From Tardiphaga sp. P9-11 (GTDB lineage Bacteria; Pseudomonadota; Alphaproteobacteria; Rhizobiales; Xanthobacteraceae): DNA of 64,000 nt. Position 1 is the stretch's first letter, and each line of letters begins with the position of its first letter. The notes below the pieces were generated by a model that had not been told where the DNA came from, did not search any database, and saw nothing but the letters and a program-made list of their open reading frames with translations. The DNA lies in assembly GCF_008329525.1 (NCBI RefSeq), contig NZ_NPKQ01000003.1:124001-188000 (forward strand), read 5' to 3'. A program made the translations under genes and the position numbers. Below, piece after piece: positions 1-64,000 of the stretch.

Positions 1-1040
1 AGCACAGCCCCGTCGACGGACGATTTCGGCTTCAGGAATTCCGGCAATGGCAACACTTCAATGCGCCGCGCCGACATGGCCGCATCTTCTTCCACCTTTT
101 TACGAAACGGCGCGATCAACCGCTCGCCCATGCCGATCAGGCCGGTCGGCGAGAAAATGATGAAGCCGACAAAGACAAGACCGAACCAGAACAGCCAGTT
201 CTCGGAATAGATGCCGAGGAATTCACGAAACAGAATGAAGAACAACGCGCCGAGCGCAGGCCCGAGAAAGCTGCGCATGCCACCGATCACGACCATCGCC
301 AGCAATTCACCAGAGAATGCCACCGAGATTGGATCAGCTGAAGTCATGCGATTCTTGTACAGCAGCAGCACGCCAGCAAGCCCGGTGATGGTGGCTGACA
401 ATACGAAAGCGGTGAGCTTGTAGCGATTGGTGGGATATCCGAGAAAACGCGCGCGCTGTTCGTTCTCGCGGATCGCGACCAGCACCGAACCAACCGTCGA
501 ATTATGAAAGCGCCAGAGCAGGCACAGCACCGCAAACGCTACGATTGCCACGAACCAGTAATAGGTCGCCGCGGCATCGAGGTCGAAGCCGAGCAGTGCA
601 GGCCGCGTGATTCCGCCGAGGCCGTTCTCGCCACCGGTCACGTCGGTCCAGCGAAACGATACGCTGTAGAGCATCGCCGCCAATGCCAGCGTGAGCAGCG
701 AGAAATACACGCCGCGACGTCGCAGGATCAGATAACCGAAAGCCGCCGCTGTGATGGCCACGACGACCAGCGCCAGCAGCGTTGGACCGACGAATGAGTT
801 CGGCAGCCAGTTGCGCTGGATCAGGGCTGCGGCATAGGCAGCAAGGCCGAACCAGGCCCCATGGCCGAACGAGACCAACCCGGTATGTCCGACCAGAATG
901 TTTAATGCCATGCAGGCCAGCGCGAAGACGACGATTTCCGTCGCCGACGTCATGGTGAGTCCGAGCGCCAACAGGATCGGGGGCAGGATGAGCAGGCCGA
1001 CGCCCGCGATCAGCAAAGGAATAGGGAGACGATTCAACAT
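1..1040 (-). CDS. livM: LivM-type branched-chain amino acid ABC transporter permease, partial at window edge (possible LivM-LivG fusion)
   Basis: Inner-membrane permease of a Liv/HAAT-type ABC importer. The readable 346 residues begin MLNRLPIPLL and contain the usual series of hydrophobic segments. The conserved LivM region with GHGAWFGLAAYAAA lies near the N-terminus, and the coupling region with RENEQRARFLGYPTNRYKL lies in the middle. The gene has no stop before the left edge. After the last membrane segment it continues with a linker (ARRIEVLPLPEFLKPKSS) longer than a free-standing LivM needs; such linkers often join LivM to a LivG ATPase domain, so a fusion is inferred, not seen. The ATG is 10 nt after the livH stop, indicating co-transcription. 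Confidence 0.88.
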   Translation of the reverse strand, partial: MLNRLPIPLLIAGVGLLILPPILLALGLTMTSATEIVVFALACMALNILVGHTGLVSFGHGAWFGLAAYAAALIQRNWLPNSFVGPTLLALVVVAITAAAFGYLILRRRGVYFSLLTLALAAMLYSVSFRWTDVTGGENGLGGITRPALLGFDLDAAATYYWFVAIVAFAVLCLLWRFHNSTVGSVLVAIRENEQRARFLGYPTNRYKLTAFVLSATITGLAGVLLLYKNRMTSADPISVAFSGELLAMVVIGGMRSFLGPALGALFFILFREFLGIYSENWLFWFGLVFVGFIIFSPTGLIGMGERLIAPFRKKVEEDAAMSARRIEVLPLPEFLKPKSSVDGAV

Positions 1041-1050
1041 TGGTATCGCC

Positions 1051-1929
1051 TCACTCGAACCGCATGATGCGTTCGCCGAACAGGCCGCGCGGCCGGAACA
1101 GCAACACCAAAAGCATCAGAAGATAGATCGCCGCCGTGGAAGCCGCCGAATAACCGACGCCGACCATCACCCCTTTGACCAATCCGACAAGCAGCGCGGC
1201 GAGCACGACGCCCCAGAACGAGCCGAGGCCGCCGATCACCACTACGACGAACGCCGGGGTGATGATCTCCTGGCCCATTGCCGGATGAATCGAATAGATC
1301 GGTGCGAGCAGTACGCCCGCCAGACCCGCTAGACCTATGCCCAGAGCTGCCACGACGGACATATATGGTTGCAGCGAGATACCCAGCGCGCCGACCATGT
1401 CCGGATTCTGCACACCGGCACGCACGACACGGCCGAACGAGGTCTTCTGCAGCAGTACCCAGAGGCCGAGCACACAGGTCACAGCGATACCGAGCAGGAC
1501 CACGCGGTAGAATGAATAGATGAAGCTGCCGATTGCCACCTGGCCACGCAGCGCCGGCGGGATCGAATAGGATAGTGGCGGTGCGCCAAAGATCATACGC
1601 AACGCCTGCTCGGCCACCATCGCGAGCCCGAAGGTGAGCAGCAGCGACAGGATCGGATCGGATCGATAGAACCGCCGGAACAGCGTCCGCTCGATGACGA
1701 CGCCGAACAGCGCGACGACAACGGGTGCCACGACAAAGGCGCCGCCGAAGCCAAGATATGGCGAAATCACCAGCGTCAGATAGGCGCCGATCGCATAGAA
1801 CGCGCCATGCGCGAGATTCACGATACCGCCGAGCGAGAAGATCAACGACAGACCGAGCGCAATCAGAAGGTAATAGACACCGTCGAGCAGTCCGTTGAGG
1901 ATCTGCTGGGTGAGCAACATGGCGGACAT
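1051..1929 (-). CDS. livH: LivH-type branched-chain amino acid ABC transporter permease
   Basis: Second permease of the Liv-type importer, 292 residues, the usual LivH length. Typical features are the N-terminal QQILNGLLDGVYYLLIALG segment, the IVNLAHGAFYAIGAY motif and the late GGLGSFWGVVLAALLVG motif, with about eight hydrophobic segments throughout. The ATG at 1929 has a GGAG eight bases upstream; an internal ATG at 1920 is possible but has no better ribosome site. It lies 119 bp downstream of the binding-protein gene and 10 bp ahead of livM on the same strand. The pore is expected to work with LivM and LivG/F ATPases outside the window. Substrate cannot be read from the sequence; Liv-type systems in this group also carry aromatic and dicarboxylic acids. 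Confidence 0.93.
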   Translation of the reverse strand: MSAMLLTQQILNGLLDGVYYLLIALGLSLIFSLGGIVNLAHGAFYAIGAYLTLVISPYLGFGGAFVVAPVVVALFGVVIERTLFRRFYRSDPILSLLLTFGLAMVAEQALRMIFGAPPLSYSIPPALRGQVAIGSFIYSFYRVVLLGIAVTCVLGLWVLLQKTSFGRVVRAGVQNPDMVGALGISLQPYMSVVAALGIGLAGLAGVLLAPIYSIHPAMGQEIITPAFVVVVIGGLGSFWGVVLAALLVGLVKGVMVGVGYSAASTAAIYLLMLLVLLFRPRGLFGERIMRFE

Positions 1930-2048
1930 GGGATGGGCTCCGCGGCCGTGCGCTGATGCGCATCTGACAGGGGTCGGAAGGACGGGACCGAAGCAACGTC
2001 ACGAGTAGATGTCGGCGCTTCGCTCAAAGGCGAAACGCCGACAACTTG

Positions 2049-3305
2049 CTAGCTCGGGAACTTGCAGACGTTCTCTTCCGCGGTGGACGCGATCACTTCG
2101 AGCGGTTCATCTGGTCCCGGGACGGCCGGGCTCGATGAGAAAATGTCCCACTGGTTCTTGATCTTGTCCGGAGGGAGTGCCGTGACGGCGTACATTTCGT
2201 GCATCAACTGATGATCGGCCGCGCGGAAATAGCCTTGACGTGTCTTGAGTAGATCGAACTTCGCGCCCTTCTCGAAATATTCGATGATCTTCGGCGATTC
2301 CGTCGATTTCAGCTCCTTGATGCTCTGCGCCACAATCTTGGTGGCAATGTAGTCGCCCCAGGCCTGGTTTTCCGGCGGCTTGTTGTACTTCTTGGTAAAG
2401 GCTGCGACGAAAGCCTTGCTGCCGGGCGTATCGAGGAGATGATGCCAGACCACGGGCCAGGTGCCGACGAAGTTGCCCTTGCCGGCCGCCCAGGCGAGTG
2501 CCGTATCGAAGCCGAAACCGCCGACCGGAAAGGTCAGGCCGAATTCGGCATATTGCTTGAGGAAGTTGGTGATCTGATTGCCTGCAAGATTGATCACCAC
2601 GAGATCCGGCTTGGCTTCCCGAATCTTGAGCAGATAGGCCGAAAAATCCGTGGCGTCGGTAGGCACCAGATCGTCGCCAGCGAAATTGCCGCCATTGGCC
2701 TGCATGAAGCGCTTCGAGACGCTCAGCAGGTCATGACCGAAGGCGTAGTCCGCCGTGAGAGAGTACCACTTCTTGCCCTTCACCAAGCCATCGCGCAGGA
2801 ACGAACGGCCGACAGTTTTCACATACATCGAGTTCTGCGACTCGACATGGAACATGTAGCGCTGGCAGTCCTTGCCGCGCAACGCGTCGGAATTACCGCC
2901 GGTGTTGATGAACAGCGTCTTGTTGCGCGTGGCGACCTGCGCGATGGTCAGACACGACGCCGATGAAATCTCGCCAATGATACAGGCGACCTTGTCGCGC
3001 TCGATCATGCGCTCGGCCTTGGTCGATGCGGTCTGCGGATTGATTGAATCTTCCTTGAGCAGCTCGATTTTGCGGCCCATCAGACCTCCGGCGGCATTGA
3101 TCTCTTCAACCGCGAGATCGATCGCCATCACGCCATATTCGCCAAGTGGTCCAAGAAACCCCGTGCGCGGCGTGAGATGACCGATGCGGATGACTTCGGA
3201 CGACTGAGCACTCAGGATCGATGGCGCAGACAGGCCAGACGCAAGCGCGAGACCGCCGGCTGTCTTCAGCAGATTGCGACGCGTGAATTGATTGGTGTTC
3301 GACAT
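2049..3305 (-). CDS. Liv-type ABC transporter periplasmic substrate-binding protein
   Basis: Periplasmic binding protein of 418 residues (Peripla_BP_6 type). The N-terminus has a Tat-like signal: TRRNLLKTAGG, a hydrophobic core and a likely cleavage after SILSAQ. The mature part starts with IRIGHLTPRTGFLGPLGEYG, the conserved first strand and ligand loop of the family, followed by INAAGGLMGRKIELL. It is the first gene of the livK-livH-livM order and is transcribed away from a GntR-type regulator, sharing a 183 bp promoter region with a perfect 12 bp palindrome. The Tat-type leader suggests export of a folded protein. The ligand is unknown; family members bind branched-chain or aromatic compounds. 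Confidence 0.92.
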   Translation of the reverse strand: MSNTNQFTRRNLLKTAGGLALASGLSAPSILSAQSSEVIRIGHLTPRTGFLGPLGEYGVMAIDLAVEEINAAGGLMGRKIELLKEDSINPQTASTKAERMIERDKVACIIGEISSASCLTIAQVATRNKTLFINTGGNSDALRGKDCQRYMFHVESQNSMYVKTVGRSFLRDGLVKGKKWYSLTADYAFGHDLLSVSKRFMQANGGNFAGDDLVPTDATDFSAYLLKIREAKPDLVVINLAGNQITNFLKQYAEFGLTFPVGGFGFDTALAWAAGKGNFVGTWPVVWHHLLDTPGSKAFVAAFTKKYNKPPENQAWGDYIATKIVAQSIKELKSTESPKIIEYFEKGAKFDLLKTRQGYFRAADHQLMHEMYAVTALPPDKIKNQWDIFSSSPAVPGPDEPLEVIASTAEENVCKFPS

Positions 3306-3403
3306 CAGATTCGTCTCCCTGATACGGCCGCGCGGCGCGGCTGTTTCCCCTCCGGCCCGCGCTGCGCTCTTCTACCGAGAGGGCTTTGTTCGCTTGCCGT
3401 GAT

Positions 3404-3415
3404 CTGTGATCACAG
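3404..3415. promoter_or_regulatory. Candidate GntR operator in the divergent promoter of the liv operon and GntR gene
   Basis: A perfect 12 bp palindrome, CTGTGATCACAG, sits in the 183 bp between the divergently transcribed binding-protein gene (start 3305) and the GntR gene (start 3489). FCD-type GntR regulators commonly bind short symmetric sites with a GT...AC core in exactly this position. The assignment as operator of the adjacent regulator is inference from position and symmetry. The rest of 3306-3488 shows no other clear signal. Confidence 0.5.
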
Positions 3416-3488
3416 TTAGAGTTGCAAAAGACAGGGGCTTTGTCGAGTCCCTCTCCCGCAATTTCACAAACCGTGCCCGGAGACCGCG

Positions 3489-4187
3489 TTGAACTTGCCG
3501 AATGCACTGACCCTCGTGGAGCCACTCGACCGGCAGACGCTGGGGGAGCGCGCTTACGCGCAACTGGCGGATCTGCTCATCTCGGGCAGACTTGCACCGG
3601 GGGAAAAGCTGTCGCTGCGCATGGCGGCCGAGGTGCTCGGCGTCTCCATCATGCCGGTGCGCGAGGCGGTATCGCGCCTCGTCGCCGACAAGGCGCTGGA
3701 AGTCGCGGCCAACCGCGCGGTGCGGGTTCCCGTGATGTCGGCGACCCAATTCCGCGACCTCACCAAGGTTCGCATCGCCATCGAAGGCCATGCGGCTGCC
3801 GAGGCCGCGCGCCTGCGGGGTGACGGCAATCTCGAATCCATTGCCAGTGCGGAAGCCGCGATGCGCGCGGAAAGCGAAGTGAAGGCGCCGGATTTGCCGC
3901 GCGCCGTCGAACTCAACAAGACCTTTCATTTCGCCGTCTACGAGGCTGCGCAATCGCCGATCCTGGTCGAGATCATCCGCGCGCTCTGGCTCAAGGCTGG
4001 CCCCGTCATCAATCTCGACCTGCGCGGCAATCCCAAGCGCCTCGCCAAGGGTGAAGCCATCCGGTTCCATGCGGACGTTCGCAAGGCGATCGAGATCGGC
4101 GACGCCGAAGGTGCCAAAGCGGGGATCGCCGCAGACATCACCAGTGCCGCCAATTTCATCCTGTCGCGTGGCAACCTCCCCACCTAG
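3489..4187 (+). CDS. GntR family transcriptional regulator, FCD subfamily
   Basis: DNA-binding regulator of 232 residues. Residues about 15-80 form the GntR winged helix (GERAYAQLADLLISGRL, then AAEVLGVSIMPVREAVSRLVADKAL). Residues about 95-220 form the all-helical FCD effector domain, with ELNKTFHFAVYEAA and the later H in AIRFHADVRKAI as likely metal or ligand residues. The start is a TTG: GGAGA lies five bases upstream and no ATG precedes the winged helix in frame. It faces the liv operon across a palindromic site and is followed after 25 bp by an SDR gene, so it probably controls both. FCD regulators usually respond to small organic acids; the effector is unknown. Confidence 0.9.
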   Translation: MNLPNALTLVEPLDRQTLGERAYAQLADLLISGRLAPGEKLSLRMAAEVLGVSIMPVREAVSRLVADKALEVAANRAVRVPVMSATQFRDLTKVRIAIEGHAAAEAARLRGDGNLESIASAEAAMRAESEVKAPDLPRAVELNKTFHFAVYEAAQSPILVEIIRALWLKAGPVINLDLRGNPKRLAKGEAIRFHADVRKAIEIGDAEGAKAGIAADITSAANFILSRGNLPT

Positions 4188-4212
4188 TTCTCACACAATT
4201 TCTGGAGCCATC

Positions 4213-4989
4213 ATGGATCTCGGTATCAACGGTTTGCGCGTTATCGTTACCGCCGGCGCCAATGGAATCGGCCTAGCTATCGCCCGCGCCTTTGCCGGTG
4301 AAGGCGCAAAGGTTCATGTCTGCGATGTGGATCAGGCAGCTCTTGCCGCTCTCACAGCGAGTGATCCCGCAATCACACAGACACATTGCGACGTTGCTGA
4401 TCGTGCGTCAGTTCAACGGCTGTTCGATGAGGCAACAGCTAAACTCGGCGGCCTCGATGTCCTCGTCAACAATGCCGGCGTCGCAGGCCCGACCGCCAAG
4501 GTCGAGGAAATGCATCCCGATGATTGGGATCGCTGCCTGAACATCTGCTTGACCGGACAGTTCAACTGCACGCGTCTGGCCGTTCCATTGTTGCGACAGA
4601 GCACAAACAGCTCCATCGTCAATCTATCTTCGGCAGCTGGCCGCGTGGGCTTCGCGATGCGCTCGCCCTATGCCGCAGCAAAATGGGGCGTCATCGGCTT
4701 CACGAAATCGCTCTCCATCGAACTCGGCCCTGACAACATCCGCGTCAACGCGATCCTGCCCGGCCTCGTCGCCGGAGATCGCCAGCGCCGCGTGCTGGAA
4801 GCCAAGGCGCAGCAGCGCGGCATTTCCTTTGGCGAAATGGAGAAAATCGCATTCTCCTATACGTCGATCAAGGACTATGTCACGCCGGAGCAGATCGCCG
4901 ACCAGATCCTGTTTCTGGCCAGCCCGCGCGGACGCACAATCTCCGGGCAGGCGATCTCCATTTGCGGTGATACGCAGATGTTGGGGTAG
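4213..4989 (+). CDS. SDR family NAD(P)-dependent oxidoreductase
   Basis: Classical short-chain dehydrogenase/reductase of 258 residues. The cofactor loop is TAGANGIG (13-20), NNAG is at 86-89, and the catalytic set is S140, Y153 and K157 (YAAAK). The acidic residue after the second strand (CDVD) favours NAD(H). The ATG at 4213 follows a TGGAG site; an upstream in-frame extension to 4051 overlaps the GntR gene and is not needed. The gene is 25 bp downstream of the GntR gene and probably co-transcribed with it, converging on the MaoC-like gene. The substrate, an alcohol or 3-hydroxyacyl compound, is not determinable here. Confidence 0.9.
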   Translation: MDLGINGLRVIVTAGANGIGLAIARAFAGEGAKVHVCDVDQAALAALTASDPAITQTHCDVADRASVQRLFDEATAKLGGLDVLVNNAGVAGPTAKVEEMHPDDWDRCLNICLTGQFNCTRLAVPLLRQSTNSSIVNLSSAAGRVGFAMRSPYAAAKWGVIGFTKSLSIELGPDNIRVNAILPGLVAGDRQRRVLEAKAQQRGISFGEMEKIAFSYTSIKDYVTPEQIADQILFLASPRGRTISGQAISICGDTQMLG

Positions 4990-5016
4990 CCTTCGATCCC
5001 CTGTATACGGTCGAGC

Positions 5017-5967
5017 TTACTTGAGCGCTGCGTATTCGCGCTCATATGGTGCATAGGACTCCTTGAGCGTGGCCAGATTGAGCAGCATGGTGGCCGCCAG
5101 TGCGTCGGAACGATCGAATACTTCGGTGCGGACCCACAGGCTTTCGGTGCGCTTGCTGCCGGACATGGCGACGACCTTGCGTTCGATCCGATAGTCCTCG
5201 CCGACGAACAATGGCCCGCGCAGCAGCCGTATTTCCTGATCGGCGAACAGCCCGACAGCCGGCCCCCTCACCGGCAGACGATCCTTCTTGCTACCGTGCT
5301 GAAACAACACGCTGAGCATCTCCACCGGAATGATCGCGCGCCCCCACGGCGACGTGCTCGCGCTATCGGGCGCGTAATAGGGTGATGGTTCGGTGATGAC
5401 CTTGAGCTTCTGCTCCAGCGAGAATGGATAGAGCTCGCCCATGTTCTGATCGAAATCCATCCGAACCGTCTGCGATGCAGTGGTCATGCCGAGTTTGATG
5501 TCGCGCAGGATGACCGCATCGCTCAAGGGCTTCAGCTCGGTGAGCCGGATATCCAGCGCGGAGGCCGGCGCATCAGTGCCGATCGACGCGCTGCCACGCA
5601 GCACTTCGGTGCCATCGCGCTTCATCATTCGGATTGTGGCGTAGTTGCCGCCGTGGGTCGGCTTCTCCACGATGGCCTGCACCTGTTCGCCCTCGAAAGC
5701 GGCGGCGCGGTAGTGCGCCGAGATACAGCCGGACTCGAACCATGCTTTGCCCCACAGCCGCTCGCAGAGCGGTGCGAACTGGCTGAAATGGGTCGGACCT
5801 TCGATGGTGCCCCCCTTGAAGCCGAGCTTCTGCGCGGTGGCGTCGTCATGGATCGACGCATGCGAGTCGTAGGTTTGCGCATGCAGCATCTGACGCGGCT
5901 GGCGCCATGGGCCGACGAGCGTATTTTCGCTATCTTCGATCAAAGTGTCGAAAGCGGCTGATGTCAT
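5017..5967 (-). CDS. MaoC-like / double hot-dog domain protein, probable enoyl-CoA hydratase or dehydratase
   Basis: A 316-residue protein best read as two hot-dog folds. The first half contains KGGTIEGPTHFSQFAPLCERLWG, resembling the MaoC region that carries the hydratase residues. The second half has a duplicate-like segment ending in ESLWVRTEVFDRSDALAATMLLNLATLKESY. No clean Asp-His hydratase pair is recognisable, so activity as a hydratase, dehydratase or thioesterase is uncertain. It is the last gene of the minus-strand run, 51 bp after the acyl-CoA carboxylase. That position supports action on a CoA thioester produced upstream. It converges on the SDR gene at 4213-4989. Confidence 0.7.
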   Translation of the reverse strand: MTSAAFDTLIEDSENTLVGPWRQPRQMLHAQTYDSHASIHDDATAQKLGFKGGTIEGPTHFSQFAPLCERLWGKAWFESGCISAHYRAAAFEGEQVQAIVEKPTHGGNYATIRMMKRDGTEVLRGSASIGTDAPASALDIRLTELKPLSDAVILRDIKLGMTTASQTVRMDFDQNMGELYPFSLEQKLKVITEPSPYYAPDSASTSPWGRAIIPVEMLSVLFQHGSKKDRLPVRGPAVGLFADQEIRLLRGPLFVGEDYRIERKVVAMSGSKRTESLWVRTEVFDRSDALAATMLLNLATLKESYAPYEREYAALK

Positions 5968-6018
5968 TGACGTTTCCTCGGAAAATGCGGTCTATCGACG
6001 CTTGCGCCGGAGTTGTGG

Positions 6019-9000
6019 CTACCAGGTGTCAACGCAGGGACGCTTGCGGCCCTCGCGCTGCGGCGGTTTTGGCACCGATCGCAAGCCGGCCATCACCCAG
6101 CGCCGCGTCTCGGCGGGGTCGATGACGTTGTCGATCTCGAACACCGAGGCGATCGAGGTTGCCTTGCCGTTGGCATAGAGCTCAGCGACCTTGTTCTTGT
6201 AATAGGTCTCGCGCTCGACCGGGTCGGCAATCGCCTCCATCTCTTTTCGGAAGCCGAGCCGGACATAGCCTTCCAGCCCCATGCCGCCGAATTCGCCGGT
6301 CGGCCATGCCGCCGTGAAGAACGAGGCGTGAAAGCCGCCACCGATCATCGACTGCGCGCCGAGCCCATAGCCCTTGCGCAGCACGATGCCGAAGAGCGGC
6401 ACGGTGATGCTGGCACCGGTTACAAACATGCGTGCGACATGGCGCACGATCGCGGTCTTCTCGGCTTCCGGCCCGACCATAAAGCCCGGCGTGTCGCACA
6501 GCGATACGATCGGAATGTCGAACGCGTCACAGAGCTGCAGGAATCGCGCTGCCTTGTCGCCAGCCGCTGCATCGATGGCGCCGCCGAGATGCTTCGGGTT
6601 ATTGGCGATGAGGCCGAACGGCTTACCCTCGATGCGGATGAAGGCCGTGATCATGCCGACGCCGAAATCACGGCGGATTTCCAATACAGAGTCCTCGTCG
6701 GCAATCAGATCTATCACGGTACGGATGTCATAGACGCGTAGCCGGTTCTCCGGAATCGCGCGGCGCAGTAGCCGCTGATCGGGCGCACGCCAGTCGGTGA
6801 CGGCACCCTGGAAATAGGACAGATATTTTTGCGCGGCCGTCGTCGCTTCCTCTTCGTCCTCGACGAGGATATCGACGACGCCATTCGGCGACTGGAACGA
6901 TACCGGTCCGACTTCGGCGGGATGATAGACGCCAAGGCCGCCGCCTTCGATCATTGCCGGACCACCCATGCCGATCGAAGCATTCTTGGTGGCGATGATG
7001 ACATCGCAGCAGCCGAGCATCGCGGCATTGCCGGCGAAGCAATAGCCGGACACGACACCGACGACGGGAACCAGCCCGGACAGCTTGGCGAATTGCACGA
7101 AGGACGGACCGTCCAAGCCGGTCATGCCGAGCCGGTCGGTATCGCCGGGACGACCGCCGCCACCTTCGGCATAGAACACCAGCGGCATTTTCCACTGCTC
7201 GACCAGCGACAGCATGCGGTCGATCTTCTTGTGGTTCATATGGCCCTGGGTGCCGGCCAGCACCGTATAGTCATAGGAGATCACCATACAGCGCGCTTCG
7301 TGATCGCCGAATTTCGCAGCATTGACCGTGGCTGTGCCGGCGACAAGGCCATCGGCCGGCGTGTTCTTGATGAGATCGTCGAGCGCGCGGCGCCGCCGCT
7401 GACCGGCAATGGCGAGGCTGCCATATTCCATGAAGGAGCCGTCATCGACGAGCTGCGCGATGTTCTCACGCGCAGTGCGCTGATTGGTCTTGCGGCGGCG
7501 CTCGACCGAGGATGGTCGGCTTTCATCGAGCGTATTGCCCTGACGGGCGATCAGTTCGGCAAGGTCGGGACGAATGTGATCTAGATCAACATCCGCTTCT
7601 TCCGCCGCTGCGTCGCCAGCGACGTCTTGCGGCTCGATATAAAGAATGGGTTCGCCCTGCATCAGCGTGACGCCGTCAGCCGCCGCAATGCGAGTGACGC
7701 GGCCGCCCTGCTCCGCCGTCACCAGATGCTCCATCTTCATCGATTCGATGATGGCGAGCTGCTGGCCGGGACGCACGATATCGCCCTCGGCCACCGGGAT
7801 CGCCACAACGGTACCCTGCAGCGGCGCCGCGACCGGTACCGATCCTTCCGGCACTGGTGTCGCCATGCCGGCGGATGTCGCCGACTGCGCAGACTGACCG
7901 AGCGTGTCGAACAGCGGCTTTCCGGGGTTCTGCGCAGCGCCGACCAGCTCGGCAACATTGCGATCAATGAAACTGGTGCTGATTCGATTGGCCTGGAAAT
8001 CGGCATTGGCGAGGATCGCCTGCATGAACGGAATATTGGTGGCGACACCTTCGATGCGAAATTCGCGCAGCGCTCGCGTGCCCTTTGCGATGACGTCCGG
8101 CCATTTCATCGGCGTATGGACGATGACTTTGGCCAGCAACGAGTCAAAAGCCGCGCTGGTCCTGTAGCCGGCATAACCGAACGTATCGACGCGCACACCC
8201 GGCCCCGATGGCGGCTCGAAAACCGCCAGCGTGCCGCCGGTCGGCTTGGTCGCTCCCGACGCGTCCATAGTTTCCATATTGATGCGGAGCTGCATGGCGA
8301 AACCGCGCGGGCTCGGCACCGAGGCCTGATCGAGACCGAGCGATGCCAATGTCGCACCGCCGGCGACCGCAAGCTGCGAGCGCACCAGATCGACCGATAG
8401 CACTTCCTCTGTCACGGTGTGCTCGACCTGCAGTCGCGGATTGGCCTCGATAAAGGCGAAGGCGCCATCGCCCTCGCCAGCCTCGCCATCGACCAGGAAT
8501 TCGAAGGTGCCGAGGCTGTCATACTTCGCCTCCGCCGCGAGATTTCTGGCGGCTTCGACGATACGGCTGCGCAATTTGTGTGACAGCGACGGGCTCGGCG
8601 CAACTTCGACCAGCTTCTGGTTGCGGCGCTGGATCGTGCATTCACGCTCCCAGAGCTGGCTGATATCGCCGTGACGATCGCCGATGATCTGCACTTCGAT
8701 ATGGCGGGCATTGCGAATGAGACGCTCGACATAGACGCCGTCGCTGCCGAAGGCCGCCTTGGCTTCCGACTGGCATCGCGCATAAGCATCGTCGAGATCC
8801 TCCGCGCGCTCGACAACGCGCATGCCGCGGCCGCCGCCGCCAGCCATGGCCTTGATCATCACGGCAGCATTGCTACCGAGCGATGTGAAGAACGCTCTTA
8901 CCTCGTCAAGCGTCGAGGGGCCCGTGGTGCCCGCGATGATCGGTACGCCACAGCGCTTGGCGAGTTGCTTGGCCGCGACCTTGTCGCCGAACAGCTGCAA

Positions 9001-9327
9001 TGCCGCGGGTGACGGGCCGACAAAGGTAATGCCCTCCTCTGCGCAGCGGCGGGCCAGATCGGCATTCTCGCTGAGAAAGCCGTAGCCCGGATGCAGCGCA
9101 TCGCAGCCGGTGGCTTTGGCGGCACCAATCACACCTTCGATATCGAGATAAGCACGCGCACCACGGCCGGGGATTTCCATGGACTCGTCGGCGATCCGTA
9201 CATGCAGCGACAGCGCGTCATCGGCCGGATACATCGCGACGGTGGCAAGACCTGCATCCGCCGCGGCGCGCGCGATACGAATGGCGATCTCGCCGCGATT
9301 GGCAATCAGCAATTTGCGAAAGGGCAT
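6019..9327 (-). CDS. Single-chain biotin-dependent acyl-CoA carboxylase (biotin carboxylase, BCCP and carboxyltransferase in one polypeptide)
   Basis: A 1102-residue fused carboxylase. Residues 1-450 are biotin carboxylase: FRKLLIANRGEIAIRIARAA at the start, the glycine-rich ATP-grasp loop AMAGGGGRGMRVV near 160, and EANPRLQVEHTVTEE. Residues about 505-575 are the carrier domain, with biotinyl lysine K531 in ESMKMEH. Residues about 600-1090 are a carboxyltransferase with GGGGRPGD and GMGGPAMIEGGGLG in the N half and DTPGFMVGPEAEKTA and GFHASFFTAAWPTGEFGGMGLEG in the C half. The ATG at 9327 has GGAGA five bases upstream and beats a TTG at 9345. It lies between a CoA ligase and a MaoC-like gene. 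The acyl-CoA substrate (acetyl, propionyl, branched or unusual) is unknown. Confidence 0.92.
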   Translation of the reverse strand: MPFRKLLIANRGEIAIRIARAAADAGLATVAMYPADDALSLHVRIADESMEIPGRGARAYLDIEGVIGAAKATGCDALHPGYGFLSENADLARRCAEEGITFVGPSPAALQLFGDKVAAKQLAKRCGVPIIAGTTGPSTLDEVRAFFTSLGSNAAVMIKAMAGGGGRGMRVVERAEDLDDAYARCQSEAKAAFGSDGVYVERLIRNARHIEVQIIGDRHGDISQLWERECTIQRRNQKLVEVAPSPSLSHKLRSRIVEAARNLAAEAKYDSLGTFEFLVDGEAGEGDGAFAFIEANPRLQVEHTVTEEVLSVDLVRSQLAVAGGATLASLGLDQASVPSPRGFAMQLRINMETMDASGATKPTGGTLAVFEPPSGPGVRVDTFGYAGYRTSAAFDSLLAKVIVHTPMKWPDVIAKGTRALREFRIEGVATNIPFMQAILANADFQANRISTSFIDRNVAELVGAAQNPGKPLFDTLGQSAQSATSAGMATPVPEGSVPVAAPLQGTVVAIPVAEGDIVRPGQQLAIIESMKMEHLVTAEQGGRVTRIAAADGVTLMQGEPILYIEPQDVAGDAAAEEADVDLDHIRPDLAELIARQGNTLDESRPSSVERRRKTNQRTARENIAQLVDDGSFMEYGSLAIAGQRRRRALDDLIKNTPADGLVAGTATVNAAKFGDHEARCMVISYDYTVLAGTQGHMNHKKIDRMLSLVEQWKMPLVFYAEGGGGRPGDTDRLGMTGLDGPSFVQFAKLSGLVPVVGVVSGYCFAGNAAMLGCCDVIIATKNASIGMGGPAMIEGGGLGVYHPAEVGPVSFQSPNGVVDILVEDEEEATTAAQKYLSYFQGAVTDWRAPDQRLLRRAIPENRLRVYDIRTVIDLIADEDSVLEIRRDFGVGMITAFIRIEGKPFGLIANNPKHLGGAIDAAAGDKAARFLQLCDAFDIPIVSLCDTPGFMVGPEAEKTAIVRHVARMFVTGASITVPLFGIVLRKGYGLGAQSMIGGGFHASFFTAAWPTGEFGGMGLEGYVRLGFRKEMEAIADPVERETYYKNKVAELYANGKATSIASVFEIDNVIDPAETRRWVMAGLRSVPKPPQREGRKRPCVDTW

Positions 9328-9399
9328 CAAATTCTCCGTGAACAATAGACGCGATCCGGGGTGGCATCATCCGCACCTGGGGCCATGTAACGTTTCGAT

Positions 9400-11127
9400 T
9401 CACTGCGGCGCGTTGGCGTCGAGTTCCTGCTTCTTCACCTTGCCAGTGGCAGTCATCGGCAGTGCGTCGATGATGCGAACCTCCGGTACCTTGTAAACGG
9501 CCATCCGTTCGGCACACCACGCCTGCAGCTCAGCAGGCGTAATGGTACCGATCTCTTCCGGCTTGAGCTGGATGAAGGCAACAGGCACTTGTCCCTTGCT
9601 GGCATCGTCGCGACCAACCACACCCGATCCGAGGACCTTTGGATGCTGGCCGAGCAGCGCCTCGATTTCCGGCGGAAATACACTCATGCCCTTGACCTTC
9701 AGCATTTCCTTGCGGCGGCCGAGGAAGTGCAGGAAGCCGTCGGTATCGATGGTACCGATATCGCCAGTGCGCAGCCAGCCATCGATCAACGACTCTGCGG
9801 TCGCTTCCGGCTTATTCCAGTAGCTCTTCAGCAGCGATGGTGTGCGGACACGGATCTCGCCCTCACCGCCCAGCGGCACCAGTTCACCGGTTTCGAAATC
9901 GGTGATCTTGAACTCGGCACCTGGCACCGGAAGGCCAACAAAGATCGGCTGCGACAGCAGATCGAAATCATTATCCTGAAAACCGGCCGTGAGGGTGTTG
10001 GATGTATGGGTCTCGGTCATGCCCCACGACGCTTCGGTCAGGATCGTTCCGGTGAGATCCTTCCAGCGCTTGCGATAGACCGGATTGAGCTTCTTCACGA
10101 AGGATACGACGCGCACCTGGTTAAGTGACGAGAGGTCGAATTCCTTGAAGCGCGGGTGATCCATCAGCTCGACGGCGCCATCCACCGGCATCGCGGTGAC
10201 ATTGACCTTGTAGTGATCGATTGCCGACAGTGCGCCGATCGCATCCCAGCGCGCCAGCAGGACCAGCGTTGCGCCCGTAAACATCGGGAAGATCAGGCCG
10301 AAATTCTCGCCGGCAATCCAGAACTCCGGAAAGAACGACAGAAAAACGCTGTCCTCATTGGCAACGACGGAGATGCCGTGATTGGCGGCGGCCGTATAGA
10401 CCATATCGCGCTGGGTGTGCACGCAACCCTTCGGCATGCCGGTCGTACCACCCGTGTAGTTCAGCGCGGCGATATCATCGAGCCCGGCCGGCGGCAGCGG
10501 CCTTGGCGCCGGCAGCGCAGCCAGCGCCGGCAACAGATCGGTCGCACCGGGGACAGCAATACGCGGCGCGCTGATCGAGTCAGGAACGGGAATGGTCGGC
10601 TTGGCCGGAAGCACATCTGCAAAACTGGTAACGATTACCTCGCGCAGCTTGGATTCACCCCGCACCTGATCGACCACCGGCGCCAGCTGATCCAGCGCCA
10701 CGATGACCTCGGCGTCGGTGTCGTTCAGCTCGTAGGACAATTCAAACGCGCGCGACAACGGACTGACGGGCACGTGAATCGCGCCAAGCTTGAGGATGCC
10801 GAAGAAAACGATATGGAATTGCGGGCAGTTCGGCAGGAACACCGCGACACGGTCGCCCTTGCGGACGCCCTTCTCCATCAGCAACGCCGCGAAGCGATCA
10901 CTCTGCGCGTCGAGTTCGGCATAGGTGGTGACGTGACCATAGAAGATCACCGCGGGTTTTTCAGGATTACGCTTGGCCCAGGCGCGCAAATATTCAGTCA
11001 GCGCCACCTCGCCATGCAGATATTGCGGCTTGTTCGGCGTGCCCTTCGGCCAGGCTTTGGCCCACAGCTCGTGCAGCCTGGCGAGATATTCAGTTTCGGC
11101 TTTAATGTCTTGGACGCTTGCGGCCAT
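9400..11127 (-). CDS. AMP-forming acyl-CoA synthetase (class I adenylate-forming ligase)
   Basis: A 575-residue ligase that would activate a carboxylic acid with ATP and CoA. The P-loop YTGGTTGMPKG lies near residue 225. EASWGMTETHT is the A5 motif, GWLRTGDIGTIDTDGFLHFLGRRKEMLKVKG carries the A7-A8 aspartate and hinge, and the C-terminal A10 lysine is in MTATGKVKKQEL. It starts 28 bp after the permease gene at 11156-12031 and is followed after 72 bp by the carboxylase. This suggests that the imported compound, or a breakdown product, is first turned into a CoA thioester. Chain length and substrate class cannot be read from the motifs. Confidence 0.92.
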   Translation of the reverse strand: MAASVQDIKAETEYLARLHELWAKAWPKGTPNKPQYLHGEVALTEYLRAWAKRNPEKPAVIFYGHVTTYAELDAQSDRFAALLMEKGVRKGDRVAVFLPNCPQFHIVFFGILKLGAIHVPVSPLSRAFELSYELNDTDAEVIVALDQLAPVVDQVRGESKLREVIVTSFADVLPAKPTIPVPDSISAPRIAVPGATDLLPALAALPAPRPLPPAGLDDIAALNYTGGTTGMPKGCVHTQRDMVYTAAANHGISVVANEDSVFLSFFPEFWIAGENFGLIFPMFTGATLVLLARWDAIGALSAIDHYKVNVTAMPVDGAVELMDHPRFKEFDLSSLNQVRVVSFVKKLNPVYRKRWKDLTGTILTEASWGMTETHTSNTLTAGFQDNDFDLLSQPIFVGLPVPGAEFKITDFETGELVPLGGEGEIRVRTPSLLKSYWNKPEATAESLIDGWLRTGDIGTIDTDGFLHFLGRRKEMLKVKGMSVFPPEIEALLGQHPKVLGSGVVGRDDASKGQVPVAFIQLKPEEIGTITPAELQAWCAERMAVYKVPEVRIIDALPMTATGKVKKQELDANAPQ

Positions 11128-11155
11128 TACCGTCTTCCTTGTTCTTATCTCTTGG

Positions 11156-12031
11156 TCAATTGCGTTTCATGGTCGGATCGAGCGCAACGCGCAGCGATTC
11201 ACCCAGCGTATTAAAAGCCAGTGCGGTGAACAGGATCGCGAGGCCGGGCGGATACATCTGCTCCGGCGCGATCTCCATGTTCTGATAGGCCCGCGCCAGC
11301 ATCCCGCCCCAGCTTGGATCCGGCGGCTGGATGCCCAGGCCGAGGAAGCTAAGGCTCGCTTCGGCGAGCAACGCTGCCGCGAGCAGCAGCGTCACCTGCA
11401 CGATCACAGGCTGAATCGCATTCGGCAGCACATGGCGCCAGAGAATGCGTTTGGTGGAGCCACCGAAGCAGCGCGCGGCATCGACATAGAGTTCGTTGCG
11501 CACCACCAGCGTGCGGGCGCGCACCAGTCGCGCGAGCTGCGGCGCGAACACGATGCCGACCGAGATCATGCCATTGGTCAAACCGATGCCGAGCGCGCCG
11601 GTGACAGCGATCGCCAGCACGATGGCCGGGAATGACAGAAAGCTGTCAATGATGCGGCTGATCACGGCATCGACCCAACCGCCGAGATAGCCGGCAAGGA
11701 TGCCGACCGGCACGCCGATCAGAACGGCGATCGTGACCGCAAGGAAACTCGCATAGAGCGACGCCATGCCGCCATAGATCAGGCGGCTGAGCGTATCGCG
11801 ACCAAGATCGTCAGCACCAAGCCAATGCTGAGCCGACATCGTCGCCAGCGCGGCATCGAGATCCTGAGCGGCCGGCGCATACGGCGAGATCCACGGGCCG
11901 AGGACCGAGATCACGAACAGCGCGACGAGGAACGTCAGGCTGAACGCGCCACGTAGATCGCTGACGAACCAGCGCACGAAATTCGAGAAACGTCCCGGCC
12001 GACGCTCGGGCGCCATCACAGCATCGGTCAT
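11156..12031 (-). CDS. Dpp/Opp-type ABC transporter permease (DppC-like)
   Basis: Inner-membrane permease of 291 residues in the DppC/OppC family. It has the N-terminal OppC-like segment, then WLGADDLGRDTLSRLIYGGMASL typical of DppC proteins, and the EAA coupling loop with DAARCFGGSTKRILWRHVLPN and LSFLGLGIQPPDPSWG near the C-terminus. The start ATG overlaps the TGA of the upstream permease gene (ATGA), implying translational coupling. It is the fifth gene of the importer block and the last before the metabolic genes. It would form a heterodimeric channel with the product of 12028-12984. Confidence 0.94.
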   Translation of the reverse strand: MTDAVMAPERRPGRFSNFVRWFVSDLRGAFSLTFLVALFVISVLGPWISPYAPAAQDLDAALATMSAQHWLGADDLGRDTLSRLIYGGMASLYASFLAVTIAVLIGVPVGILAGYLGGWVDAVISRIIDSFLSFPAIVLAIAVTGALGIGLTNGMISVGIVFAPQLARLVRARTLVVRNELYVDAARCFGGSTKRILWRHVLPNAIQPVIVQVTLLLAAALLAEASLSFLGLGIQPPDPSWGGMLARAYQNMEIAPEQMYPPGLAILFTALAFNTLGESLRVALDPTMKRN

Positions 12032-12984
12032 GATGAGATCCTCGGATCGAGGACGCTATAGAGAATGTCCGTGAGCAGATTGAGCGTGACGACAATCAGG
12101 ACCATGGTGAACACCACGCCCTGCACCACCGGGAAATCACGGTTCATCGCGCCGTTGACGATCAGACCGCCCATGCCGGGGATCGCGAATACCGCCTCGA
12201 CCACCACGGTCGCCGCCAGCATGCGGTTCGCGAGCAGGCTGACCACGGTGAGCAAATTGACGCTGACATTCTTCAAACCGTGCCGCCACAGGATCGATGA
12301 CGGCGGCAGGCCCTTGGCATGTAATGTGCGGACCTGCTGCGACGACAGGATCTCGACCAGCGAGGACCGCAGTTGCCGCGCGACTTCGGCAATACCGCCC
12401 GATGCAAGTGCCACGGCTGGCAAAATGGCATGGCTGAGCGAGGCCCAAGGGTCTTTCATCAGCGACACCGCGCCGGTGGCCGGCAACCAGTTCAGCTGCA
12501 GCGAGAAGAACGCCACCAGCAGCATTCCCAGCCAGAAGTTCGGCACGGCGACACCAAGTGAGGCGATAGCCATGACGAAACCGTCGATCCACGAGCCGGG
12601 CTTGGTCGCGGCAGCAATGCCCAGGGGGATGCCGACAAGCATGGCCGTCAACAAAGCGAGCACAACGATCAGCAGCGTATGCGGCAAGCAGCGCTGGATT
12701 GAGGTCAACACCGCTTCATTTGAAATCAGCGAGTTGGAGAGATCGCCATGCGCCGCCTTCCAGAGCCACGAGCCGTATTGCAGGAAGAACGGCTGGTTCA
12801 AGCCGTAAAGTTCGCGAATTTCGGCAATCCGCTGATCAGACGCATTATCGCCGGCAAGCGTCACCGCCACATCGCCCGGCACCAGCTTGAGCAGACCGAA
12901 CACGATGAAGGTCGACAGCACCACCACCGGGATCGACTGCAACAGGCGACGACCGATAATGCGGAGACGTCCGGAATTAGACAT
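12028..12984 (-). CDS. Dpp/Opp-type ABC transporter permease (DppB-like)
   Basis: Permease of 318 residues, usual length for DppB. The N-terminal OppB-like segment includes RLLQSIPVVVLSTFIVFGLL and the GDVAVTLAGDNAS region. The coupling loop is around QVRTLHAKGLPPSSILWRHGLKN, and the VEAVFAIPGMGGL motif follows. It lies between the binding-protein gene (62 bp gap containing a strong hairpin) and the DppC-like gene, which it overlaps by 4 nt. It is part of the minus-strand transport-catabolism run. The substrate is unknown; Dpp-type systems carry di- and oligopeptides, opines, glutathione, nickel chelates and some sugars. Confidence 0.94.
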   Translation of the reverse strand: MSNSGRLRIIGRRLLQSIPVVVLSTFIVFGLLKLVPGDVAVTLAGDNASDQRIAEIRELYGLNQPFFLQYGSWLWKAAHGDLSNSLISNEAVLTSIQRCLPHTLLIVVLALLTAMLVGIPLGIAAATKPGSWIDGFVMAIASLGVAVPNFWLGMLLVAFFSLQLNWLPATGAVSLMKDPWASLSHAILPAVALASGGIAEVARQLRSSLVEILSSQQVRTLHAKGLPPSSILWRHGLKNVSVNLLTVVSLLANRMLAATVVVEAVFAIPGMGGLIVNGAMNRDFPVVQGVVFTMVLIVVTLNLLTDILYSVLDPRISS

Positions 12985-13006
12985 GCGTTCATCACACCAG
13001 TTGAGC

Positions 13007-13027
13007 GCGCCGCGATGATCGCGGCGC
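13007..13027 (-). other. Intercistronic GC-rich hairpin between binding-protein and permease genes
   Basis: Arms GCGCCGCGA and TCGCGGCGC pair perfectly over 9 bp with a TGA loop, about 20 bp after the stop of the binding-protein gene and 23 bp before the DppB-like start. No T-run follows on the minus strand, so it is not a standard terminator. Such hairpins after binding-protein genes (as in malE-malF) can protect the upstream mRNA from exonucleases and raise binding protein over permease. That role is inferred. Confidence 0.55.
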
Positions 13028-13046
13028 CAGTTGTTGTGTCGGAGAG

Positions 13047-14600
13047 TTAGCCGAGCGAAATGTTCTCGAATTTCGGCTTGCCGAGCAGATTGGGCTTGAA
13101 GCCCTTCACCTTGGCTGAGAGCGCATCGAGTTCGAACTGGAACGCGAGCGGTGCCGACAGGGCATTCTCCACCGTGAACTTCTGGATCTTGGCGAACACT
13201 TCGGCGCGCTTGGCGAGGTCTTCGCTGACGCGGCTCTCTTGGATCAGTTTCGAGAGCTCGGGATCTGCAGTACGTCCGGCGTTGTAGTAAGCGCCTTTGT
13301 CGAAGCCGAGCGCATAGGTCATGCTCGGATCCGGACGACCGGTCCAGGCCGATACCAGCAGATCGAACTTCTTCTCGGTAGCGAAGAACTGCGCGCTGAT
13401 TTCCGCGATGGTGCCGCGGGTGAATTTGAGGCGGATGCCAGCTTTGCCAAGCTGATCCTGGATCACTTCGCCACGCCGCACCGAATCCTGGTCGGTGTAG
13501 CCGCCGATGGTCAATTCGAGACCATCCTTGTAGCCGGCCTCGGCGAGCAACTGCTTCGCCTTTTCCGGATTGTTCGGATACATCCCGGCAACATCCTTGT
13601 TGAACGCCCAGTGCGAACTCGGCAGCGTCATGCGTGCCGGCTCGCCCAGCCCATTCAGTGCCGCCTTGACGAAGGCATCGCGATCGAGCGCGAAATTGAT
13701 CGCCTGACGGACTTTGATGTTATCGAGCGGCGAACGGGCATAGTTCAAATATAGCTGAATGCAATACAGGGTTGGCGACGTGACCGTCTCCAGATTCTTG
13801 GCGCGCTCGATCACCGGCTTCAGGCGCGCCGGCAACTGGAATGCCATGTCGTTCTGGCCGGCGACCACCGAGCGCAAAGCCGTGGCGTTTTCCGGGATGA
13901 TGTTGAATTCGATACCGTCCAGATAAGGTCGGCCCGGGCGCCAGTATTGGTCATGGCGCGCCACGACGATGATCTCGTTGTCGTTCCAGCGCACGAACTT
14001 CCATGGACCTGCGCCCACCGGCTTGCGATCGGTCTCATTGCCGAGCGCCTTGATATTGGTCGGCGACACCATCATGCCGGCACGGTCCGACAGAATGGCC
14101 GGCAGCGCGGTATCCGGGTTCTTCAGCTTCAGCGTAACCTGCAGAGGGCCGGTCACCTCGACCGCTTCTACGCTGGAGAGATCAGGCTTCACGTTGGAGC
14201 GCTGGTCGGTGCGGTTGCGTTCGAGATTGAACTTGACGGCCTCGGCATCCATCGGTGTGCCGTCGTGGAATTTGATGCCGGTGGTGATATCGAGCACCAT
14301 GGTCTTCGCGTCCGGGAACGACCACTTCGCCATGCCCGGCTTCGGCTTGAGCGTCTCGTAATCCCATTCGACAAGCGTGTCATACATGGTCCACAGGATG
14401 CTGTGATCGGAGCCCGCGCCGCCGGTGGCCGGATCGAGCGACGACGGATTGGCGGGCGCAGCCACCTTCAGCACGCCGCCCTTCTTGGCGTCCTGCGCCC
14501 AGGCCGGCAGGCCCAGCGCGCCGGTCACGGCGGCGCTGCCCATCAAGGCCAGAATGTCACGACGACGCAGCACGCGCTTGCCCAAATCGATTGTGGTCAT
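13047..14600 (-). CDS. ABC transporter substrate-binding protein, SBP_bac_5 (peptide/opine) family
   Basis: Periplasmic binding protein of 517 residues. A Tat-like leader LRRRDILALMGSAAVTGALG is followed by a cleavage region near PAWAQ. The mature part shows family landmarks: SSLDPATGG, the KFHDGTPMDAEAVKFNLER segment and ARSPLDNIKVRQAINFALDRD. The ATG at 14600 follows a clear GGAGG eight bases upstream; extension to 14915 would run through the ATPase gene. It lies 19 bp after the DppF-like ATPase gene, so the two ATPase genes precede the binding protein, an order less usual than binding protein first. It delivers the unknown ligand to the two permeases. Confidence 0.94.
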   Translation of the reverse strand: MTTIDLGKRVLRRRDILALMGSAAVTGALGLPAWAQDAKKGGVLKVAAPANPSSLDPATGGAGSDHSILWTMYDTLVEWDYETLKPKPGMAKWSFPDAKTMVLDITTGIKFHDGTPMDAEAVKFNLERNRTDQRSNVKPDLSSVEAVEVTGPLQVTLKLKNPDTALPAILSDRAGMMVSPTNIKALGNETDRKPVGAGPWKFVRWNDNEIIVVARHDQYWRPGRPYLDGIEFNIIPENATALRSVVAGQNDMAFQLPARLKPVIERAKNLETVTSPTLYCIQLYLNYARSPLDNIKVRQAINFALDRDAFVKAALNGLGEPARMTLPSSHWAFNKDVAGMYPNNPEKAKQLLAEAGYKDGLELTIGGYTDQDSVRRGEVIQDQLGKAGIRLKFTRGTIAEISAQFFATEKKFDLLVSAWTGRPDPSMTYALGFDKGAYYNAGRTADPELSKLIQESRVSEDLAKRAEVFAKIQKFTVENALSAPLAFQFELDALSAKVKGFKPNLLGKPKFENISLG

Positions 14601-14619
14601 TTGAAATTCCTCCCGGTGA

Positions 14620-15648
14620 TTATGATGCGCGTTGCGCTTTTTGATTGTCTGGTGGTGGTCCGTCCGCCGTGGCGAAATGGCACGCGACGCGGTGTCCCGG
14701 CTTGACGTCACGCCAGGCCGGCACTTCCTCCGTGCAGCGCGGCTGCACCGACGGGCAGCGCGTGCGGAAGCGACAGCCAGACGGCGGCGCCACCGGGCTC
14801 GGGATCTCGCCTTCGAGAATGATGCGGCGATCGACGCGCAGATGCGACGGCAGCGGCACCGGCTCAGCCGACAGCAGCGCACGCGTATAAGGATGCAGCG
14901 GATGTTCGACGACATCCTCGGCCGGGCCGAGCTCCATCAACTTGCCGAGATAGGTGACGGCAATGCGATCCGAGATATGCGAGACCACCGAGATATCGTG
15001 AGTGATGAACACATAGGTCAGGCCGAATTCGCGTTGCAAATCCGCAAAGAGATTGAGTACGTCGCCGCGAATAGAGACGTCGAGTGCCGCCACCACTTCA
15101 TCGCAGACGATGACCTTCGGCCGCAACGTCAGCACGCGCGCGATGTTGACGCGCTGCTTCTGGCCGCCGGATAGTTGGTGCGGATAACGGTCGGCGGCTT
15201 CCGCAGCGAGCCCAACGCGTTCCAGCACCTCGATGCCGCGGCGGCGGCGCGACGCGTTATCACCCTGGCCCATGATCTCCAGCGGCTCGACCACGCTGTC
15301 GATGATGGTCATGCGCGGATTGAGCGCGGCATTCGGATCCTGGAAGATGATCTGATAGTCGCGGCGATGCTTGCGGAACGCGCCGGTTCCGAGTGTCACG
15401 GGATCGGTGCCGTCATGCAGGATCTTGCCATGCGTTGGCGGCAGCAGCGACACCAGCGCGCGGCCGAGCGTGGTCTTGCCGGAACCCGATTCGCCGATGA
15501 TGCCAAAGGTCTCGCCGGCGCGGACTTCGAAATCCATACCATCGATGGCTTTCACCGTGTCGCGGCCGTCGCGCGTCGGAAACAGAATGCGCAAGTCACG
15601 CACAGCGAGAATGCCGCTATCGCTCGTATGGTTCTGCGCGGAAGACAT
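14620..15648 (-). CDS. Dpp/Opp-type ABC transporter ATP-binding protein (DppF-like)
   Basis: Cytoplasmic ATPase of 342 residues. Walker A is GESGSGKTTLGRAL, the signature is LSGGQKQRVNIARVL, and Walker B is VIVCDEVVAALD, with valine where most paralogues have proline after DE. The C-terminal oligopeptide-transporter extension has spaced cysteines (GCRFRTRCPSVQPRC). The start ATG at 15648 shares its A with the TGA of the preceding ATPase gene, so translation is coupled; a longer frame to 15765 lies inside that gene. It would form a heterodimer with the DppD-like partner. Confidence 0.94.
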   Translation of the reverse strand: MSSAQNHTSDSGILAVRDLRILFPTRDGRDTVKAIDGMDFEVRAGETFGIIGESGSGKTTLGRALVSLLPPTHGKILHDGTDPVTLGTGAFRKHRRDYQIIFQDPNAALNPRMTIIDSVVEPLEIMGQGDNASRRRRGIEVLERVGLAAEAADRYPHQLSGGQKQRVNIARVLTLRPKVIVCDEVVAALDVSIRGDVLNLFADLQREFGLTYVFITHDISVVSHISDRIAVTYLGKLMELGPAEDVVEHPLHPYTRALLSAEPVPLPSHLRVDRRIILEGEIPSPVAPPSGCRFRTRCPSVQPRCTEEVPAWRDVKPGHRVACHFATADGPPPDNQKAQRAS

Positions 15649-16706
15649 CAGTTCACCGCTCCCGGCAGCACGAGTTCGGGGGCACGCCAGCAGCGCGCAG
15701 TACGATCGCTTTCGATCTCGATCATCGGCTGGCTCTGCTCGCAGCCCGCCACGGCATGCGTGCAACGTGATCGGAAGCGACAGCCGGCCGGCATCGCACT
15801 TGGCGACGGCACACGACCGGGAATCGAGGCCAACACGCCGCGGCGCTTGCTGAGGCCAGGCAGCGAGCGTAGCAGTCCCGACGTGTAAGGGTGCCGCGGT
15901 CGCGTCAACACATCATCCACCGGCGCGTCCTCGACGACTTCGCCGGCATACATCGTGATCATGCGGGTACAGGTTTCGGCGACGACGCCGAGGTCATGGG
16001 TGATGAAAATCAGCGCGGTCCCGGTACGCTCGCTCAACGAACGCAACAGGTCTGTGATCTGCGCCTGCACCGTGACGTCGAGCGCGGTGGTCGGCTCGTC
16101 GGCGACCAGCAGCTTCGGCTTGCAGATCAACGCCATCGCGATCATCACGCGCTGGCGCATGCCACCGGACAACTGATGCGGATATTCGTCGCAGCGGCGT
16201 TCCGGCGCGGGGATGCCGACCTCACGCAGCGCAGCGATGGCGCGCTCGCGCCCTTCCGGACGGCTGACCGGAAAATGGACGCGATAGGCTTCGCTGATCT
16301 GATCACCAACGGTGAAGACCGGATCGAGCGCGCTCATTGGCTCCTGAAAAATCATCGCGATCTCACGGCCGCGCACTGCGCGCATTCGCCGCGGCGACAG
16401 CGTGGCCAGATTGGTCCCGTTGAACAGGATATCGCCCTGAATGCGTGCCGACTGCGGCGGCAACAGCCGCAGCAGCGACAGACCAGTGACGGTCTTGCCG
16501 CATCCGCTCTCGCCGACCAGACCGACACGCTCGCCCGGCGCGATGGTGAAGTTCACATTGCGGGTAATCGGCAGCGCACCATTTGCAGTCGCAAAGGACA
16601 GCGAGAGATCGCGAACCTCGAGCAACGGCCGCGGGGACCCGCCGACATGAGGTGTCGAAGCGGCTCGTGACGCGGTCGCTGCGAATATGTCGATCGCGTC
16701 CGTCAT
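15648..16706 (-). CDS. Dpp/Opp-type ABC transporter ATP-binding protein (DppD-like)
   Basis: ATPase of 352 residues and first gene of the long minus-strand run. Walker A is [15 protein letters not shown], the signature [15 protein letters not shown], Walker [13 protein letters not shown] with the switch histidine in ITHDLG. The C-terminal cysteine-containing extension ([15 protein letters not shown]) is typical of dipeptide transporter ATPases. It reads away from the GntR gene at 17064, with a 357 bp intergenic region carrying a perfect palindrome. It pairs with the DppF-like gene that it overlaps by one base. Confidence 0.94.
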
Positions 16707-17063
16707 CGCAACACACCAACCAAAGCGCGGCCAGATGTAATGCGCAGAATGTGCTTCAGCTGCAGGAGCTGCTCATGCGCCGCTTGCGCATAGCGATCGA
16801 GGCCGCAGGAGCGCGGCTGTCGGGGCGTTGTCAGCCGGACATGCGCCGGCGCGAACATGGTCGCCATGTTTTACCTCCCTTGCCATCCCTGTCGTGCAGA
16901 TCTTGCCGATTGCCCCGGGACGTTCCATCGCGCTCCGGCTTGAGCCGGTATGTCGATGCGACGGTCCGCCAATGAAAGGTCACCAGTTGTCAATTGTCAA
17001 CAATTGACTTCTGAGATACCTAGGCCTGTATTGCTCGATATGCGAGCACCGACAGGAGGGGTT
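16707..17063. promoter_or_regulatory. Divergent promoter region of the transport-carboxylase run and its GntR regulator
   Basis: This 357 bp stretch has no convincing gene. Its main signal is the palindrome at 16989-17008, described separately, placed to affect the GntR gene and possibly the divergent DppD-like gene. An AGGAGG ribosome site at 17054-17059 fixes the GntR start. Short open frames here have no recognisable protein features. Confidence 0.6.
16989..17008. promoter_or_regulatory. Candidate GntR operator, perfect inverted repeat
   Basis: Arms GTCAATTGT and ACAATTGAC are exact inverted repeats separated by CA. The centre, TTGT CA ACAA, has the GT-AC core expected of FadR/FCD-type GntR operators. 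It lies 56 bp upstream of the GntR start at 17064 and in the divergent promoter of the importer operon. Autoregulation and control of the operon by this regulator are inferred from position. Confidence 0.65.
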
Positions 17064-17864
17064 ATGGCAGCGACGCTTCGCAAGCCATCCGCTGACAACG
17101 AAAGCGACGTCGAACGGAAGTTTGCGCCGCGCACGCTTCCCGATCAGGTTGCGGAAGAGCTCGGCGCGGAGATCGTATCCGGCCGTCGCAAGGCGGGCGA
17201 GCGATTGGTCGAACTGGATCTGGCGCGCGACTTCGGCGTCAGCCGCGGCCCCATACGTGAGGCAATTCGCATTCTCGAACGTCGGCGTCTCGTCGACGTC
17301 TTTCCACGGCGCGGCGCCTATATCAGGCCGCTATCGCTCAAATCAGTCGCGGACCTGTTCAATGTTCGCACTGCGCTATCCATGTTGGCGGTGCGAACCA
17401 TGGCGACCTCCCCGGTCGAAAGCTTCGTCGACACGCTGGCGCGCCGCTGCGACGAGCTGAAGGCAATGGTCGAGATCAACGATCCCATGGCCTTCGCGCG
17501 CACGACGACGCGGGCCGTCAAGACCATCGCGCGCGGTTCGGGCAACGACCTGCTGGTCGAATTGCTCACCGACCTGGCCAACCAGACTGTATGGGAAACC
17601 ATCTGGAAGACGCCGCTGGACTATCAGACCCGCGACATCCGCCAGCTCAGCGCCGACCTGATGGCATCGACGCTGAAGGCGATCCGGCAGCGCAAGCCGA
17701 ACGCTGCTGTCACACATCTCGGTCAACTTCTGGAAAGTGATCGCGACCGCGCCTTGTCCACCCTATCGCGCATTCGTGGAGAGACGTTGGATCTCAGCGC
17801 GCTGACACCGGGCGACGGGCACGGCATTGTGCCAGCAGACACTACTCCCGCGTCGTCCGTGTGA
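17064..17864 (+). CDS. GntR family transcriptional regulator, FCD subfamily
   Basis: A 266-residue regulator. After a charged N-terminal tail comes the winged helix (LPDQVAEELGAEIVSGRRKAGERL, LARDFGVSRGPIREAIRILERRRLV, then FPRRGAYIRPL), followed by a helical FCD-like effector domain to the end. The ATG at 17064 has AGGAGG four bases from it; an upstream frame to 16950 has no such site and would cover the palindrome. It is divergent from the importer, CoA ligase and carboxylase run and is its most likely regulator. The effector may be the imported acid or a CoA ester, but this is inference. Confidence 0.9.
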   Translation: MAATLRKPSADNESDVERKFAPRTLPDQVAEELGAEIVSGRRKAGERLVELDLARDFGVSRGPIREAIRILERRRLVDVFPRRGAYIRPLSLKSVADLFNVRTALSMLAVRTMATSPVESFVDTLARRCDELKAMVEINDPMAFARTTTRAVKTIARGSGNDLLVELLTDLANQTVWETIWKTPLDYQTRDIRQLSADLMASTLKAIRQRKPNAAVTHLGQLLESDRDRALSTLSRIRGETLDLSALTPGDGHGIVPADTTPASSV

Positions 17865-18420
17865 AGTTCCAATGAACGGCAGACCCAGATGGTCGCCTGA
17901 GGGATTGTGAGTTAGGCAGGATCACCCGTCTAAAGCGAAAAGATGATCGACTGGGAACGCGAGCTTTTGCCTCACGACCCTGCATCGCGTGACTGTTACG
18001 TTTTCCGCAATGTGATTAGCCGAGGCACTGACATCGAAGGCGTTGCTCTGGCTCGCCGCCGAGGCGTTCGTCATTGCTCCGGCAGGTTTTGTCAGGCGTG
18101 AAAAGACTTTTTCCTTTCAAAAACAAGCCCCCAGCTGTTCCTCCATCATCGGGGCGTCGCGATCGGATCCGGAGGGTCCGAGATCCTCAAGACAATCGAG
18201 CATCGCCTTCTCAAGTCGATCCCGCGATGATCGTGGCTTCGGGCGCCGGACCTTACCCGGCATGAGCGGGCCATTGGTGGACCTCGCCCGGCCGTGATCC
18301 TGATCGCCGTAGTTGCGTTGGTCGTCGTCAAACCGGTCTAAACGGGTTCAATTTGACCTGACGCAACGTTAGCCCGAACGATTTGGTGCATTCCATGCGT
18401 GCAATCCGGAGACTGGAAAG
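17865..18420. other. Gene-free stretch upstream of hemN
   Basis: No convincing gene is seen in these 556 bp. Short open frames on both strands lack ribosome sites or family-like composition. One plus-strand frame ends in a hydrophobic run (AVILIAVVALVVV) just before 18341, which could be the tail of a decayed membrane protein. The only well-defined signal is the FixK-type box at 18353-18366. Confidence 0.5.
18353..18366 (+). promoter_or_regulatory. FixK/FNR-type box upstream of hemN
   Basis: The sequence TTGACCTGACGCAA fits the rhizobial FixK2 consensus TTG(A/C)-N6-(T/G)CAA. Its centre is about 61 bp before the hemN ATG, so a class II site at -41.5 would put the transcript start near 18401, giving a leader of about 20 nt. 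FixK and FNR proteins activate hemN under low oxygen in related bacteria. The match is seen in the sequence; the regulator and the start site are inferred. Confidence 0.65.
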
Positions 18421-19773
18421 ATGCGCGCGGAACTAGCACGACGATACGGGCAGGACAGACTTCCACGCTACACCAGTTATCCCACGGCTCCTCACTTCGC
18501 CCCGGTGATCGGCGAAGCCGATTACCGGCGGTGGCTGCAGACGATGTCGTCCGAACGCCCAGCCTCGCTCTATCTGCATGTACCGTTCTGCCGATCGATG
18601 TGTTGGTATTGCGGGTGTCACACCTCCGTAACCAAGCACGACGATCCGGTCGCGATCTACGCGTCCGGCCTACGGACCGAAGCGCGTCTCGTTGCAGAGG
18701 CGATCGGCGAGCGGTTTCCGATCTCGCACATCCACTTCGGTGGCGGAACCCCGACGATCATGAGCCCCGAGACTTTCGTCGATCTCGTCGGGGCTTTGCG
18801 TCATTCGTATGCGGTGCTCCCGGATGCCGAGGTGGCTGTTGAGATCGACCCACGAACATTGACACAGGCCATGACGGAAGCGTTGGGGCATAGCGGCGTC
18901 AATCGTGCCAGCCTCGGCGTCCAGAGCTTCGATCCTGCCGTGCAACGCGCCATCAACCGCTTTCAGAGTCTCGAGAAAACCGCCTTGTCGGTCGAAGGGC
19001 TGCGGAAGGTCGGCGTCACCCGTTTCAATTTCGATCTGCTCTATGGCTTGCCACTGCAAACGGTGGCGTCTTGCCTGGACACCGTCGCCAAATGCATAGA
19101 GCTTCGTCCGGATCGCTTCTCGGTCTTCGGCTATGCGCACATCCCCTCGTTCAAGAAGCACCAACGTAAAATCGCGGAAGACACCCTGCCGGGCAGCGTC
19201 GAGCGACATCTTCAGTCAGAAGCCATTGCACAGGCGCTGGTCGATGCAGGATACGTGCGCATCGGCCTCGACCACTTCGCCCTTCCCGATGACGAGCTCG
19301 CCGCGGCGAAACATGAAGGCCGGCTGCACCGGAATTTCCAGGGGTACACCGACGATGCCGCCGAAAACCTCATCGGTCTTGGGGCCAGCGCCATCGGCCG
19401 CATGCCGCAAGGGTTTGTGCAGAACGTCGTAGCCACGCGCGACTATCTCGCTTGCGTCGCAGAGGAGAAGCTCGCTACCGTCAAGGGCTACGCATTCACC
19501 GAGGACGACCGATTCCGCGCCGATATCATCGAGCGCATCATGTGCGACATGACCGTCGACCCCCCTCGGCTCGCCCGGCAACATGGTCGAGATCCCGAGA
19601 CCGCCGTGGTTGATCGGATGAGGCTGCAGAACCTGGTCGCCGACGGCGCCGTGACGATGACCGGCGATCGGATCACTATCCGCGATGGCGCCGAGTTCCT
19701 GGTACGCAGCGTCGCTTCGGCGTTCGATGCTCATCTGGCAAAGTCGGCAGCCGTTCACAGCCGGGCGGTCTAA
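18421..19773 (+). CDS. hemN: Oxygen-independent coproporphyrinogen III oxidase (radical SAM)
   Basis: Heme-biosynthesis enzyme of 450 residues that decarboxylates coproporphyrinogen III to protoporphyrinogen IX without oxygen. The radical-SAM cluster cysteines are C57, C61 and C64, followed by C66, in HVPFCRSMCWYCGCHT, the CxxxCxxCxC arrangement of true HemN. HIHFGGGTP, VEIDPRTL and SLGVQSFDPAVQRAINR follow, and the C-terminal HemN domain is complete, so it is HemN rather than HemW. A GGAAAG site precedes the ATG. It stands alone in a gene-poor stretch with a FixK-type box upstream, which suggests induction at low oxygen. Confidence 0.95.
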   Translation: MRAELARRYGQDRLPRYTSYPTAPHFAPVIGEADYRRWLQTMSSERPASLYLHVPFCRSMCWYCGCHTSVTKHDDPVAIYASGLRTEARLVAEAIGERFPISHIHFGGGTPTIMSPETFVDLVGALRHSYAVLPDAEVAVEIDPRTLTQAMTEALGHSGVNRASLGVQSFDPAVQRAINRFQSLEKTALSVEGLRKVGVTRFNFDLLYGLPLQTVASCLDTVAKCIELRPDRFSVFGYAHIPSFKKHQRKIAEDTLPGSVERHLQSEAIAQALVDAGYVRIGLDHFALPDDELAAAKHEGRLHRNFQGYTDDAAENLIGLGASAIGRMPQGFVQNVVATRDYLACVAEEKLATVKGYAFTEDDRFRADIIERIMCDMTVDPPRLARQHGRDPETAVVDRMRLQNLVADGAVTMTGDRITIRDGAEFLVRSVASAFDAHLAKSAAVHSRAV

Positions 19774-19995
19774 AACGTGGCCCCGGCTGGCCGCCGAGGC
19801 AGTTTGGGCGCTCGCATTTCTTTATGCCGTGTTGATGGTGGGAAAGTTCGCAGTTTTGCTCTCCAAATGGTGGCGATTTGAGCCGCCCCTTAGTCTTCGG
19901 CCAGACTGCGGCGGTGCTTAATCGCGCGCGTGTAAAACAAGTGATTAGGTCATTGATCAACGGACTTGGTGAGGAAACACGTCGCTCCATCCTGC

Positions 19996-20391
19996 AAGCC
20001 GGACTCGAAGGGCGTGCTCTACGCACTGGGCGCGATCTCGGGCGGGCTTTCGCTGTGGGTCGAAGATGGCAAGCTCAGCTTTGAGTACAATCTGTACGAG
20101 ATCGAACGGACGAGGCTCGATACGACTGCTCCGCTCCCGACCGGAAAGATCAAGATCGAAGTCGAAACACGCGTGGCGAGCAGCGCACACGCTGGTGCTC
20201 TCGACATCGTCATCCGCGTGGACGGAAAAGAAGTGGCCAAGGGCCGGGTGCCTCGCTCAACCTCGCTCGGGTTTACTGCCAATGACGCTTTCGACGTCGG
20301 CCGTGACAGCTATTCGCTGGTCTCGTTCGCGTATTATGACCGCAAGCCATTTGCGTTCAACGGAAAGATCAACCGTCTACGGGTTGAGTAG
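19996..20391 (+). pseudogene. C-terminal remnant of an arylsulfatase
   Basis: About 131 codons resemble only the C-terminal beta domain of large bacterial arylsulfatases: KGVLYALGAISGGLSLWVEDG, FEYNLYEIERT, IEVETRV, VDGKEVAKGRV, and the terminal SFAYYDRKPFAFNGKINRL. The sulfatase catalytic domain, including the formylglycine CxPxR motif, is absent; in-frame stops lie just upstream (TGA at 19954) and the only available start is a TTG at 19966 without a clear ribosome site. The 19774-19995 stretch shows no further sulfatase. It is best read as the 3' end left by a deletion or rearrangement. Confidence 0.75.
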
Positions 20392-20810
20392 CCGACCAAC
20401 AAGTTTCTCGAAGAGCCGGGCATCAAGGGGTGGCCTGCGCCCGACAAAAGTCCGGCTCACTCCGCCGTGGCAAAGATTTCAGTTAACCGAGACCGATCGT
20501 CGACCACGAGAACCGCGCCAGCTCGCAGGTGCATAGGGTAATGCTGCATATGACGACGCGCGCTTGACCGTTGCGGCGCGATGCAGTGCGATGCGCTTCA
20601 ACGCAAACATCCATGCGATCAGGCCCGGCGCGGTCTTGCATCGCGACGCTGACACGGACGGCGTGGCCAACGATGTCGTCCTCAATCCAAATTGTCTGGG
20701 CATTCAAACCTCCATCCGGTGATTCCGACTACGCCAAAAAGGCGCTCCGAATCCTAGTCGAGGTTGAATTTATGCACTGCGAATCTTGCGGCTCACTTGC
20801 GTTGCGTCAA
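20392..20810. other. Stretch without a convincing gene between the sulfatase remnant and a small gene
   Basis: No recognised family is seen. On the minus strand a GGAGG lies five bases before an ATG at 20703. The frame it opens (to 20479) has little protein character. The neighbouring frame (20483-20707, with IWIEDDIVGHAVRVSVAMQ) looks more protein-like but would need a TTG with a badly spaced ribosome site. This could be a small gene broken by a frameshift. Confidence 0.35.
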
Positions 20811-20990
20811 TCAGTGCAGAACGACGTGCGCCATATGGTCATCAAACGGCCGTGCGGCCATCTGCGCGCGCAGTTCGGCGAGTTCGGTCTCGAGCTGCTG
20901 ATTGACGAGAATGAGTGCGGCAACGGTACCACGGGTGTCACCATGGCAGGCGGCGATGAGATCGTCGACTTCCGCGTCTAGCTTGGTCAT
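20811..20990 (-). CDS. Small conserved-looking hypothetical protein, 59 residues
   Basis: A short gene encoding an acidic, helix-prone protein that begins MTKLDAEVDDLIAACHG and continues with VAALILVNQQLETELAELRAQM, a likely amphipathic or coiled-coil helix. The ATG at 20990 has AGGAGA eight bases upstream, one of the better ribosome sites in the window, and the frame closes with TGA. No membrane segment or signal is present. Function is unknown. It stands alone in a gene-poor stretch. The case rests on the start signals and residue composition, not on a recognised family. Confidence 0.6.
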   Translation of the reverse strand: MTKLDAEVDDLIAACHGDTRGTVAALILVNQQLETELAELRAQMAARPFDDHMAHVVLH

Positions 20991-21290
20991 TGGAAAAATC
21001 TCCTGCCACGCTTTCGGTTGCCTTCAAATATCGGCTAAGCGTTGCATCAATATTAAACGATACCGGAGTCTCCGGCTTCATCGCCAACGTGCATGGATAC
21101 CGGTTAAGGGCGCCTTTCCGGGTCCAAAGAATCCACACGCGACTTTCTACGATCGGCTTGGGCCACCGGCTTCAATTGCCGCGGTGCAACCGCGCGTTGA
21201 TCGCAAAATCGCTGGTTTCTGAGTAGTCATGGCCCGCAAAGGCGGCTACGGCCGTCAGGCTGATCAAGACGCGAATTCAAGGACATGCCA
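20991..21290. other. Intergenic region between the small gene and the first aldehyde dehydrogenase
   Basis: These 300 bp lie between divergent genes and must hold both promoters. No palindrome or protein gene stands out. An AAGGA at 21279-21283 serves the aldehyde dehydrogenase start. Confidence 0.4.
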
Positions 21291-22793
21291 ATGATGAACG
21301 ACGGTCGCCCGTTCGGGCTCTACATCGATGGTCGCTTCCAGCCGGCCTCCGCCGGCCGCACGATCCGGATCGAGAACCCGAAAGATCGCAGCCATCTGGC
21401 CGACGTCGCCGAGGGCGACGAGACAGACATCGACCTTGCCATCGACGCGGCCGAACGCGCCGGCAAGGTCTGGGCGGCAACGCCCGGCGCTGTGCGCGGC
21501 GACATTATGCACCGCGCCGGCGAGTTACTCGCCAGGAAGCTGCCCGATCTGGTTACCATCGAGGTTGACCAGATCGGCCGAGCCCGCCGCGAGATGACGG
21601 CGCAGCTCGGCCGTTTGCCGGAATGGTTTCGCTATTTCGGCGCGGTCGCGCGCACCCATGAAGACACCGTGCCGCCGTTCGGCGGCAATTTGCTGAACTA
21701 TACCCGCCGCGTGCCACTCGGAGTGGTCGGCCATGTCACGCCGTGGAATCACCCGCTGCTGATCCTCACCAAGAAGATCGCGCCGTCGATGGCGGCCGGC
21801 AATACGATGGTGGTGAAGCCCAGCGAACTCGCGCCGATCACACCTCTTCTACTCGGCGACATCTTCAAGGAAGCCGGCGTGCCCGATGGCGTCTACAATG
21901 TCGTGCCCGGCTATGGCGCGACCGCCGGCAAGGCGCTGACATCCAGCAAGCGCATCAAGAAGATCGATCTCACCGGGGGCACCGAGACCGGCAAGATGGT
22001 CGCGTCCATGGCCGGCGCCAACCTGACCAAGGTTGCGGCCGAACTCGGCGGCAAGGCTGCCGTGATCATGTTCGACGATACGCCGATCGAACGCGGTGTG
22101 GCGGCCGCGCTGTTCGCCTCCTTCATTGCCACCGGCCAGACCTGCGTGCAGGGCGCGCGCCTGCTGGTGCAGCGCTCGGTGCATGATGCTGTCGTTGCCG
22201 AACTGGTCCGCCGCACCAACATGATCCGGATCGGCGATCCGCAGGACATGGCGACGCAGATGGGACCGCTGGTGTCAGCCAAACAACGCGAACTGACGGA
22301 GCGCTATATCAGGATCGGCCTAGAGGAAAGTGCGACACTCGCCGCCGGCGGCAAGCGCCCGGACGGCAAGGCCTTCGAGAGCGGCTACTATCATCAACCG
22401 ACAATCTTCACCGACGTGACCGGCAATATGCGGATCGCGCAGGAAGAGATCTTCGGGCCAGTCGTCGTCGTGATCCCGTTCGACACGGAAGAGGAAGCCA
22501 TCGCGCTGTCCAACGGCACCGAATTCGGGTTGGCCACCTCGATCTGGACCCGCGATGTCACCCGCGCGCATCGCGTCGCACATCAACTTGAGAGCGGCAT
22601 CGTCTGGATCAACGACCACCACCGCATCGATCCCTGCTCGCCCTGGGGTGGCTTCAAGATGAGCGGCATCGGCCGCGAGAACGGGCTGATCGCCTATGAG
22701 GAATACACCCAGATCCAGAACGTGATCGTCAATCTCTCGGATGAGCCGTTCGACTGGTATGCCGACGACGGGCAGGAGAAGCGGTATAGCTAA
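21291..22793 (+). CDS. NAD(P)-dependent aldehyde dehydrogenase
   Basis: Aldehyde dehydrogenase of 500 residues that oxidises an aldehyde to its acid. The active site has C285 in ATGQTCVQGA and general base E251 in AAELGGKA; the cofactor region shows VTPWNHPLLILTKKIAPSMAAGNTMVVKPSE. The PWNHPL and TCVQGA variants differ from the other two copies in the window, so it is a distinct subfamily. The ATG at 21291 is chosen because AAGGA lies seven bases ahead; the ATG at 21285 is too close to it. It converges on an aldo/keto reductase across a long palindrome. The substrate is unknown. Confidence 0.93.
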   Translation: MMNDGRPFGLYIDGRFQPASAGRTIRIENPKDRSHLADVAEGDETDIDLAIDAAERAGKVWAATPGAVRGDIMHRAGELLARKLPDLVTIEVDQIGRARREMTAQLGRLPEWFRYFGAVARTHEDTVPPFGGNLLNYTRRVPLGVVGHVTPWNHPLLILTKKIAPSMAAGNTMVVKPSELAPITPLLLGDIFKEAGVPDGVYNVVPGYGATAGKALTSSKRIKKIDLTGGTETGKMVASMAGANLTKVAAELGGKAAVIMFDDTPIERGVAAALFASFIATGQTCVQGARLLVQRSVHDAVVAELVRRTNMIRIGDPQDMATQMGPLVSAKQRELTERYIRIGLEESATLAAGGKRPDGKAFESGYYHQPTIFTDVTGNMRIAQEEIFGPVVVVIPFDTEEEAIALSNGTEFGLATSIWTRDVTRAHRVAHQLESGIVWINDHHRIDPCSPWGGFKMSGIGRENGLIAYEEYTQIQNVIVNLSDEPFDWYADDGQEKRYS

Positions 22794-22806
22794 AGCACGC
22801 AAAAAG

Positions 22807-22844
22807 CGTAGGGCGGATTACGCCTTCGGCTAATCCGCCCTACG
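22807..22844. repeat. REP-like palindrome / bidirectional terminator between convergent genes
   Basis: A 14 bp perfect stem, CGTAGGGCGGATTA against TAATCCGCCCTACG, encloses the 10-base loop CGCCTTCGGC. It sits in the 58 bp between the aldehyde dehydrogenase and aldo/keto reductase stops. From memory, elements of this sequence type are dispersed in Bradyrhizobium-like genomes. No long T-run follows on either side, so it is more a REP-like element than a textbook terminator, though it could end both transcripts. Confidence 0.75.
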
Positions 22845-22851
22845 TCTACTG

Positions 22852-23832
22852 CTAGCCGAATCCCGCCACGGCATGCGGCACATACGGCGCTTCGAGCGCT
22901 GCGATCTCTTCACTCGTCAGCCTGAGCGACAGCGCAGCGATTGCGTCGGTCAGATGCGCCGGCTTCGACGCACCGACGATCGGCGACGTGATCTCCTTCT
23001 TCTGCAACAGCCAAGCCATCGCGACCTGTGCCTGCGGTACTCCGCGGACCTTGGCGACCGCGGCCACCTGCTCGACGATCTTGCGATCGGACTCCTCGGA
23101 CTGCGCATAGAGCGTCTTGCCGAATTCATCGGTATTTTGACGCTCGCTGGTCTCGTCCCAGGCCCGCGTCAGGCGCCCGCGCGCCAGCGGGCTCCACGGC
23201 ATCACAGCAATCTTCTGGTCGGCGCAGAGCGGGAGCATCTCGCGCTCCTCCTCCCGATTCAGCAGATTGACATGGTTCTGCATGCTGACGAATTCGGTCC
23301 AACTGTTTAGCCGCGACGTATAGAGCGCCTTGGAGAACTGCCACGCATACATGCTGGACGCGCCGATATAGCGGACCTTGCCAGCCTTTACGACGTCATG
23401 CAGCGCTTCCAGCGTCTCCTCGATAGGTGTGTTCTTGTCCAGACGGTGGATCTGATAGAGATCGATATAATCGGTGCCGAGCCGGCGCAGACTGTGATCG
23501 ACCTCGGTCATGATCGCCTTGCGCGACAGGCCCATGCCGTTCGGACCCTTGCGCATGCGGTTATAGACCTTGGTCGCCAGCACCACGTCGTCGCGCTTTG
23601 CAAAATCCTTCAACGCACGGCCGACGATTTCTTCCGACGTGCCATCCGAATAGACATTCGCGGTGTCGAAGAAGTTGATGCCAAGTTCAATGGCCTGCTT
23701 GATTAGCGGCCGGCTTTTCTCCTCGTCCAACGTCCATGCATGGGCGCCGCGATCGGAGATGCCATAGGTCATGCATCCCAGAGACAAACGCGAGACATCC
23801 AGACCAGTATTTCCAAATTTGACGTAGTCCAC
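22852..23832 (-). CDS. Aldo/keto reductase
   Basis: NADPH-dependent aldo/keto reductase of 326 residues with the full catalytic tetrad: D56 and Y61 in FFDTANVYSDG, K88 in LATKVY and H129 in DLYQIHRLD. The C-terminal cofactor region includes SPIVGASKPAHL. The start is a GTG at 23832 with GGGAGA six bases upstream; the nearby ATG at 23837 is out of frame. Family members of this type (YajO/Tas/PhdYeiE-like) reduce diverse carbonyls; no specific substrate is visible. It is followed upstream on the same strand, 31 bp away, by an SDR gene, and the two are likely co-transcribed. Confidence 0.92.
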   Translation of the reverse strand: MDYVKFGNTGLDVSRLSLGCMTYGISDRGAHAWTLDEEKSRPLIKQAIELGINFFDTANVYSDGTSEEIVGRALKDFAKRDDVVLATKVYNRMRKGPNGMGLSRKAIMTEVDHSLRRLGTDYIDLYQIHRLDKNTPIEETLEALHDVVKAGKVRYIGASSMYAWQFSKALYTSRLNSWTEFVSMQNHVNLLNREEEREMLPLCADQKIAVMPWSPLARGRLTRAWDETSERQNTDEFGKTLYAQSEESDRKIVEQVAAVAKVRGVPQAQVAMAWLLQKKEITSPIVGASKPAHLTDAIAALSLRLTSEEIAALEAPYVPHAVAGFG

Positions 23833-23863
23833 GGCATTTCTCCCTTATTGTTCTAGTTGGTTT

Positions 23864-24715
23864 CTATTTGCGTTTGACGAAATCTGCGAAGGCGTCGGCA
23901 TAGTCGGGATGCCAGCGCGACAGCGCCGGCCTGTTCTCGACGACATCGCCGATGGCCCACAACATGCGGCGCTCGTCGAGCGCGCGCGGCACGTCGTTAT
24001 CCGGGCACAGGATATAGAAGTCGCCGACCTCGAGCCGTTGCATCATGAAGTCCACGGTCTGCTCGGCTGTCCACGCCGCATCCGGCTTCTCGGTGCGACC
24101 GCCGGCTGCGAGCGGCGTGAAGACAAAACCCGGGATCAGCAGATGTGCGGAGATCTGGCTGCCCTCGGTATTGCGCAGCTCATGCGCCAGTGCCTCGGTA
24201 TAGGCTTTCACGCCGGCCTTGGAGACATTGTAGGCGGGATTGCCGGGCGGCGTGGTGATGCCCTGCTTGGAGCCGGTATTGATAATCAGGCCCGGCCGCT
24301 TGCGCGCGATCATATTTGTCGCGAAGGCCTGACAGCCATTGACGATGCCCCAGAGATTGACGCCGAGCAGCCGCTCCCAATTCTCCCGTGGCCCGAGTGC
24401 CGAGGTTGGCACCTGAATGCCGGCATTGTTCATCAGCACGTCGCAGCCGCCGAAGCGGGCCTGCACATCGGCCGCGAGCTTGACCATCGCATCGAGATTG
24501 CTGACATCGACGCTGGCCGTCATCACATCATTATGTCCGCCGCGCGCCACGCTGGCGATCTTGCCAGCCGCGTCAGCCAGACGATCCTCTCCGAGATCCA
24601 CAATGCAGATGCGCAGACCCAACCGCGCAAAGGCCTTCGCTGCGGCAAGGCCAATGCCCGAGGCGCCTCCCGTGATGACGGCAACGGAACCTGCGGACAA
24701 AGCGGGATGGGACAT
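23864..24715 (-). CDS. SDR family NAD(P)-dependent oxidoreductase
   Basis: Short-chain dehydrogenase of 283 residues. The cofactor loop is TGGASGIG (15-22), the IVD aspartate at 40 favours NAD, NNAG is at 96-99, and catalytic residues are S149, Y162 and K166 (YNVSK). The C-terminal extension of about 40 residues beyond the core is longer than in the other SDRs here. The ATG at 24715 has GGAG six bases upstream, while an upstream start to 24751 has none. It precedes the aldo/keto reductase gene and probably shares its transcript. Confidence 0.9.
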   Translation of the reverse strand: MSHPALSAGSVAVITGGASGIGLAAAKAFARLGLRICIVDLGEDRLADAAGKIASVARGGHNDVMTASVDVSNLDAMVKLAADVQARFGGCDVLMNNAGIQVPTSALGPRENWERLLGVNLWGIVNGCQAFATNMIARKRPGLIINTGSKQGITTPPGNPAYNVSKAGVKAYTEALAHELRNTEGSQISAHLLIPGFVFTPLAAGGRTEKPDAAWTAEQTVDFMMQRLEVGDFYILCPDNDVPRALDERRMLWAIGDVVENRPALSRWHPDYADAFADFVKRK

Positions 24716-24821
24716 GATGTTCTCCAGAACCGGGAGGTTGCGCAGATGCATATAGCATCAAGGCGCATCTTCGCATCTCACATGATTGCTAACGCATGGA
24801 CCGCCGTCCATCCGCGCATGG

Positions 24822-25898
24822 CTATGACTTCTTGCCGTGAAACACTTCGTTGACAGTCTTGATCGCGCCCGTATCTGATGCCGCATAGCCGGGCAGCTTC
24901 ACCAGCGCGTCGCGGAACTCGGCGCCGCGCAGCACCGCGAGAATATGCTGCATCGGCGCCTGCTCCAGCAGTGTCTCGCGACAGACGAAATAGTAGTCCT
25001 CAGTCAGCAGCCGCACGAAATCCAGTCCGAACTGCCGCGCCGCGGCCTCGACGCCGAAGGCGACGTCGGCCATGTCGCTGGCCACATAGGCCGCGACCGC
25101 GGCATGGGTGAACTCCACCTGTTCGTAGCCGTTAATCTGCGCGGGCTCGATCTTGTGTTGACGAAGAAGCTGATCGAACAACAACCCAGTGCCGGAATCC
25201 TGATCGCGATTGACGAAGCGGATCGCGGGATTGATCAGCGCCTCCATCGATGTGATGCGCAGCGGATTGCCTGGCTTGACCATCAGGCCCATTTCGCGCG
25301 TTGCAAAGCCGACGACGCGATGGACCCGGTTGTCTACCCATTCCTTGCAGGCATTGACACTGCGCTTGCGTAGCTCACCGCGCGGCAGATGCACGCCGGC
25401 GAGATCGCAGGTGTTATGCGCCAGCGACACCAGCGAGGTCTGGTTGCTGACATAACGCAGATCGATACCCGCTCCAGCCGTCGCATTCAGCATCTCGCGC
25501 AGTTTTGACACCGCAAAGCCGTGGCTGGCGTGAACGCGGATGATGGCGGGATGATCGGGCAGCAGCTCCTTGAGCTCGGTGGCCAGTTCCTGCGCGAGAT
25601 TTTCCAGTTGCGGTCCGAGCCGCGCTTCCAGCCGCTCGCCGGCCCAGACCAGTTTTTCGCCGAATGCCGTCAGCTTGGTGCCCTTGCCCTTGCTGCGCTC
25701 GACGACGGGCACGCCGAAGAAGGCCGACCAGTCATTCACCAGACTCCACGCATGACGATAGGACAGTTGGTTGCGGCTGGCCGCCAGCGTCAGCTTGCCG
25801 GTCTCATTGATGTCCTTGAGAAAGCCGAGCATCACCGATGTCGGCTGCCGCGAGCCCGGCTTGCGAAAACGCCAGATGGTTTCGATATCGATGCGCAT
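24822..25898 (-). CDS. ModE-like winged helix regulator with a periplasmic-binding-protein-like domain
   Basis: One-component regulator of 358 residues. The first ~100 residues are a ModE/LysR-type winged helix (MLGFLKDINETGKLTLAASRNQLSYRHAWSLVNDWSAFFG, then RSKGKGTKLTAFGEKLV), where the LSYRHAW helix matches the ModE recognition region. Residues about 115-345 form a PBP-like domain (PF12727 type), with FVNRDQDSGTGLLFDQLL being the hallmark. In known proteins that domain accompanies molybdopterin or molybdate functions. The gene is divergent from an aldehyde dehydrogenase with 129 bp between starts, and a ModE-box-like palindrome lies at 27552-27579. The true effector is unknown. Confidence 0.82.
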   Translation of the reverse strand: MRIDIETIWRFRKPGSRQPTSVMLGFLKDINETGKLTLAASRNQLSYRHAWSLVNDWSAFFGVPVVERSKGKGTKLTAFGEKLVWAGERLEARLGPQLENLAQELATELKELLPDHPAIIRVHASHGFAVSKLREMLNATAGAGIDLRYVSNQTSLVSLAHNTCDLAGVHLPRGELRKRSVNACKEWVDNRVHRVVGFATREMGLMVKPGNPLRITSMEALINPAIRFVNRDQDSGTGLLFDQLLRQHKIEPAQINGYEQVEFTHAAVAAYVASDMADVAFGVEAAARQFGLDFVRLLTEDYYFVCRETLLEQAPMQHILAVLRGAEFRDALVKLPGYAASDTGAIKTVNEVFHGKKS

Positions 25899-26027
25899 CG
25901 TGCTCCCTGTGGCCGCGTCACCTATGTTCGTGACTGCATATGTGCCGCCGCGCCGTGACTCCCGTTATCATATTTACTGTCGACGCCCCTCCTGATCCGA
26001 TCGTCGAAACATCGGGAGGTATACGCT

Positions 26028-27512
26028 ATGCCAGAGATCTCACATGCCGGTCTTGCCGTTTCTGCGTCGTCGAAACTGACGCGCAAACGTCTCCTCATCG
26101 ACGGCCAGCAGGTCGAGCCGTTGTCCGGTCGCTATTTCGATGTCCTCAACCCCGCAACCGGCGAAATCATCGCCGTGGTTGCCGAAGCCGACAGCGGCGA
26201 TATCGACCGTGCGGTCCGCGCGGCGCGCAAGGCGCTCGAAGGTCCGTGGGGCCGCATGCGCGCGGCCGATCGCGGTCTTGTCCTGCAGCGCTTCGCACAA
26301 CTGCTGGAAGATCACGCGCAGGAACTGATCGCGCTGGAAAGCCTCGACACCGGCAAGCCGCTCGCCGCCGTGCAGCGCCAGGATCTGCCCGCCGCCATCG
26401 ACACGCTGCGTTACTATGCGGGCTGGGCCGACAAGATCAACGGACAGGTGATCCCGGCGCGCCATGATGCGCTGACCTATACGGTACGCGAGCCGGTCGG
26501 CGTCGTCGGCGCCATCGTGCCATGGAATTTCCCGCTGATGATCGGGATGTGGAAGATCGCGCCGGCGCTCGCCTGCGGCTGCACCGTCGTGCTGAAACCC
26601 GCCGAAATCACGCCGCTGTCCGCACTGCGGATCGGCGAACTGGCACTGGAAGCGGGCCTGCCGCCGGGCACGCTGAATATCGTGCCGGGATTTGGCAAGA
26701 CCGCCGGCCGCGCCATGGTCGATCATCCCGATATCGACAAGATCACCTTCACGGGATCGCCGACTGTCGGCCGCGAAATCCTCGCCGGCGCTGCCGGCAA
26801 TCTGAAACGCGTCACCCTCGAACTCGGCGGCAAATCCGCCAATGTGATCTTCGACGACGCGGATCTGGATTCCGCCACCAAGGCCGCCGCCTCCGGCATC
26901 TTCTTTAATTCCGGACAGGTCTGTTCGGCCGGCTCGCGCATCCTCGCGCATGCGTCCGTCTATGACGAAGTCGTGGAGCGCATGACGGCGCGCGCCAAGG
27001 CGATCCGCGTCGGCGATCCCACGCAGTCCGGGACCACGATGGGACCCATCGTCTCGGAACTGCAGATGAAGCGCGTGCTGGAATATGTCGATATCGGCAC
27101 CAAGGAGGGCGCCGATGTCACGACCGGCGGCACGCGCATCGGTGACCGCGGTTATTTCGTCGCGCCTACGGTGTTCGCCAATGTCGAACACGAAATGCGC
27201 GTCTCGCAGGAGGAGATCTTTGGTCCCGTCGTCAGCATCATCAGGTTCTTTGACGAGGCCGATGCCGTGAGCAAGGCCAATGGCACCAAATACAGCCTTG
27301 CTGCCGGCGTCTGGAGCTCGGATATCGGCCGCGTGCAGCGCTTCGCCAAACAGGTGAAAGCCGGCACGGTCTGGATCAACACCTATGGCTATACGGATGT
27401 CCGGCTCCCCTGGGGTGGTTCGCGCGATTCCGGTTTCGGCCGCGAGCATGGCGATGCCGCGCTTGCGAACTTCACCGAGCCGAAGGCCATCTGGATGAAT
27501 CTGAACGTCTGA
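26028..27512 (+). CDS. NAD-dependent aldehyde dehydrogenase (betaine/aromatic aldehyde type)
   Basis: Aldehyde dehydrogenase of 494 residues with C299 in GQVCSAGSR, E265 in LELGGKSAN, the VPWNFPLMIGMWKIAPALACG segment and the FTGSPTVGREI cofactor loop. This is the group that includes betaine and phenylacetaldehyde dehydrogenases. GGGAGG lies seven bases before the ATG. It is divergent from the ModE/PBP-like regulator, which is its most likely regulator, and is followed by a glutamine amidotransferase whose predicted promoter overlaps a palindrome. Substrate unknown. Confidence 0.93.
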   Translation: MPEISHAGLAVSASSKLTRKRLLIDGQQVEPLSGRYFDVLNPATGEIIAVVAEADSGDIDRAVRAARKALEGPWGRMRAADRGLVLQRFAQLLEDHAQELIALESLDTGKPLAAVQRQDLPAAIDTLRYYAGWADKINGQVIPARHDALTYTVREPVGVVGAIVPWNFPLMIGMWKIAPALACGCTVVLKPAEITPLSALRIGELALEAGLPPGTLNIVPGFGKTAGRAMVDHPDIDKITFTGSPTVGREILAGAAGNLKRVTLELGGKSANVIFDDADLDSATKAAASGIFFNSGQVCSAGSRILAHASVYDEVVERMTARAKAIRVGDPTQSGTTMGPIVSELQMKRVLEYVDIGTKEGADVTTGGTRIGDRGYFVAPTVFANVEHEMRVSQEEIFGPVVSIIRFFDEADAVSKANGTKYSLAAGVWSSDIGRVQRFAKQVKAGTVWINTYGYTDVRLPWGGSRDSGFGREHGDAALANFTEPKAIWMNLNV

Positions 27513-27548
27513 GGCGCCTAGCGCATCCTTGCGTCGTACGATTGGCTG

Positions 27549-27579
27549 TTGATCGTTATATTCTTATGGATATAACGAT
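27549..27579 (+). promoter_or_regulatory. Predicted promoter overlapped by a ModE-box-like palindrome
   Basis: Arms ATCGTTATAT (27552-27561) and ATATAACGAT (27570-27579) are perfect 10 bp inverted repeats around an 8-base spacer. The overall 28 bp layout resembles the ModE/Mo-box I recall, ATCGCTATATA-N6-TATATAACGAT. A TTGATC -35-like hexamer (27549-27554) and a TATAAC -10-like hexamer (27571-27576), 16 bp apart, lie within it. Binding there would block the promoter of the amidotransferase gene. The consensus is quoted from memory. Confidence 0.6.
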
Positions 27580-27608
27580 TGCCGGTCAATTGCGCGTGAG
27601 CCCCCTTC

Positions 27609-28322
27609 ATGAACCGTCACCGGCGTTCTGCCGTCGCCCTGCGTCATGTCGCTTTCGAGGACTTGGGCCTGCTGTCGTCGGTGCTGGATCGCGAGGGCTG
27701 GGACGTCTCGTTCTGCGATGCCGCCATCGATGACGTGTCACATTGCTCGATTGAGGATGCCGATCTGCTCGTCGTGCTGGGCGGGCCGATCGGCGTTTAC
27801 GAGGCCGATGCGTATCCGTTCCTGACCCGCGAGATCGCCCTGCTCGAGCGCCGCCTGGCGCAGGGGTGCCCGACCCTCGGCATCTGCCTCGGCGCGCAAT
27901 TGATGGCCCGTGCGCTCGGCGCCCGCGTCTATGCCGGTGGCGTCAAGGAGATCGGCTGGGGCCAGGTATCGCTCACGAAGCAAGGCGCGGCGTCATGCCT
28001 CGGCCCGCTGGCGGAGGATGGCGCCAGTGTCCTGCACTGGCACGGCGACACTTTCGATTTGCCCGAGGGCGCGATCCGCCTCGCCTCCAATGACGCCTAC
28101 GACAATCAGGCCTTCGCTTACGGACGCCATGCCCTGGCGCTGCAATTCCACCTCGAAGCCGACCCGCGGCAACTCGAGGAATGGTATGTCGGCCACGCAG
28201 TTGAACTGACAGGTGCCGGCATTCCCATTACGCAGTTGCGATCAAACACCGCAGCTGTCGCCGGCCGGTTGCCCGATCAGGCAGATCGCATCTTCACGCG
28301 CTGGATCCGCGAGATCTGTTGA
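27609..28322 (+). CDS. Class I glutamine amidotransferase family protein
   Basis: GATase1-like protein of 237 residues, similar to the GMP-synthase-like amidotransferases. The nucleophile is C93 in LGICLGAQL, and the other triad residues are H181 and E183 in LQFHLEAD, where most relatives have QFHPE. The HWHGD segment lies between. No synthetase domain is present, so it acts as a free-standing hydrolase or serves a separate partner; some relatives hydrolyse gamma-glutamyl amides. No clear ribosome site precedes the ATG and the predicted leader is short. It lies between two aldehyde dehydrogenases, as in gamma-glutamylated amine catabolism, a speculative parallel. Confidence 0.85.
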   Translation: MNRHRRSAVALRHVAFEDLGLLSSVLDREGWDVSFCDAAIDDVSHCSIEDADLLVVLGGPIGVYEADAYPFLTREIALLERRLAQGCPTLGICLGAQLMARALGARVYAGGVKEIGWGQVSLTKQGAASCLGPLAEDGASVLHWHGDTFDLPEGAIRLASNDAYDNQAFAYGRHALALQFHLEADPRQLEEWYVGHAVELTGAGIPITQLRSNTAAVAGRLPDQADRIFTRWIREIC

Positions 28323-28335
28323 ACGATTCCAGACG

Positions 28336-28357
28336 CGAATTCATCATCATGAATTCG
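28336..28357. promoter_or_regulatory. Inverted repeat downstream of the amidotransferase gene
   Basis: Arms CGAATTCAT and ATGAATTCG pair perfectly over 9 bp around a CATC loop, 14 bp after the amidotransferase stop and 118 bp before the next aldehyde dehydrogenase start. There is no T-run, so an operator for the downstream gene is as likely as a terminator. No regulator can be assigned. Confidence 0.4.
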
Positions 28358-28474
28358 TCGCGAAGACCTGACATGCAACACGCCGCAGGTTCCTCGCCTT
28401 TACCCGTTTCGCGAAAGCGATATATTCCGCGCGCACCAACGACACTTCAAACAAACGTCCGGGAGGATCACATT

Positions 28475-29968
28475 ATGGGCTTGATGCAGCCAATCTCTGC
28501 CACCGCGCACCCCTACGCGAACGGCTCCTACAAGCAGATGCTGATCGACGGCAAATGGGTCGATGCGAAGTCGGGCAAGAAGTTCGAGACGCACAATCCG
28601 GCCACCGGCGAACTGCTGGCGACTGTCGCCGAAGGCGATGCTGGGGATATCGACCTTGCGGTCGCCGCCGCCCGCCGCGCCTTTGAAGGCCCGTGGAGCA
28701 AGGCCAAGCCGTACGAGCGCCAGGCGCTGCTGCTGAAATTCGCAGATCTCGTCGAGAAGAATTTCGACGAACTAGCCATGCTCGATACGCTCGATATGGG
28801 CGCGCCTGTCATGCGCACCTTCGCCGGCAAGCAGCGTATCCTGGGCATGCTACGCTTCTATGCCGGCCAGGCGACGCTGATCTACGGCGAGACCATCGAG
28901 AATTCCCTGCCAAGCGAGATCTTCTCCTACACGCTGAAGGAGCCGGTCGGCGTCGTCGGCGCGATCATCCCGTGGAACTCACCGCTGTCAGCCAGCATCT
29001 GGAAGATCGGCCCTGCCATCGCAACCGGCTGCACCATCGTGCTGAAGCCGGCGGAAGAAGCGCCGCTGACCTCGCTACGCCTCGGCGAGCTGGCATTGGA
29101 AGCCGGCTTCCCAGCCGGCGTCATCAACGTCGTGCCGGGCTATGGCGAAACCGCCGGCGCCGCGCTGGCCTCGCATATGGACGTCAACAAGGTCGCCTTC
29201 ACCGGGTCGCACTTCACCGGACAGTCGATCATCCGTGCCTCGGCCGGCAATCTCAAGCAGGTGTCGCTCGAGCTCGGCGGCAAGTCGCCGAACATCGTGT
29301 TCTCCGATGCCGATCTCGATGCCGCCGTTCCCGGCGCCGCCATGGCCGTGTTCGCGAATTCCGGCCAGATCTGCAGCGCCGGTACGCGTTTGTTCGTCGA
29401 GAAGAAGATCTATGACGAATTCGTCGGCCGCGTCGCCGAATTCGCCAAGAAGCTGAAGGTCGGCAACGGCGCCAATCCCGACACGCAGCTCGGGCCATTG
29501 GTCTCCAAGGAACAGCTCGATCGCGTTGCCGGCTATCTCACGACCGGCAGCGGCGAAGGCGCCAAGGCTCTGGCCGGCGGCGGTCGACTGACCGAAGGCG
29601 ATCTCGCCAAGGGCTTCTTCGTGCAGCCGACCGTGTTCGCCAATGTCCAGGACAACATGAAGATCGCGCAGGAAGAGATCTTCGGACCGGTGATCTCGGC
29701 CATCGCCTTCACCGACGTGGACGAACTCGTGCAGCGCGCCAACAACACGACCTTCGGTCTCGGCAGCGGCGTCTGGACCAGGGATGTCAGCAAGGCGCAC
29801 CGCCTCGCCAAGGCTCTGCAGGCCGGCTCGGTCTGGATCAACTGCTATCAGGCGATGGATCCCGCCGTTCCGTTCGGCGGCTACAAGATGAGCGGCTACG
29901 GCCGCGAGTCCGGCGTCCACCACGTCGACGAATATCTCAACATCAAGGCGGTCTGGATCAACACCTGA
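28475..29968 (+). CDS. NAD-dependent aldehyde dehydrogenase (betaine/phenylacetaldehyde type)
   Basis: Aldehyde dehydrogenase of 497 residues with C300 in GQICSAGTR, E266 in LELGGKSPN and the IPWNSPLSASIWKIGPAIATG segment. It is closely related in layout to the copy at 26028-27512 but differs enough to be an older paralogue. The ATG at 28475 has GGGAGG seven bases upstream; the open frame extends to 28319 without other support. A 17 bp direct repeat covers its stop codon, and a strong terminator follows. Substrate unknown. Confidence 0.93.
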   Translation: MGLMQPISATAHPYANGSYKQMLIDGKWVDAKSGKKFETHNPATGELLATVAEGDAGDIDLAVAAARRAFEGPWSKAKPYERQALLLKFADLVEKNFDELAMLDTLDMGAPVMRTFAGKQRILGMLRFYAGQATLIYGETIENSLPSEIFSYTLKEPVGVVGAIIPWNSPLSASIWKIGPAIATGCTIVLKPAEEAPLTSLRLGELALEAGFPAGVINVVPGYGETAGAALASHMDVNKVAFTGSHFTGQSIIRASAGNLKQVSLELGGKSPNIVFSDADLDAAVPGAAMAVFANSGQICSAGTRLFVEKKIYDEFVGRVAEFAKKLKVGNGANPDTQLGPLVSKEQLDRVAGYLTTGSGEGAKALAGGGRLTEGDLAKGFFVQPTVFANVQDNMKIAQEEIFGPVISAIAFTDVDELVQRANNTTFGLGSGVWTRDVSKAHRLAKALQAGSVWINCYQAMDPAVPFGGYKMSGYGRESGVHHVDEYLNIKAVWINT

Positions 29969-29991
29969 TCCCCGGGATCAACACCTGATCC
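29955..29991 (+). repeat. 17 bp tandem duplication at the end of the aldehyde dehydrogenase gene
   Basis: GGATCAACACCTGATCC occurs at 29955-29971 and again at 29975-29991, a 20 bp period. The first copy contains the last codons and TGA stop of the gene; the second follows it and would encode the same end (IN-T-stop) in another frame position. It looks like a small slippage or repair duplication. It does not change the protein. Confidence 0.85.
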
Positions 29992-30013
29992 ATGACTGAT
30001 TGAAACATGAAAG

Positions 30014-30040
30014 GCGCGAGGCGATCAGCCTCGCGCTTTT
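30014..30040 (+). terminator. Rho-independent terminator of the aldehyde dehydrogenase gene
   Basis: A 9 bp perfect stem, GCGCGAGGC with GCCTCGCGC, loop GATCA, followed directly by TTTT. It lies 46 bp after the plus-strand aldehyde dehydrogenase stop and 18 bp before the convergent CoA ligase stop. Confidence 0.85.
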
Positions 30041-30057
30041 GTATCTCGCAACCCGCC

Positions 30058-31575
30058 TCAAGCCGCTGCGGCGGCTCCATACAGATCCCGCAGCTTGCGC
30101 TTGAAGATCTTGCCGGTCGATTCACGCGGCAGCGTGTCGTGGAAATGGATTTCTTTCGGCACCTTGAAGTTGGCAAGCCGCTGCTTGAGCCAGGCCTGAA
30201 TCTCCGTCACCGCAAGCGTCGCACCGCTTTCCAGTTCTACGCAACCGATCAACCTCTCGCCGAACTCATCGTCGGGCACGCCGAACACCGCGCAGTCGCG
30301 CACGCCGTCCATGCCGATCAGCGTATTCTCTATCTCGGCAGGATAAATGTTGACACCGCCGGAGATGACCATGTCGCGCTTGCGATCACACATGAAGAGA
30401 TAGCCATCCTCGTCAAGATAACCGACATCGCCAACGCTAATCAGGCTGTCACGACCGGCCTCGGCCCGTGCGTCGGGGCGGCCTTGATAGTCGAAATCCG
30501 GTACCGACGTCTGCCGCATGAAGATTTCACCGGGCACATTGACCGGACATTCCTTGCCATCGGCATCGAAGATCTTGACCACGCCGCCCTCGATGGTGCG
30601 GCCAACGGTGCCAGGCTTACGCAACGCCTCTTCCGATGAATGCCAGATCGGCACGCCGGTCTCGGTCGAGCCTAGATATTCGTTGATCACCGGTCCCCAC
30701 CACGCGATCATCGCCTGCTTCACATGGATCGGGCATGGCGCTGCGCCATGGATGATGAAGCGGAGCGACGACAGATCGTAACGCGACTTCACCTCGTCCG
30801 GCAGCCGCAACAGGCGCACGAACATGGTCGGCACCATATGCATGTTGGTGATGCTGTGCTTTTCGGTGAGCTGTAGCAGGTCCTCGGGATCGAAGCGCGG
30901 TTCCAGCACGATCGTGCTGCCATGGCGGAAGGCCATCAACCCGTAGGAACTCGGCGCCGAATGATACATTGGCCCGTTCATCAGGATGATCTGATCCTCA
31001 TTCGGCTTCAGCCCATAGGCGATGCCGCCGACGCGCTCGGATGCCGCTGCCTGTTCGGGCGTCATCGGCGCACGCGTCACGCCCTTCGGACGACCGGTCG
31101 TGCCCGACGTATAGAACATGGTCAGCGCGCGCTTCGGCACATTGTCCATCGGCTCGTATTGGTCGCGCCACGCATCGAAGTCGGTATGACCGGCGGGCAC
31201 CCGTGTCGCGGCTTCGGTAACGCCATAAGCCGTTGCGATTTCCGGCGGCGTGCAGACGACCAGAATCGGCAATCCCTTCGGCAGGCTTTCCGCGATCTGC
31301 GGCAGCAGGTCAGCGTGGCAGACCAGCAGCTTCGCGCCGCTGTCAGCAAGAATATAGCTGACCTCCTCGCCTTTGAGATGCCAGTTGATCGGCACCACGC
31401 GCGCACCCAACGCACCCGCGCCGAACGCCGTTTCGAACAGGGCGAAATCGTTACGGAGCATCATGCCGACGGGTGCATCGGGGCCTGCCCCGAGGCTCTT
31501 GAAGCCGGTCGCCACCTTGGCGATACGCTGCATGATATCCGGATAGCTGATCGCACGATCACCGCTGATAATCAT
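30058..31575 (-). CDS. AMP-forming acyl-CoA synthetase
   Basis: A 505-residue adenylate-forming ligase. The P-loop MFYTSGTTGRPKGV lies near residue 155, EYLGSTETG is the A5 motif, the A7-A8 hinge is DVGYLDEDGYLFMCDRKRDMVISGGVNIYPAEIE, and the A10 lysine is in RESTGKIFKRKLR. The N-terminus starts at MIISGDRAISYPDI, about 15-20 residues shorter than usual; a stop lies eight codons upstream in frame, so this ATG is the only start. It is 81 bp downstream of an ABC binding-protein gene on the same strand. The acid substrate is unknown. Confidence 0.9.
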   Translation of the reverse strand: MIISGDRAISYPDIMQRIAKVATGFKSLGAGPDAPVGMMLRNDFALFETAFGAGALGARVVPINWHLKGEEVSYILADSGAKLLVCHADLLPQIAESLPKGLPILVVCTPPEIATAYGVTEAATRVPAGHTDFDAWRDQYEPMDNVPKRALTMFYTSGTTGRPKGVTRAPMTPEQAAASERVGGIAYGLKPNEDQIILMNGPMYHSAPSSYGLMAFRHGSTIVLEPRFDPEDLLQLTEKHSITNMHMVPTMFVRLLRLPDEVKSRYDLSSLRFIIHGAAPCPIHVKQAMIAWWGPVINEYLGSTETGVPIWHSSEEALRKPGTVGRTIEGGVVKIFDADGKECPVNVPGEIFMRQTSVPDFDYQGRPDARAEAGRDSLISVGDVGYLDEDGYLFMCDRKRDMVISGGVNIYPAEIENTLIGMDGVRDCAVFGVPDDEFGERLIGCVELESGATLAVTEIQAWLKQRLANFKVPKEIHFHDTLPRESTGKIFKRKLRDLYGAAAAA

Positions 31576-31656
31576 AGTCCGCCCTTGCTCTGTTCTTCAA
31601 TCGATCGAAGCCGTTGCCGGTTTCGATCTCTTTTCTGTCGATGTGATGGCACAAGT

Positions 31657-32853
31657 TCACTGGTCGTCGAGCAATTCGCCAAAGCCTTCCCAATTCTTGC
31701 CGTTAAAACGGCGCAGCCGCAGCTGCTGGAACGAAAGGTAGTCGTCCTTGTCGGTATTAACCGTGACGCCCACCAGCAGCAGAGGCAGCTTGACGTTCTT
31801 CATTGACGTCGCCTGACGCAGGATGTTCTCCCGGCTAACATCGTCGCCGCACGCCTTCAGGATATGCGTGATGAGGTGCGCGTTGACGAACCCGGTCGCA
31901 TAATTGGTGTTGCGGGCATCGGCCGACGGCAGGCTCTCCTTCATGAAGGCGAAGTAGGCTTTCACGTCCTCGTCTTGCGCCCACTGCTCATCGTTGATGT
32001 CTTTCTGATAACTCGACGTGATCAGGCCCGTGGCATTATCGAGACCGGCGGGCTCCAGAAACGTAATCGACGATGCCGAGGTCGGGATAAACATCAGATC
32101 CGGCTTCCAGCCAATTTCGGCAACGCCCTTGATCATTTGCGACGAGAATTTTCCGACCACCGCACCAAACAGGACATTCGCTCCTGACGACTTGAGCGCC
32201 GCGAGCTGTGACGAGATCGTCGGAGCGCTGGTCTCGTAGGTCGCCTCGGACACGATTATCTTCGCGGCCTTGTCGCCCAGGGCACGCTTGAAGCCGGCCA
32301 CATAGTCTTTCCCGAGATCATCATTCTGCGCGAGAATGGCAATCTTGGCATCCGGCCTGGTTTTCAGGATGTGCTTGGCATAGACGACGCCTTCCGATTC
32401 ATAGGCGGCCATGCCCGGCATGGTCCACGGGAACGCCTTCGGGTCGGCCCACTTGGTAGCGCCGCTCAGGACAAAGAGCTGCGGGATCTTCTTGCTGTTG
32501 AGATAGCGATGCACCGCATTGTTGGTCGCGGTGCCGAGCGTCCCGAACATCATCAGGACCTCATCCTGCTCGACCAACTTGCGGGTCTGCTCCACAGTTT
32601 TCGGCGGCGAATAGGCGTCATCGAGGCTGATGAACTTGATCTTGCGCCCGTTGATGCCCCCGTCGGCATTGAGCTTGGCGAAATAGGCTTCCTGCGCACG
32701 GCCGATCACGCCAAAACCCGAGAGTGGACCGCTATAGGGAAGCGTCTGCCCGATTTTTATTTCTTCCTTGGTGTTGGCCGTCGCCTGCGTCGTTGCATGA
32801 ACGCTTATCGCAAGGCTCAAAAGCCCAAGCGTTCTCAGCATCACTGATGCCAT
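31657..32853 (-). CDS. Orphan Liv-type ABC transporter substrate-binding protein
   Basis: Periplasmic binding protein of 398 residues (Peripla_BP_6). A Sec-type leader (MLRTLGLLSLAISVHATTQATAN) precedes IKIGQTLPYSGPLSGFGVIG and LNADGGINGRKIKFISLDDAYSP, family landmarks. The ATG at 32853 has GGGAGAA upstream; a longer frame to 32934 overlaps the spacer. No Liv permease or ATPase lies next to it, so it must share membrane parts encoded elsewhere or serve in sensing. It is between a nitronate monooxygenase gene and a CoA ligase gene on the same strand, suggesting that its ligand is degraded by them. Confidence 0.9.
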   Translation of the reverse strand: MASVMLRTLGLLSLAISVHATTQATANTKEEIKIGQTLPYSGPLSGFGVIGRAQEAYFAKLNADGGINGRKIKFISLDDAYSPPKTVEQTRKLVEQDEVLMMFGTLGTATNNAVHRYLNSKKIPQLFVLSGATKWADPKAFPWTMPGMAAYESEGVVYAKHILKTRPDAKIAILAQNDDLGKDYVAGFKRALGDKAAKIIVSEATYETSAPTISSQLAALKSSGANVLFGAVVGKFSSQMIKGVAEIGWKPDLMFIPTSASSITFLEPAGLDNATGLITSSYQKDINDEQWAQDEDVKAYFAFMKESLPSADARNTNYATGFVNAHLITHILKACGDDVSRENILRQATSMKNVKLPLLLVGVTVNTDKDDYLSFQQLRLRRFNGKNWEGFGELLDDQ

Positions 32854-32890
32854 GATTGTCTTCTCCCTATTTTGTTTTATCGGGCCGCGC

Positions 32891-33865
32891 TTATGCGCGT
32901 GCCCGTCTCGCAAAGTCAGAGGTCGCTTCCGCATATTCCTGCTTCAGGCGATCGACCAATTCGGCCACCGGCGGCGCATCAGTGATCTGGCCGATCCCCT
33001 GCCCGCAGCCCCAGATATCCTTCCAGGCCTTGACCTTCATGTTGCCGCCGGAGCCGAAGTTCATCTTCGTCTTGTCGGCCACCGGCAGATTGTCGGGATC
33101 GAGACCGGCTGCGGCGATGGACGGGCCGAGATAGTTACCATGAATGCCGGTGAACAGGTTGGTGTAGACCGTGTCATGCGCGGCGTATTCGGTCAGCGCC
33201 TTCTTGTAGGTCGCATCGGCATTAGCCTCTTCGGTCGCGATGAAGCGCGTGCCCATGTAAGCAAGGTCCGCGCCGAGCGCCAGCGCCGACGCAATCCCGT
33301 AACCGTCTGAGATCGCACCAGATACCAGCACAGTCCCCTTGAACCACTGCTTCACCTCACGCACCAGCGCGAAGGGCGACAGCGTGCCGGCATGTCCGCC
33401 CGCACCGGCGCAAACCAAAATCAAACCATCGACGCCCTGCTCGGCCGCCTTGCGCGCGTGCTTGACGTTGATGACGTCGTGAAACACGACGCCGCCATAG
33501 GAATGCGCGGCTTCGACGATCTCCGAAGGCGGGCGTAATGAGGTAATGATGATCGGAACCTTGTGCTTCACACAGGTCTCCATGTCCTTCATCAGCCGGT
33601 CGTTGGAGGCGTGGCAGATTTGGTTGACCGCATAGGGAGCAACCTTCTTGCCCGGATTTTTCGCCTTGTAATCGGCCAGTTCATCCTCGATGCGCGTCAA
33701 CCACTGATCGAGCATTTCTACGGGCCGTGCATTCAGCGCCGGAAACGAACCGACGATGCCGGCCTTGCACTGCGCTATGACGAGTTCAGGACCGGAGACG
33801 ATGAACAGCGGAGAACCGAGCACAGGCAGCTCGAGGGTGCCATCGAGAGCTTTCGGGAGCGACAT
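32891..33865 (-). CDS. Nitronate monooxygenase family flavoprotein (2-nitropropane dioxygenase-like)
   Basis: FMN-dependent TIM-barrel enzyme of 324 residues that in characterised relatives oxidises alkyl nitronates to carbonyls and nitrite. Family marks are SGPELVIAQCKAGIVGSFPALNAR at the start, the GAGGHAG motif with the catalytic histidine, VSGAISDGYGIASALALGADLAYMGTRF for phosphate binding. Some homologues act instead as enoyl reductases, so substrate is open. It is the first gene of a minus-strand group with the binding protein and CoA ligase, and is divergent from a LysR regulator with an inverted repeat between them. Confidence 0.9.
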   Translation of the reverse strand: MSLPKALDGTLELPVLGSPLFIVSGPELVIAQCKAGIVGSFPALNARPVEMLDQWLTRIEDELADYKAKNPGKKVAPYAVNQICHASNDRLMKDMETCVKHKVPIIITSLRPPSEIVEAAHSYGGVVFHDVINVKHARKAAEQGVDGLILVCAGAGGHAGTLSPFALVREVKQWFKGTVLVSGAISDGYGIASALALGADLAYMGTRFIATEEANADATYKKALTEYAAHDTVYTNLFTGIHGNYLGPSIAAAGLDPDNLPVADKTKMNFGSGGNMKVKAWKDIWGCGQGIGQITDAPPVAELVDRLKQEYAEATSDFARRARA

Positions 33866-33919
33866 AGGCGTTTCCTTATATTTTTATGCCCGAACTATAA
33901 GGGTTGACCGACCGCACGT

Positions 33920-33939
33920 ATTGTTCGAATTTGAACAAT
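33920..33939. promoter_or_regulatory. Candidate LysR operator
   Basis: Arms ATTGTTC and GAACAAT are perfect inverted repeats around GAATTT and contain a T-N11-A arrangement. The site is in the 95 bp between the divergent nitronate monooxygenase gene (start 33865) and the LysR gene (start 33961), the classical position for a LysR recognition site. Function is inferred from position. Confidence 0.6.
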
Positions 33940-33960
33940 CATCCTTCCGGATTTGTACAT

Positions 33961-34851
33961 ATGGACTGGGACCTCTGCCGGACCTTCAATGCCGTTGTTG
34001 ACGCCGGAAGCTATCTCGGTGCTGCGAAGCGGTTGCGCACCAGCCACCCCACGGTCAGCCGTGAAGTGGCAGCGCTGGAAAAGCAGCTCGGCACCAAACT
34101 GTTCGTCCGCTCCGACGAAGGACTGGTGCTGACGGCGCGCGGCCGGCGCTTTCATGAGAGCACCACGGCGATGGCCGAGGCCGCGCTGAAGGCCGAAGCC
34201 GCCGCCGGCGCGTCAGGCCAAAGCGCACGCGGCGTCGTCAAAGTCTCCATCGGACCGACGCTGGCGAATTTCTGGCTGATGCCGCATATCGGTGCCTTCA
34301 TCCGTCAGCATCCGCATGTCGAAATCCAGTTGGTGACGCACCCGTTTCCCGTCAGCGTGCGCAAGCGCGAAGCCGACATCGTGCTGCGACTCTATCAGAC
34401 CGGCGACGAAAATCTCACGGGACGGAAAATCGCCAAGCTAGGCGTCGGCTTCTATGCGTCACGCGACTATGCCACGCGATACCCGCTGCCGGAACAGCGT
34501 GCTGCGTGGAAGGACCATACGGTCATCGGTTTTGCAGACAAATCCTCGAATTCCGAACTGGGCCGCTGGAGCGACCACATCACCAGGGACGCCACTGTCG
34601 CCATCCGCTGCTCGTCGCAGGCGGACATGCTGGCAGCGGTACGCGCCGGCATCGGCATCTGTGTCTTGTCATGCATCGTCGGCGATGCCCATTCGGATCT
34701 GGTTCGCGTCGCACCGCTGAAGCTGGCCAGCCTCTCTGATATCTGGCTGTTGGCCCATCCGGACCTCGTCGATCAGCCCCCGGTGCGCGCGGTGCTGGAA
34801 TTCATCACCGCCTGCGCGCGCGACGATCGTGCGCTGCTACGCGGCCGTTGA
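33961..34851 (+). CDS. LysR family transcriptional regulator
   Basis: LysR regulator of 296 residues. The winged helix is within 1-65 (FNAVVDAGSYLGAAKRLRTSHPTVSREVAALEKQLGTKLFVR), followed by a linker helix and an effector domain. The first effector-domain strand, VVKVSIGPTLANFWLMPHIGAFIRQHPHVEIQLV, is typical. The ATG at 33961 is chosen because it begins the conserved MDWDLCRTF start; an extension to 33904 would cover the inverted repeat. It is divergent from the nitronate monooxygenase group and probably regulates it in response to a pathway intermediate. Confidence 0.92.
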   Translation: MDWDLCRTFNAVVDAGSYLGAAKRLRTSHPTVSREVAALEKQLGTKLFVRSDEGLVLTARGRRFHESTTAMAEAALKAEAAAGASGQSARGVVKVSIGPTLANFWLMPHIGAFIRQHPHVEIQLVTHPFPVSVRKREADIVLRLYQTGDENLTGRKIAKLGVGFYASRDYATRYPLPEQRAAWKDHTVIGFADKSSNSELGRWSDHITRDATVAIRCSSQADMLAAVRAGIGICVLSCIVGDAHSDLVRVAPLKLASLSDIWLLAHPDLVDQPPVRAVLEFITACARDDRALLRGR

Positions 34852-35072
34852 TGCGCTGCACATGCTCGGGCGTTCGCCTGCGGGCATCACCGAAAATTCT
34901 CCAGCGAGTGACATCGGCAAGAAGATGCGACAAGTTCTGGCTGTGTCAAATTGTTGCGTGTGCCCGACTGCCACTCAAGTGTGCGCTGCACGCCTGCAAA
35001 ACGTGCTTGGGACATGAGACGCGATGGTCCAAAGAGGAACAAAGAACCGCCCCGCGGTTCACAGGCTGATCG

Positions 35073-36047
35073 ATGAAGATTCTCGTTTTTGGCGGCACCG
35101 GCTTTGTCGGGTTGAATATCGCGGAGGCTCTGCTCAAGCGCGGCCATGCGGTCACCCTGTTCGACCGTGCAGGCCTGCCACCGGTGGCGCAGCCTGCCTT
35201 CGCTGACTATGGCGACAGGCTTTCGGTGATCGTCGGCGATGTACTTGACCGAACACTGATCGACAGTGTCATCGCCACCGGCTTCGATGCGATCGTTCTG
35301 GGCGCTGCGATCACGGCAGGCTCCGAGCGCGATGCCGCTGATCCCGAAAGCATCCTGCAAGTCAATCTGATGGCGCAGACGCCGATCCTGATCGCCGCGC
35401 GCCGCCATGGCGTCAAACGCGTGATCAATCTGTCGTCCGCCGGCGCTTATGGCGCCTCGACCTTTAAATATCCTCTGCTCGATGAAGATCTGCCCTGCGA
35501 TCCCGTTTCGCTCTACGCGATTACAAAGTTCGCATCCGAGAAAGTCGCCGCACGCCTCGCCACGCTCTGGCAGACCGATTTCATCAGCGTGCGGCTCAGT
35601 GCCGTGTTCGGACCATGGGAGCGCGCAACCGGCGTGCGCGATACGCTCAGTCCGCTAATGCAGATCTTCACGGCTCACGCCAAACAGAGCGAAGCCACTC
35701 TGGCCCGTGCCGGTGTGCGGGACTGGATCTATGCGCCCGATGTCGGCGAGGCCATTGCTCTGCTGATCGAGGCGCCGACGACGCAGCATCGCCTCTACAA
35801 TATCTCGAACCCGACATCGTGGTCCGCGCTGGAATGGGGCCAGCAAGTGGCGGAGCGCCGTCCGGGCTTTATGTGTCGCCTGGCCAGCGTCGGTGAAACC
35901 CCGACAATCAATCTGCACAGCGACTGCGACCGCGCACCACTTTCGACGGCGCGGCTGGAACAGGAATTCGGATGGCGCGCCAAATTTGGCTGCGCCGACT
36001 CAGCCGCGGATCTGATCGACTGGTCAGCGCGGCACAGCGAAGGATGA
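35073..36047 (+). CDS. NAD-dependent epimerase/dehydratase family protein (extended SDR)
   Basis: Extended short-chain dehydrogenase of 324 residues. The N-terminal Rossmann loop is GGTGFVG (7-13), and the active site includes S122 or nearby serine and Y148-K152 (YAITK). The substrate domain contains RLSAVFGPWERATG, GVRDWIYAPDVGEAI and a C-terminal FGWRAKF. Relatives act on nucleotide sugars or, in some catabolic clusters, on hydroxy acids. It is followed after 4 bp by an SDR gene and then an overlapping flavoprotein gene, so the three form one operon, which points to catabolism rather than envelope sugar synthesis. Confidence 0.88.
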   Translation: MKILVFGGTGFVGLNIAEALLKRGHAVTLFDRAGLPPVAQPAFADYGDRLSVIVGDVLDRTLIDSVIATGFDAIVLGAAITAGSERDAADPESILQVNLMAQTPILIAARRHGVKRVINLSSAGAYGASTFKYPLLDEDLPCDPVSLYAITKFASEKVAARLATLWQTDFISVRLSAVFGPWERATGVRDTLSPLMQIFTAHAKQSEATLARAGVRDWIYAPDVGEAIALLIEAPTTQHRLYNISNPTSWSALEWGQQVAERRPGFMCRLASVGETPTINLHSDCDRAPLSTARLEQEFGWRAKFGCADSAADLIDWSARHSEG

Positions 36048-36051
36048 GCAT

Positions 36052-36810
36052 ATGAGGCTTCAGGGACGTACCGCGATCATCACCGGCGGCGGCTCTGGCA
36101 TCGGCCAGGCCAGTGCCATGTTGTTCGCACAGGAAGGCGCGTTTGTCGCACTGGTCGATCGCGACGAGGCGGCATTGAAAGAAACACTGGCGATGCTGCC
36201 CAATGCGACCGAGGCGTCGATGCATCTCGGCGATGTCGGCGACGGCGATTTTGCGCAGGCCGTGGTCGGGGAGATCGTCGCGCGGCGCGGTCAGCTCGAC
36301 GTGTTGATGACCTCAGCCGGCTTTTCCTGCGGCGGCACCGTGGTGACCACAGCGCCAGAAGATTGGGACGCCGTGTTTCGCACCAATGTCGGCGGCACCT
36401 GGCTGTGGGCGCGTGCGGCTGTCCCGCAAATGCAGAAGCAAGGCAAGGGCTCGATCATCACGCTGGCTTCGCAGCTTGCGATCGCCGGCGGCAAGGGCAA
36501 CAGCGCCTATATCGCTGCCAAGGGCGCAATCATCAGCCTGACACGCACCATGGCCGTGGATTTCGCCACCGACGGCATTCGCGTCAACGCGATCGCGCCA
36601 GGCGCCATCGACACGCCCCTGCTGCGCCGCAGTTTCGCGCGCCATGCCGATCCGGAGCCCGTGCGCGATGCATCGCGCAACCGTCATGCCATGAAGCGTT
36701 TCGGTCTGGCCGAAGAAGTCGCGCAGACCGCACTGCATCTGGCGAGCGATGCATCCTCCTTCACCACCGGCACCGTGATGCCGGTCGATGGCGGATGGCT
36801 CGCAGCATGA
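36052..36810 (+). CDS. SDR family NAD(P)-dependent oxidoreductase
   Basis: Short-chain dehydrogenase of 252 residues: TGGGSGIG (11-18), D36 in LVDRDE favouring NAD, catalytic S140, Y153 and K157 (YIAAK), and a standard VMPVDGGWLAA C-terminus. TSAG replaces the usual NNAG at 87-90, a modest deviation. It starts 4 bp after the epimerase stop, and its TGA overlaps the ATG of the flavoprotein gene (ATGA), showing tight translational coupling. Substrate unknown. Confidence 0.92.
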   Translation: MRLQGRTAIITGGGSGIGQASAMLFAQEGAFVALVDRDEAALKETLAMLPNATEASMHLGDVGDGDFAQAVVGEIVARRGQLDVLMTSAGFSCGGTVVTTAPEDWDAVFRTNVGGTWLWARAAVPQMQKQGKGSIITLASQLAIAGGKGNSAYIAAKGAIISLTRTMAVDFATDGIRVNAIAPGAIDTPLLRRSFARHADPEPVRDASRNRHAMKRFGLAEEVAQTALHLASDASSFTTGTVMPVDGGWLAA

Positions 36811-38237
36811 ACGACGCGCTCAAGGCGCTGGAAGCGCAGGTCCGCGACGATCTCCACAAGATCGCCCATCCGAACATGCCGTGGCTGCAGCCGAAGTCCG
36901 CACCGGACGGCACGCCCGCGGTTGACGTGCTCATCGTCGGCGCCGGCCAGTCCGGCGTTGTCACGGCCTTCGGCCTGCTACGGTCGCAGGTCACCAATAT
37001 ACTCGTTGTCGACAAAAGCGCCGAAGGACGCGAAGGCCCCTGGCTCACCTACGCCCGCATGCCGACATTGCGCAGCCCGAAGCACTTCACCGGACCCGAT
37101 CTCGATATCCCCGCCCTCACCTATCAGTCATGGCACGAAGCCATGTTTGGCAAAGACCATTGGCAGGCGCTCGATCGCATCCCGCGCGGACACTGGGCGG
37201 ACTATCTGCTGTGGTTCAGGCGCATCACCGGCGTGCCTGTGCGCAATGGCTACGAAGTCCTGGACATCGGACCTGCCGCGAACGGCTTGCTTGCAGCCAC
37301 CGTGCAGAGTGCCGGTGGCATAGAAGTCATCCATGCGCGCAAGGTCGTGCTGGCCACTGGCCAGGAGGGCATGGGCGACTGGATGATCCCGGAGCAGCTC
37401 CAGCACCTGCCGTCGTCCCTCTGCGTCAACGCGTCCGCGGATATCGATTTCGAGGCCCTGCGCGGCAAGACCGTTGCCGTCATCGGCGCCGGCGCATCCG
37501 CCTTCGACAATGCGGCAACTGCGCTCGAAGCCGACGCTGAGGTGCACTTGTTGTGCCGCCGCGCGGAAATCCAGATCGTGCAACCCTACCACTGGCTAAC
37601 CTTCCGCGGCCTGCTACGTCACTTCAGCGAACTCGACGATGCCTGGCGCTGGCGCTTCATGCGCCGCCTCATGGACCTGCGCGAAGGCTTCCCGCAGCCG
37701 ACCTGGGATCGCTGCGCGCGGCATGCGGACTTCCATCTGCATGAAAATGCACTGATTCAGTCAGCACAAATAATAGGCAACCAAGTTGCGTTGCAGACAC
37801 CACAGGGTACCTTCACCGCGGATCTCGTGATCTGCGGAACCGGCATTGACATGGATTTCGCGAGCCGCCGCGAATTGCAAAACTGCGCGGATAATATCGC
37901 GACCTGGTCCGATCGTTACGAGCCGCCGGAAACCGAGCTCAGCCCCCGCCTCGGTCGTTTCCCCTATCTCGCGGACGACTACGCGCTGATGGAACGCGTT
38001 CCCGGCACCACGCCGTGGCTCTCCGACATCCATCTCTTCGCAATTGCGTCTACCATGAGCTTCGGCCCATCGGGCTCGTCGATCAACGCGATGACCACTG
38101 CGATCCCGAAACTGGTGCATGGCCTGACGCGCGGCTTGTTCCGCGCGGATATCGAGCGATACTGGACTGCGTTCGAGGCCTACGACGTTCCACAAGTGAC
38201 CATTGCGAGGGCACCGGAAGCTGCGGCGAAAAGCTAA
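36807..38237 (+). CDS. FAD/NAD(P)-dependent flavoprotein monooxygenase
   Basis: A 476-residue flavin-containing monooxygenase-like protein. FAD-binding is at VDVLIVGAGQSGVV (about 40-53) and the NADPH Rossmann motif is at VAVIGAGASAFDNAA (about 220-235), with the ATG-like LATGQEG. The catalytic histidine-type HFTGPDLDIP segment and C-terminal domain are conserved. Such enzymes hydroxylate amines or carry out Baeyer-Villiger reactions. The start overlaps the SDR stop by 4 nt; the longer frame to 36363 is antisense-like carry-over through the SDR gene. It ends 151 bp before a peptide-type binding-protein gene on the same strand. Confidence 0.85.
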   Translation: MNDALKALEAQVRDDLHKIAHPNMPWLQPKSAPDGTPAVDVLIVGAGQSGVVTAFGLLRSQVTNILVVDKSAEGREGPWLTYARMPTLRSPKHFTGPDLDIPALTYQSWHEAMFGKDHWQALDRIPRGHWADYLLWFRRITGVPVRNGYEVLDIGPAANGLLAATVQSAGGIEVIHARKVVLATGQEGMGDWMIPEQLQHLPSSLCVNASADIDFEALRGKTVAVIGAGASAFDNAATALEADAEVHLLCRRAEIQIVQPYHWLTFRGLLRHFSELDDAWRWRFMRRLMDLREGFPQPTWDRCARHADFHLHENALIQSAQIIGNQVALQTPQGTFTADLVICGTGIDMDFASRRELQNCADNIATWSDRYEPPETELSPRLGRFPYLADDYALMERVPGTTPWLSDIHLFAIASTMSFGPSGSSINAMTTAIPKLVHGLTRGLFRADIERYWTAFEAYDVPQVTIARAPEAAAKS

Positions 38238-38388
38238 AGGACCAAATTATCGCGGACGGGGAAAGTCCTCCCGTTTGATACCTTCGATCGTCGTTTGGCG
38301 CGTTCCTTGCTTCAATGGACGGGTTGCTCGACAGCCTCGGCACTGACGAGTCCATTCAGAGTTTCCGTCGAATTCAGAGGATAGGGTT

Positions 38389-40005
38389 ATGGGACTGATG
38401 TATTCCAAGCAGATGCTCGGCGCCGCCGCAGCGCTGGCATTTTTCACTGCCGCCGTTCCTGCCAATGCGCAAACCCGCGCCGAAACCCTGCGCTACGTGA
38501 CCGGCGCCGCCGTCAACACGCTCGATCCCAACATTCCCGGCTCGACCCGCGAAGCTTTCGCCGTCAGCCTTTCGACCTATGACCGTCTCGTCTCGTTCGG
38601 CCGCAAGCAGCTCAATGGCAAATGGGTGTTCGATCTCGACACCATCCGCGGCGAACTCGCAGAATCTTTCGACGTCAGCCCCGACGGTTTGAAGATCACC
38701 TTCAAGCTGCGCAAGGACGCGAAATTCCAGGACGGCTCGCCGGTCACGGCCGAGGACGTGAAGTGGTCGCTCGACCGCGCCGTCACCGCCAAGATTCTTG
38801 GAAAGGCACAGTTGCTGACCGGTTCGCTCACCGATGCCAGCCAGTTCAAGGTGATCGATCCCCTGACGTTCGAAGTGACATTGCCGCAGCCCGACAAACT
38901 GGCGCTGCCAAATCTCGCAACCGTCTATCCGATCATCATCAACTCGAAACTCGCCAAGGCCCACGCCACCGAGGAAGATCCGTGGGCACAGGCCTGGCTC
39001 AAGGAAAACACCGCCGGATCTGGCGCCTATATCGTCGAGACCTTCAAGCCCGGCGAGCAGGTCATCCTCAAGCGCAACGATGCCTGGAATCGTGCCGCCG
39101 GCGACAAGCAGGCCTTCTTCAAGCGCCTGATCATCCAGTCGGTGCCGGAGCCCGCAACGCGCGCCAATCTGGTCGAGAAGGGTGACGCCGATATCGTCAT
39201 CGATTTGCAGGCAAGCGATGCGCAGGCGTTAGAGGCCAAGGGCAAGCTGCAGGTGATCTCGACGCCGCAATATAACGCCATCACCTTCATCTCGATGAAC
39301 AACCAGATGCCGCCCTTCGACAAGCCGGACGTGCGTCGCGCCGTGGCCTATGCGCTACCTTATGACGATATGTTCAAGGCGGCACTGTTCAGCCGCGGTG
39401 ATTTGCTGGCCGGCGCGACCTGGGCCGACGGCAAGCCACCGAGCGGTGCATTCCCGATCAAGCAGCCGATCAAGCTCGACCTTGAAAAAGCCAAGGCCTA
39501 TCTGAAGGCCGCAGGCTATCCGGACGGTTTCTCAACCACGTTCAGCTTCAATGTGGGCCAGTCGGCAACGGCTGAGCCGATGGCTGCGCTGCTGAAGGAA
39601 TCGCTCGCCAAGATCGGCATCAAGGTCGATATCCAGAAGCTGCCGGACGCACAGATGTCGACCCAGATCACCGAAAAGAAGCTACCCTTCTTCACCGAAG
39701 GCATCGTTGCTTGGCTGCCATCGACCGACTACTTCTACCGCAATTTCTATACCGGCAATCAGCGCTGGAACTACTCGTCGATAGACAATGCCGAGCTGAC
39801 CGCGGTCGCGCAGAAGGCTCGTTTCGAGGCTGACAAGGCTAAGTACGAAGCCGACGGCAAGGTACTGAACGCGATGAACTTCGACTTGATGCCCCAGATT
39901 CCGCTATGGCAGCCGAGCCAGGACGCGGTCATGGCCTCGAACCTGACGGGATACACCTATCAGTTCCATCGCCAGGTCGATTACCGCGACCTCAGCCGGA
40001 AGTGA
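38389..40005 (+). CDS. ABC transporter substrate-binding protein, SBP_bac_5 (peptide) family
   Basis: Binding protein of 538 residues with a Sec-type leader (MLGAAAALAFFTAAVPANAQ). Family landmarks are NTLDPNIPGSTREAF, FKLRKDAKFQDGSPVTAEDVKWSLDRA, and the FDKPDVRRAVAYALPYDDMFKAALF segment. It begins a plus-strand importer operon with two permeases and one dual ATPase gene. The GAGG before the ATG supports this start. A hairpin lies just after its stop. The ligand may be a compound processed by the preceding epimerase-SDR-flavoprotein genes; that link is inference. Confidence 0.93.
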   Translation: MGLMYSKQMLGAAAALAFFTAAVPANAQTRAETLRYVTGAAVNTLDPNIPGSTREAFAVSLSTYDRLVSFGRKQLNGKWVFDLDTIRGELAESFDVSPDGLKITFKLRKDAKFQDGSPVTAEDVKWSLDRAVTAKILGKAQLLTGSLTDASQFKVIDPLTFEVTLPQPDKLALPNLATVYPIIINSKLAKAHATEEDPWAQAWLKENTAGSGAYIVETFKPGEQVILKRNDAWNRAAGDKQAFFKRLIIQSVPEPATRANLVEKGDADIVIDLQASDAQALEAKGKLQVISTPQYNAITFISMNNQMPPFDKPDVRRAVAYALPYDDMFKAALFSRGDLLAGATWADGKPPSGAFPIKQPIKLDLEKAKAYLKAAGYPDGFSTTFSFNVGQSATAEPMAALLKESLAKIGIKVDIQKLPDAQMSTQITEKKLPFFTEGIVAWLPSTDYFYRNFYTGNQRWNYSSIDNAELTAVAQKARFEADKAKYEADGKVLNAMNFDLMPQIPLWQPSQDAVMASNLTGYTYQFHRQVDYRDLSRK

Positions 40006-40033
40006 TTGTCCGAGCACCATGCGAGCAAATCCC

Positions 40034-40056
40034 GGAGCGCCATTCTGTGGCGCTTC
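40034..40056 (+). other. Intercistronic hairpin between binding-protein and permease genes
   Basis: The core arms AGCGCCA (40036-40042) and TGGCGCT (40048-40054) form 7 bp, extended by a G·U and a G-C pair to 9 bp, with a TTCTG loop. It starts 28 bp after the binding-protein stop, with no T-run. It mirrors the hairpin at 13007-13027 in the other importer operon. Confidence 0.5.
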
Positions 40057-40117
40057 GGATCTACCCAGCTTGCGAGTTTAGCCGTAGCGAGCTGCCCATG
40101 ACTACGAGTAACCGATC

Positions 40118-41149
40118 ATGACGACACTGGGCGCAACGGCCATCCGTGCAGCGCGACGCTTCGCATCCTCCTTGCCTGCGCTGTTCGGTGTGCTGATCTT
40201 CACCTTCCTGCTGATGCGCGTCTTGCCGGGCGATCCCGCCGTGTTCTTTGCCTCGGGACCCAATTCCGGCAAGGAAGAGATCGAGACCATCCGTAAGCAG
40301 ATGGGTCTCGACAAGCCAGTACCGCAGCAATTGTTCCTGTATCTGTATGACGTTGGCCGCGGCAATCTTGGCCGTTCGCTGATGACGGGCCAGAACGTTA
40401 CCAAGGACTTGCGTGAGCGCCTGCCCGCCTCCCTCGAACTGACCTTCTCGGCACTTCTGATCGCACTTGTTCTCGCAATCCCGCTGGGTGTCCTTGCAGC
40501 GCTTAAACCAGGCTCGCTTGTCGATCACGGCGTGAGGCTATTCTGCGCCCTCGGGGTCTGCGTCCCGACCTTCGTGTCGGGACTATTACTGATCTATATC
40601 TTCTATTATCTGTTCGGCGTGTCGCCCGATCCGACCGGGCGCGTCGATATCTTCACCACGCTGCCACCAGCGCATACCGGGTTCCTGCTGATCGACTTTG
40701 CACTCGCTGGCGATTTCGACGGCTGGTGGGCCGCGTTCAAACAGTTGATCCTGCCAGCCTGCACCATGGCGCTGTTCGTGATCGCGCCATTGGCGCGTAT
40801 CACTCGCGCCTCGATGCTGGCCTCGCTCGGCAGCGATTTCGTCCGCACCGCGCGTTCTGTCGGCCTGTCATGGTGGCGCATCATCGTCACCTATGCGCTG
40901 CGCAACGCCATCCTGCCGGTCATCACCATCGCCGGTATCGTGTTTTCGACCATGCTCGGCGCCAATGTACTGGTGGAGAAAGTGTTCTCCTGGCCCGGCG
41001 TCGCCTCCTACGCGCTCGACGCTCTGCTGTCGTCGGACTATGCGCCGGTACAGGGCTTTGTGCTGCTGATGGCGTCGGTCTTCGTTATCGTCAATCTCGT
41101 CGTCGATGTGCTCTATGGCATCGCCGATCCCAGGATTTCCATCGGATGA
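40118..41149 (+). CDS. Dpp/Opp-type ABC transporter permease (DppB-like)
   Basis: Permease of 343 residues with the DppB N-terminal pattern (FASSLPALFGVLIFTFLLMRVLPGDPAVFFASG), the QMGLDKPVPQQLF region, the coupling loop around DFVRTARSVGLSWWRIIVTYALRNA, and EKVFSWPGVASYALDAL. It is 112 bp after the binding-protein gene and overlaps the next permease gene by ATGA. The residue segment with a substitute for the common VE-F-PGLG motif is slightly diverged but complete. Confidence 0.94.
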   Translation: MTTLGATAIRAARRFASSLPALFGVLIFTFLLMRVLPGDPAVFFASGPNSGKEEIETIRKQMGLDKPVPQQLFLYLYDVGRGNLGRSLMTGQNVTKDLRERLPASLELTFSALLIALVLAIPLGVLAALKPGSLVDHGVRLFCALGVCVPTFVSGLLLIYIFYYLFGVSPDPTGRVDIFTTLPPAHTGFLLIDFALAGDFDGWWAAFKQLILPACTMALFVIAPLARITRASMLASLGSDFVRTARSVGLSWWRIIVTYALRNAILPVITIAGIVFSTMLGANVLVEKVFSWPGVASYALDALLSSDYAPVQGFVLLMASVFVIVNLVVDVLYGIADPRISIG

Positions 41150-41994
41150 GCAGCGCAACACTTCAACACGCCGCCTTCATCCTGCGCGGCAATCCCATCA
41201 CCGGTATCGCCGCCATCGGCGCATCACTTCTGATCTTCGTCGGCATCTTCGGCCCGTGGATCGTACCCTACGATCCTATCGCATCGAATGTGCAGAACGC
41301 CCTGATGCCGCCGAGTGCTGCGCATTGGGCAGGCACCGACCAGCTCGGCCGCGACGTCTTCAGCCGCATCATCGTCGCCGCGCAACTCGACCTCGCGATT
41401 GCCGTCTCTGCGGTCGGCATCTCCTTCGCGCTGGGCGCCGTCATCGGCGCGCTGTGCGGCTATTCCGGCGGCAAGCTCGATCGCGCTGTCGGCCGCTTCG
41501 TCGATGTGCTGATGGCGTTCCCGCTGTTCGTGCTGGCCATGGCGATGGTCGCCGCACTCGGCAACCGCGTGGAGAACATCGTCATCGCTACCGCGATCAT
41601 CAACCTGCCATTCTACATCCGCTTTGCACGCGCCGAAGTGAATGTCCGCCGCAACCTCGGGTGGGTTGAGGCCGCACGCGCCTGCGGCGACAGCCATGTC
41701 TCCGTGGTGCTGCGCTTTCTGCTGCCGAACGTGCTGCCGGCGATGGTGGTGCAGATGTCGCTCAATCTCGGCTGGGCGATCATCAATGCCGCCGGCCTCT
41801 CCTTCATCGGCCTCGGCGTCAAACCTCCGACGCCGGAATGGGGCATTATGGTCGCGGAAGGCGCGCGCTTCATCTCCACTGGCAAATGGTGGCTTGTAGC
41901 CTTTCCCGGCCTGGCGCTGATGCTCGCCGTGCTCTGCTTCAATCTGCTCGGCGACGGGCTACGTGATATTCTTGATCCGAGACAGCGAACGTGA
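41146..41994 (+). CDS. Dpp/Opp-type ABC transporter permease (DppC-like)
   Basis: Permease of 282 residues, DppC family: WAGTDQLGRDVFSRIIVAAQL, GGKLDRAVGRFVDVLMAFP, the EAA loop with NLGWVEAARACGDSHVSVVLRFLLPN and LSFIGLGVKPPTPEWG. The ATG at 41146 overlaps the previous stop by 4 nt; a frame from 40726 is only an extension through the upstream gene. It partners the 40118-41149 permease. The next gene starts within its stop codon. Confidence 0.94.
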   Translation: MSSATLQHAAFILRGNPITGIAAIGASLLIFVGIFGPWIVPYDPIASNVQNALMPPSAAHWAGTDQLGRDVFSRIIVAAQLDLAIAVSAVGISFALGAVIGALCGYSGGKLDRAVGRFVDVLMAFPLFVLAMAMVAALGNRVENIVIATAIINLPFYIRFARAEVNVRRNLGWVEAARACGDSHVSVVLRFLLPNVLPAMVVQMSLNLGWAIINAAGLSFIGLGVKPPTPEWGIMVAEGARFISTGKWWLVAFPGLALMLAVLCFNLLGDGLRDILDPRQRT

Positions 41995-43667
41995 TGACGA
42001 CACCAAAACCGCTGCTCGATATCGAAAATTTGCAGGTCACCTTCTCGACACGCCGCGGCCCGGTCGAGGCCGTGCGCGGCATCTCGCTGTCGCTTGCCGA
42101 AGGCGAGACGCTCGGTATCGTTGGCGAAAGCGGCTCCGGCAAATCGGTGACCGGTTTTGCGATGACGCGCCTGCTGGATGCCTCGGGCAAAATCTCCGGC
42201 GGGCGCATCTCATTCCGGGATCGCGATATCACCAAAATGACCAGCGCCAGCCTGCGTGAGATGCACGGCTCGGCGATGGCGATGATCTTCCAGAATCCGC
42301 GCGGCGCGCTCAACCCGATCCGTGCCATCGGCCAGCAGATCGCCGATGCTATTCTGGCGCATCGCAAGATATCTGCTTCGGAAGCCCGCGCAGAATCGCT
42401 CGAATTGCTGCGCGCGGTGAAGATCCGCGATCCCGAAAAGCGCATGAACGCCTATCCGCACGAGCTCTCGGGCGGCATGTGTCAGCGCGTGATGATCGCG
42501 ATGGCGATCTCCAGTAATCCGGCGCTGCTGATCGCGGATGAGCCGACCACAGGCCTCGACGTCACCACGCAGAAGGTGGTGATGGATCTCCTCGCCAGTA
42601 TCGCCGCCGAGCGGGGCATGGCGACAATCCTGATTACCCACGACCTCGGCCTTGCCGCGCGCTATTGCCGCCGCGTCGTGGTGATGGAACAGGGCAAACT
42701 GGTTGAGGAAGCCGACGCGCTGACGCTATTCCGCTCACCGCAGCATCCCTACACCAAGCGCCTCGTCGCAGCATCGCCGACCGCGACTTCGCGGGTCGAG
42801 GATCTTGTGACCGACGACGAGAAGCTGCTGGTGCCCGTGGCGCCGCCGCCGAAACCCAAGCATGGCACCCCGCCGCTGCTGGAAGTACTCGATCTCGTGA
42901 AACGTTTCGACGACGGCACCGTCGGCGTTGCGAATTTCTCGATGTCCATCGCGCCCGGCGAAAGCGTCGGCCTGGTCGGCGAGTCCGGCTCCGGCAAGAG
43001 CACAACCTCGCGGATGATCTGCCGGCTGCTCGACCAGACCGAAGGCACCATCAATTTCAACGGTCAGTCGATCAGCCATGTTCCCGCGCGCGACTTCCAC
43101 CGTGCGCCACAGCGCCGCGAGATCCAGATCGTTTTCCAGGATCCGAACGACAGTCTCAATCCGCGTTTCAACGCCTTCGATTGCATCGCGCATCCCCTGA
43201 TACGGCTGCTTGGGATGAGCAACGGTTCCGCACTGCGCCAGCGCGTCGCCGAATGTGCGCATCGCGTCGGCCTGCCCGCGGACCTGCTGGAGCGCTTTCC
43301 GCACCAGCTCTCCGGCGGCCAGAAGGCTCGCATCGGCATCGCCCGTGCAATCGCGTGCCGGCCTAAGCTGCTGGTGCTGGACGAGCCAACGGCAGCCCTC
43401 GATGTCTCGGTACAGGCCGTGGTGCTGCAACTGCTTGAGCGGCTTCGGCGCGAGGATAATCTCTCTTTCCTGTTCGTCAGCCACGACCTCAACGTCGTCC
43501 GCATGATGTGCCAGCGCACCATCGTGCTGCGCAACGGCGCCATCGTCGAGCAGGGTGAAAGCCATCAGCTGTTCGACAATCCGCAGACCGACTACACCCG
43601 CGAACTCGTGGACGCGGTTCCGCATATCGAGATGATCGCAGCGGAGAAAGCGGCCGCCGGCGCCTAG
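41994..43667 (+). CDS. Peptide-type ABC transporter ATPase with two fused nucleotide-binding domains
   Basis: A 557-residue ATPase that joins DppD- and DppF-like domains. Domain one has [28 protein letters not shown] and LIADEPTTGLD. Domain two begins near residue 290 with GESGSGKSTTSRMI, LSGGQKARIGIARA and LVLDEPTAALD. Both keep the switch histidine (ITHDLG and VSHDLN). The start is ATG at 41994, overlapping the TGA of the permease gene; a GTG at 41991 in the same frame is possible. It completes the importer operon 38389-43667. Confidence 0.93.
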   Translation: MTTPKPLLDIENLQVTFSTRRGPVEAVRGISLSLAEGETLGIVGESGSGKSVTGFAMTRLLDASGKISGGRISFRDRDITKMTSASLREMHGSAMAMIFQNPRGALNPIRAIGQQIADAILAHRKISASEARAESLELLRAVKIRDPEKRMNAYPHELSGGMCQRVMIAMAISSNPALLIADEPTTGLDVTTQKVVMDLLASIAAERGMATILITHDLGLAARYCRRVVVMEQGKLVEEADALTLFRSPQHPYTKRLVAASPTATSRVEDLVTDDEKLLVPVAPPPKPKHGTPPLLEVLDLVKRFDDGTVGVANFSMSIAPGESVGLVGESGSGKSTTSRMICRLLDQTEGTINFNGQSISHVPARDFHRAPQRREIQIVFQDPNDSLNPRFNAFDCIAHPLIRLLGMSNGSALRQRVAECAHRVGLPADLLERFPHQLSGGQKARIGIARAIACRPKLLVLDEPTAALDVSVQAVVLQLLERLRREDNLSFLFVSHDLNVVRMMCQRTIVLRNGAIVEQGESHQLFDNPQTDYTRELVDAVPHIEMIAAEKAAAGA

Positions 43668-43844
43668 CCGCGGGCATCGCCAGCGGCGAAACGCCTCAAC
43701 CGGTGGGCTTGCCCGGTTCCATTCGCGGGACCATACCGACTATAGTGTGAGTAGTGCCGGCGCCGGATACCTTGCATCCGCGCGATATCTCGCCGAACAT
43801 AAGGCCAAGCGTCGCCAACGACGCACCAAAATCGGGAGGATTCC

Positions 43845-44819
43845 GTGCGGATCAAAGCCGTTCACGTTGCGTTGCTTGCCGTTATGGCGAGCTGTTCTGC
43901 CATCACGACCGCGCACGCCCAGTGGCCGCAGAAACAAGTTACCTTTATCGTTCCCTTCGCAGCCGGCGGAGGCACCGATGCCTTTGCACGCCCTCTGGCG
44001 GCGCAGCTCGACACACAGCTTGGCAAGCGCGTGATCATCGAGAACCGCGCCGGTGCCGGCGGCACGGTCGGCGCTTCGGCAGCGGCCAAGGCGGCGCCCG
44101 ACGGCTACACCTTCTTCATGGGCGCCGCGCATCACGCGATTGCGCCGTCGCTCTATCCCACCCTTGACTACGATATCGAGAAAGACTTCATCCCGGTGGC
44201 GCTGATCGCGCGGCCACCGCAAGTCATCGTGGTCAATCCCGACAAGGTCTCGGCCAAGACGCTCGGTGAGTTTATCGCCTATGCCAAGGCCAATCCGGAC
44301 AAGCTGTCCTATGGTTCGGCCGGGGCCGGCACCACGCATCATCTGGCCGGCGAGTTGTTCAAGATCCTAACCCAGACCAAGATCCAGCACGTGCCCTACC
44401 GCGGCGCGGGCCCGGCCATGCAGGATCTGATCGCGGGTCACGTGCCCGTGGTGTTTGACGGCCTCGGCTCATCGGCGGCGCCGATCCGCGCCGGGCAACT
44501 CCGCGCGCTGGCGATTGCCGCTCCGAAGCGCGTGGCAGCCTTCCCCGATCTGCCGACGGCGGCTGAAGCCGGTTTGCCAAATTACGAAGTTGCCACCTGG
44601 TACGGGCTGTTCGCGCCCAAGGGCACGCCGCCCGACGTGGTCGAGCGCATGGCGAAGGAATTGAAGGCGGCATTGCAGGTGCCGGCAATCAAGGAAGCGT
44701 GGGAACGCAATGGCTCCGACGTGCCTGATGTGGCCGGCGCCGACTTCGGCAAGATGGTGTCGGCCGAGGTGGCGCGCTGGCGCAAGGTCGTCACCGAGGC
44801 CAACGTCAAACTGGATTGA
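43845..44819 (+). CDS. Tripartite tricarboxylate transporter (TctC/Bug) family substrate-binding protein
   Basis: Periplasmic binding protein of 324 residues. A Sec leader (ALLAVMASCSAITTAHAQ) precedes WPQKQVTFIVPFAAGGGTDAFARPLA, the Bug-family first motif, and VIIENRAGAGGTVG. The C-terminal half contains HVPYRGAGPAMQDLIAGHVPVVFDG, also diagnostic. The start is a GTG with GGGAGG upstream. No TctA or TctB membrane partner lies nearby, as is common for Bug proteins in beta- and alphaproteobacteria, so it may work with distant membrane components or in sensing. A strong terminator follows. Confidence 0.93.
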   Translation: MRIKAVHVALLAVMASCSAITTAHAQWPQKQVTFIVPFAAGGGTDAFARPLAAQLDTQLGKRVIIENRAGAGGTVGASAAAKAAPDGYTFFMGAAHHAIAPSLYPTLDYDIEKDFIPVALIARPPQVIVVNPDKVSAKTLGEFIAYAKANPDKLSYGSAGAGTTHHLAGELFKILTQTKIQHVPYRGAGPAMQDLIAGHVPVVFDGLGSSAAPIRAGQLRALAIAAPKRVAAFPDLPTAAEAGLPNYEVATWYGLFAPKGTPPDVVERMAKELKAALQVPAIKEAWERNGSDVPDVAGADFGKMVSAEVARWRKVVTEANVKLD

Positions 44820-44835
44820 TCCGGCAGAATTACGA

Positions 44836-44870
44836 AGCCCGCCAGACATAACGTCTGGCGGGCTCTTTTT
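44836..44870. terminator. Terminator shared by the TctC-type gene and the convergent dual ATPase gene
   Basis: A 12 bp perfect stem, AGCCCGCCAGAC with GTCTGGCGGGCT, loop ATAAC, is followed by CTTTTT on the plus strand, making a strong intrinsic terminator for the TctC-type gene. The T-run overlaps the stop codon of the minus-strand ATPase gene at 44869, leaving the hairpin also after that gene. Confidence 0.9.
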
Positions 44871-46524
44871 ATGCGGAAGCGACTTCCGCCTGCTTGGCGC
44901 CCGGCCCGGCGAACATCGTGCGACCGGGAATCGCATCCAGCAGCGCGCGCGTATAGGCATCGCTCGGGTTCTGGAAGATCTTCTGCGTTTCGCCCTGTTC
45001 GACGATCTCACCGCGCCGCATCACAACGATGCGGTCGGCGATTTCAGCGGCGACGCGCAAGTCATGGGTAATGAAGATCATCGCCAGGTTCATCTCCTCG
45101 CGCAGTTCGGCGAGAAGCTGCAGCACTTGCGCCTGCACCGACACGTCGAGCGCCGAGACTGCTTCGTCCGCCACCAGCACCGAAGGCTTCAGAGCCAGCG
45201 CACGCGCGATACAGATGCGCTGCCGCTGACCGCCAGAGAATTCATGCGGATAGCGGTTGGCCGCACTCTCCTGCAGACCAACACGGGCCAGCAGACGCTT
45301 GGCATCGGCCATCGCTTCCTTCGAAGGCGTGCCATAAGCAATCGGGCCACCGGCAATGGCGTCGCCGACCTTCTGCCGCGGATCCAGCGCCGCGAAGGGA
45401 TCCTGGAACACGATCTGAATCTTGCGGCGCATCTGGCGCAATTTCTCGCCACGCTGTGACAACAGATCCTTGCCATCGAAATGCACGGAACCCGTATCTG
45501 GCTCGATCAACCGCATGATCAGACGTCCCAGCGTGGACTTGCCCGAACCGGACTCGCCGACGATGGCTACCGTCTCGCGCGCCTTGAGGCCGAGCGAGAT
45601 GTTCTGCACGGCATCGGTGCGACGCGGCGGCAGGAACATGCCTTGCTTGGTAATGAAGGTCTTATTCAAACCGACGGCGTCGAGCAACGGCTCGCCGGTG
45701 ATCCTGCGATCTGTTTTGGTCAGCGAGCGCGAACCGGGGACGGCAGCGATCAGGCTCTTGGTGTAATCGTCTTTCGGATTGCGCAGCACCTCATCGACGG
45801 TCCCCTGCTCGACCACGCGGCCGTTGCGCATGACCACGACGCGATCGGCGACGTCGGCAACGACGCCGAAATCGTGGGTGATCAGCAGCACGCCCATGCC
45901 GCGCTCCGACTGGAGCTTCTTCACCAGCGCGAGAATCTGCTTCTGCGTGGTCACGTCGAGCGCGGTGGTCGGCTCGTCGGCAAGAAGCAGCGCCGGATTG
46001 TTGGCCATCGCCATGGCGATCATGATGCGCTGGCGCTGGCCGCCCGAAAGCTGGAACGGGAAACTACGCGCAAGCGCCACCGGATCCGGCAAACCGACGT
46101 CCCGGATGAGCTCCTGCACGCGCGCGTCCACCGCCTCCTTGGACGGCGTCGGCTTGGTATGCGTGATGATCGATTCCGCAATCTGCTGGCCGACACGGGC
46201 GAGCGGATTGAGCGCGCTGAGCGGCTCCTGGAAAATCATTGAGATGGCGCCGCCGCGCAGGCGGCGCATCGTCGGCTCATCGGCCTTGGCGATATCGTTG
46301 CCGTTGAAGCTGATGCTGCCTTGGGCGACACCCGTACGGTCGGGCAGCAATCGCAGGATCGCATGCGCGGTCATCGACTTTCCGGAGCCGGACTCGCCGA
46401 CCAGACAGACGATCTCGTTGCGGTTGACGGTGAGCGATACGCTTTCGATGGCGAAAGGTCGATCGGCGCCGGGTGGCAGGCTGATGGAGACGTTCTCGAT
46501 GGCAAGCAATGTTTTATCGGTCAT
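44869..46524 (-). CDS. Peptide-type ABC transporter ATPase with two fused nucleotide-binding domains
   Basis: A 551-residue fused ATPase with GESGSGKSMTAHAIL, LSGGQRQRIMIAMA and [11 protein letters not shown] in the first half and GESGSGKSTLGRLIM, FSGGQRQRICIARA and LVADEAVSALD in the second. Switch histidines are in ITHDFG and ITHDLR. It is the last gene of the minus-strand importer operon, 5 bp after the DppC-like permease. It is analogous to the 41994-43667 gene but belongs to a different operon. Fusion of the two ATPases fits a GsiA/YejF-type layout. Confidence 0.93.
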   Translation of the reverse strand: MTDKTLLAIENVSISLPPGADRPFAIESVSLTVNRNEIVCLVGESGSGKSMTAHAILRLLPDRTGVAQGSISFNGNDIAKADEPTMRRLRGGAISMIFQEPLSALNPLARVGQQIAESIITHTKPTPSKEAVDARVQELIRDVGLPDPVALARSFPFQLSGGQRQRIMIAMAMANNPALLLADEPTTALDVTTQKQILALVKKLQSERGMGVLLITHDFGVVADVADRVVVMRNGRVVEQGTVDEVLRNPKDDYTKSLIAAVPGSRSLTKTDRRITGEPLLDAVGLNKTFITKQGMFLPPRRTDAVQNISLGLKARETVAIVGESGSGKSTLGRLIMRLIEPDTGSVHFDGKDLLSQRGEKLRQMRRKIQIVFQDPFAALDPRQKVGDAIAGGPIAYGTPSKEAMADAKRLLARVGLQESAANRYPHEFSGGQRQRICIARALALKPSVLVADEAVSALDVSVQAQVLQLLAELREEMNLAMIFITHDLRVAAEIADRIVVMRRGEIVEQGETQKIFQNPSDAYTRALLDAIPGRTMFAGPGAKQAEVASA

Positions 46525-46529
46525 GGATA

Positions 46530-47363
46530 CTATCGCTTGCGTGAGATACGGGGGTTCAGCGTGTCGTTGAGACCTTCACCCACAAGATTGATGGCGAGCA
46601 CGGTGAGCAGGATGGCGAGGCCAGGAAACACGCTCATCCACCATGCCTGACGGATCACGGTGCGCGCGGCACCGATCATGAAGCCCCATGACATCAGATT
46701 GGGATCGCCGAGACCCATGAAGCTCAATGCACTTTCGATCAGGATGGCGCTTGCGACTGCAAGCGATCCGGTGACGATGATCGGCGAGATCGCGTTCGGC
46801 AGGATACGGCGCAGCACCACGGTTAGCGGATGCTGGCCCTGGCACACCGCAGCCTGAACGAATTCACGTCCGCGTAGCCGCATGAACTCCGCGCGGGTCA
46901 GGCGCGCCAGCGGCGGCCAGCTGACGATGCCGATGGCGAAGATGATATTGGAGATTTTTGGCCCGATGGTCGCGACCAGAAGGATTGCGAGAATGAAGCC
47001 CGGAATGGTCTGAAACAGCTCGGTGATGCGCATCATCACCTCGTCGACCTTGCCGCCGAAGTAACCGGCGATGGCGCCGATCGTGACGCCGATGACCAGC
47101 GAGGTCAGCGTCGAGATGACGCCAATGATCAGCGAAATGCGGGCGCCATGCGCGATGCCGGCGGCCACGTCACGGCCAAGCATATCGGAGCCGAGCCAGA
47201 GCCCTTCGCTGAGCGGTGGCTGGAACGGCGCGCCGACCATGTCCCAGGGATCATCGGGGAACAGCCATGGAGCCGTCACCGCGAGGATGACCACCGTGAG
47301 GAGGACGATGAGGCCAATCATCCCGGTGGGATGGCGGAGAAACGATTTGAGTGTAGACATCAT
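46530..47363 (-). CDS. Dpp/Opp-type ABC transporter permease (DppC-like)
   Basis: Permease of 277 residues: WLGSDMLGRDVAAGIAHGARISL, GGKVDEVMMRITELFQTIPG, the coupling loop with REFVQAAVCQGQHPLTVVLRRILPN and LSFMGLGDPNLMSWG. The double ATG at 47363/47360 leaves one codon of doubt. It lies 5 bp before the ATPase gene and 10 bp after the DppB-like gene. It is somewhat diverged from the other two DppC-like permeases in the window, consistent with separate ligand ranges. Confidence 0.93.
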   Translation of the reverse strand: MMSTLKSFLRHPTGMIGLIVLLTVVILAVTAPWLFPDDPWDMVGAPFQPPLSEGLWLGSDMLGRDVAAGIAHGARISLIIGVISTLTSLVIGVTIGAIAGYFGGKVDEVMMRITELFQTIPGFILAILLVATIGPKISNIIFAIGIVSWPPLARLTRAEFMRLRGREFVQAAVCQGQHPLTVVLRRILPNAISPIIVTGSLAVASAILIESALSFMGLGDPNLMSWGFMIGAARTVIRQAWWMSVFPGLAILLTVLAINLVGEGLNDTLNPRISRKR

Positions 47364-47373
47364 ATAATCCCGT

Positions 47374-48393
47374 TCACGATGCCGCGCGCACAGAGACGCG
47401 CGGATCGATCACCCGGTAGATTGCATCAGTGAGAAGATTGAGCGCGATCACGATCACCGACATCACCAGGAATACGCCGAGCAACACCGGATAGTCGCGC
47501 TGCAGCAGCGCGTCATAGATCAGACGGCCAAGACCCGGCCAGGCGAACACGGTTTCGATCACCACCGCGCCACCGACCAGCGCGCCGGCCTGCATGCCGG
47601 CGACGGTGACGATTGGCAGCATCGCATTGCGCAAGATATGGCGAATGATGATGCGGCCCTGTTTCAGGCCCTTGGCCTTAGCGGTCTTGATAAAGTCCTG
47701 GTGGGTGACGTCGAGCACCGAGGAGCGCATCAGGCGTGTGTAGATCGCGAGATACACCGCTGCGAGCGACACCGCCGGCAGAATCAGATGCATCCCGATA
47801 TCGCCCATGCGCTGCAGTGTCGTCATCGGCACGCCGATCGTGACGTAGCCGAAGGCCGGCAACCAATCGAGCTGCACCGAGAACAGCAACACCAGCATCA
47901 GGCCAAGCCAGAACACCGGCGTCGCATACAGGAGCAGCGACACGATCGTCAGCAACGTATCTGACCACTTGCCAGCACGAACCCCGGCCAGCGTGCCGAG
48001 GATGATGCCCGACAGAAGCGCGAGAGTGAAAGCCGTCGCCGTCAGCAACAGTGTCGCGGGTAGTCGCTCGAGAATGAGCGATGCCACGGTCCGCTGCTGC
48101 CGATAGGAGTAGCCGAGGTCGAGCGTCACGACGCGCTTCAGATAGTTGGCGAGCTGAATCGGATAGGGCTTGTCGAGCCCATATTCAGCGCGCAACTGCG
48201 CCAAAAGCTTCTCGTCCGAGGCGCCGCTCTGGCCGGCAATCACCTGCGCGGGATCGCCGGGTGCGGCATGCACCAGAATGAAGTTGAAGGTCGCGATGAC
48301 CAGAACGACCGCGACGAATTTGACAAACCATCCCGCGAGTGCGAGGGCGACCGCGAAAACACGACCGCCGCTGTTGATCGAAGCCGAGGTCAT
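47374..48393 (-). CDS. Dpp/Opp-type ABC transporter permease (DppB-like)
   Basis: Permease of 339 residues with FNFILVHAAPGDPAQVIAGQSGASDEKLL in the N-terminal part, the coupling loop around DFIKTAKAKGLKQGRIIIRHILRNA, and VIETVFAWPGLGRLIYDAL. Its ATG overlaps the stop of the last binding-protein gene by 4 nt (ATGA), so that binding protein is translated in step with the membrane components. It forms the channel with the 46530-47363 product. Confidence 0.94.
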   Translation of the reverse strand: MTSASINSGGRVFAVALALAGWFVKFVAVVLVIATFNFILVHAAPGDPAQVIAGQSGASDEKLLAQLRAEYGLDKPYPIQLANYLKRVVTLDLGYSYRQQRTVASLILERLPATLLLTATAFTLALLSGIILGTLAGVRAGKWSDTLLTIVSLLLYATPVFWLGLMLVLLFSVQLDWLPAFGYVTIGVPMTTLQRMGDIGMHLILPAVSLAAVYLAIYTRLMRSSVLDVTHQDFIKTAKAKGLKQGRIIIRHILRNAMLPIVTVAGMQAGALVGGAVVIETVFAWPGLGRLIYDALLQRDYPVLLGVFLVMSVIVIALNLLTDAIYRVIDPRVSVRAAS

Positions 48394-49976
48394 CCGAAGC
48401 TCACCGAGCTGAAGGACTCGTGCACGCCGACGCCGGTTGAGGTGACGTTCTTCAAGCGCTTGTCGATAAAAGTCGGATAGGCCGCCTCGAACATCCAGAC
48501 CACCGGCACATCCTCGACCAGGATCTTCTGCACCTTACTGTAGAGTTCCTGACGCTTGGCATCATCAGTTGCCGATGCGGCCTCGTCGAACAATCTATCG
48601 ACCTCTGGGTTGGAATAGCCGGCGGTGTTCGAGAACAGGATACCCTTCTTGATGTTGGACGAAATATAGGTGCGCGACACCCCCAGCGCAGGATCGCCAT
48701 ACTGATAGACCAGGTTGCCGGTCATCTCGTAATCCCAGTTACTGAATTTCTCGGCCCAGCCGCCGACGTCGGTGTTCTCGAGCTGGATGTCGATACCCAC
48801 ACGGCCGAGCGTCTGACGAATGAATTCACCGGCACGCTGATAGACCTCGCCATAGGGCGGGATCAGATATTTGAGTGTGACGCGCTTGCCGTCCGGACCA
48901 GGCTTCAGGCCCATCTCGTCGAGCAGTGCTTTGGCCTTCTCGATCGAGTAGTCGTAACGCTTGACATCCTTTTCATAAAAACGCGTCTTCGACGACACCG
49001 GACCGGTCGCAATCTTGGGCATGCCGAAATAGACGCGCTGCGCCATCGATTTCAGATCGAGCGCATGCGCAATGGCCTGACGGAACCGCTTGTCGTCCAT
49101 TGGTTTGACGCGGTTGTTGAGCTCAAGCCACTGATGCGGCGCGAAATATTCGTACCCCTTGGTAGTCATCTCGTAGTTCGGTAGCTTCGACAGGCGAGCG
49201 ACATCATAGAACTCGATGTCGTTCCATTGCGTGAGCTGGATCTTGCCCTGCTCCAGCGCCAACGATCGCGACGCGGCATCCGGAATGATGCGATAGATGA
49301 CCTCGTCCAGATATGGCTCATCCTTGCGGTAATAGCCTTCGTGGCGGACGAGATGGACGTGGGATCCTTTGACCCACTCCTTCAGCTTGAACGGACCCGA
49401 ACCGATCGCCTGCGCATTGGCCGGGTTCTTGCGATAGTCCGAACCATCATAGATGTGCTTCGGCACGATCGGGCCGGTGGTGCAATCGAGCGCGGTGAGG
49501 AACGGCGCAAACGGCGCCTTCATCTTGAAGATGACCGTGAGCGGATCGGGTGTCTCGGCCTTGTCGATGCGCGAATAGATTGCACGCGCACGCGCATGCG
49601 TCTCCGGCAGCATCTTGGTCATGGAGAACGCAACATCCTCCGAGGTGAGCGGCTTGCCATCGTGGAAGGTGATGCCCGGAAACAGCTTGAACGTGTAGGT
49701 GAGGCCATCGGGCGAGACCTCCCAGGACTGCGCGATGCCGGGCATCGGCTTGAGGTCGGTGCTGTAGCGCAGCAGGCTCTCATAGATCTTGCCGCCCAGG
49801 GTCAGCGTCGGCTGCTGCTGGTTCAGCGCAGTGACGAGAATCGGAGGCTCAGGCTGAATGATCGTGTTCAGCGTGCCGCCCTTGGTCTGCCCAGCGGCAC
49901 GGGTGATGCCGAGGGGGATACCCGAGAGAGCAACCGCGCTCACGCCCATCAGCTTCGCGAATTCACGTCTATTCAT
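48390..49976 (-). CDS. ABC transporter substrate-binding protein, SBP_bac_5 family, paralogue 1 of three
   Basis: Binding protein of 528 residues with a Tat-like leader (NRREFAKLMGVSAVALSGIPLG). It shares NTIIQPEPPILVTALNQQQP, KHIYDGSDYRKNPANAQAIG and DKRLKNVTSTGVGVHESF-type ends with the next two genes. It is the copy closest to the permeases and overlaps the DppB-like gene by 4 nt. An AGGAAGAGG site precedes the ATG. Differences among the three lie mainly around residues 180-260 and 380-440, where ligand contacts are expected, so ligand range is likely diversified; that is inference. Confidence 0.94.
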   Translation of the reverse strand: MNRREFAKLMGVSAVALSGIPLGITRAAGQTKGGTLNTIIQPEPPILVTALNQQQPTLTLGGKIYESLLRYSTDLKPMPGIAQSWEVSPDGLTYTFKLFPGITFHDGKPLTSEDVAFSMTKMLPETHARARAIYSRIDKAETPDPLTVIFKMKAPFAPFLTALDCTTGPIVPKHIYDGSDYRKNPANAQAIGSGPFKLKEWVKGSHVHLVRHEGYYRKDEPYLDEVIYRIIPDAASRSLALEQGKIQLTQWNDIEFYDVARLSKLPNYEMTTKGYEYFAPHQWLELNNRVKPMDDKRFRQAIAHALDLKSMAQRVYFGMPKIATGPVSSKTRFYEKDVKRYDYSIEKAKALLDEMGLKPGPDGKRVTLKYLIPPYGEVYQRAGEFIRQTLGRVGIDIQLENTDVGGWAEKFSNWDYEMTGNLVYQYGDPALGVSRTYISSNIKKGILFSNTAGYSNPEVDRLFDEAASATDDAKRQELYSKVQKILVEDVPVVWMFEAAYPTFIDKRLKNVTSTGVGVHESFSSVSFG

Positions 49977-50008
49977 AGCCTCTTCCTTTAAACATTGACG
50001 CCTGACAG

Positions 50009-50046
50009 TGGCTGTAACCGGACGCTTGCACGTCCGGTTACAGCCA
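50009..50046 (-). other. Long intercistronic hairpin between the second and first binding-protein paralogues
   Basis: A 16 bp perfect stem, TGGCTGTAACCGGACG with CGTCCGGTTACAGCCA, loop CTTGCA, lies in the 101 bp between the two genes. There is no T-run on the transcribed side. It could be a processing or stabilising element that raises expression of the two upstream binding proteins over the downstream transporter genes, or an attenuator. Same position type as the hairpins at 13007 and 40034. Confidence 0.7.
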
Positions 50047-50077
50047 AGCCATCAAGTGACTTTCAGTAACTTCGGCT

Positions 50078-51664
50078 TCAACCGAGCGTCACGGCTCCAA
50101 AAGTCTCGTGCACACCGATGCCGGTGGTGATGACGTTCTTCAACCGTTTGTCGATGAAGTTGGGGAAGTCTTGCTCGACCATCCATGCGATCGGGACTTC
50201 TTCTACGACGATTTTCTGCACGGCAGTGTAGAGTTCCTGACGTTTTGCGTCAGACGTCGCCACGGCGGCTTCTTCGAATAGCCGGTCTACTTCCGGATTG
50301 GAATAGCCCGCGATATTTGAGAACAGAATACCCTTGCGGATATTCGCCGTGATGTAACTGCGCGACACGCCCAGCGCCGGATCGCCGAACTGGTAAAGCA
50401 GATTACAGGTCATCTCGTAATTCCAGTTGCTGGTGCGTTCGGCCCAGCCGGCAAGATCGAGATTTTCCAGCTGCAGATCGATGCCGACACGACCGAGCGA
50501 CTGCTTGAAATACTCGGCTGAGCGCTGCCAGATTTCGCCGTAAGGTGGAACCAGGAATTTGATGGTGACGCGCTTGCCGTCGGCGCCGGGCTTCAAGCCC
50601 ATCTCGTCGAGCAGAGCTTTCGCCTTGTCCAGCGAGTAATCGTACTGCTTGACATCCTTTTCGTAGAACCGCGTCTTCGACGAAACGGGGCCGGTCGCCA
50701 CCTTGCCGAGGTTGAAGAACACGCGCTGCAGCAGCGCCTTGCGATCGACGGCGAACATGACAGCCTGACGGAAACGCTTGTCATCCATCGGCTTGACGCG
50801 AAGATTGAACTCAAGCCAGAAATGCGGCGCGAAGAATTCGTAGCCCTTGGTCGTCATTTCGACATTGGGCAGCTTCGACAAACGTGCAACGTCGAACAGT
50901 TCGACGTCGGTCCACTGCGTCAACTGGACCTTGCCCTGCTCAAGCGCGACAGCGCGCGACGCGCCGTCCGGAATAACGCGATAGATGATTTCGTCGAGAT
51001 GCGGCTCGCCCTTGCGGTAATAGCCCTCATGTTTGACGAGATGCACGTGCGAGCCTTTGACCCATTCCTTGAGCTTGAACGGACCCGAGCCGATTGCCTG
51101 AGCGTTGGCAGGGTTCTTGCGGAAATCGGTGCCGTCATAGATGTGCTTCGGAACGATCGGCGCGGTCGTGCAATCGAACGAATTGAGGAACGGCGCGAAC
51201 GGCGCCTTTAGTGTGAATACAACCGTGAGCGGATCGGGCGCCTCGGCCTTGTCGATGCGCAGGAACGTGCCGCGTGCACGGGCATGGGTTTCGACGAGCA
51301 CCTTCGTGACGGAGAACACCACGTCTTCCGAGGTCAGTGGCTTGCCGTCATGGAAAGTGATGCCCGGAAACAGCTTGAACGTATAGACGAGACCGTCCGG
51401 CGAGACGGTCCAGGATTCAGCGAGACCGGGCAGTGGCTTGAGATCGGAGCCGTAGCGCAGCAGGCTCTCATAGATCTTCCCGCCAAGAGTCAGCGTCGGC
51501 TGCTGCTGGTTAAGCGCCGTCACCAGGATCGGTGGCTCGGGCTGGATGATTGTGTTGAGCGTGCCGCCCTTGGTCTGACCGACTGCGCGGGTCACGCCGA
51601 GGGGAATTCCCGATAGCGCAGTCGCACTCAAACCCAATAGCTTCGCGAATTCACGTCTGTTCAT
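50078..51664 (-). CDS. ABC transporter substrate-binding protein, SBP_bac_5 family, paralogue 2 of three
   Basis: Binding protein of 528 residues, exactly the same length as its two neighbours. The Tat-like leader is NRREFAKLLGLSATALSGIPLG. It has RVKPMDDKRFRQAVMFAVDRK where paralogue 1 has RQAIAHALDLK, and FLVPPYGEIWQRSAEYFKQSLG where paralogue 1 has LIPPYGEVYQRAGEFIRQTLG. It is followed downstream by a long hairpin and then paralogue 1. Presumed partner of the 44869-48393 membrane and ATPase components. Confidence 0.94.
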   Translation of the reverse strand: MNRREFAKLLGLSATALSGIPLGVTRAVGQTKGGTLNTIIQPEPPILVTALNQQQPTLTLGGKIYESLLRYGSDLKPLPGLAESWTVSPDGLVYTFKLFPGITFHDGKPLTSEDVVFSVTKVLVETHARARGTFLRIDKAEAPDPLTVVFTLKAPFAPFLNSFDCTTAPIVPKHIYDGTDFRKNPANAQAIGSGPFKLKEWVKGSHVHLVKHEGYYRKGEPHLDEIIYRVIPDGASRAVALEQGKVQLTQWTDVELFDVARLSKLPNVEMTTKGYEFFAPHFWLEFNLRVKPMDDKRFRQAVMFAVDRKALLQRVFFNLGKVATGPVSSKTRFYEKDVKQYDYSLDKAKALLDEMGLKPGADGKRVTIKFLVPPYGEIWQRSAEYFKQSLGRVGIDLQLENLDLAGWAERTSNWNYEMTCNLLYQFGDPALGVSRSYITANIRKGILFSNIAGYSNPEVDRLFEEAAVATSDAKRQELYTAVQKIVVEEVPIAWMVEQDFPNFIDKRLKNVITTGIGVHETFGAVTLG

Positions 51665-51704
51665 CGTATTTCCTTTGTAGCAAAGATATTTGAAACGCTC
51701 AACG

Positions 51705-53291
51705 TCATCCGAAGCTCACCGACCCGAATGTCTCGTGCGCCCCGATCGCCGTCGACAACACGTTCTTCAGCCGCTTGTCGATGAAGTTCGGATAGTCCTG
51801 CTCGAACGTCCAGACCACTGGAACGTCCTCAACGAGAATTCTCTGGACCTGACTATAAAGCTCTTGCCGCTTGTCATCGGATGTCGCCACGGCTGCTTCT
51901 TCGAACAGGCGATCAACTTCCGGATTGGAATAGCCGGCGGTGTTCGAGAACAGGATGCCCTTCTTGATATTCGATGTGATGTAGGTGCGCGCTACACCGA
52001 GCGCGGGATCGCCGAACTGATAGACCAGGTTGGCGGTCATATCGTAATCCCAATCGGCAAACTTTTGCGCCCAGCCGGCGATATCGGTGGTCTGCAATTG
52101 CAGATCGATGCCGACGCGCCCAAGCGACTGGCGCAGGAATTCGGCAGCCCGTGTGTTCGCCTCACTGACCGGCGAGATCAGATAGCGCAGCGTGACGCGC
52201 TTGCCGTCCGCGCCCGGCTTCAGCCCCATCTCGTCGAGCAGCGCCTTCGCTTTGTCGACGGAGTAGTCATAGGTCTTGACGTTCTTGTCGTAGAACCGCG
52301 TCTTCGACGAGATCGGGCCGGTCGCCAGTTTCCCGAGCCCGAAATAAATTCGCTGCAGCATCGTTTTGCGGTCGATCGCATGCATCACCGCCTGACGGAA
52401 ACGCTTGTCGTCCATCGGCTTGATGCGGTTGTTGAGTTCGATCCATTGATGCGGGGCGAAGAACTCGTAGCCCTTGGTGGACATCTCATAGTTCGGCAGT
52501 TTCGACAGCCGCGGCACCTCGAAGAATTCGATATCGCCCCACTGCGTCAACTGCACCTTGCCCTGCTCGACCGCCACGGTGCGCGATGCACCATCGGGGA
52601 TCGCGCGGTAGATGATTTCGTCGAGATAGGGCTCGCCCGGCCGATGGTAACCTTCGTGCCGGACAAAATGGATGTGCGATCCCTTGACCCACTCCTTGAG
52701 CTTGAACGGACCGCAACCGATTGCCTGCGCATTGGCGGGATTCTTGCGATAGTCGGTACCTTCATAGATGTGCTTCGGCAGGATCGGCGCCGTGGTGCAA
52801 TCCAGCGACGTCAGAAACGGCGCAAAGGGCGACTTCAGCGTGAAGATTACCGTCAACGGATCGGGCGCTTCCGCTTTTGCAATGCGCGCAAACGTCACGC
52901 GACCGCGCGCATGGGTTTCCATCAGCACCTTGGTCATGGTGAAGATCACATCTTCTGAACTCAGCGGCTTGCCGTCGTGAAACGTGATGTTCGGGAAAAG
53001 TTTGAACGTGTATGTCAGCCCGTCCGGCGAAACCTCCCAGGATTTGGCAAGGCCGGGAATCGGTTTGAGATCGAAATCGTAACGCAGCAGACTCTCATAG
53101 AGTTTGCCGCCTACGGTGAGGGTCGGCTGTTGTTGATTGATCGCCGTGACCAGGATCGGCGGTTCGGGCTGGATGATCGTATTGAGCGTACCGCCTCTGG
53201 CCTGCCCCGTGGCGCGGGTGATGCCGAGCGGGATGCCCGACAGCGCCGTGACGCTCAGACCCAGCAATTTCGCAAACTCACGTCGATTCAT
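51705..53291 (-). CDS. ABC transporter substrate-binding protein, SBP_bac_5 family, paralogue 3 of three
   Basis: Binding protein of 528 residues with the Tat-like leader NRREFAKLLGLSVTALSGIPLG, the first gene of the importer operon as transcribed. It shares the overall pattern of the other two but has YLISPVSEANTRAAEFLRQSLG and LQTTDIAGWAQKFADWDYD segments of its own. Only 40 bp separate it from paralogue 2. The ATG has an AGGAGA site upstream. Tandem duplication of an SBP gene upstream of one set of permeases is the simplest origin. Confidence 0.94.
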   Translation of the reverse strand: MNRREFAKLLGLSVTALSGIPLGITRATGQARGGTLNTIIQPEPPILVTAINQQQPTLTVGGKLYESLLRYDFDLKPIPGLAKSWEVSPDGLTYTFKLFPNITFHDGKPLSSEDVIFTMTKVLMETHARGRVTFARIAKAEAPDPLTVIFTLKSPFAPFLTSLDCTTAPILPKHIYEGTDYRKNPANAQAIGCGPFKLKEWVKGSHIHFVRHEGYHRPGEPYLDEIIYRAIPDGASRTVAVEQGKVQLTQWGDIEFFEVPRLSKLPNYEMSTKGYEFFAPHQWIELNNRIKPMDDKRFRQAVMHAIDRKTMLQRIYFGLGKLATGPISSKTRFYDKNVKTYDYSVDKAKALLDEMGLKPGADGKRVTLRYLISPVSEANTRAAEFLRQSLGRVGIDLQLQTTDIAGWAQKFADWDYDMTANLVYQFGDPALGVARTYITSNIKKGILFSNTAGYSNPEVDRLFEEAAVATSDDKRQELYSQVQRILVEDVPVVWTFEQDYPNFIDKRLKNVLSTAIGAHETFGSVSFG

Positions 53292-53452
53292 TCAGCTCTC
53301 CTGATAGACACAGAGGGTTGAACGTCAGGGTTGCACTGACGCGCAAGGATGAGCTTGCAAAATTCAAGCCGCTGCTGTCGCCGGGCCGATCATTGTCGCG
53401 ATCGGGCCGGCATTGTCTGAGAACCGAGCATGCTCCATGAGGGAGCAGGCAT

Positions 53453-54382
53453 TCAGTATCCGAGTGTCGTATCGACGCGGTTGAGTAGAACGTCTCCAGC
53501 CTTGAGACGGCGGATATTCTCGGCAATCTGGTCCGCAATGACGCGCGGCTTGGCCAATCCGGCCATATGGGGCGTCACCAGAATGCCCGGCTCTGTCCAC
53601 AGCGGATTGTCGGGCTGCAGCGGCTCCTTGTCGAACACATCAAGAATCGCGCCGCGCAGATGGCCCGAACGCAAAGATGCGACAAGATCGGGGATGTTCA
53701 GATGCTCGCCGCGGCTGCAGAGGATGAGCGCCGCCCCTTTCGGTAGGCGGGCGAAGCGGTCGGCATTCAGGATTCCCACAGTACTCGGCGTCAGCGGCAG
53801 CAGGCAGACGAGGATATCGGTCTGCGCCAGGAAGTCGTCGAGCGCGGCGTCGCCCGCGAAGACGTCAACGCCCTCAATCTGTTTTGCCGAGCGAGACCAG
53901 CCGGAGACCTTGTACCCGACCGATTTCAGCAGAGCGGCGGCCTGGATTCCGAGGGTACCGAGACCAAGGATACCGACGCGCTTGTCGGCGGCGGCAACCT
54001 GGTCGTAGCGATGCCAGTGACCGTTGCGGGCATTGGTGGAGACACGATCGAACTCGCGATGAAAATACAACGTACCCCAGAGCACGTACTCGGCCATCGC
54101 CTTGCCCAGCAGGGGATCGACGATCCGGCAGAGCGGCACGTCAGGCAGCGCCGTATCGGACAGCACATTGTCCACGCCGGCGGCGATGGAATGGATCAAC
54201 CGCAAATTCGGCATGGTGGCTATCACGCCCGCAGGAGGCTTCCAGCAGACCACTACTTCCCCGTCCAAAGCACCGTCTTCCGGCCAAGTGGTCACGACCG
54301 CGCCGGGAACCGCCCTCTTCAGGTGATCCTCCAGGAAGCCCATGGTGTTGGACAAGGTCGTCATCAGGGTAATACGGGTCAT
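53453..54382 (-). CDS. D-2-hydroxyacid dehydrogenase (NAD-dependent, glyoxylate/hydroxypyruvate reductase-like)
   Basis: D-isomer-specific 2-hydroxyacid dehydrogenase of 309 residues. The Rossmann loop GILGLGTLGIQAA lies near residue 140, the catalytic arginine is in LILCSRGEHLN, the glutamate in DVFDKEPLQ and the histidine in VTPHMAG. The short N-terminal domain and this layout fit the GhrA-like group that reduces glyoxylate or hydroxypyruvate. The ATG at 54382 has AGGAA upstream and beats a TTG at 54385. It is upstream of the three binding proteins on the same strand, 161 bp away, and divergent from an AraC regulator. Confidence 0.9.
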   Translation of the reverse strand: MTRITLMTTLSNTMGFLEDHLKRAVPGAVVTTWPEDGALDGEVVVCWKPPAGVIATMPNLRLIHSIAAGVDNVLSDTALPDVPLCRIVDPLLGKAMAEYVLWGTLYFHREFDRVSTNARNGHWHRYDQVAAADKRVGILGLGTLGIQAAALLKSVGYKVSGWSRSAKQIEGVDVFAGDAALDDFLAQTDILVCLLPLTPSTVGILNADRFARLPKGAALILCSRGEHLNIPDLVASLRSGHLRGAILDVFDKEPLQPDNPLWTEPGILVTPHMAGLAKPRVIADQIAENIRRLKAGDVLLNRVDTTLGY

Positions 54383-54405
54383 CAAGTTCCTGCGTGTGTT
54401 TCTGC

Positions 54406-54505
54406 CCGAGCCTTTTCCGTTCCGACTGAAGCGGAACGGGGCTCAGAATTGTTGTTTGACGCGTTTTCTTAACGCGAACCGGTACCCACTTCGCTGGAAA
54501 ACGCG
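54406..54505. repeat. Dispersed intergenic palindromic repeat
   Basis: Two adjacent palindromic units. The first pairs GAGCC and CCGTTCCG with CGGAACGG and GGCTC. The second begins TTTGACGCGTTTTCTT, continues AACGCGAACCGGTACCCACT and pairs CGCGTTTTC (54460-54468) with GAAAACGCG (54497-54505). From memory this sequence type is a common intergenic repeat of Bradyrhizobium-like genomes. It sits between the divergent dehydrogenase and AraC genes. Its function is unknown. Confidence 0.7.
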
Positions 54506-54626
54506 CCAGTGGCATGAAGCCTGCTTTGAGAATGGCAACGTCCGGAACGATGCGCTCAAAACCTCTATCCCAGAGTACGATGTCGGCGCATCATCTCCGT
54601 CTTCACAGGGTCAGGATTTGTCGCGT

Positions 54627-55505
54627 ATGGGCCATATCTCTTCGATTTCGTGCAACACGCCGCGCCAGCGCGTCGCGCCGCCGGCCATGGTGAGTTTTTC
54701 CGGCTTCGAGGCCAGCGGCCGCCGCGCCGATGCGCTGCAGAGCGCACAGCGCCCGGTGGTTGCGATGGCTGCCGAATTCTCCTCGGGCGGCGTTGGCGTG
54801 CGGCATAGCCACCGTCGCGCGCAGTTCCTGCACGGCCTGACCGGGGTCATGACCGTGATCACCGAGACCGGCAGCTGGACCGTATCGCCGCAGCACGCAC
54901 TGTGGATTCCACCCGGCGTCGTCCATCAAAGCCGCTGCTGGGGCACCGTGCAACTGCGCACGCTCTATGTCGAACCGGAAGCGACCATCGGCCTGCCGAA
55001 AGCCTGTCAGTTGATGGAAGTCTCCTCGCTGGTGCGCGCGCTGCTCAACGAAGCCGTCACCTTCCCGACTGAATACGACACGGACGGCCGCGAAGGCCAG
55101 ATCATGAATTTGATGCTCGCGGAAATCGGCCGCATGCCCGCCGTACCGCTGCGCGCGCCGATGCCACAGGACCGCCGCCTCGCACGCATCTGCGAGGCGA
55201 TCCTGCGCGAGCCCGGCAACAATCAGGATCTGGAATCCTGGTCGCAGATCGGCGGCCTTGGCCGACGCACGCTGACACGGCTGTTTCGCCGCGAGACCGG
55301 CATGAGCTTCGCCGAGTGGCGCCAGCAGGTGCGATTGATGGAAGCGTTGTCGCGCCTGACCATGCGCGAGCCGGTCACCAATGTTGCGCTCGATCTCGGC
55401 TATGACAGCCCGAGTGCCTTCAGCGCCATGTTCCGTCGCTCGATGGGGATTTCACCACGCGACTATCTGCGCTGGAGCGAGCAGACGGCAGAACTGGCGA
55501 TATAA
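54627..55505 (+). CDS. AraC family transcriptional regulator
   Basis: Regulator of 292 residues. An N-terminal cupin-like effector domain contains VRHSHRRAQFLHGLTGVMTV and WTVSPQHALWIPPGVVHQ, and the C-terminal double helix-turn-helix contains LGRRTLTRLFRRETGMSFAEW and VTNVALDLGYDSPSAFSAMFRRSMGISPRDY, the AraC signature. The ATG at 54627 has AGGA nine bases upstream; an extension to 54342 crosses the repeat and is unlikely. It is divergent from the 2-hydroxyacid dehydrogenase and the importer operon and may control them. Confidence 0.9.
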   Translation: MGHISSISCNTPRQRVAPPAMVSFSGFEASGRRADALQSAQRPVVAMAAEFSSGGVGVRHSHRRAQFLHGLTGVMTVITETGSWTVSPQHALWIPPGVVHQSRCWGTVQLRTLYVEPEATIGLPKACQLMEVSSLVRALLNEAVTFPTEYDTDGREGQIMNLMLAEIGRMPAVPLRAPMPQDRRLARICEAILREPGNNQDLESWSQIGGLGRRTLTRLFRRETGMSFAEWRQQVRLMEALSRLTMREPVTNVALDLGYDSPSAFSAMFRRSMGISPRDYLRWSEQTAELAI

Positions 55506-55520
55506 GCCGCCGCGACATCG

Positions 55521-55751
55521 TCAGAGCTCCGTCACGGACCGCGCGTCCGTCGCTGCGCGCAAGCGCCGGATACCGGCGTCGATCTCGCGGATGTCGTCGT
55601 CAAGCTGTCCAAGCAGAACGCCGAAATTGAAATCCGTTCGGTCGCGGACGGACATTGCGAGGCGTTCGCGGTGCGCCTTCATATCTTGCAGCGCACTCAA
55701 CTGATTTGTTTCGACATAGGCCGCAACGACGAGCTCAATCGCACTATTCAC
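55521..55751 (-). CDS. Small hypothetical protein, translationally coupled to the gene before it
   Basis: A 76-residue protein, mostly helical and charged, with TDFNFGVLLGQLDDDIREIDAGIRRLRAA. No membrane segment and no recognised family. The GTG start overlaps the TGA stop of the upstream 73-residue gene (GTGA), which strongly supports both as real genes expressed together. The function is unknown. Confidence 0.7.
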   Translation of the reverse strand: MNSAIELVVAAYVETNQLSALQDMKAHRERLAMSVRDRTDFNFGVLLGQLDDDIREIDAGIRRLRAATDARSVTEL

Positions 55752-55969
55752 CGCAGCGTCGCTTTCTTCTCGGCTTCTTCAATCTGGGCTTTCAACCGCG
55801 CCTTGGTTTCACGCACACCTGGAAATGGCGTGCCAAGCCGACGCGCCTGGATTTGCACCGAGCTTTGCGGCCGCTTCAAGATGACGGCTGCGCGCGCCAG
55901 TGAAATCTTGCGCGCGATGAGGTCCTTGAGGATTTCGAGCTGCGCGTCGTCCCAACGATTTTTTGCCAT
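55748..55969 (-). CDS. Small GcrA/SANT-like DNA-binding protein
   Basis: A 73-residue protein: WDDAQLEILKDLIARKISLARAAVILKRPQSSVQIQARRLGTPFPG has the layout of a GcrA- or SANT-type helix-turn-helix (tryptophan, first helix, IARAAVILKR second helix, then a recognition helix ending in ARRLG). A charged, probably helical tail (VRETKARLKAQIEEAEKKA) follows. It lacks the long C-terminal part of full GcrA. It heads a two-gene unit with the 55521-55751 gene, so a small DNA-binding protein and partner are inferred. Confidence 0.75.
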   Translation of the reverse strand: MAKNRWDDAQLEILKDLIARKISLARAAVILKRPQSSVQIQARRLGTPFPGVRETKARLKAQIEEAEKKATLR

Positions 55970-56099
55970 GGCGGCTTATGACTGTCGTCTCAAATAATCT
56001 GTCTGCACGGTCTCTGATTCTTCACAACGCGAAGTTCGTCACTATTGTTCCGACGCAGGCAGATGATCGATCGCTATCAATGCCGTCCATCCCCAGAAG

Positions 56100-56129
56100 A
56101 GAAGGCTCCGGAGCGATCCGGAGCCTTCT
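56100..56129 (-). terminator. Probable terminator after the ThDP enzyme gene
   Basis: A 13 bp perfect stem, AGAAGGCTCCGGA with TCCGGAGCCTTCT, encloses the tetraloop GCGA. It lies 45 bp after the stop of the minus-strand gene at 56175. The downstream bases on the minus strand are CT-rich but not a clean T-run. Confidence 0.65.
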
Positions 56130-56174
56130 TCGTTGTAGCTATTGTTTGATGCGACAGCGCGGCCTGGCTGCCGT

Positions 56175-57716
56175 CTACGTCACCACTTCGATCAGCTTCG
56201 GCCCCTTCGCGGCAATCGCGTTGGCGAGCGCCTTGTTGAAGTCGTCGACGTTCGACACCGAGACGCCGGGGACGCCCATGCCCTTGGCGAGCGAGACCCA
56301 GTCGAGCGCCGGACGGTCGAGGTTGAGCATGTCAATCGCACGCGTGCCCGGCTCGCCGGCACCGACACCGGCGAATTCGCCAAGCAGGATGTTGTACTTG
56401 CGGTTGGCGAATACGATCGTGGTGATGTCGAGTTCTTCGCGGGCCTGGGTCCACAGCGACTGCAGCGTGTACATCGCGCTGCCATCGCCGACCATGCAGA
56501 TGACCTTGCGATCGGGGCATGCGATCGCGGCACCGGTGGCGACCGGGGTTGAGAAGCCGATCGAGCCGCCCATGTTCTGCAGCCAGTCATGTGGCGCTGC
56601 AGCAGCGGTCGGCGGGAAGAAGCCACGACCGGTGGTCAGCGACTCGTCGACCATGATGGCGTTTTCCGGGATCGCATAGGCAATCGCCTGCGCAATCGTC
56701 GTGTGGTTCAGCGCGCCGGTCGGCTTCACCAGTTCGGCGAGCTTCTGCGGCTTCACGTCCGACGGCTTGGCGCCGAGCGCGCCGGCCAGTGCTTCCAGCG
56801 CGGCGATCGAATTCTCGCCGCCGGCGGTCATGCGGTGCACGTCGCAGCCTTCCGGCTTCAGCATGCTCGGCTTGTTCGGATAGGCGAAGAAGGCGACGGG
56901 ATCGTTGGCCTCGACCAGCACGATGTTCTTGAAGTCCTTCAGCAGCGGAAGTGCGGCTTCGATCACATAGGGGATGCGGTCGATAGAGAACCGGCCGCGG
57001 CCGCGCGCCATGCGCGGATTGTAGGTCTGACCCATCACCTTGCAGCCGGTCTTGCCGGCGATCTGCTCGGCCAGCGCGAGGCCCTTCTCGTTAAGCGCCG
57101 GGCCGGTCATCAGCAGCAGCGTCGAGGCGCCACCGTCCTTCATGATCCTGGCGGCGGTCTCGACGGCCTGTGTCGAATAGCCGGCGGCCTGCTTTTCGGC
57201 CGGCACCGGAGCCACACCATCGGCGGCACCCCATGCGGTGTCGGCGGGCAGGATCAGCGTGGCGATCTGGCGGTCCCTGGCGGCAGCAATGGCGGCGGCA
57301 CCGTCCTTGGCGACGGATTTGGAATCCGGCGAAGTGTGCACCCATTGCGACATCGGGCGGGCCAGGCCCTCGATGTCCGAGGTCAGCGGCGCGTTATACT
57401 CGATGTGATAGACGGCGTGCTGGCCGACGATGTTGACGATGCCCGAATTGGCCTTCTTGGCGTTGTGCAGGTTGGCGAGGCCATTGGCCAGGCCGGGGCC
57501 GAGATGCAGCAGCGTCGAGGCCGGGGTGCCCTTCATGCGGAAGTAGCCATCCGCCGCACCGGTCACGATGCCTTCGAACAGGCCGAGCACGCAGCGCATG
57601 CCTTCGACGCGGTCGAGCGCCGCAACGAAATGCATTTCCGACGTTCCTGGATTGGCAAAGCAGACATCCACATTGCCTGCCACCAATGTCCGCACCAGGC
57701 TTTCCGCACCGTTCAT
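56175..57716 (-). CDS. Thiamin diphosphate-dependent enzyme, acetolactate synthase large-subunit family
   Basis: A 513-residue ThDP enzyme. The N-terminal pyrimidine domain has ANPGTSEMHFVAALD and the catalytic glutamate in LGLFEGIVTGAADGYFR. The C-terminal diphosphate domain has the metal motif GDGSAMYTLQSLWTQAREELDITTIVFANRKYNIL. The middle domain is shorter than in true acetolactate synthase, and the protein is about 50-80 residues shorter than IlvB, so benzoylformate, oxalyl-CoA or 2-keto acid decarboxylase activity is as likely. It is not next to ilvH. Monocistronic, with a terminator downstream and L,D-transpeptidase divergent. Confidence 0.88.
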   Translation of the reverse strand: MNGAESLVRTLVAGNVDVCFANPGTSEMHFVAALDRVEGMRCVLGLFEGIVTGAADGYFRMKGTPASTLLHLGPGLANGLANLHNAKKANSGIVNIVGQHAVYHIEYNAPLTSDIEGLARPMSQWVHTSPDSKSVAKDGAAAIAAARDRQIATLILPADTAWGAADGVAPVPAEKQAAGYSTQAVETAARIMKDGGASTLLLMTGPALNEKGLALAEQIAGKTGCKVMGQTYNPRMARGRGRFSIDRIPYVIEAALPLLKDFKNIVLVEANDPVAFFAYPNKPSMLKPEGCDVHRMTAGGENSIAALEALAGALGAKPSDVKPQKLAELVKPTGALNHTTIAQAIAYAIPENAIMVDESLTTGRGFFPPTAAAAPHDWLQNMGGSIGFSTPVATGAAIACPDRKVICMVGDGSAMYTLQSLWTQAREELDITTIVFANRKYNILLGEFAGVGAGEPGTRAIDMLNLDRPALDWVSLAKGMGVPGVSVSNVDDFNKALANAIAAKGPKLIEVVT

Positions 57717-57954
57717 CGTCTCACTCCGTTTGATCAGGGTCGTATTCTCGGTTTCTCGATCTCGGGGGCTGATGAACCATTGTTCGGAGGGTCCGTCAAA
57801 GGGTCCGAACGCAACGCTTCGTTGTGAGGCCCGCGGGGCGGCCCGAACGCCGGCTATTGTCGCTCCGTCAGGGCTGTCCTCACACGGCCGTGGCTTGCAG
57901 ATCGGGACGAATTATGCCCTGTCTAGGCCTCTATTTTTTCTGGCGAGGACCATG

Positions 57955-58569
57955 ATGAAGCGCATTTTTGCTCTCTTTTTTGCCGCAGCCGCCCTCACGA
58001 CGATTTCCATGCCGGCCGATGCACGCGTCCGCAACCAGCCGCCGGCGCCGGACTTCGAGGTCGACGACGGCCCGTCGCTCTCCAACTTCTTCTCCAATTT
58101 CGGCAATGGCGGCGGCAACAGCTCCGGCCCGATCCAGCGCCAGACTGTCGGCTTCCACAGCAATTACGCCCCGGGCACCATCATCGTGAACACCGCCGAG
58201 CGCCGGCTCTATCTGGTGCAGCCGGGTGGCCAGGCGCTGCGTTATGGCATCGGCGTCGGCCGCGACGGCTTTCGCTGGGGCGGTGTGCACAAGGTCACCG
58301 CCAAGAAGGAATGGCCGAGCTGGACTCCGCCGGCACAGATGATCGCCCGCCGGCCCGACCTGCCGCGCCACATGCCCGGCGGCATCGACAACCCGCTGGG
58401 TGCTCGCGCCATGTATCTCGGCTCGACGCTGTACCGCATTCACGGCTCCAACGAGCCGGAGACCATCGGTCAGGCGGTGTCCTCGGGCTGTTTCCGCATG
58501 ACCAATGACGATGTCACCGATCTCTATAACCGCGTCTCGGTCGGCGCGACGGTGATCGTCAAGAACTGA
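57955..58569 (+). CDS. L,D-transpeptidase (YkuD domain), probable periplasmic peptidoglycan enzyme
   Basis: A 204-residue secreted enzyme. A Sec leader (KRIFALFFAAAALTTISMPADA) is followed by a proline- and glycine-rich linker and the YkuD domain from about 65. The catalytic motif runs from H163 (RIHGSNEPETIG) to C179 in SSGCFRM, both present. It would make 3-3 peptidoglycan crosslinks or attach proteins. The ATG at 57955 is six bases after GAGG; a second ATG at 57952 is equally in frame. It is 105 bp ahead of a DUF2927 gene. Confidence 0.92.
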   Translation: MKRIFALFFAAAALTTISMPADARVRNQPPAPDFEVDDGPSLSNFFSNFGNGGGNSSGPIQRQTVGFHSNYAPGTIIVNTAERRLYLVQPGGQALRYGIGVGRDGFRWGGVHKVTAKKEWPSWTPPAQMIARRPDLPRHMPGGIDNPLGARAMYLGSTLYRIHGSNEPETIGQAVSSGCFRMTNDDVTDLYNRVSVGATVIVKN

Positions 58570-58583
58570 GCCTGACCTGAGAA

Positions 58584-58609
58584 CGAAGGCTTCCAGCGGG
58601 AAGCCTTCG
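58584..58609 (+). terminator. Hairpin after the L,D-transpeptidase gene
   Basis: An 11 bp perfect stem, CGAAGGCTTCC with GGAAGCCTTCG, and tetraloop AGCG, 15 bp after the stop. AATTG follows, with no T-run. A terminator or RNA-stabilising element is likely. Confidence 0.6.
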
Positions 58610-58674
58610 AATTGTCCGCGGGGGCGGCACTGAACGCTTGCGCAAATACGCGCATTGCGAGAACTTGAGTGATA

Positions 58675-59493
58675 ATGCCCGCCCCGACACCAGATCGATT
58701 CATCGTCCGGACGATTGCCGCGCTGCTGGCCCTCGCACTGCCGGCCGCCTTTGTGCCGCAGCCGTCTTATGCCGGCGCGAATGAACCGCCCGGCGTTACC
58801 GCACGCCAGCGTACCGAGAAGAAGACCTTTACCGACAGCGAGATCATCGACGGTTTTTTCAAGACCGCCTTTGGCGCCGAATATCACCTCGCCGGCCGCG
58901 TCGACCGCATCCGCAAGTATGAGCTTCCGGTGCGGGTGTTTGCCGACGGCCGTGCCGACCGCAAGGCTCAGATCGCCAAGGTCGTGACCGACATCGCGCA
59001 CCGGGTGCAGCATCTCAACATCGCCATGGCGGACAGCCGCGACGACGCCAATGTGCTGGTGAAGCTGGTGCGCGACCGCGATCTCTATCGCACCATCTCG
59101 ACCTTCTACGGTACCGACCGCGCCAACGAGATCCGCGACTCTCTCGACCCGCAATGCCTGTCCGGCTTCCGCAAGAACGAAGCCTTCGAGATCGAACGCT
59201 CCGACGTGATCCTCACCGTCGACAATGGCGACTTCGTCTTTCTCGACTGCGCCTATGAGGAATTGCTGCAGTCGCTGGGCCCGATCAACGACACCAGTAC
59301 GGTGCCGTGGACGATGTTCAACGACAACGTCCAGATGGGCTTCTTCGACATCTACGACCAGTACATCCTCAACATCCTCTACGACCCCCGCATCAAGGCC
59401 GGCATGACTGTGCAGGAGGTCAAGGACGTGCTGCCGCAGGTGCTCACTGACGTGCGGATCTGGGTGAACAAGGTGAACGAGTTGCAGGATTGA
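58675..59493 (+). CDS. DUF2927 domain secreted protein
   Basis: A 272-residue protein of unknown function. A Sec leader (RTIAALLALALPAAFVPQPSYAGA) precedes a DUF2927 domain; TDSEIIDGFFKTAFGAEYHLAGRVDRIRKYELPVRVF is its opening pattern, and DPQCLSGFRKNEAFEIERSDVIL and a late CAYEELLQSLGPINDTS are further marks. An upstream GTG at 58669 shares the frame. It lies after the L,D-transpeptidase gene on the same strand. Expected in the periplasm or outer envelope, possibly linked to cell-wall work. Confidence 0.85.
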   Translation: MPAPTPDRFIVRTIAALLALALPAAFVPQPSYAGANEPPGVTARQRTEKKTFTDSEIIDGFFKTAFGAEYHLAGRVDRIRKYELPVRVFADGRADRKAQIAKVVTDIAHRVQHLNIAMADSRDDANVLVKLVRDRDLYRTISTFYGTDRANEIRDSLDPQCLSGFRKNEAFEIERSDVILTVDNGDFVFLDCAYEELLQSLGPINDTSTVPWTMFNDNVQMGFFDIYDQYILNILYDPRIKAGMTVQEVKDVLPQVLTDVRIWVNKVNELQD

Positions 59494-60209
59494 TTCTTGT
59501 CCCTCCCCCAAGCGCGACTTAGTCGCGCAGTGGGAAGGATATCGCGACCGCCTGCGCGTCTCGGCTTCTTCGAATTTCAAACAGCCACTGCTCTGCAGAC
59601 ATGCGTCATCGCCCCCATTGTTTGCGGCGCGGGGGCGCCGTCGTGGTTTGCATTCCCGCCCCCCTGTGAGAGGGCGTGCGGAACGCTAGGTGCCCGTTGC
59701 ACCCTTGGGCCTGATGCCGATGCGGTCTTCCGCAAGGTAGTGCATCAGGACTTTCGGAGGCGCAGGGCAAGTGCCCAGCGTTCCGCATGCGGTGTTTTTT
59801 CGGTTGCTTGCGCTTTGCCATGGCGAACGGTTCTGTCGAACGATTCCATCACCAAAATTACAGTCCCAAGGCGAAGGGACAGGGTGCCTCAAGCGAGTAA
59901 GCCGAACGCGTTTTGACTTGGTCGTCCGTCACTTGATCTGCAGGTTCCTTCCATCTCAAGACAAACCGTGCCGCCTGTCCCAGTGGTATCCTGACCACAG
60001 ACGATCCGGCCTGCCGCAAGACAGCCGTCACCCACATCTCCCGTGACGCCGCATCTCCGGCGTCCACCGCATCCCACCCCGCGAACGTGACGATCGCGAT
60101 CGCCCCTCTCGGTGGGGCAGGACAAAGGGGAATATAAACCTGACGAGGATGATGTCAACAGAGAATAGGAAAAAATGTTTGGGCGGCACCCCGCCCCTCA
60201 CTCGTCCTC
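59494..60209. other. Gene-free stretch with a structured element
   Basis: No convincing gene is seen in these 716 bp. Open frames on both strands are short and rich in residues typical of translated non-coding DNA (arginine, proline, serine). The frame on the minus strand at 59606-59821 is largely the complement of the nested hairpins at 59674-59800. The right part (59800-60209) has no further clear signal. Confidence 0.55.
59674..59800 (+). ncRNA. Candidate structured non-coding RNA with intrinsic terminator
   Basis: Nested stems: an outer 14 bp helix (GCGTGCGGAACGCT at 59674-59687 with AGCGTTCCGCATGC at 59777-59790, one G·U), a middle 8 bp helix (CCTGATGC at 59710 with GCATCAGG at 59742) and an inner hairpin TGCGG-TCTT-CCGCA (59721-59734). 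A local GGGC-AAGT-GCCC (59765-59776) is an alternative fold. GGTG and six T residues (59795-59800) follow the outer helix, as in an intrinsic terminator. No known RNA family core (SRP, 6S, tmRNA) was recognised. Confidence 0.5.
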
Positions 60210-61796
60210 TCACCCCCGCGGCTTCGGCGTGAACGGCCCCTTTGGCGCATTGCCGATCAGCGACACGGTGATCAGCGCGGTAATCCCGAACCAGAAGGTG
60301 AGCCAGAAGCCATCGATATAGGCCAGCGTATTGGCCTCGCGCTGCACCAGCGTTGCGAGCGTGCCGACGCCACGGGCCTGGGCAAGACCCTCGCCGTGGC
60401 TGGCGAAACGGCCGGTGAGCTTGGCGAGAATGCCGACGACATCGGCATCGCCGCTGGCGACATGCTGACCGAGCAGGTTCGAATGGATCTGTTCGCGCAC
60501 GCGCAGCCAGGTGCCCATCAGCGCGATGCCGATCTCGGCGCCACCGAGTCGGAAGACCTGGATATAGGCTGCAAAAGCCGTCGCGCGTGACGGATCGGAA
60601 TTCGAGAGCGCGATGATCACGATGGGCAGCAGCGTGAAGCTCTGCCCGAGCGATTGCAGCAGCACCATCGGGATGAAATCACCGAGCGCCCACTCATGAG
60701 TAAGTTGCGTGCCCAGAAGGCCGGCAGCGGTGAATGCCACGAGGCCGATGATCAGCGTCAGTTTCACGTCGTAGGTGCGAATGAGCCAGATCGACAGCGG
60801 CACCAGCACAACCATCGGCACGACGGAATAGAGCAGAAACAGCATGCCGGACTGTTCCGGCCGCAACAGCGCGATGTTGGTCAGGAAATTCGGCGCCAGC
60901 GACGAATTGGACAGGCTGGTCATGGTGTAGAGAATGATCGTCAGAAGAGCGAGGCCGATATTGCGCGACAGCAGCACTTCGGCGTGGGCCCATGGCCGCT
61001 TCACCAGCGACTCATTGATGAAGAAGCCGACGGTCAGGACCGTACCGCCTGACAGCAGCGCCACCACGGTGCCTGAGCCCAGCCAGTCCAGCCGGTTGCC
61101 CTGATCGAGCCCGGCATAGATCATTGCCATGCCGGCGCCGAGCAAGAGCATACCGCCCCAATCGGCCTCGCATAGAACGAACCGGTTGATCGGTTCGCGC
61201 GGTGTGCCGAGCCAGACGAACAGCGCGAGCAGCGGCGCGATGATGACATCCTGCCAGAACATCCATTGCCAGCCGATGTGGCTGACATAGAAGCCGACCA
61301 GCGCGGTGCCGGAATTGAGCGAGAAGCCGACGCGAATGGAATAGATCGCAATGGCCGGTAGCCACCATTGCATCGGCAGATTGCGAAAGATGATCAGCAG
61401 CGTTGCCGGCACGAAGGTGCCGAGCAGCATGCCGTGTGCAATGTTGAGGACCAGAAGCAGATTGTAGTCGCGCACCAGCGGGATCATCAGCGAGATCGCC
61501 GCATAGACCAGAGCGGGAATGCCGAGCACGCGACGCAGCCCGAACACGGTAGCCATCCAGGCTACCGCCGGCGCGATGAATATCTGCGACGCAGTGCCGG
61601 CAGTGGACAGCCACGCCCCCTCATCGAAACTCAGCGAGAGCGCGCCGCGCAGATCGGCGAGGCCGATGGAGAAAATGCGCGTATCGAAATTGGCGAGAAA
61701 TGCGCCTAGCAGCACCGCGCCGACCGCAAAGATCGGATGGTGCGAAACGCCCCCGGTCGAGACCGGGCCGCTTTCGATGACCTTACTTTCCGCCAT
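60210..61796 (-). CDS. DHA2 family MFS multidrug efflux transporter (EmrB-like)
   Basis: Inner-membrane proton-driven exporter of 528 residues with 14 predicted membrane segments, the DHA2 length. The MFS pattern FLANFDTRIFSIGLADLRGAL opens the protein and GFSLNSGTALVGFYVSHIGWQWMFW lies in the middle; the FWQDV and PREPINR loops are typical for EmrB. Its first 14 nt overlap the HlyD gene, so the two are co-translated. It would form a tripartite pump with the HlyD-type adaptor and an outer membrane channel encoded elsewhere. Substrate unknown. Confidence 0.93.
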   Translation of the reverse strand: MAESKVIESGPVSTGGVSHHPIFAVGAVLLGAFLANFDTRIFSIGLADLRGALSLSFDEGAWLSTAGTASQIFIAPAVAWMATVFGLRRVLGIPALVYAAISLMIPLVRDYNLLLVLNIAHGMLLGTFVPATLLIIFRNLPMQWWLPAIAIYSIRVGFSLNSGTALVGFYVSHIGWQWMFWQDVIIAPLLALFVWLGTPREPINRFVLCEADWGGMLLLGAGMAMIYAGLDQGNRLDWLGSGTVVALLSGGTVLTVGFFINESLVKRPWAHAEVLLSRNIGLALLTIILYTMTSLSNSSLAPNFLTNIALLRPEQSGMLFLLYSVVPMVVLVPLSIWLIRTYDVKLTLIIGLVAFTAAGLLGTQLTHEWALGDFIPMVLLQSLGQSFTLLPIVIIALSNSDPSRATAFAAYIQVFRLGGAEIGIALMGTWLRVREQIHSNLLGQHVASGDADVVGILAKLTGRFASHGEGLAQARGVGTLATLVQREANTLAYIDGFWLTFWFGITALITVSLIGNAPKGPFTPKPRG

Positions 61797-62931
61797 TGCC
61801 GGCCGCCGGCGCGTCGGTGTTGATGCTCGCTGTTACCGACATGCCCGGCAGCAACCGGTCCAGTAGCGGCTGCCCCTTGTCGAGCGTGATGCGGACCGGC
61901 ACGCGCTGCACGACCTTGGTGAAATTGCCGGTGGCGTTATCCGGCGGCAGCAATGCGAATTGCGATCCGGACGCCGGCGAGACCCGCTCGACGCGGCCAC
62001 GCAGGGTCTCCGCCGAGAACGTATCGACGACGATGTCCACGGGTTGGCCGGGCTTCACCCGGGTCAACTGCGTTTCCTTGAAATTGGCGATCACATAGAC
62101 GTCGGGCAGCGGCACGATGCTGATCAGGCTGGAGCCGATATTGACGTAATCGCCCGGCTGCACCTGGCGTTCGCTGACCACGCCATCGAAGGGCGCGACG
62201 ATCTTCGTATAGCTCAGGCGTAGCCTGGCGGCATCGAGCGTCGCCTTGGCGCCGAGCAGATCGGCGGCGCGCTGCTTGCGCGTGCCGGCGAGGACTTCGA
62301 GCTGATGCTTCTGGGCAGCGATCACCGCGCCACTTGCCTTCACATCGGCCTGCGCCTTCGCATAGGCGGCGGTGGCCTGCTCGAAGCGCTGCCGCGTGCC
62401 GGCTTCGGTCTGCGTCAGCGAGGTCTGGCGTTCCTGCTCCTGTTGCGCCTGCACTTCGAGCGCCTGCGCAGACACGCGCTGCGCCTCGGCCTGCGCGATG
62501 GTGGCATATTGCAGTTCGACCTGATTGGCGAGATTGTCCAGCGCGGCCTGCGCACCGGCGACGCCGGCTTCGGCCTGCGCCACCTGCGCCTCATAGTCTG
62601 CAGGATCGATCTGGATCAGGAGATCGCCAGCTTTGACGTGCTGGAAGTCGCTCACCGCCACGGCTTTCACCGCACCCGCCACCCGGCTCGACAGCCGCGT
62701 CGTCTGCGCGCGGATATAGGCATCGTTGGTGGTCTGCACCGCGCGGTTGCCCATCCAGATATCCCAGCGCGTGGTCGCCAGAATGATGAAGATGATCGCG
62801 GCAGTTACGGCCAGCAACGGAATGGCGAGACGTCGCCACGTCTTTTGCGCCGGTGTCAGTTCCGCCGGTATTGGCCCCGCAGGCGGCGCCGGTGTCGGCT
62901 GTGGCGTCGGGGGGGCATCAACCTGGGACAT
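61783..62931 (-). CDS. HlyD family membrane fusion protein (EmrA-like)
   Basis: Periplasmic adaptor of 382 residues. A proline-rich cytoplasmic tail is followed by one membrane segment (AIPLLAVTAAIIFIILATTRW), the lipoyl-like half VAGAVKAVAVSDFQHVKAGDLLIQID, a coiled-coil hairpin rich in Q, A and E (EAQVAQAEAGVAGAQAAL), and the beta-barrel RLSYTKIVAPFDGVVSERQVQPGDYV. It links the MFS pump to an outer membrane factor. GAGGAAG precedes the ATG. The gene is 121 bp downstream of a MarR gene. Confidence 0.93.
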   Translation of the reverse strand: MSQVDAPPTPQPTPAPPAGPIPAELTPAQKTWRRLAIPLLAVTAAIIFIILATTRWDIWMGNRAVQTTNDAYIRAQTTRLSSRVAGAVKAVAVSDFQHVKAGDLLIQIDPADYEAQVAQAEAGVAGAQAALDNLANQVELQYATIAQAEAQRVSAQALEVQAQQEQERQTSLTQTEAGTRQRFEQATAAYAKAQADVKASGAVIAAQKHQLEVLAGTRKQRAADLLGAKATLDAARLRLSYTKIVAPFDGVVSERQVQPGDYVNIGSSLISIVPLPDVYVIANFKETQLTRVKPGQPVDIVVDTFSAETLRGRVERVSPASGSQFALLPPDNATGNFTKVVQRVPVRITLDKGQPLLDRLLPGMSVTASINTDAPAAGNGGK

Positions 62932-63052
62932 GTCTTCCTCGCAGCAACCTGAGTGACATTATGTCTCACGTCGCCGCACGCGATTCAATCGCCTGCGGAT
63001 CGCCGGTCAGACCAACGCCACAGAATTCGGGCGGAACTTCCCGGTAAGAATG

Positions 63053-63736
63053 TCAGATTATCTTTTTGCGGCGCGCCGGTCTGGTGTCGTCATCCGCCGG
63101 TACGGACGTCTCCGGAGCGCGCGGCTGCAGATAGCGCTGCAGAGCGATGGCGCGTTCGCTGGATTCGACGAGGCGCTCGACACTGCCGAGCAATTGATGA
63201 AATTCGTCTGCGCTGAGGCAATCGAACTGCACGTCATTGACCTGACGCTGGGTCGGGTTGAGGCTCGCCAGCAGTGCATCGCCGGCCTGTGTCACGGTGA
63301 GACGCAAGCGCCTGCGATCCGCGGGATCGACCAGCTTGTCGAGCAGGCCCATCTGCTGCAGCTTGTTGGATACGGTGGTGATGAAGGCACCGCTGAGATG
63401 CAGATGCGCTGCGAGTTCGCGCACGCTGACGTGATCCTCGGCAGCCAGATATTTCACCGAGATCAGCACGGTGTATTCGATCCCCGCGAGGCCGATGGCG
63501 GCGGCATGCCCCTCGCGCACGGTCTCGTGTCGCGCGAGAAAGGCCAGCAATGTGTGCACGAGTTGCCGAAATGCGTGGTCGGAGCCATCGACCAGCAACG
63601 CCTTGCGCGATGTGGTGAGCGCCGGCGCCGGAAGCTTTGCCTTGATCGCGGTTTTGGCACCCGTCTTCACCGCGGCCTTTTCGGATTTGCGCAGTGCCGG
63701 CGTCTTGGAGAGCGGCGCAACCTTGGAACGAGACAT
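63053..63736 (-). CDS. MarR family transcriptional regulator with a lysine/alanine-rich N-terminal extension
   Basis: Regulator of 227 residues by the ATG at 63736, which has GGGAAG upstream; an in-frame ATG at 63805 adds 23 residues but has a ribosome site too close to it. The first ~45 residues are K/A/P-rich (SEKAAVKTGAKTAIKAKLPAP). The winged helix is in SVRELAAHLHLSGAFITTVSNKLQQMGLLDKLVDPADRRRLRLTVTQAG. It is upstream of the HlyD and MFS genes on the same strand, as in emrRAB, and probably represses them until an inducer binds. Confidence 0.85.
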   Translation of the reverse strand: MSRSKVAPLSKTPALRKSEKAAVKTGAKTAIKAKLPAPALTTSRKALLVDGSDHAFRQLVHTLLAFLARHETVREGHAAAIGLAGIEYTVLISVKYLAAEDHVSVRELAAHLHLSGAFITTVSNKLQQMGLLDKLVDPADRRRLRLTVTQAGDALLASLNPTQRQVNDVQFDCLSADEFHQLLGSVERLVESSERAIALQRYLQPRAPETSVPADDDTRPARRKKII

Positions 63737-63880
63737 ACCGCTTCCCAGTGAACGATCCGCGACAGGATTGGCTGGCGCCCCCTGCTTCGTCAAGCGATTC
63801 TGCATACCTTCTAAACGAAGCTATTGATCAAATGCATTTACTGCGTCAGGATCGGCGCCAAATTCTGACGGGAGAACATC
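63737..63880. promoter_or_regulatory. Divergent promoter region between the MarR gene and the DUF1185 gene
   Basis: A 10 bp palindrome AAATGCATTT (63830-63839) lies within an AT-rich stretch that also has TTGATCAA just before it, a plausible MarR operator region. GGGAGA five bases before 63881 serves the downstream gene. The operator call is from position only. Confidence 0.35.
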
Positions 63881-64000
63881 ATGAAACTCGATATCAGGCG
63901 CCTGCTCTGTTTCACCGACCACAAGGAAGTTGAAGCAGGTCACCGGCACGACCAGCCGCTGCGCCGCGTCGCCGCCGTCGCCATCGTCGCCAATCCCTAT
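63881..64000 (+). CDS. Amino acid synthesis family protein (DUF1185), 5' part
   Basis: The first 40 residues of a gene cut by the right edge. KLDIRRLLCFTDHKEVEAGH followed by RRVAAVAIVANPY matches the N-terminal pattern of the amino acid synthesis / DUF1185 family (PF06684), where the conserved RxxAVAVIxNPY strand precedes the rest of the domain. GGGAGA lies five bases before the ATG. It is divergent from the MarR gene. Family function is not well defined; the assignment rests on this short segment. Confidence 0.65.
   Translation, partial: MKLDIRRLLCFTDHKEVEAGHRHDQPLRRVAAVAIVANPY

Follow-up and report, generated by a model that had tools for sequence, protein, structure and literature searches.

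A repeat unit of about 614 bp in the genome of Tardiphaga sp. P9-11 is probably one copy of a multicopy family of non-coding RNA genes, carried on the minus strand. Judged by its sequence, the whole unit looks like a single RNA gene together with its promoter. This reading is favoured over a simple mobile repeat, or an RNA made from the plus strand, because the evidence from promoter, structure, non-coding character and copy dynamics combines in its support.

Position and parts of the repeat unit

The unit lies in the window (the whole stretch of 64,000 nucleotides that was analysed), within a 716-bp gap (59494-60209) that separates two convergent genes. The original prediction had called this region gene-free, and the ORFs on either side do end at 59493 (plus strand) and 60210 (minus strand). 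It had also drawn a nested-hairpin element at 59674-59800: this stretch stands as the core hairpin, but the whole element is about five times longer (59569-60182). The features are:

58669..59493, plus strand: left neighbour, a DUF2927 protein, 3' end pointing at the element
59569..60182, minus strand (RNA sense): whole repeat unit, about 614 bp, from BLAST extents against the genome's other copies and edge alignments
59569..59663, minus strand: 3' module, ending in a conserved GGCTGTTTGA motif (RNA sense); shared by copies, distant relatives and the second element type
59664..59802, minus strand: core hairpin, from the match to covariance model R1 and covariation in helix P1; encloses the first-noted element (59674-59800)
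59795..59800, plus strand: six-T run TTTTTT, resembling a terminator only on a plus-strand transcript
60066..60123, minus strand: 5' domain, a UCCUGCCCC / GGGGUGGGA-type helix around GAGAGGGGCG-N-UCGCGAUCGUCACG, conserved across genera
60131..60136, minus strand: putative -10 hexamer TATATT after a 16-nt spacer, from boxes compared across copies
60153..60158, minus strand: putative -35 hexamer TTGACA, 0 mismatches
60159..60182, minus strand: A/T-rich stretch AACATTTTTTCCTAT (RNA sense), 5' of the -35 hexamer, the conserved right edge of the repeat
60210..61796, minus strand: right neighbour, an MFS transporter, 3' end pointing at the element

The A/T-rich stretch at the right edge we take to be UP-element-like; its edge pattern occurs at 22 places in the genome, compared to one for a reversed control. 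From the position of the -10 hexamer an RNA start is predicted near 60124. The 3' module would form the 3' end of the RNA, at which no intrinsic terminator is seen.

Structure and coding potential of the core

The three nested helices of the original prediction, and the plus-strand run of six T residues, are present at 59674-59800 as described: an outer helix of 14 pairs, one of them G-T (GCGTGCGGAACGCT / AGCGTTCCGCATGC), a second of 8 pairs (CCTGATGC / GCATCAGG) and an innermost one of 5 pairs (TGCGG / CCGCA). Both strands fold far better than shuffled sequence: as plus-strand RNA the stretch folds at -69.9 kcal/mol (z -5.7) and as minus-strand RNA at -67.2 kcal/mol (z -6.9), with none of 200 shuffles as good in either case. 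The window copy, taken as a minus-strand RNA of 569 nt, folds with a z of -4.5. The covariance model R1 was generated from 38 non-redundant cores, these being the members of a set of 80 representatives that passed a sense-strand filter (the 80 held both strands of the palindrome, and some were spurious). R1 scores 59664..59802 at 144.7 bits on the minus strand vs 28.1 on the plus, a comparison to be read with the model's minus-strand construction in mind, and with the presence of a copy of the window sequence in its training set.

The element matches no catalogued Rfam family, as had been supposed from the sequence: a search of the whole window against Rfam 15 gave no matches at gathering score. 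With E values of up to 1, the loci L092 and L334 gave only sub-gathering miRNA and CRISPR matches, and L031 gave none.

The minus strand of the core is covered by ORFs of 71 and 68 codons. A Pfam scan that took in the 71-codon frame (the 68-codon frame fell outside it) found no match to that frame. Among 75 full copies, each minus-strand frame can be open across the core for as few as 19-28 codons; ORF length, taking the longest in every copy, has a median of 129 codons, and the two strands carry this longest ORF in 38 vs 37 copies. The core has no conserved reading frame, which agrees with the earlier discounting of a protein frame on the minus strand.

Covariation and the predicted RNA strand

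Every one of the 38 non-redundant cores folds into P1 plus a long hairpin. The inner stems, which were assessed by separate folds, are unrelated in sequence (CCTGATGC/GCATCAGG in Tardiphaga vs CTCGTGTGC/GCACACGAG in Rhodopseudomonas). Covariation in P1 was analysed in 41 chosen sequences from many genera, using an alignment fitted to P1 and 500 shuffles. Three of five measures exceed every shuffle: 99.3% of cells are paired, which is also above all slid versions; double-change cells number 39 vs 11.1 shuffled (0/500), again above all slid versions; and the covariation score is 0.249 vs 0.118 shuffled (0/500), with slid versions reaching at most 0.063. The other two remain within the range of the shuffles: double-change pairs – the compensatory changes between arms to which the original prediction had looked – are present, at 5/15 vs 3.9 shuffled (reached by 47/500), and there are 13 further pair types vs 12.2 shuffled (164/500). 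Because the double changes come mostly from g25-type sequences, independent events may be few. Overall, P1 shows the helix covariation by which structured non-coding RNA is recognised. On a plain MAFFT alignment, RNAalifold recovered P1, two small helices and nothing more, and covariation was low; the stronger covariation above is due to the wider, model-fitted set. In the 5' domain, the helix around the conserved loop is predicted in 30 of 34 representatives (one looks spurious).

Among these related sequences, wobble pairs moderately favour a minus-strand RNA. In the 38 cores P1 contains 36 wobble cells if the RNA is the minus strand vs 13 if it is the plus; leaving out one column gives 36 vs 2. 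In the window copy, one P1 position pairs (G-T) only on the plus strand. An element-wide count over 75 copies, in which pairs were defined without G-U, gave 273 cells for the minus strand vs 138 for the plus (33 vs 16 columns).

Promoter boxes and the T-run

Read in RNA sense, the right end of the element consists of the A/T-rich stretch, TTGACA, 16 nt, TATATT and then the conserved body. Copies were extracted from four genomes (83 in all): that of the window (G000, 23/23), G015 (28/28 matches), G017 (22/33) and G004 (10/32). Boxes were counted in the 79 with a complete right end, the remaining four being incomplete there. The -35 box is TTGACA in 76/79 copies and TTGACG in 3/79; the second box is TATATT in 62/79 and fits TATxxT in 77/79; the spacing is 16 nt in 79/79, with 65 different spacer sequences. 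An identical scan requiring at least 10 of 12 box letters succeeds in 77/79 copies on the minus strand, in 0/79 when that stretch is read on the plus strand, and in 1/79 after shuffling. The window copy is a perfect match, and the next best in the 64 kb has two mismatches; with up to two mismatches, five matches are found in the 64 kb vs 0.70 expected. Distant relatives retain GGA-TAtAaTCC and GTCAA at the equivalent position. In G280 (genus g25; 18 readable of 20 copies) the sequence upstream is different, with no clear boxes, and the claim of a promoter is weakened for that genus. For Tardiphaga, the sequence argues that the element has a promoter of its own.

The original prediction read the RNA from the plus strand, and on this point the promoter-like boxes and the wobble asymmetry go against it, favouring the minus. 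Its terminator-like T-run likewise does poorly as an RNA end, being found in only 8/22 copies in the window's own genome. Across the four close species the plus-strand run is seen in 68/82 copies with a recognisable arm; it is kept in 60/60 copies of G004, G015 and G017, a point against the RNA gene, and is absent from more distant relatives in the displayed alignment.

Copy number and distribution

The suspicion that this might be a dispersed repeat proved right: a 151-bp core query finds 23 copies in the window's genome (E ≤ 4e-11). Three are partial and 20 are full or near full length, a set that includes one copy without the first ~100 bp and one without the last ~40. Core matches are present in 17 of 18 Tardiphaga genomes, and also in Rhodopseudomonas, Nitrobacter vulgaris and further Rhizobiales. 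With strict filters and at most 11 places scored per genome, R1 matches were found in 155 of 296 sampled genomes of the window's family, representing 24 of 47 genera. A sample of the order gave matches in 13 of 297 genomes: ten belong to the same family, and the three outside it have one match each. Under laxer filters, ten chosen genomes have between 6 and 100 matches each, totals that are inflated because the palindrome matches on both strands; the 8.5-Mb genome G280 has 88 matches, occupying at least 69 distinct places among the matches listed. A plasmid search with one 550-base query from G280 (core, 3' side and flank, without the 5' domain) covered 72,556 plasmid records and gave no match. 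In G003 and G004, many of the matches are located at contig ends: the element explains one class of intergenic repeat where draft assemblies break off.

Genomic sites and concerted evolution

Both neighbours were called for 52 of the 75 full copies, on the basis of codon use and by an in-house script rather than a gene finder. The neighbours are convergent at 30 copies, minus/minus at 13, divergent at five and plus/plus at four; the left gene points at the element in 49/68. Four other genomes (G003, G004, G015 and G017) share the site of the window copy. Of the 18 genus genomes, the remaining 13 have no element adjoining the left gene, and the right neighbour also differs there. Of three places without the element (L258, L265-L267 and L247), two were read closely and neither is a clean empty site: L258 keeps about the first 16 bases of the element, and so looks like a deletion, while L265-L267 has an entirely different spacer.

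Judged by one flank or more, 21 of the 23 copies in the window's genome have a counterpart at the orthologous site in G015; for 14 of them both flanks agree. Copies of the element undergo concerted evolution, as is evident from the fact that orthologous copies are no more alike than other copies. Between G000 and G015, identity is 83.0% for orthologous copies (n=11) and 83.0% for others (n=483); corresponding values are 82.7 (n=10) vs 83.0 for G000/G017, 81.0 (n=3) vs 83.1 for G000/G004, 90.7 (n=8) vs 89.8 for G004/G015, 88.7 (n=6) vs 88.7 for G004/G017 and 90.4 (n=13) vs 90.1 for G015/G017. In 2/51 pairs (3.3 expected by chance) a copy's closest match in the other genome is its orthologue, and in 50/51 pairs both members have a closer paralogue at home, a comparison that sets one orthologue against many paralogues. 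Gene conversion would most simply explain this pattern.

At L009 and L023 of the window's genome, flanks are exchanged relative to L186, L210, L222, L227 and L245. The exchange may be of the kind expected from recombination between copies, or may be misassembly.

A separate observation concerns replication. In G280, where sampled GC skew puts the origin close to 0 and the terminus close to 4.2 Mb, the RNA strand runs with replication at 45 of 69 places among the matches listed (p 0.015). Counted by hand, the same holds for 32/39 among the matches listed in G135, G150, G164 and G041, where the contig midpoint, unchecked against skew, was taken as the boundary between replication halves; in G015, also counted by hand, there is no clear bias (16/28).

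A second element type and adjoining repeats

A search of the window's genome with the two end motifs, aimed at an autonomous partner and with six extra places read, uncovered four elements of a second type with a different core: C16:1322490-1322953 (L432), C16:745324 (L405), C19:96473 (L411) and C12:1302211 (L430). R1 detects no core in any of these four loci. Similar promoter boxes are present in all four, and the same 3' module in three (it is not evident in C19:96473). Two of the bodies are 98.5% identical over 410 bases, about from the predicted RNA start to the 3' module; their promoter regions differ, and each has TTGACA with a TATxxT box 15-16 nt on, as judged by eye.

Other repeats and motifs occur nearby. 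A GTCATTCC repeat, which is Br-REP2-like, lies at most 120 bp from the element's right end in 68/82 copies; the window copy, whose right flank begins at 60183, seems to be without it. At L331 and L334 (both G280) another palindromic repeat is found between the 3' side of the core and a farther GCTGTTTGA motif. Beside one second-type element, L432:1275-1385 (plus strand) gives a sub-threshold match to ar14, an alphaproteobacterial sRNA (31.7 bits vs a gathering score of 58.8).

Discussion

If the element is an RNA gene, a sigma-70-type promoter at its right end (60131-60182) would drive a minus-strand transcript of ~550 nt, with its start near 60124 and its left end at about 59570. Once folded, this RNA would comprise a conserved 5' domain, a middle region of variable helices, the long core hairpin and the 3' module. 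Copies of the gene, of which a genome has anything between a handful and several dozen, would provide dosage of a largely interchangeable product and be kept alike through gene conversion; siting mostly between convergent genes would be where they do least harm. From the sequence we infer transcription, both ends of the RNA, action in trans and a protein partner: the product would act as a structured RNA, most likely by binding protein. A trans-acting structured RNA with dosage by way of many copies is our best guess at function.

Conserved DNA palindromes can also reflect DNA-level processes. The element could be non-autonomous mobile DNA, a MITE- or RIME-like intergenic mosaic element whose hairpins and ends serve a transposase in trans and whose promoter is a by-product. 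We consider this unlikely, although it has several observations in its favour: copies are dispersed, 13/18 genus genomes have no element beside the left gene (though the right neighbour differs too), end modules are common to two element types with different cores, and 4-base flank matches slightly exceed the control (26/51 vs a rate of 0.394 in mismatched copies). Longer flanking duplications, however, show no excess in the same 51 copies (5-mers 7/51 vs 0.114; 6-mers 2/51 vs 0.028; 7-mers and longer 0/51), and the local score for terminal inverted repeats is 11.2 vs 10.7 shuffled: inverted repeats of the MITE kind were rejected, and no clear duplications were seen. Moreover the sites are old (the 21/23 shared with G015), the two element-less places that were read closely look like a deletion and a replaced spacer, and mobility leaves the promoter spacing unexplained.

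The convergent neighbours (30 of 52 copies with both called, 75 examined), the left gene aimed at the element (49/68) and the T-run in 68/82 copies would also fit a terminator or insulator for convergent genes, in which the plus-strand hairpin and T-run end the left gene's transcript. That role is decidedly improbable: the T-run is missing in 14/22 copies from the window's genome and in the displayed distant relatives, 600 bp with many helices exceed the need, and a promoter reading towards the left gene would be odd in an insulator. Scarcely credible is a chance palindrome or a decayed small protein gene. The latter is suggested by the 71- and 68-codon ORFs on the minus strand of the core, but the z scores (-5.7 and -6.9), copies, covariation and promoter boxes speak against both, as do the missing Pfam match for the 71-codon frame and the lack of any conserved frame; a chance palindrome is ruled out by the shuffle tests and the copies in the genome.

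Returning to the minus-strand RNA gene family, a more ambitious version can be sketched, which we regard as speculative and doubtful: a modular multicopy RNA gene system of one alphaproteobacterial family, with interchangeable cores set into a common frame of promoter and 3' module, genome-wide homogenisation and, for some copies, perhaps spread by transcript-delimited copying. Should the transcript exist, it would be a large, unnamed, repeated RNA in 155 of the 296 genomes sampled from a soil- and plant-associated bacterial family, and its homogenised copies would place it nearer to rRNA genes than to ordinary regulatory sRNAs.

Comparison with known repeats

Rhizobium intergenic mosaic elements (RIME) are alphaproteobacterial mosaic repeats of ~108 bp with two large palindromes. 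By this description, they are like the element in being mosaic and intergenic with large palindromes; we know of no promoter in RIME. The element presumably also bears a likeness to Bradyrhizobium intergenic sequence. A literature search, with most subscription journals outside its scope, found no paper on the element; for PMC4842269 (a TSS map of B. japonicum) and PMC12306157 it consisted of a word search only.

According to the sections of the source that we drew on, Br-REP1 and Br-REP2 of Bradyrhizobium japonicum are repeated, palindromic and intergenic and lie in 3' regions; one Br-REP is described between convergent genes, and sRNA candidates are reported over Br-REPs (PMC5082802). They thus resemble the element as repeated intergenic palindromes in the 3' regions of related bacteria, but are short (20 and about 40 nt as printed), unlike the ~614-bp element (PMC5082802). 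Their consensus sequences, as given in those sections, have no match in the element on either strand with up to seven substitutions. REP elements of the GTAG and CGTC families are, in the portion of the source used, high-copy intergenic palindromes found in Bradyrhizobium and Rhodopseudomonas among others; their units are palindromes of 20-40 bp, whereas the element has ~614 bp, promoter boxes and several domains (PMC3733652). The main text of PMC11109978 does not name Bradyrhizobium, Rhodopseudomonas, Tardiphaga, Nitrobacter or Rhizobiales. The mobile/repeat sequence candidates of the MRSC-65-2 type that it describes are nevertheless similar to the element, so far as that text goes: each is a multicopy structured motif whose role, as RNA or as DNA, is ambiguous (PMC11109978).
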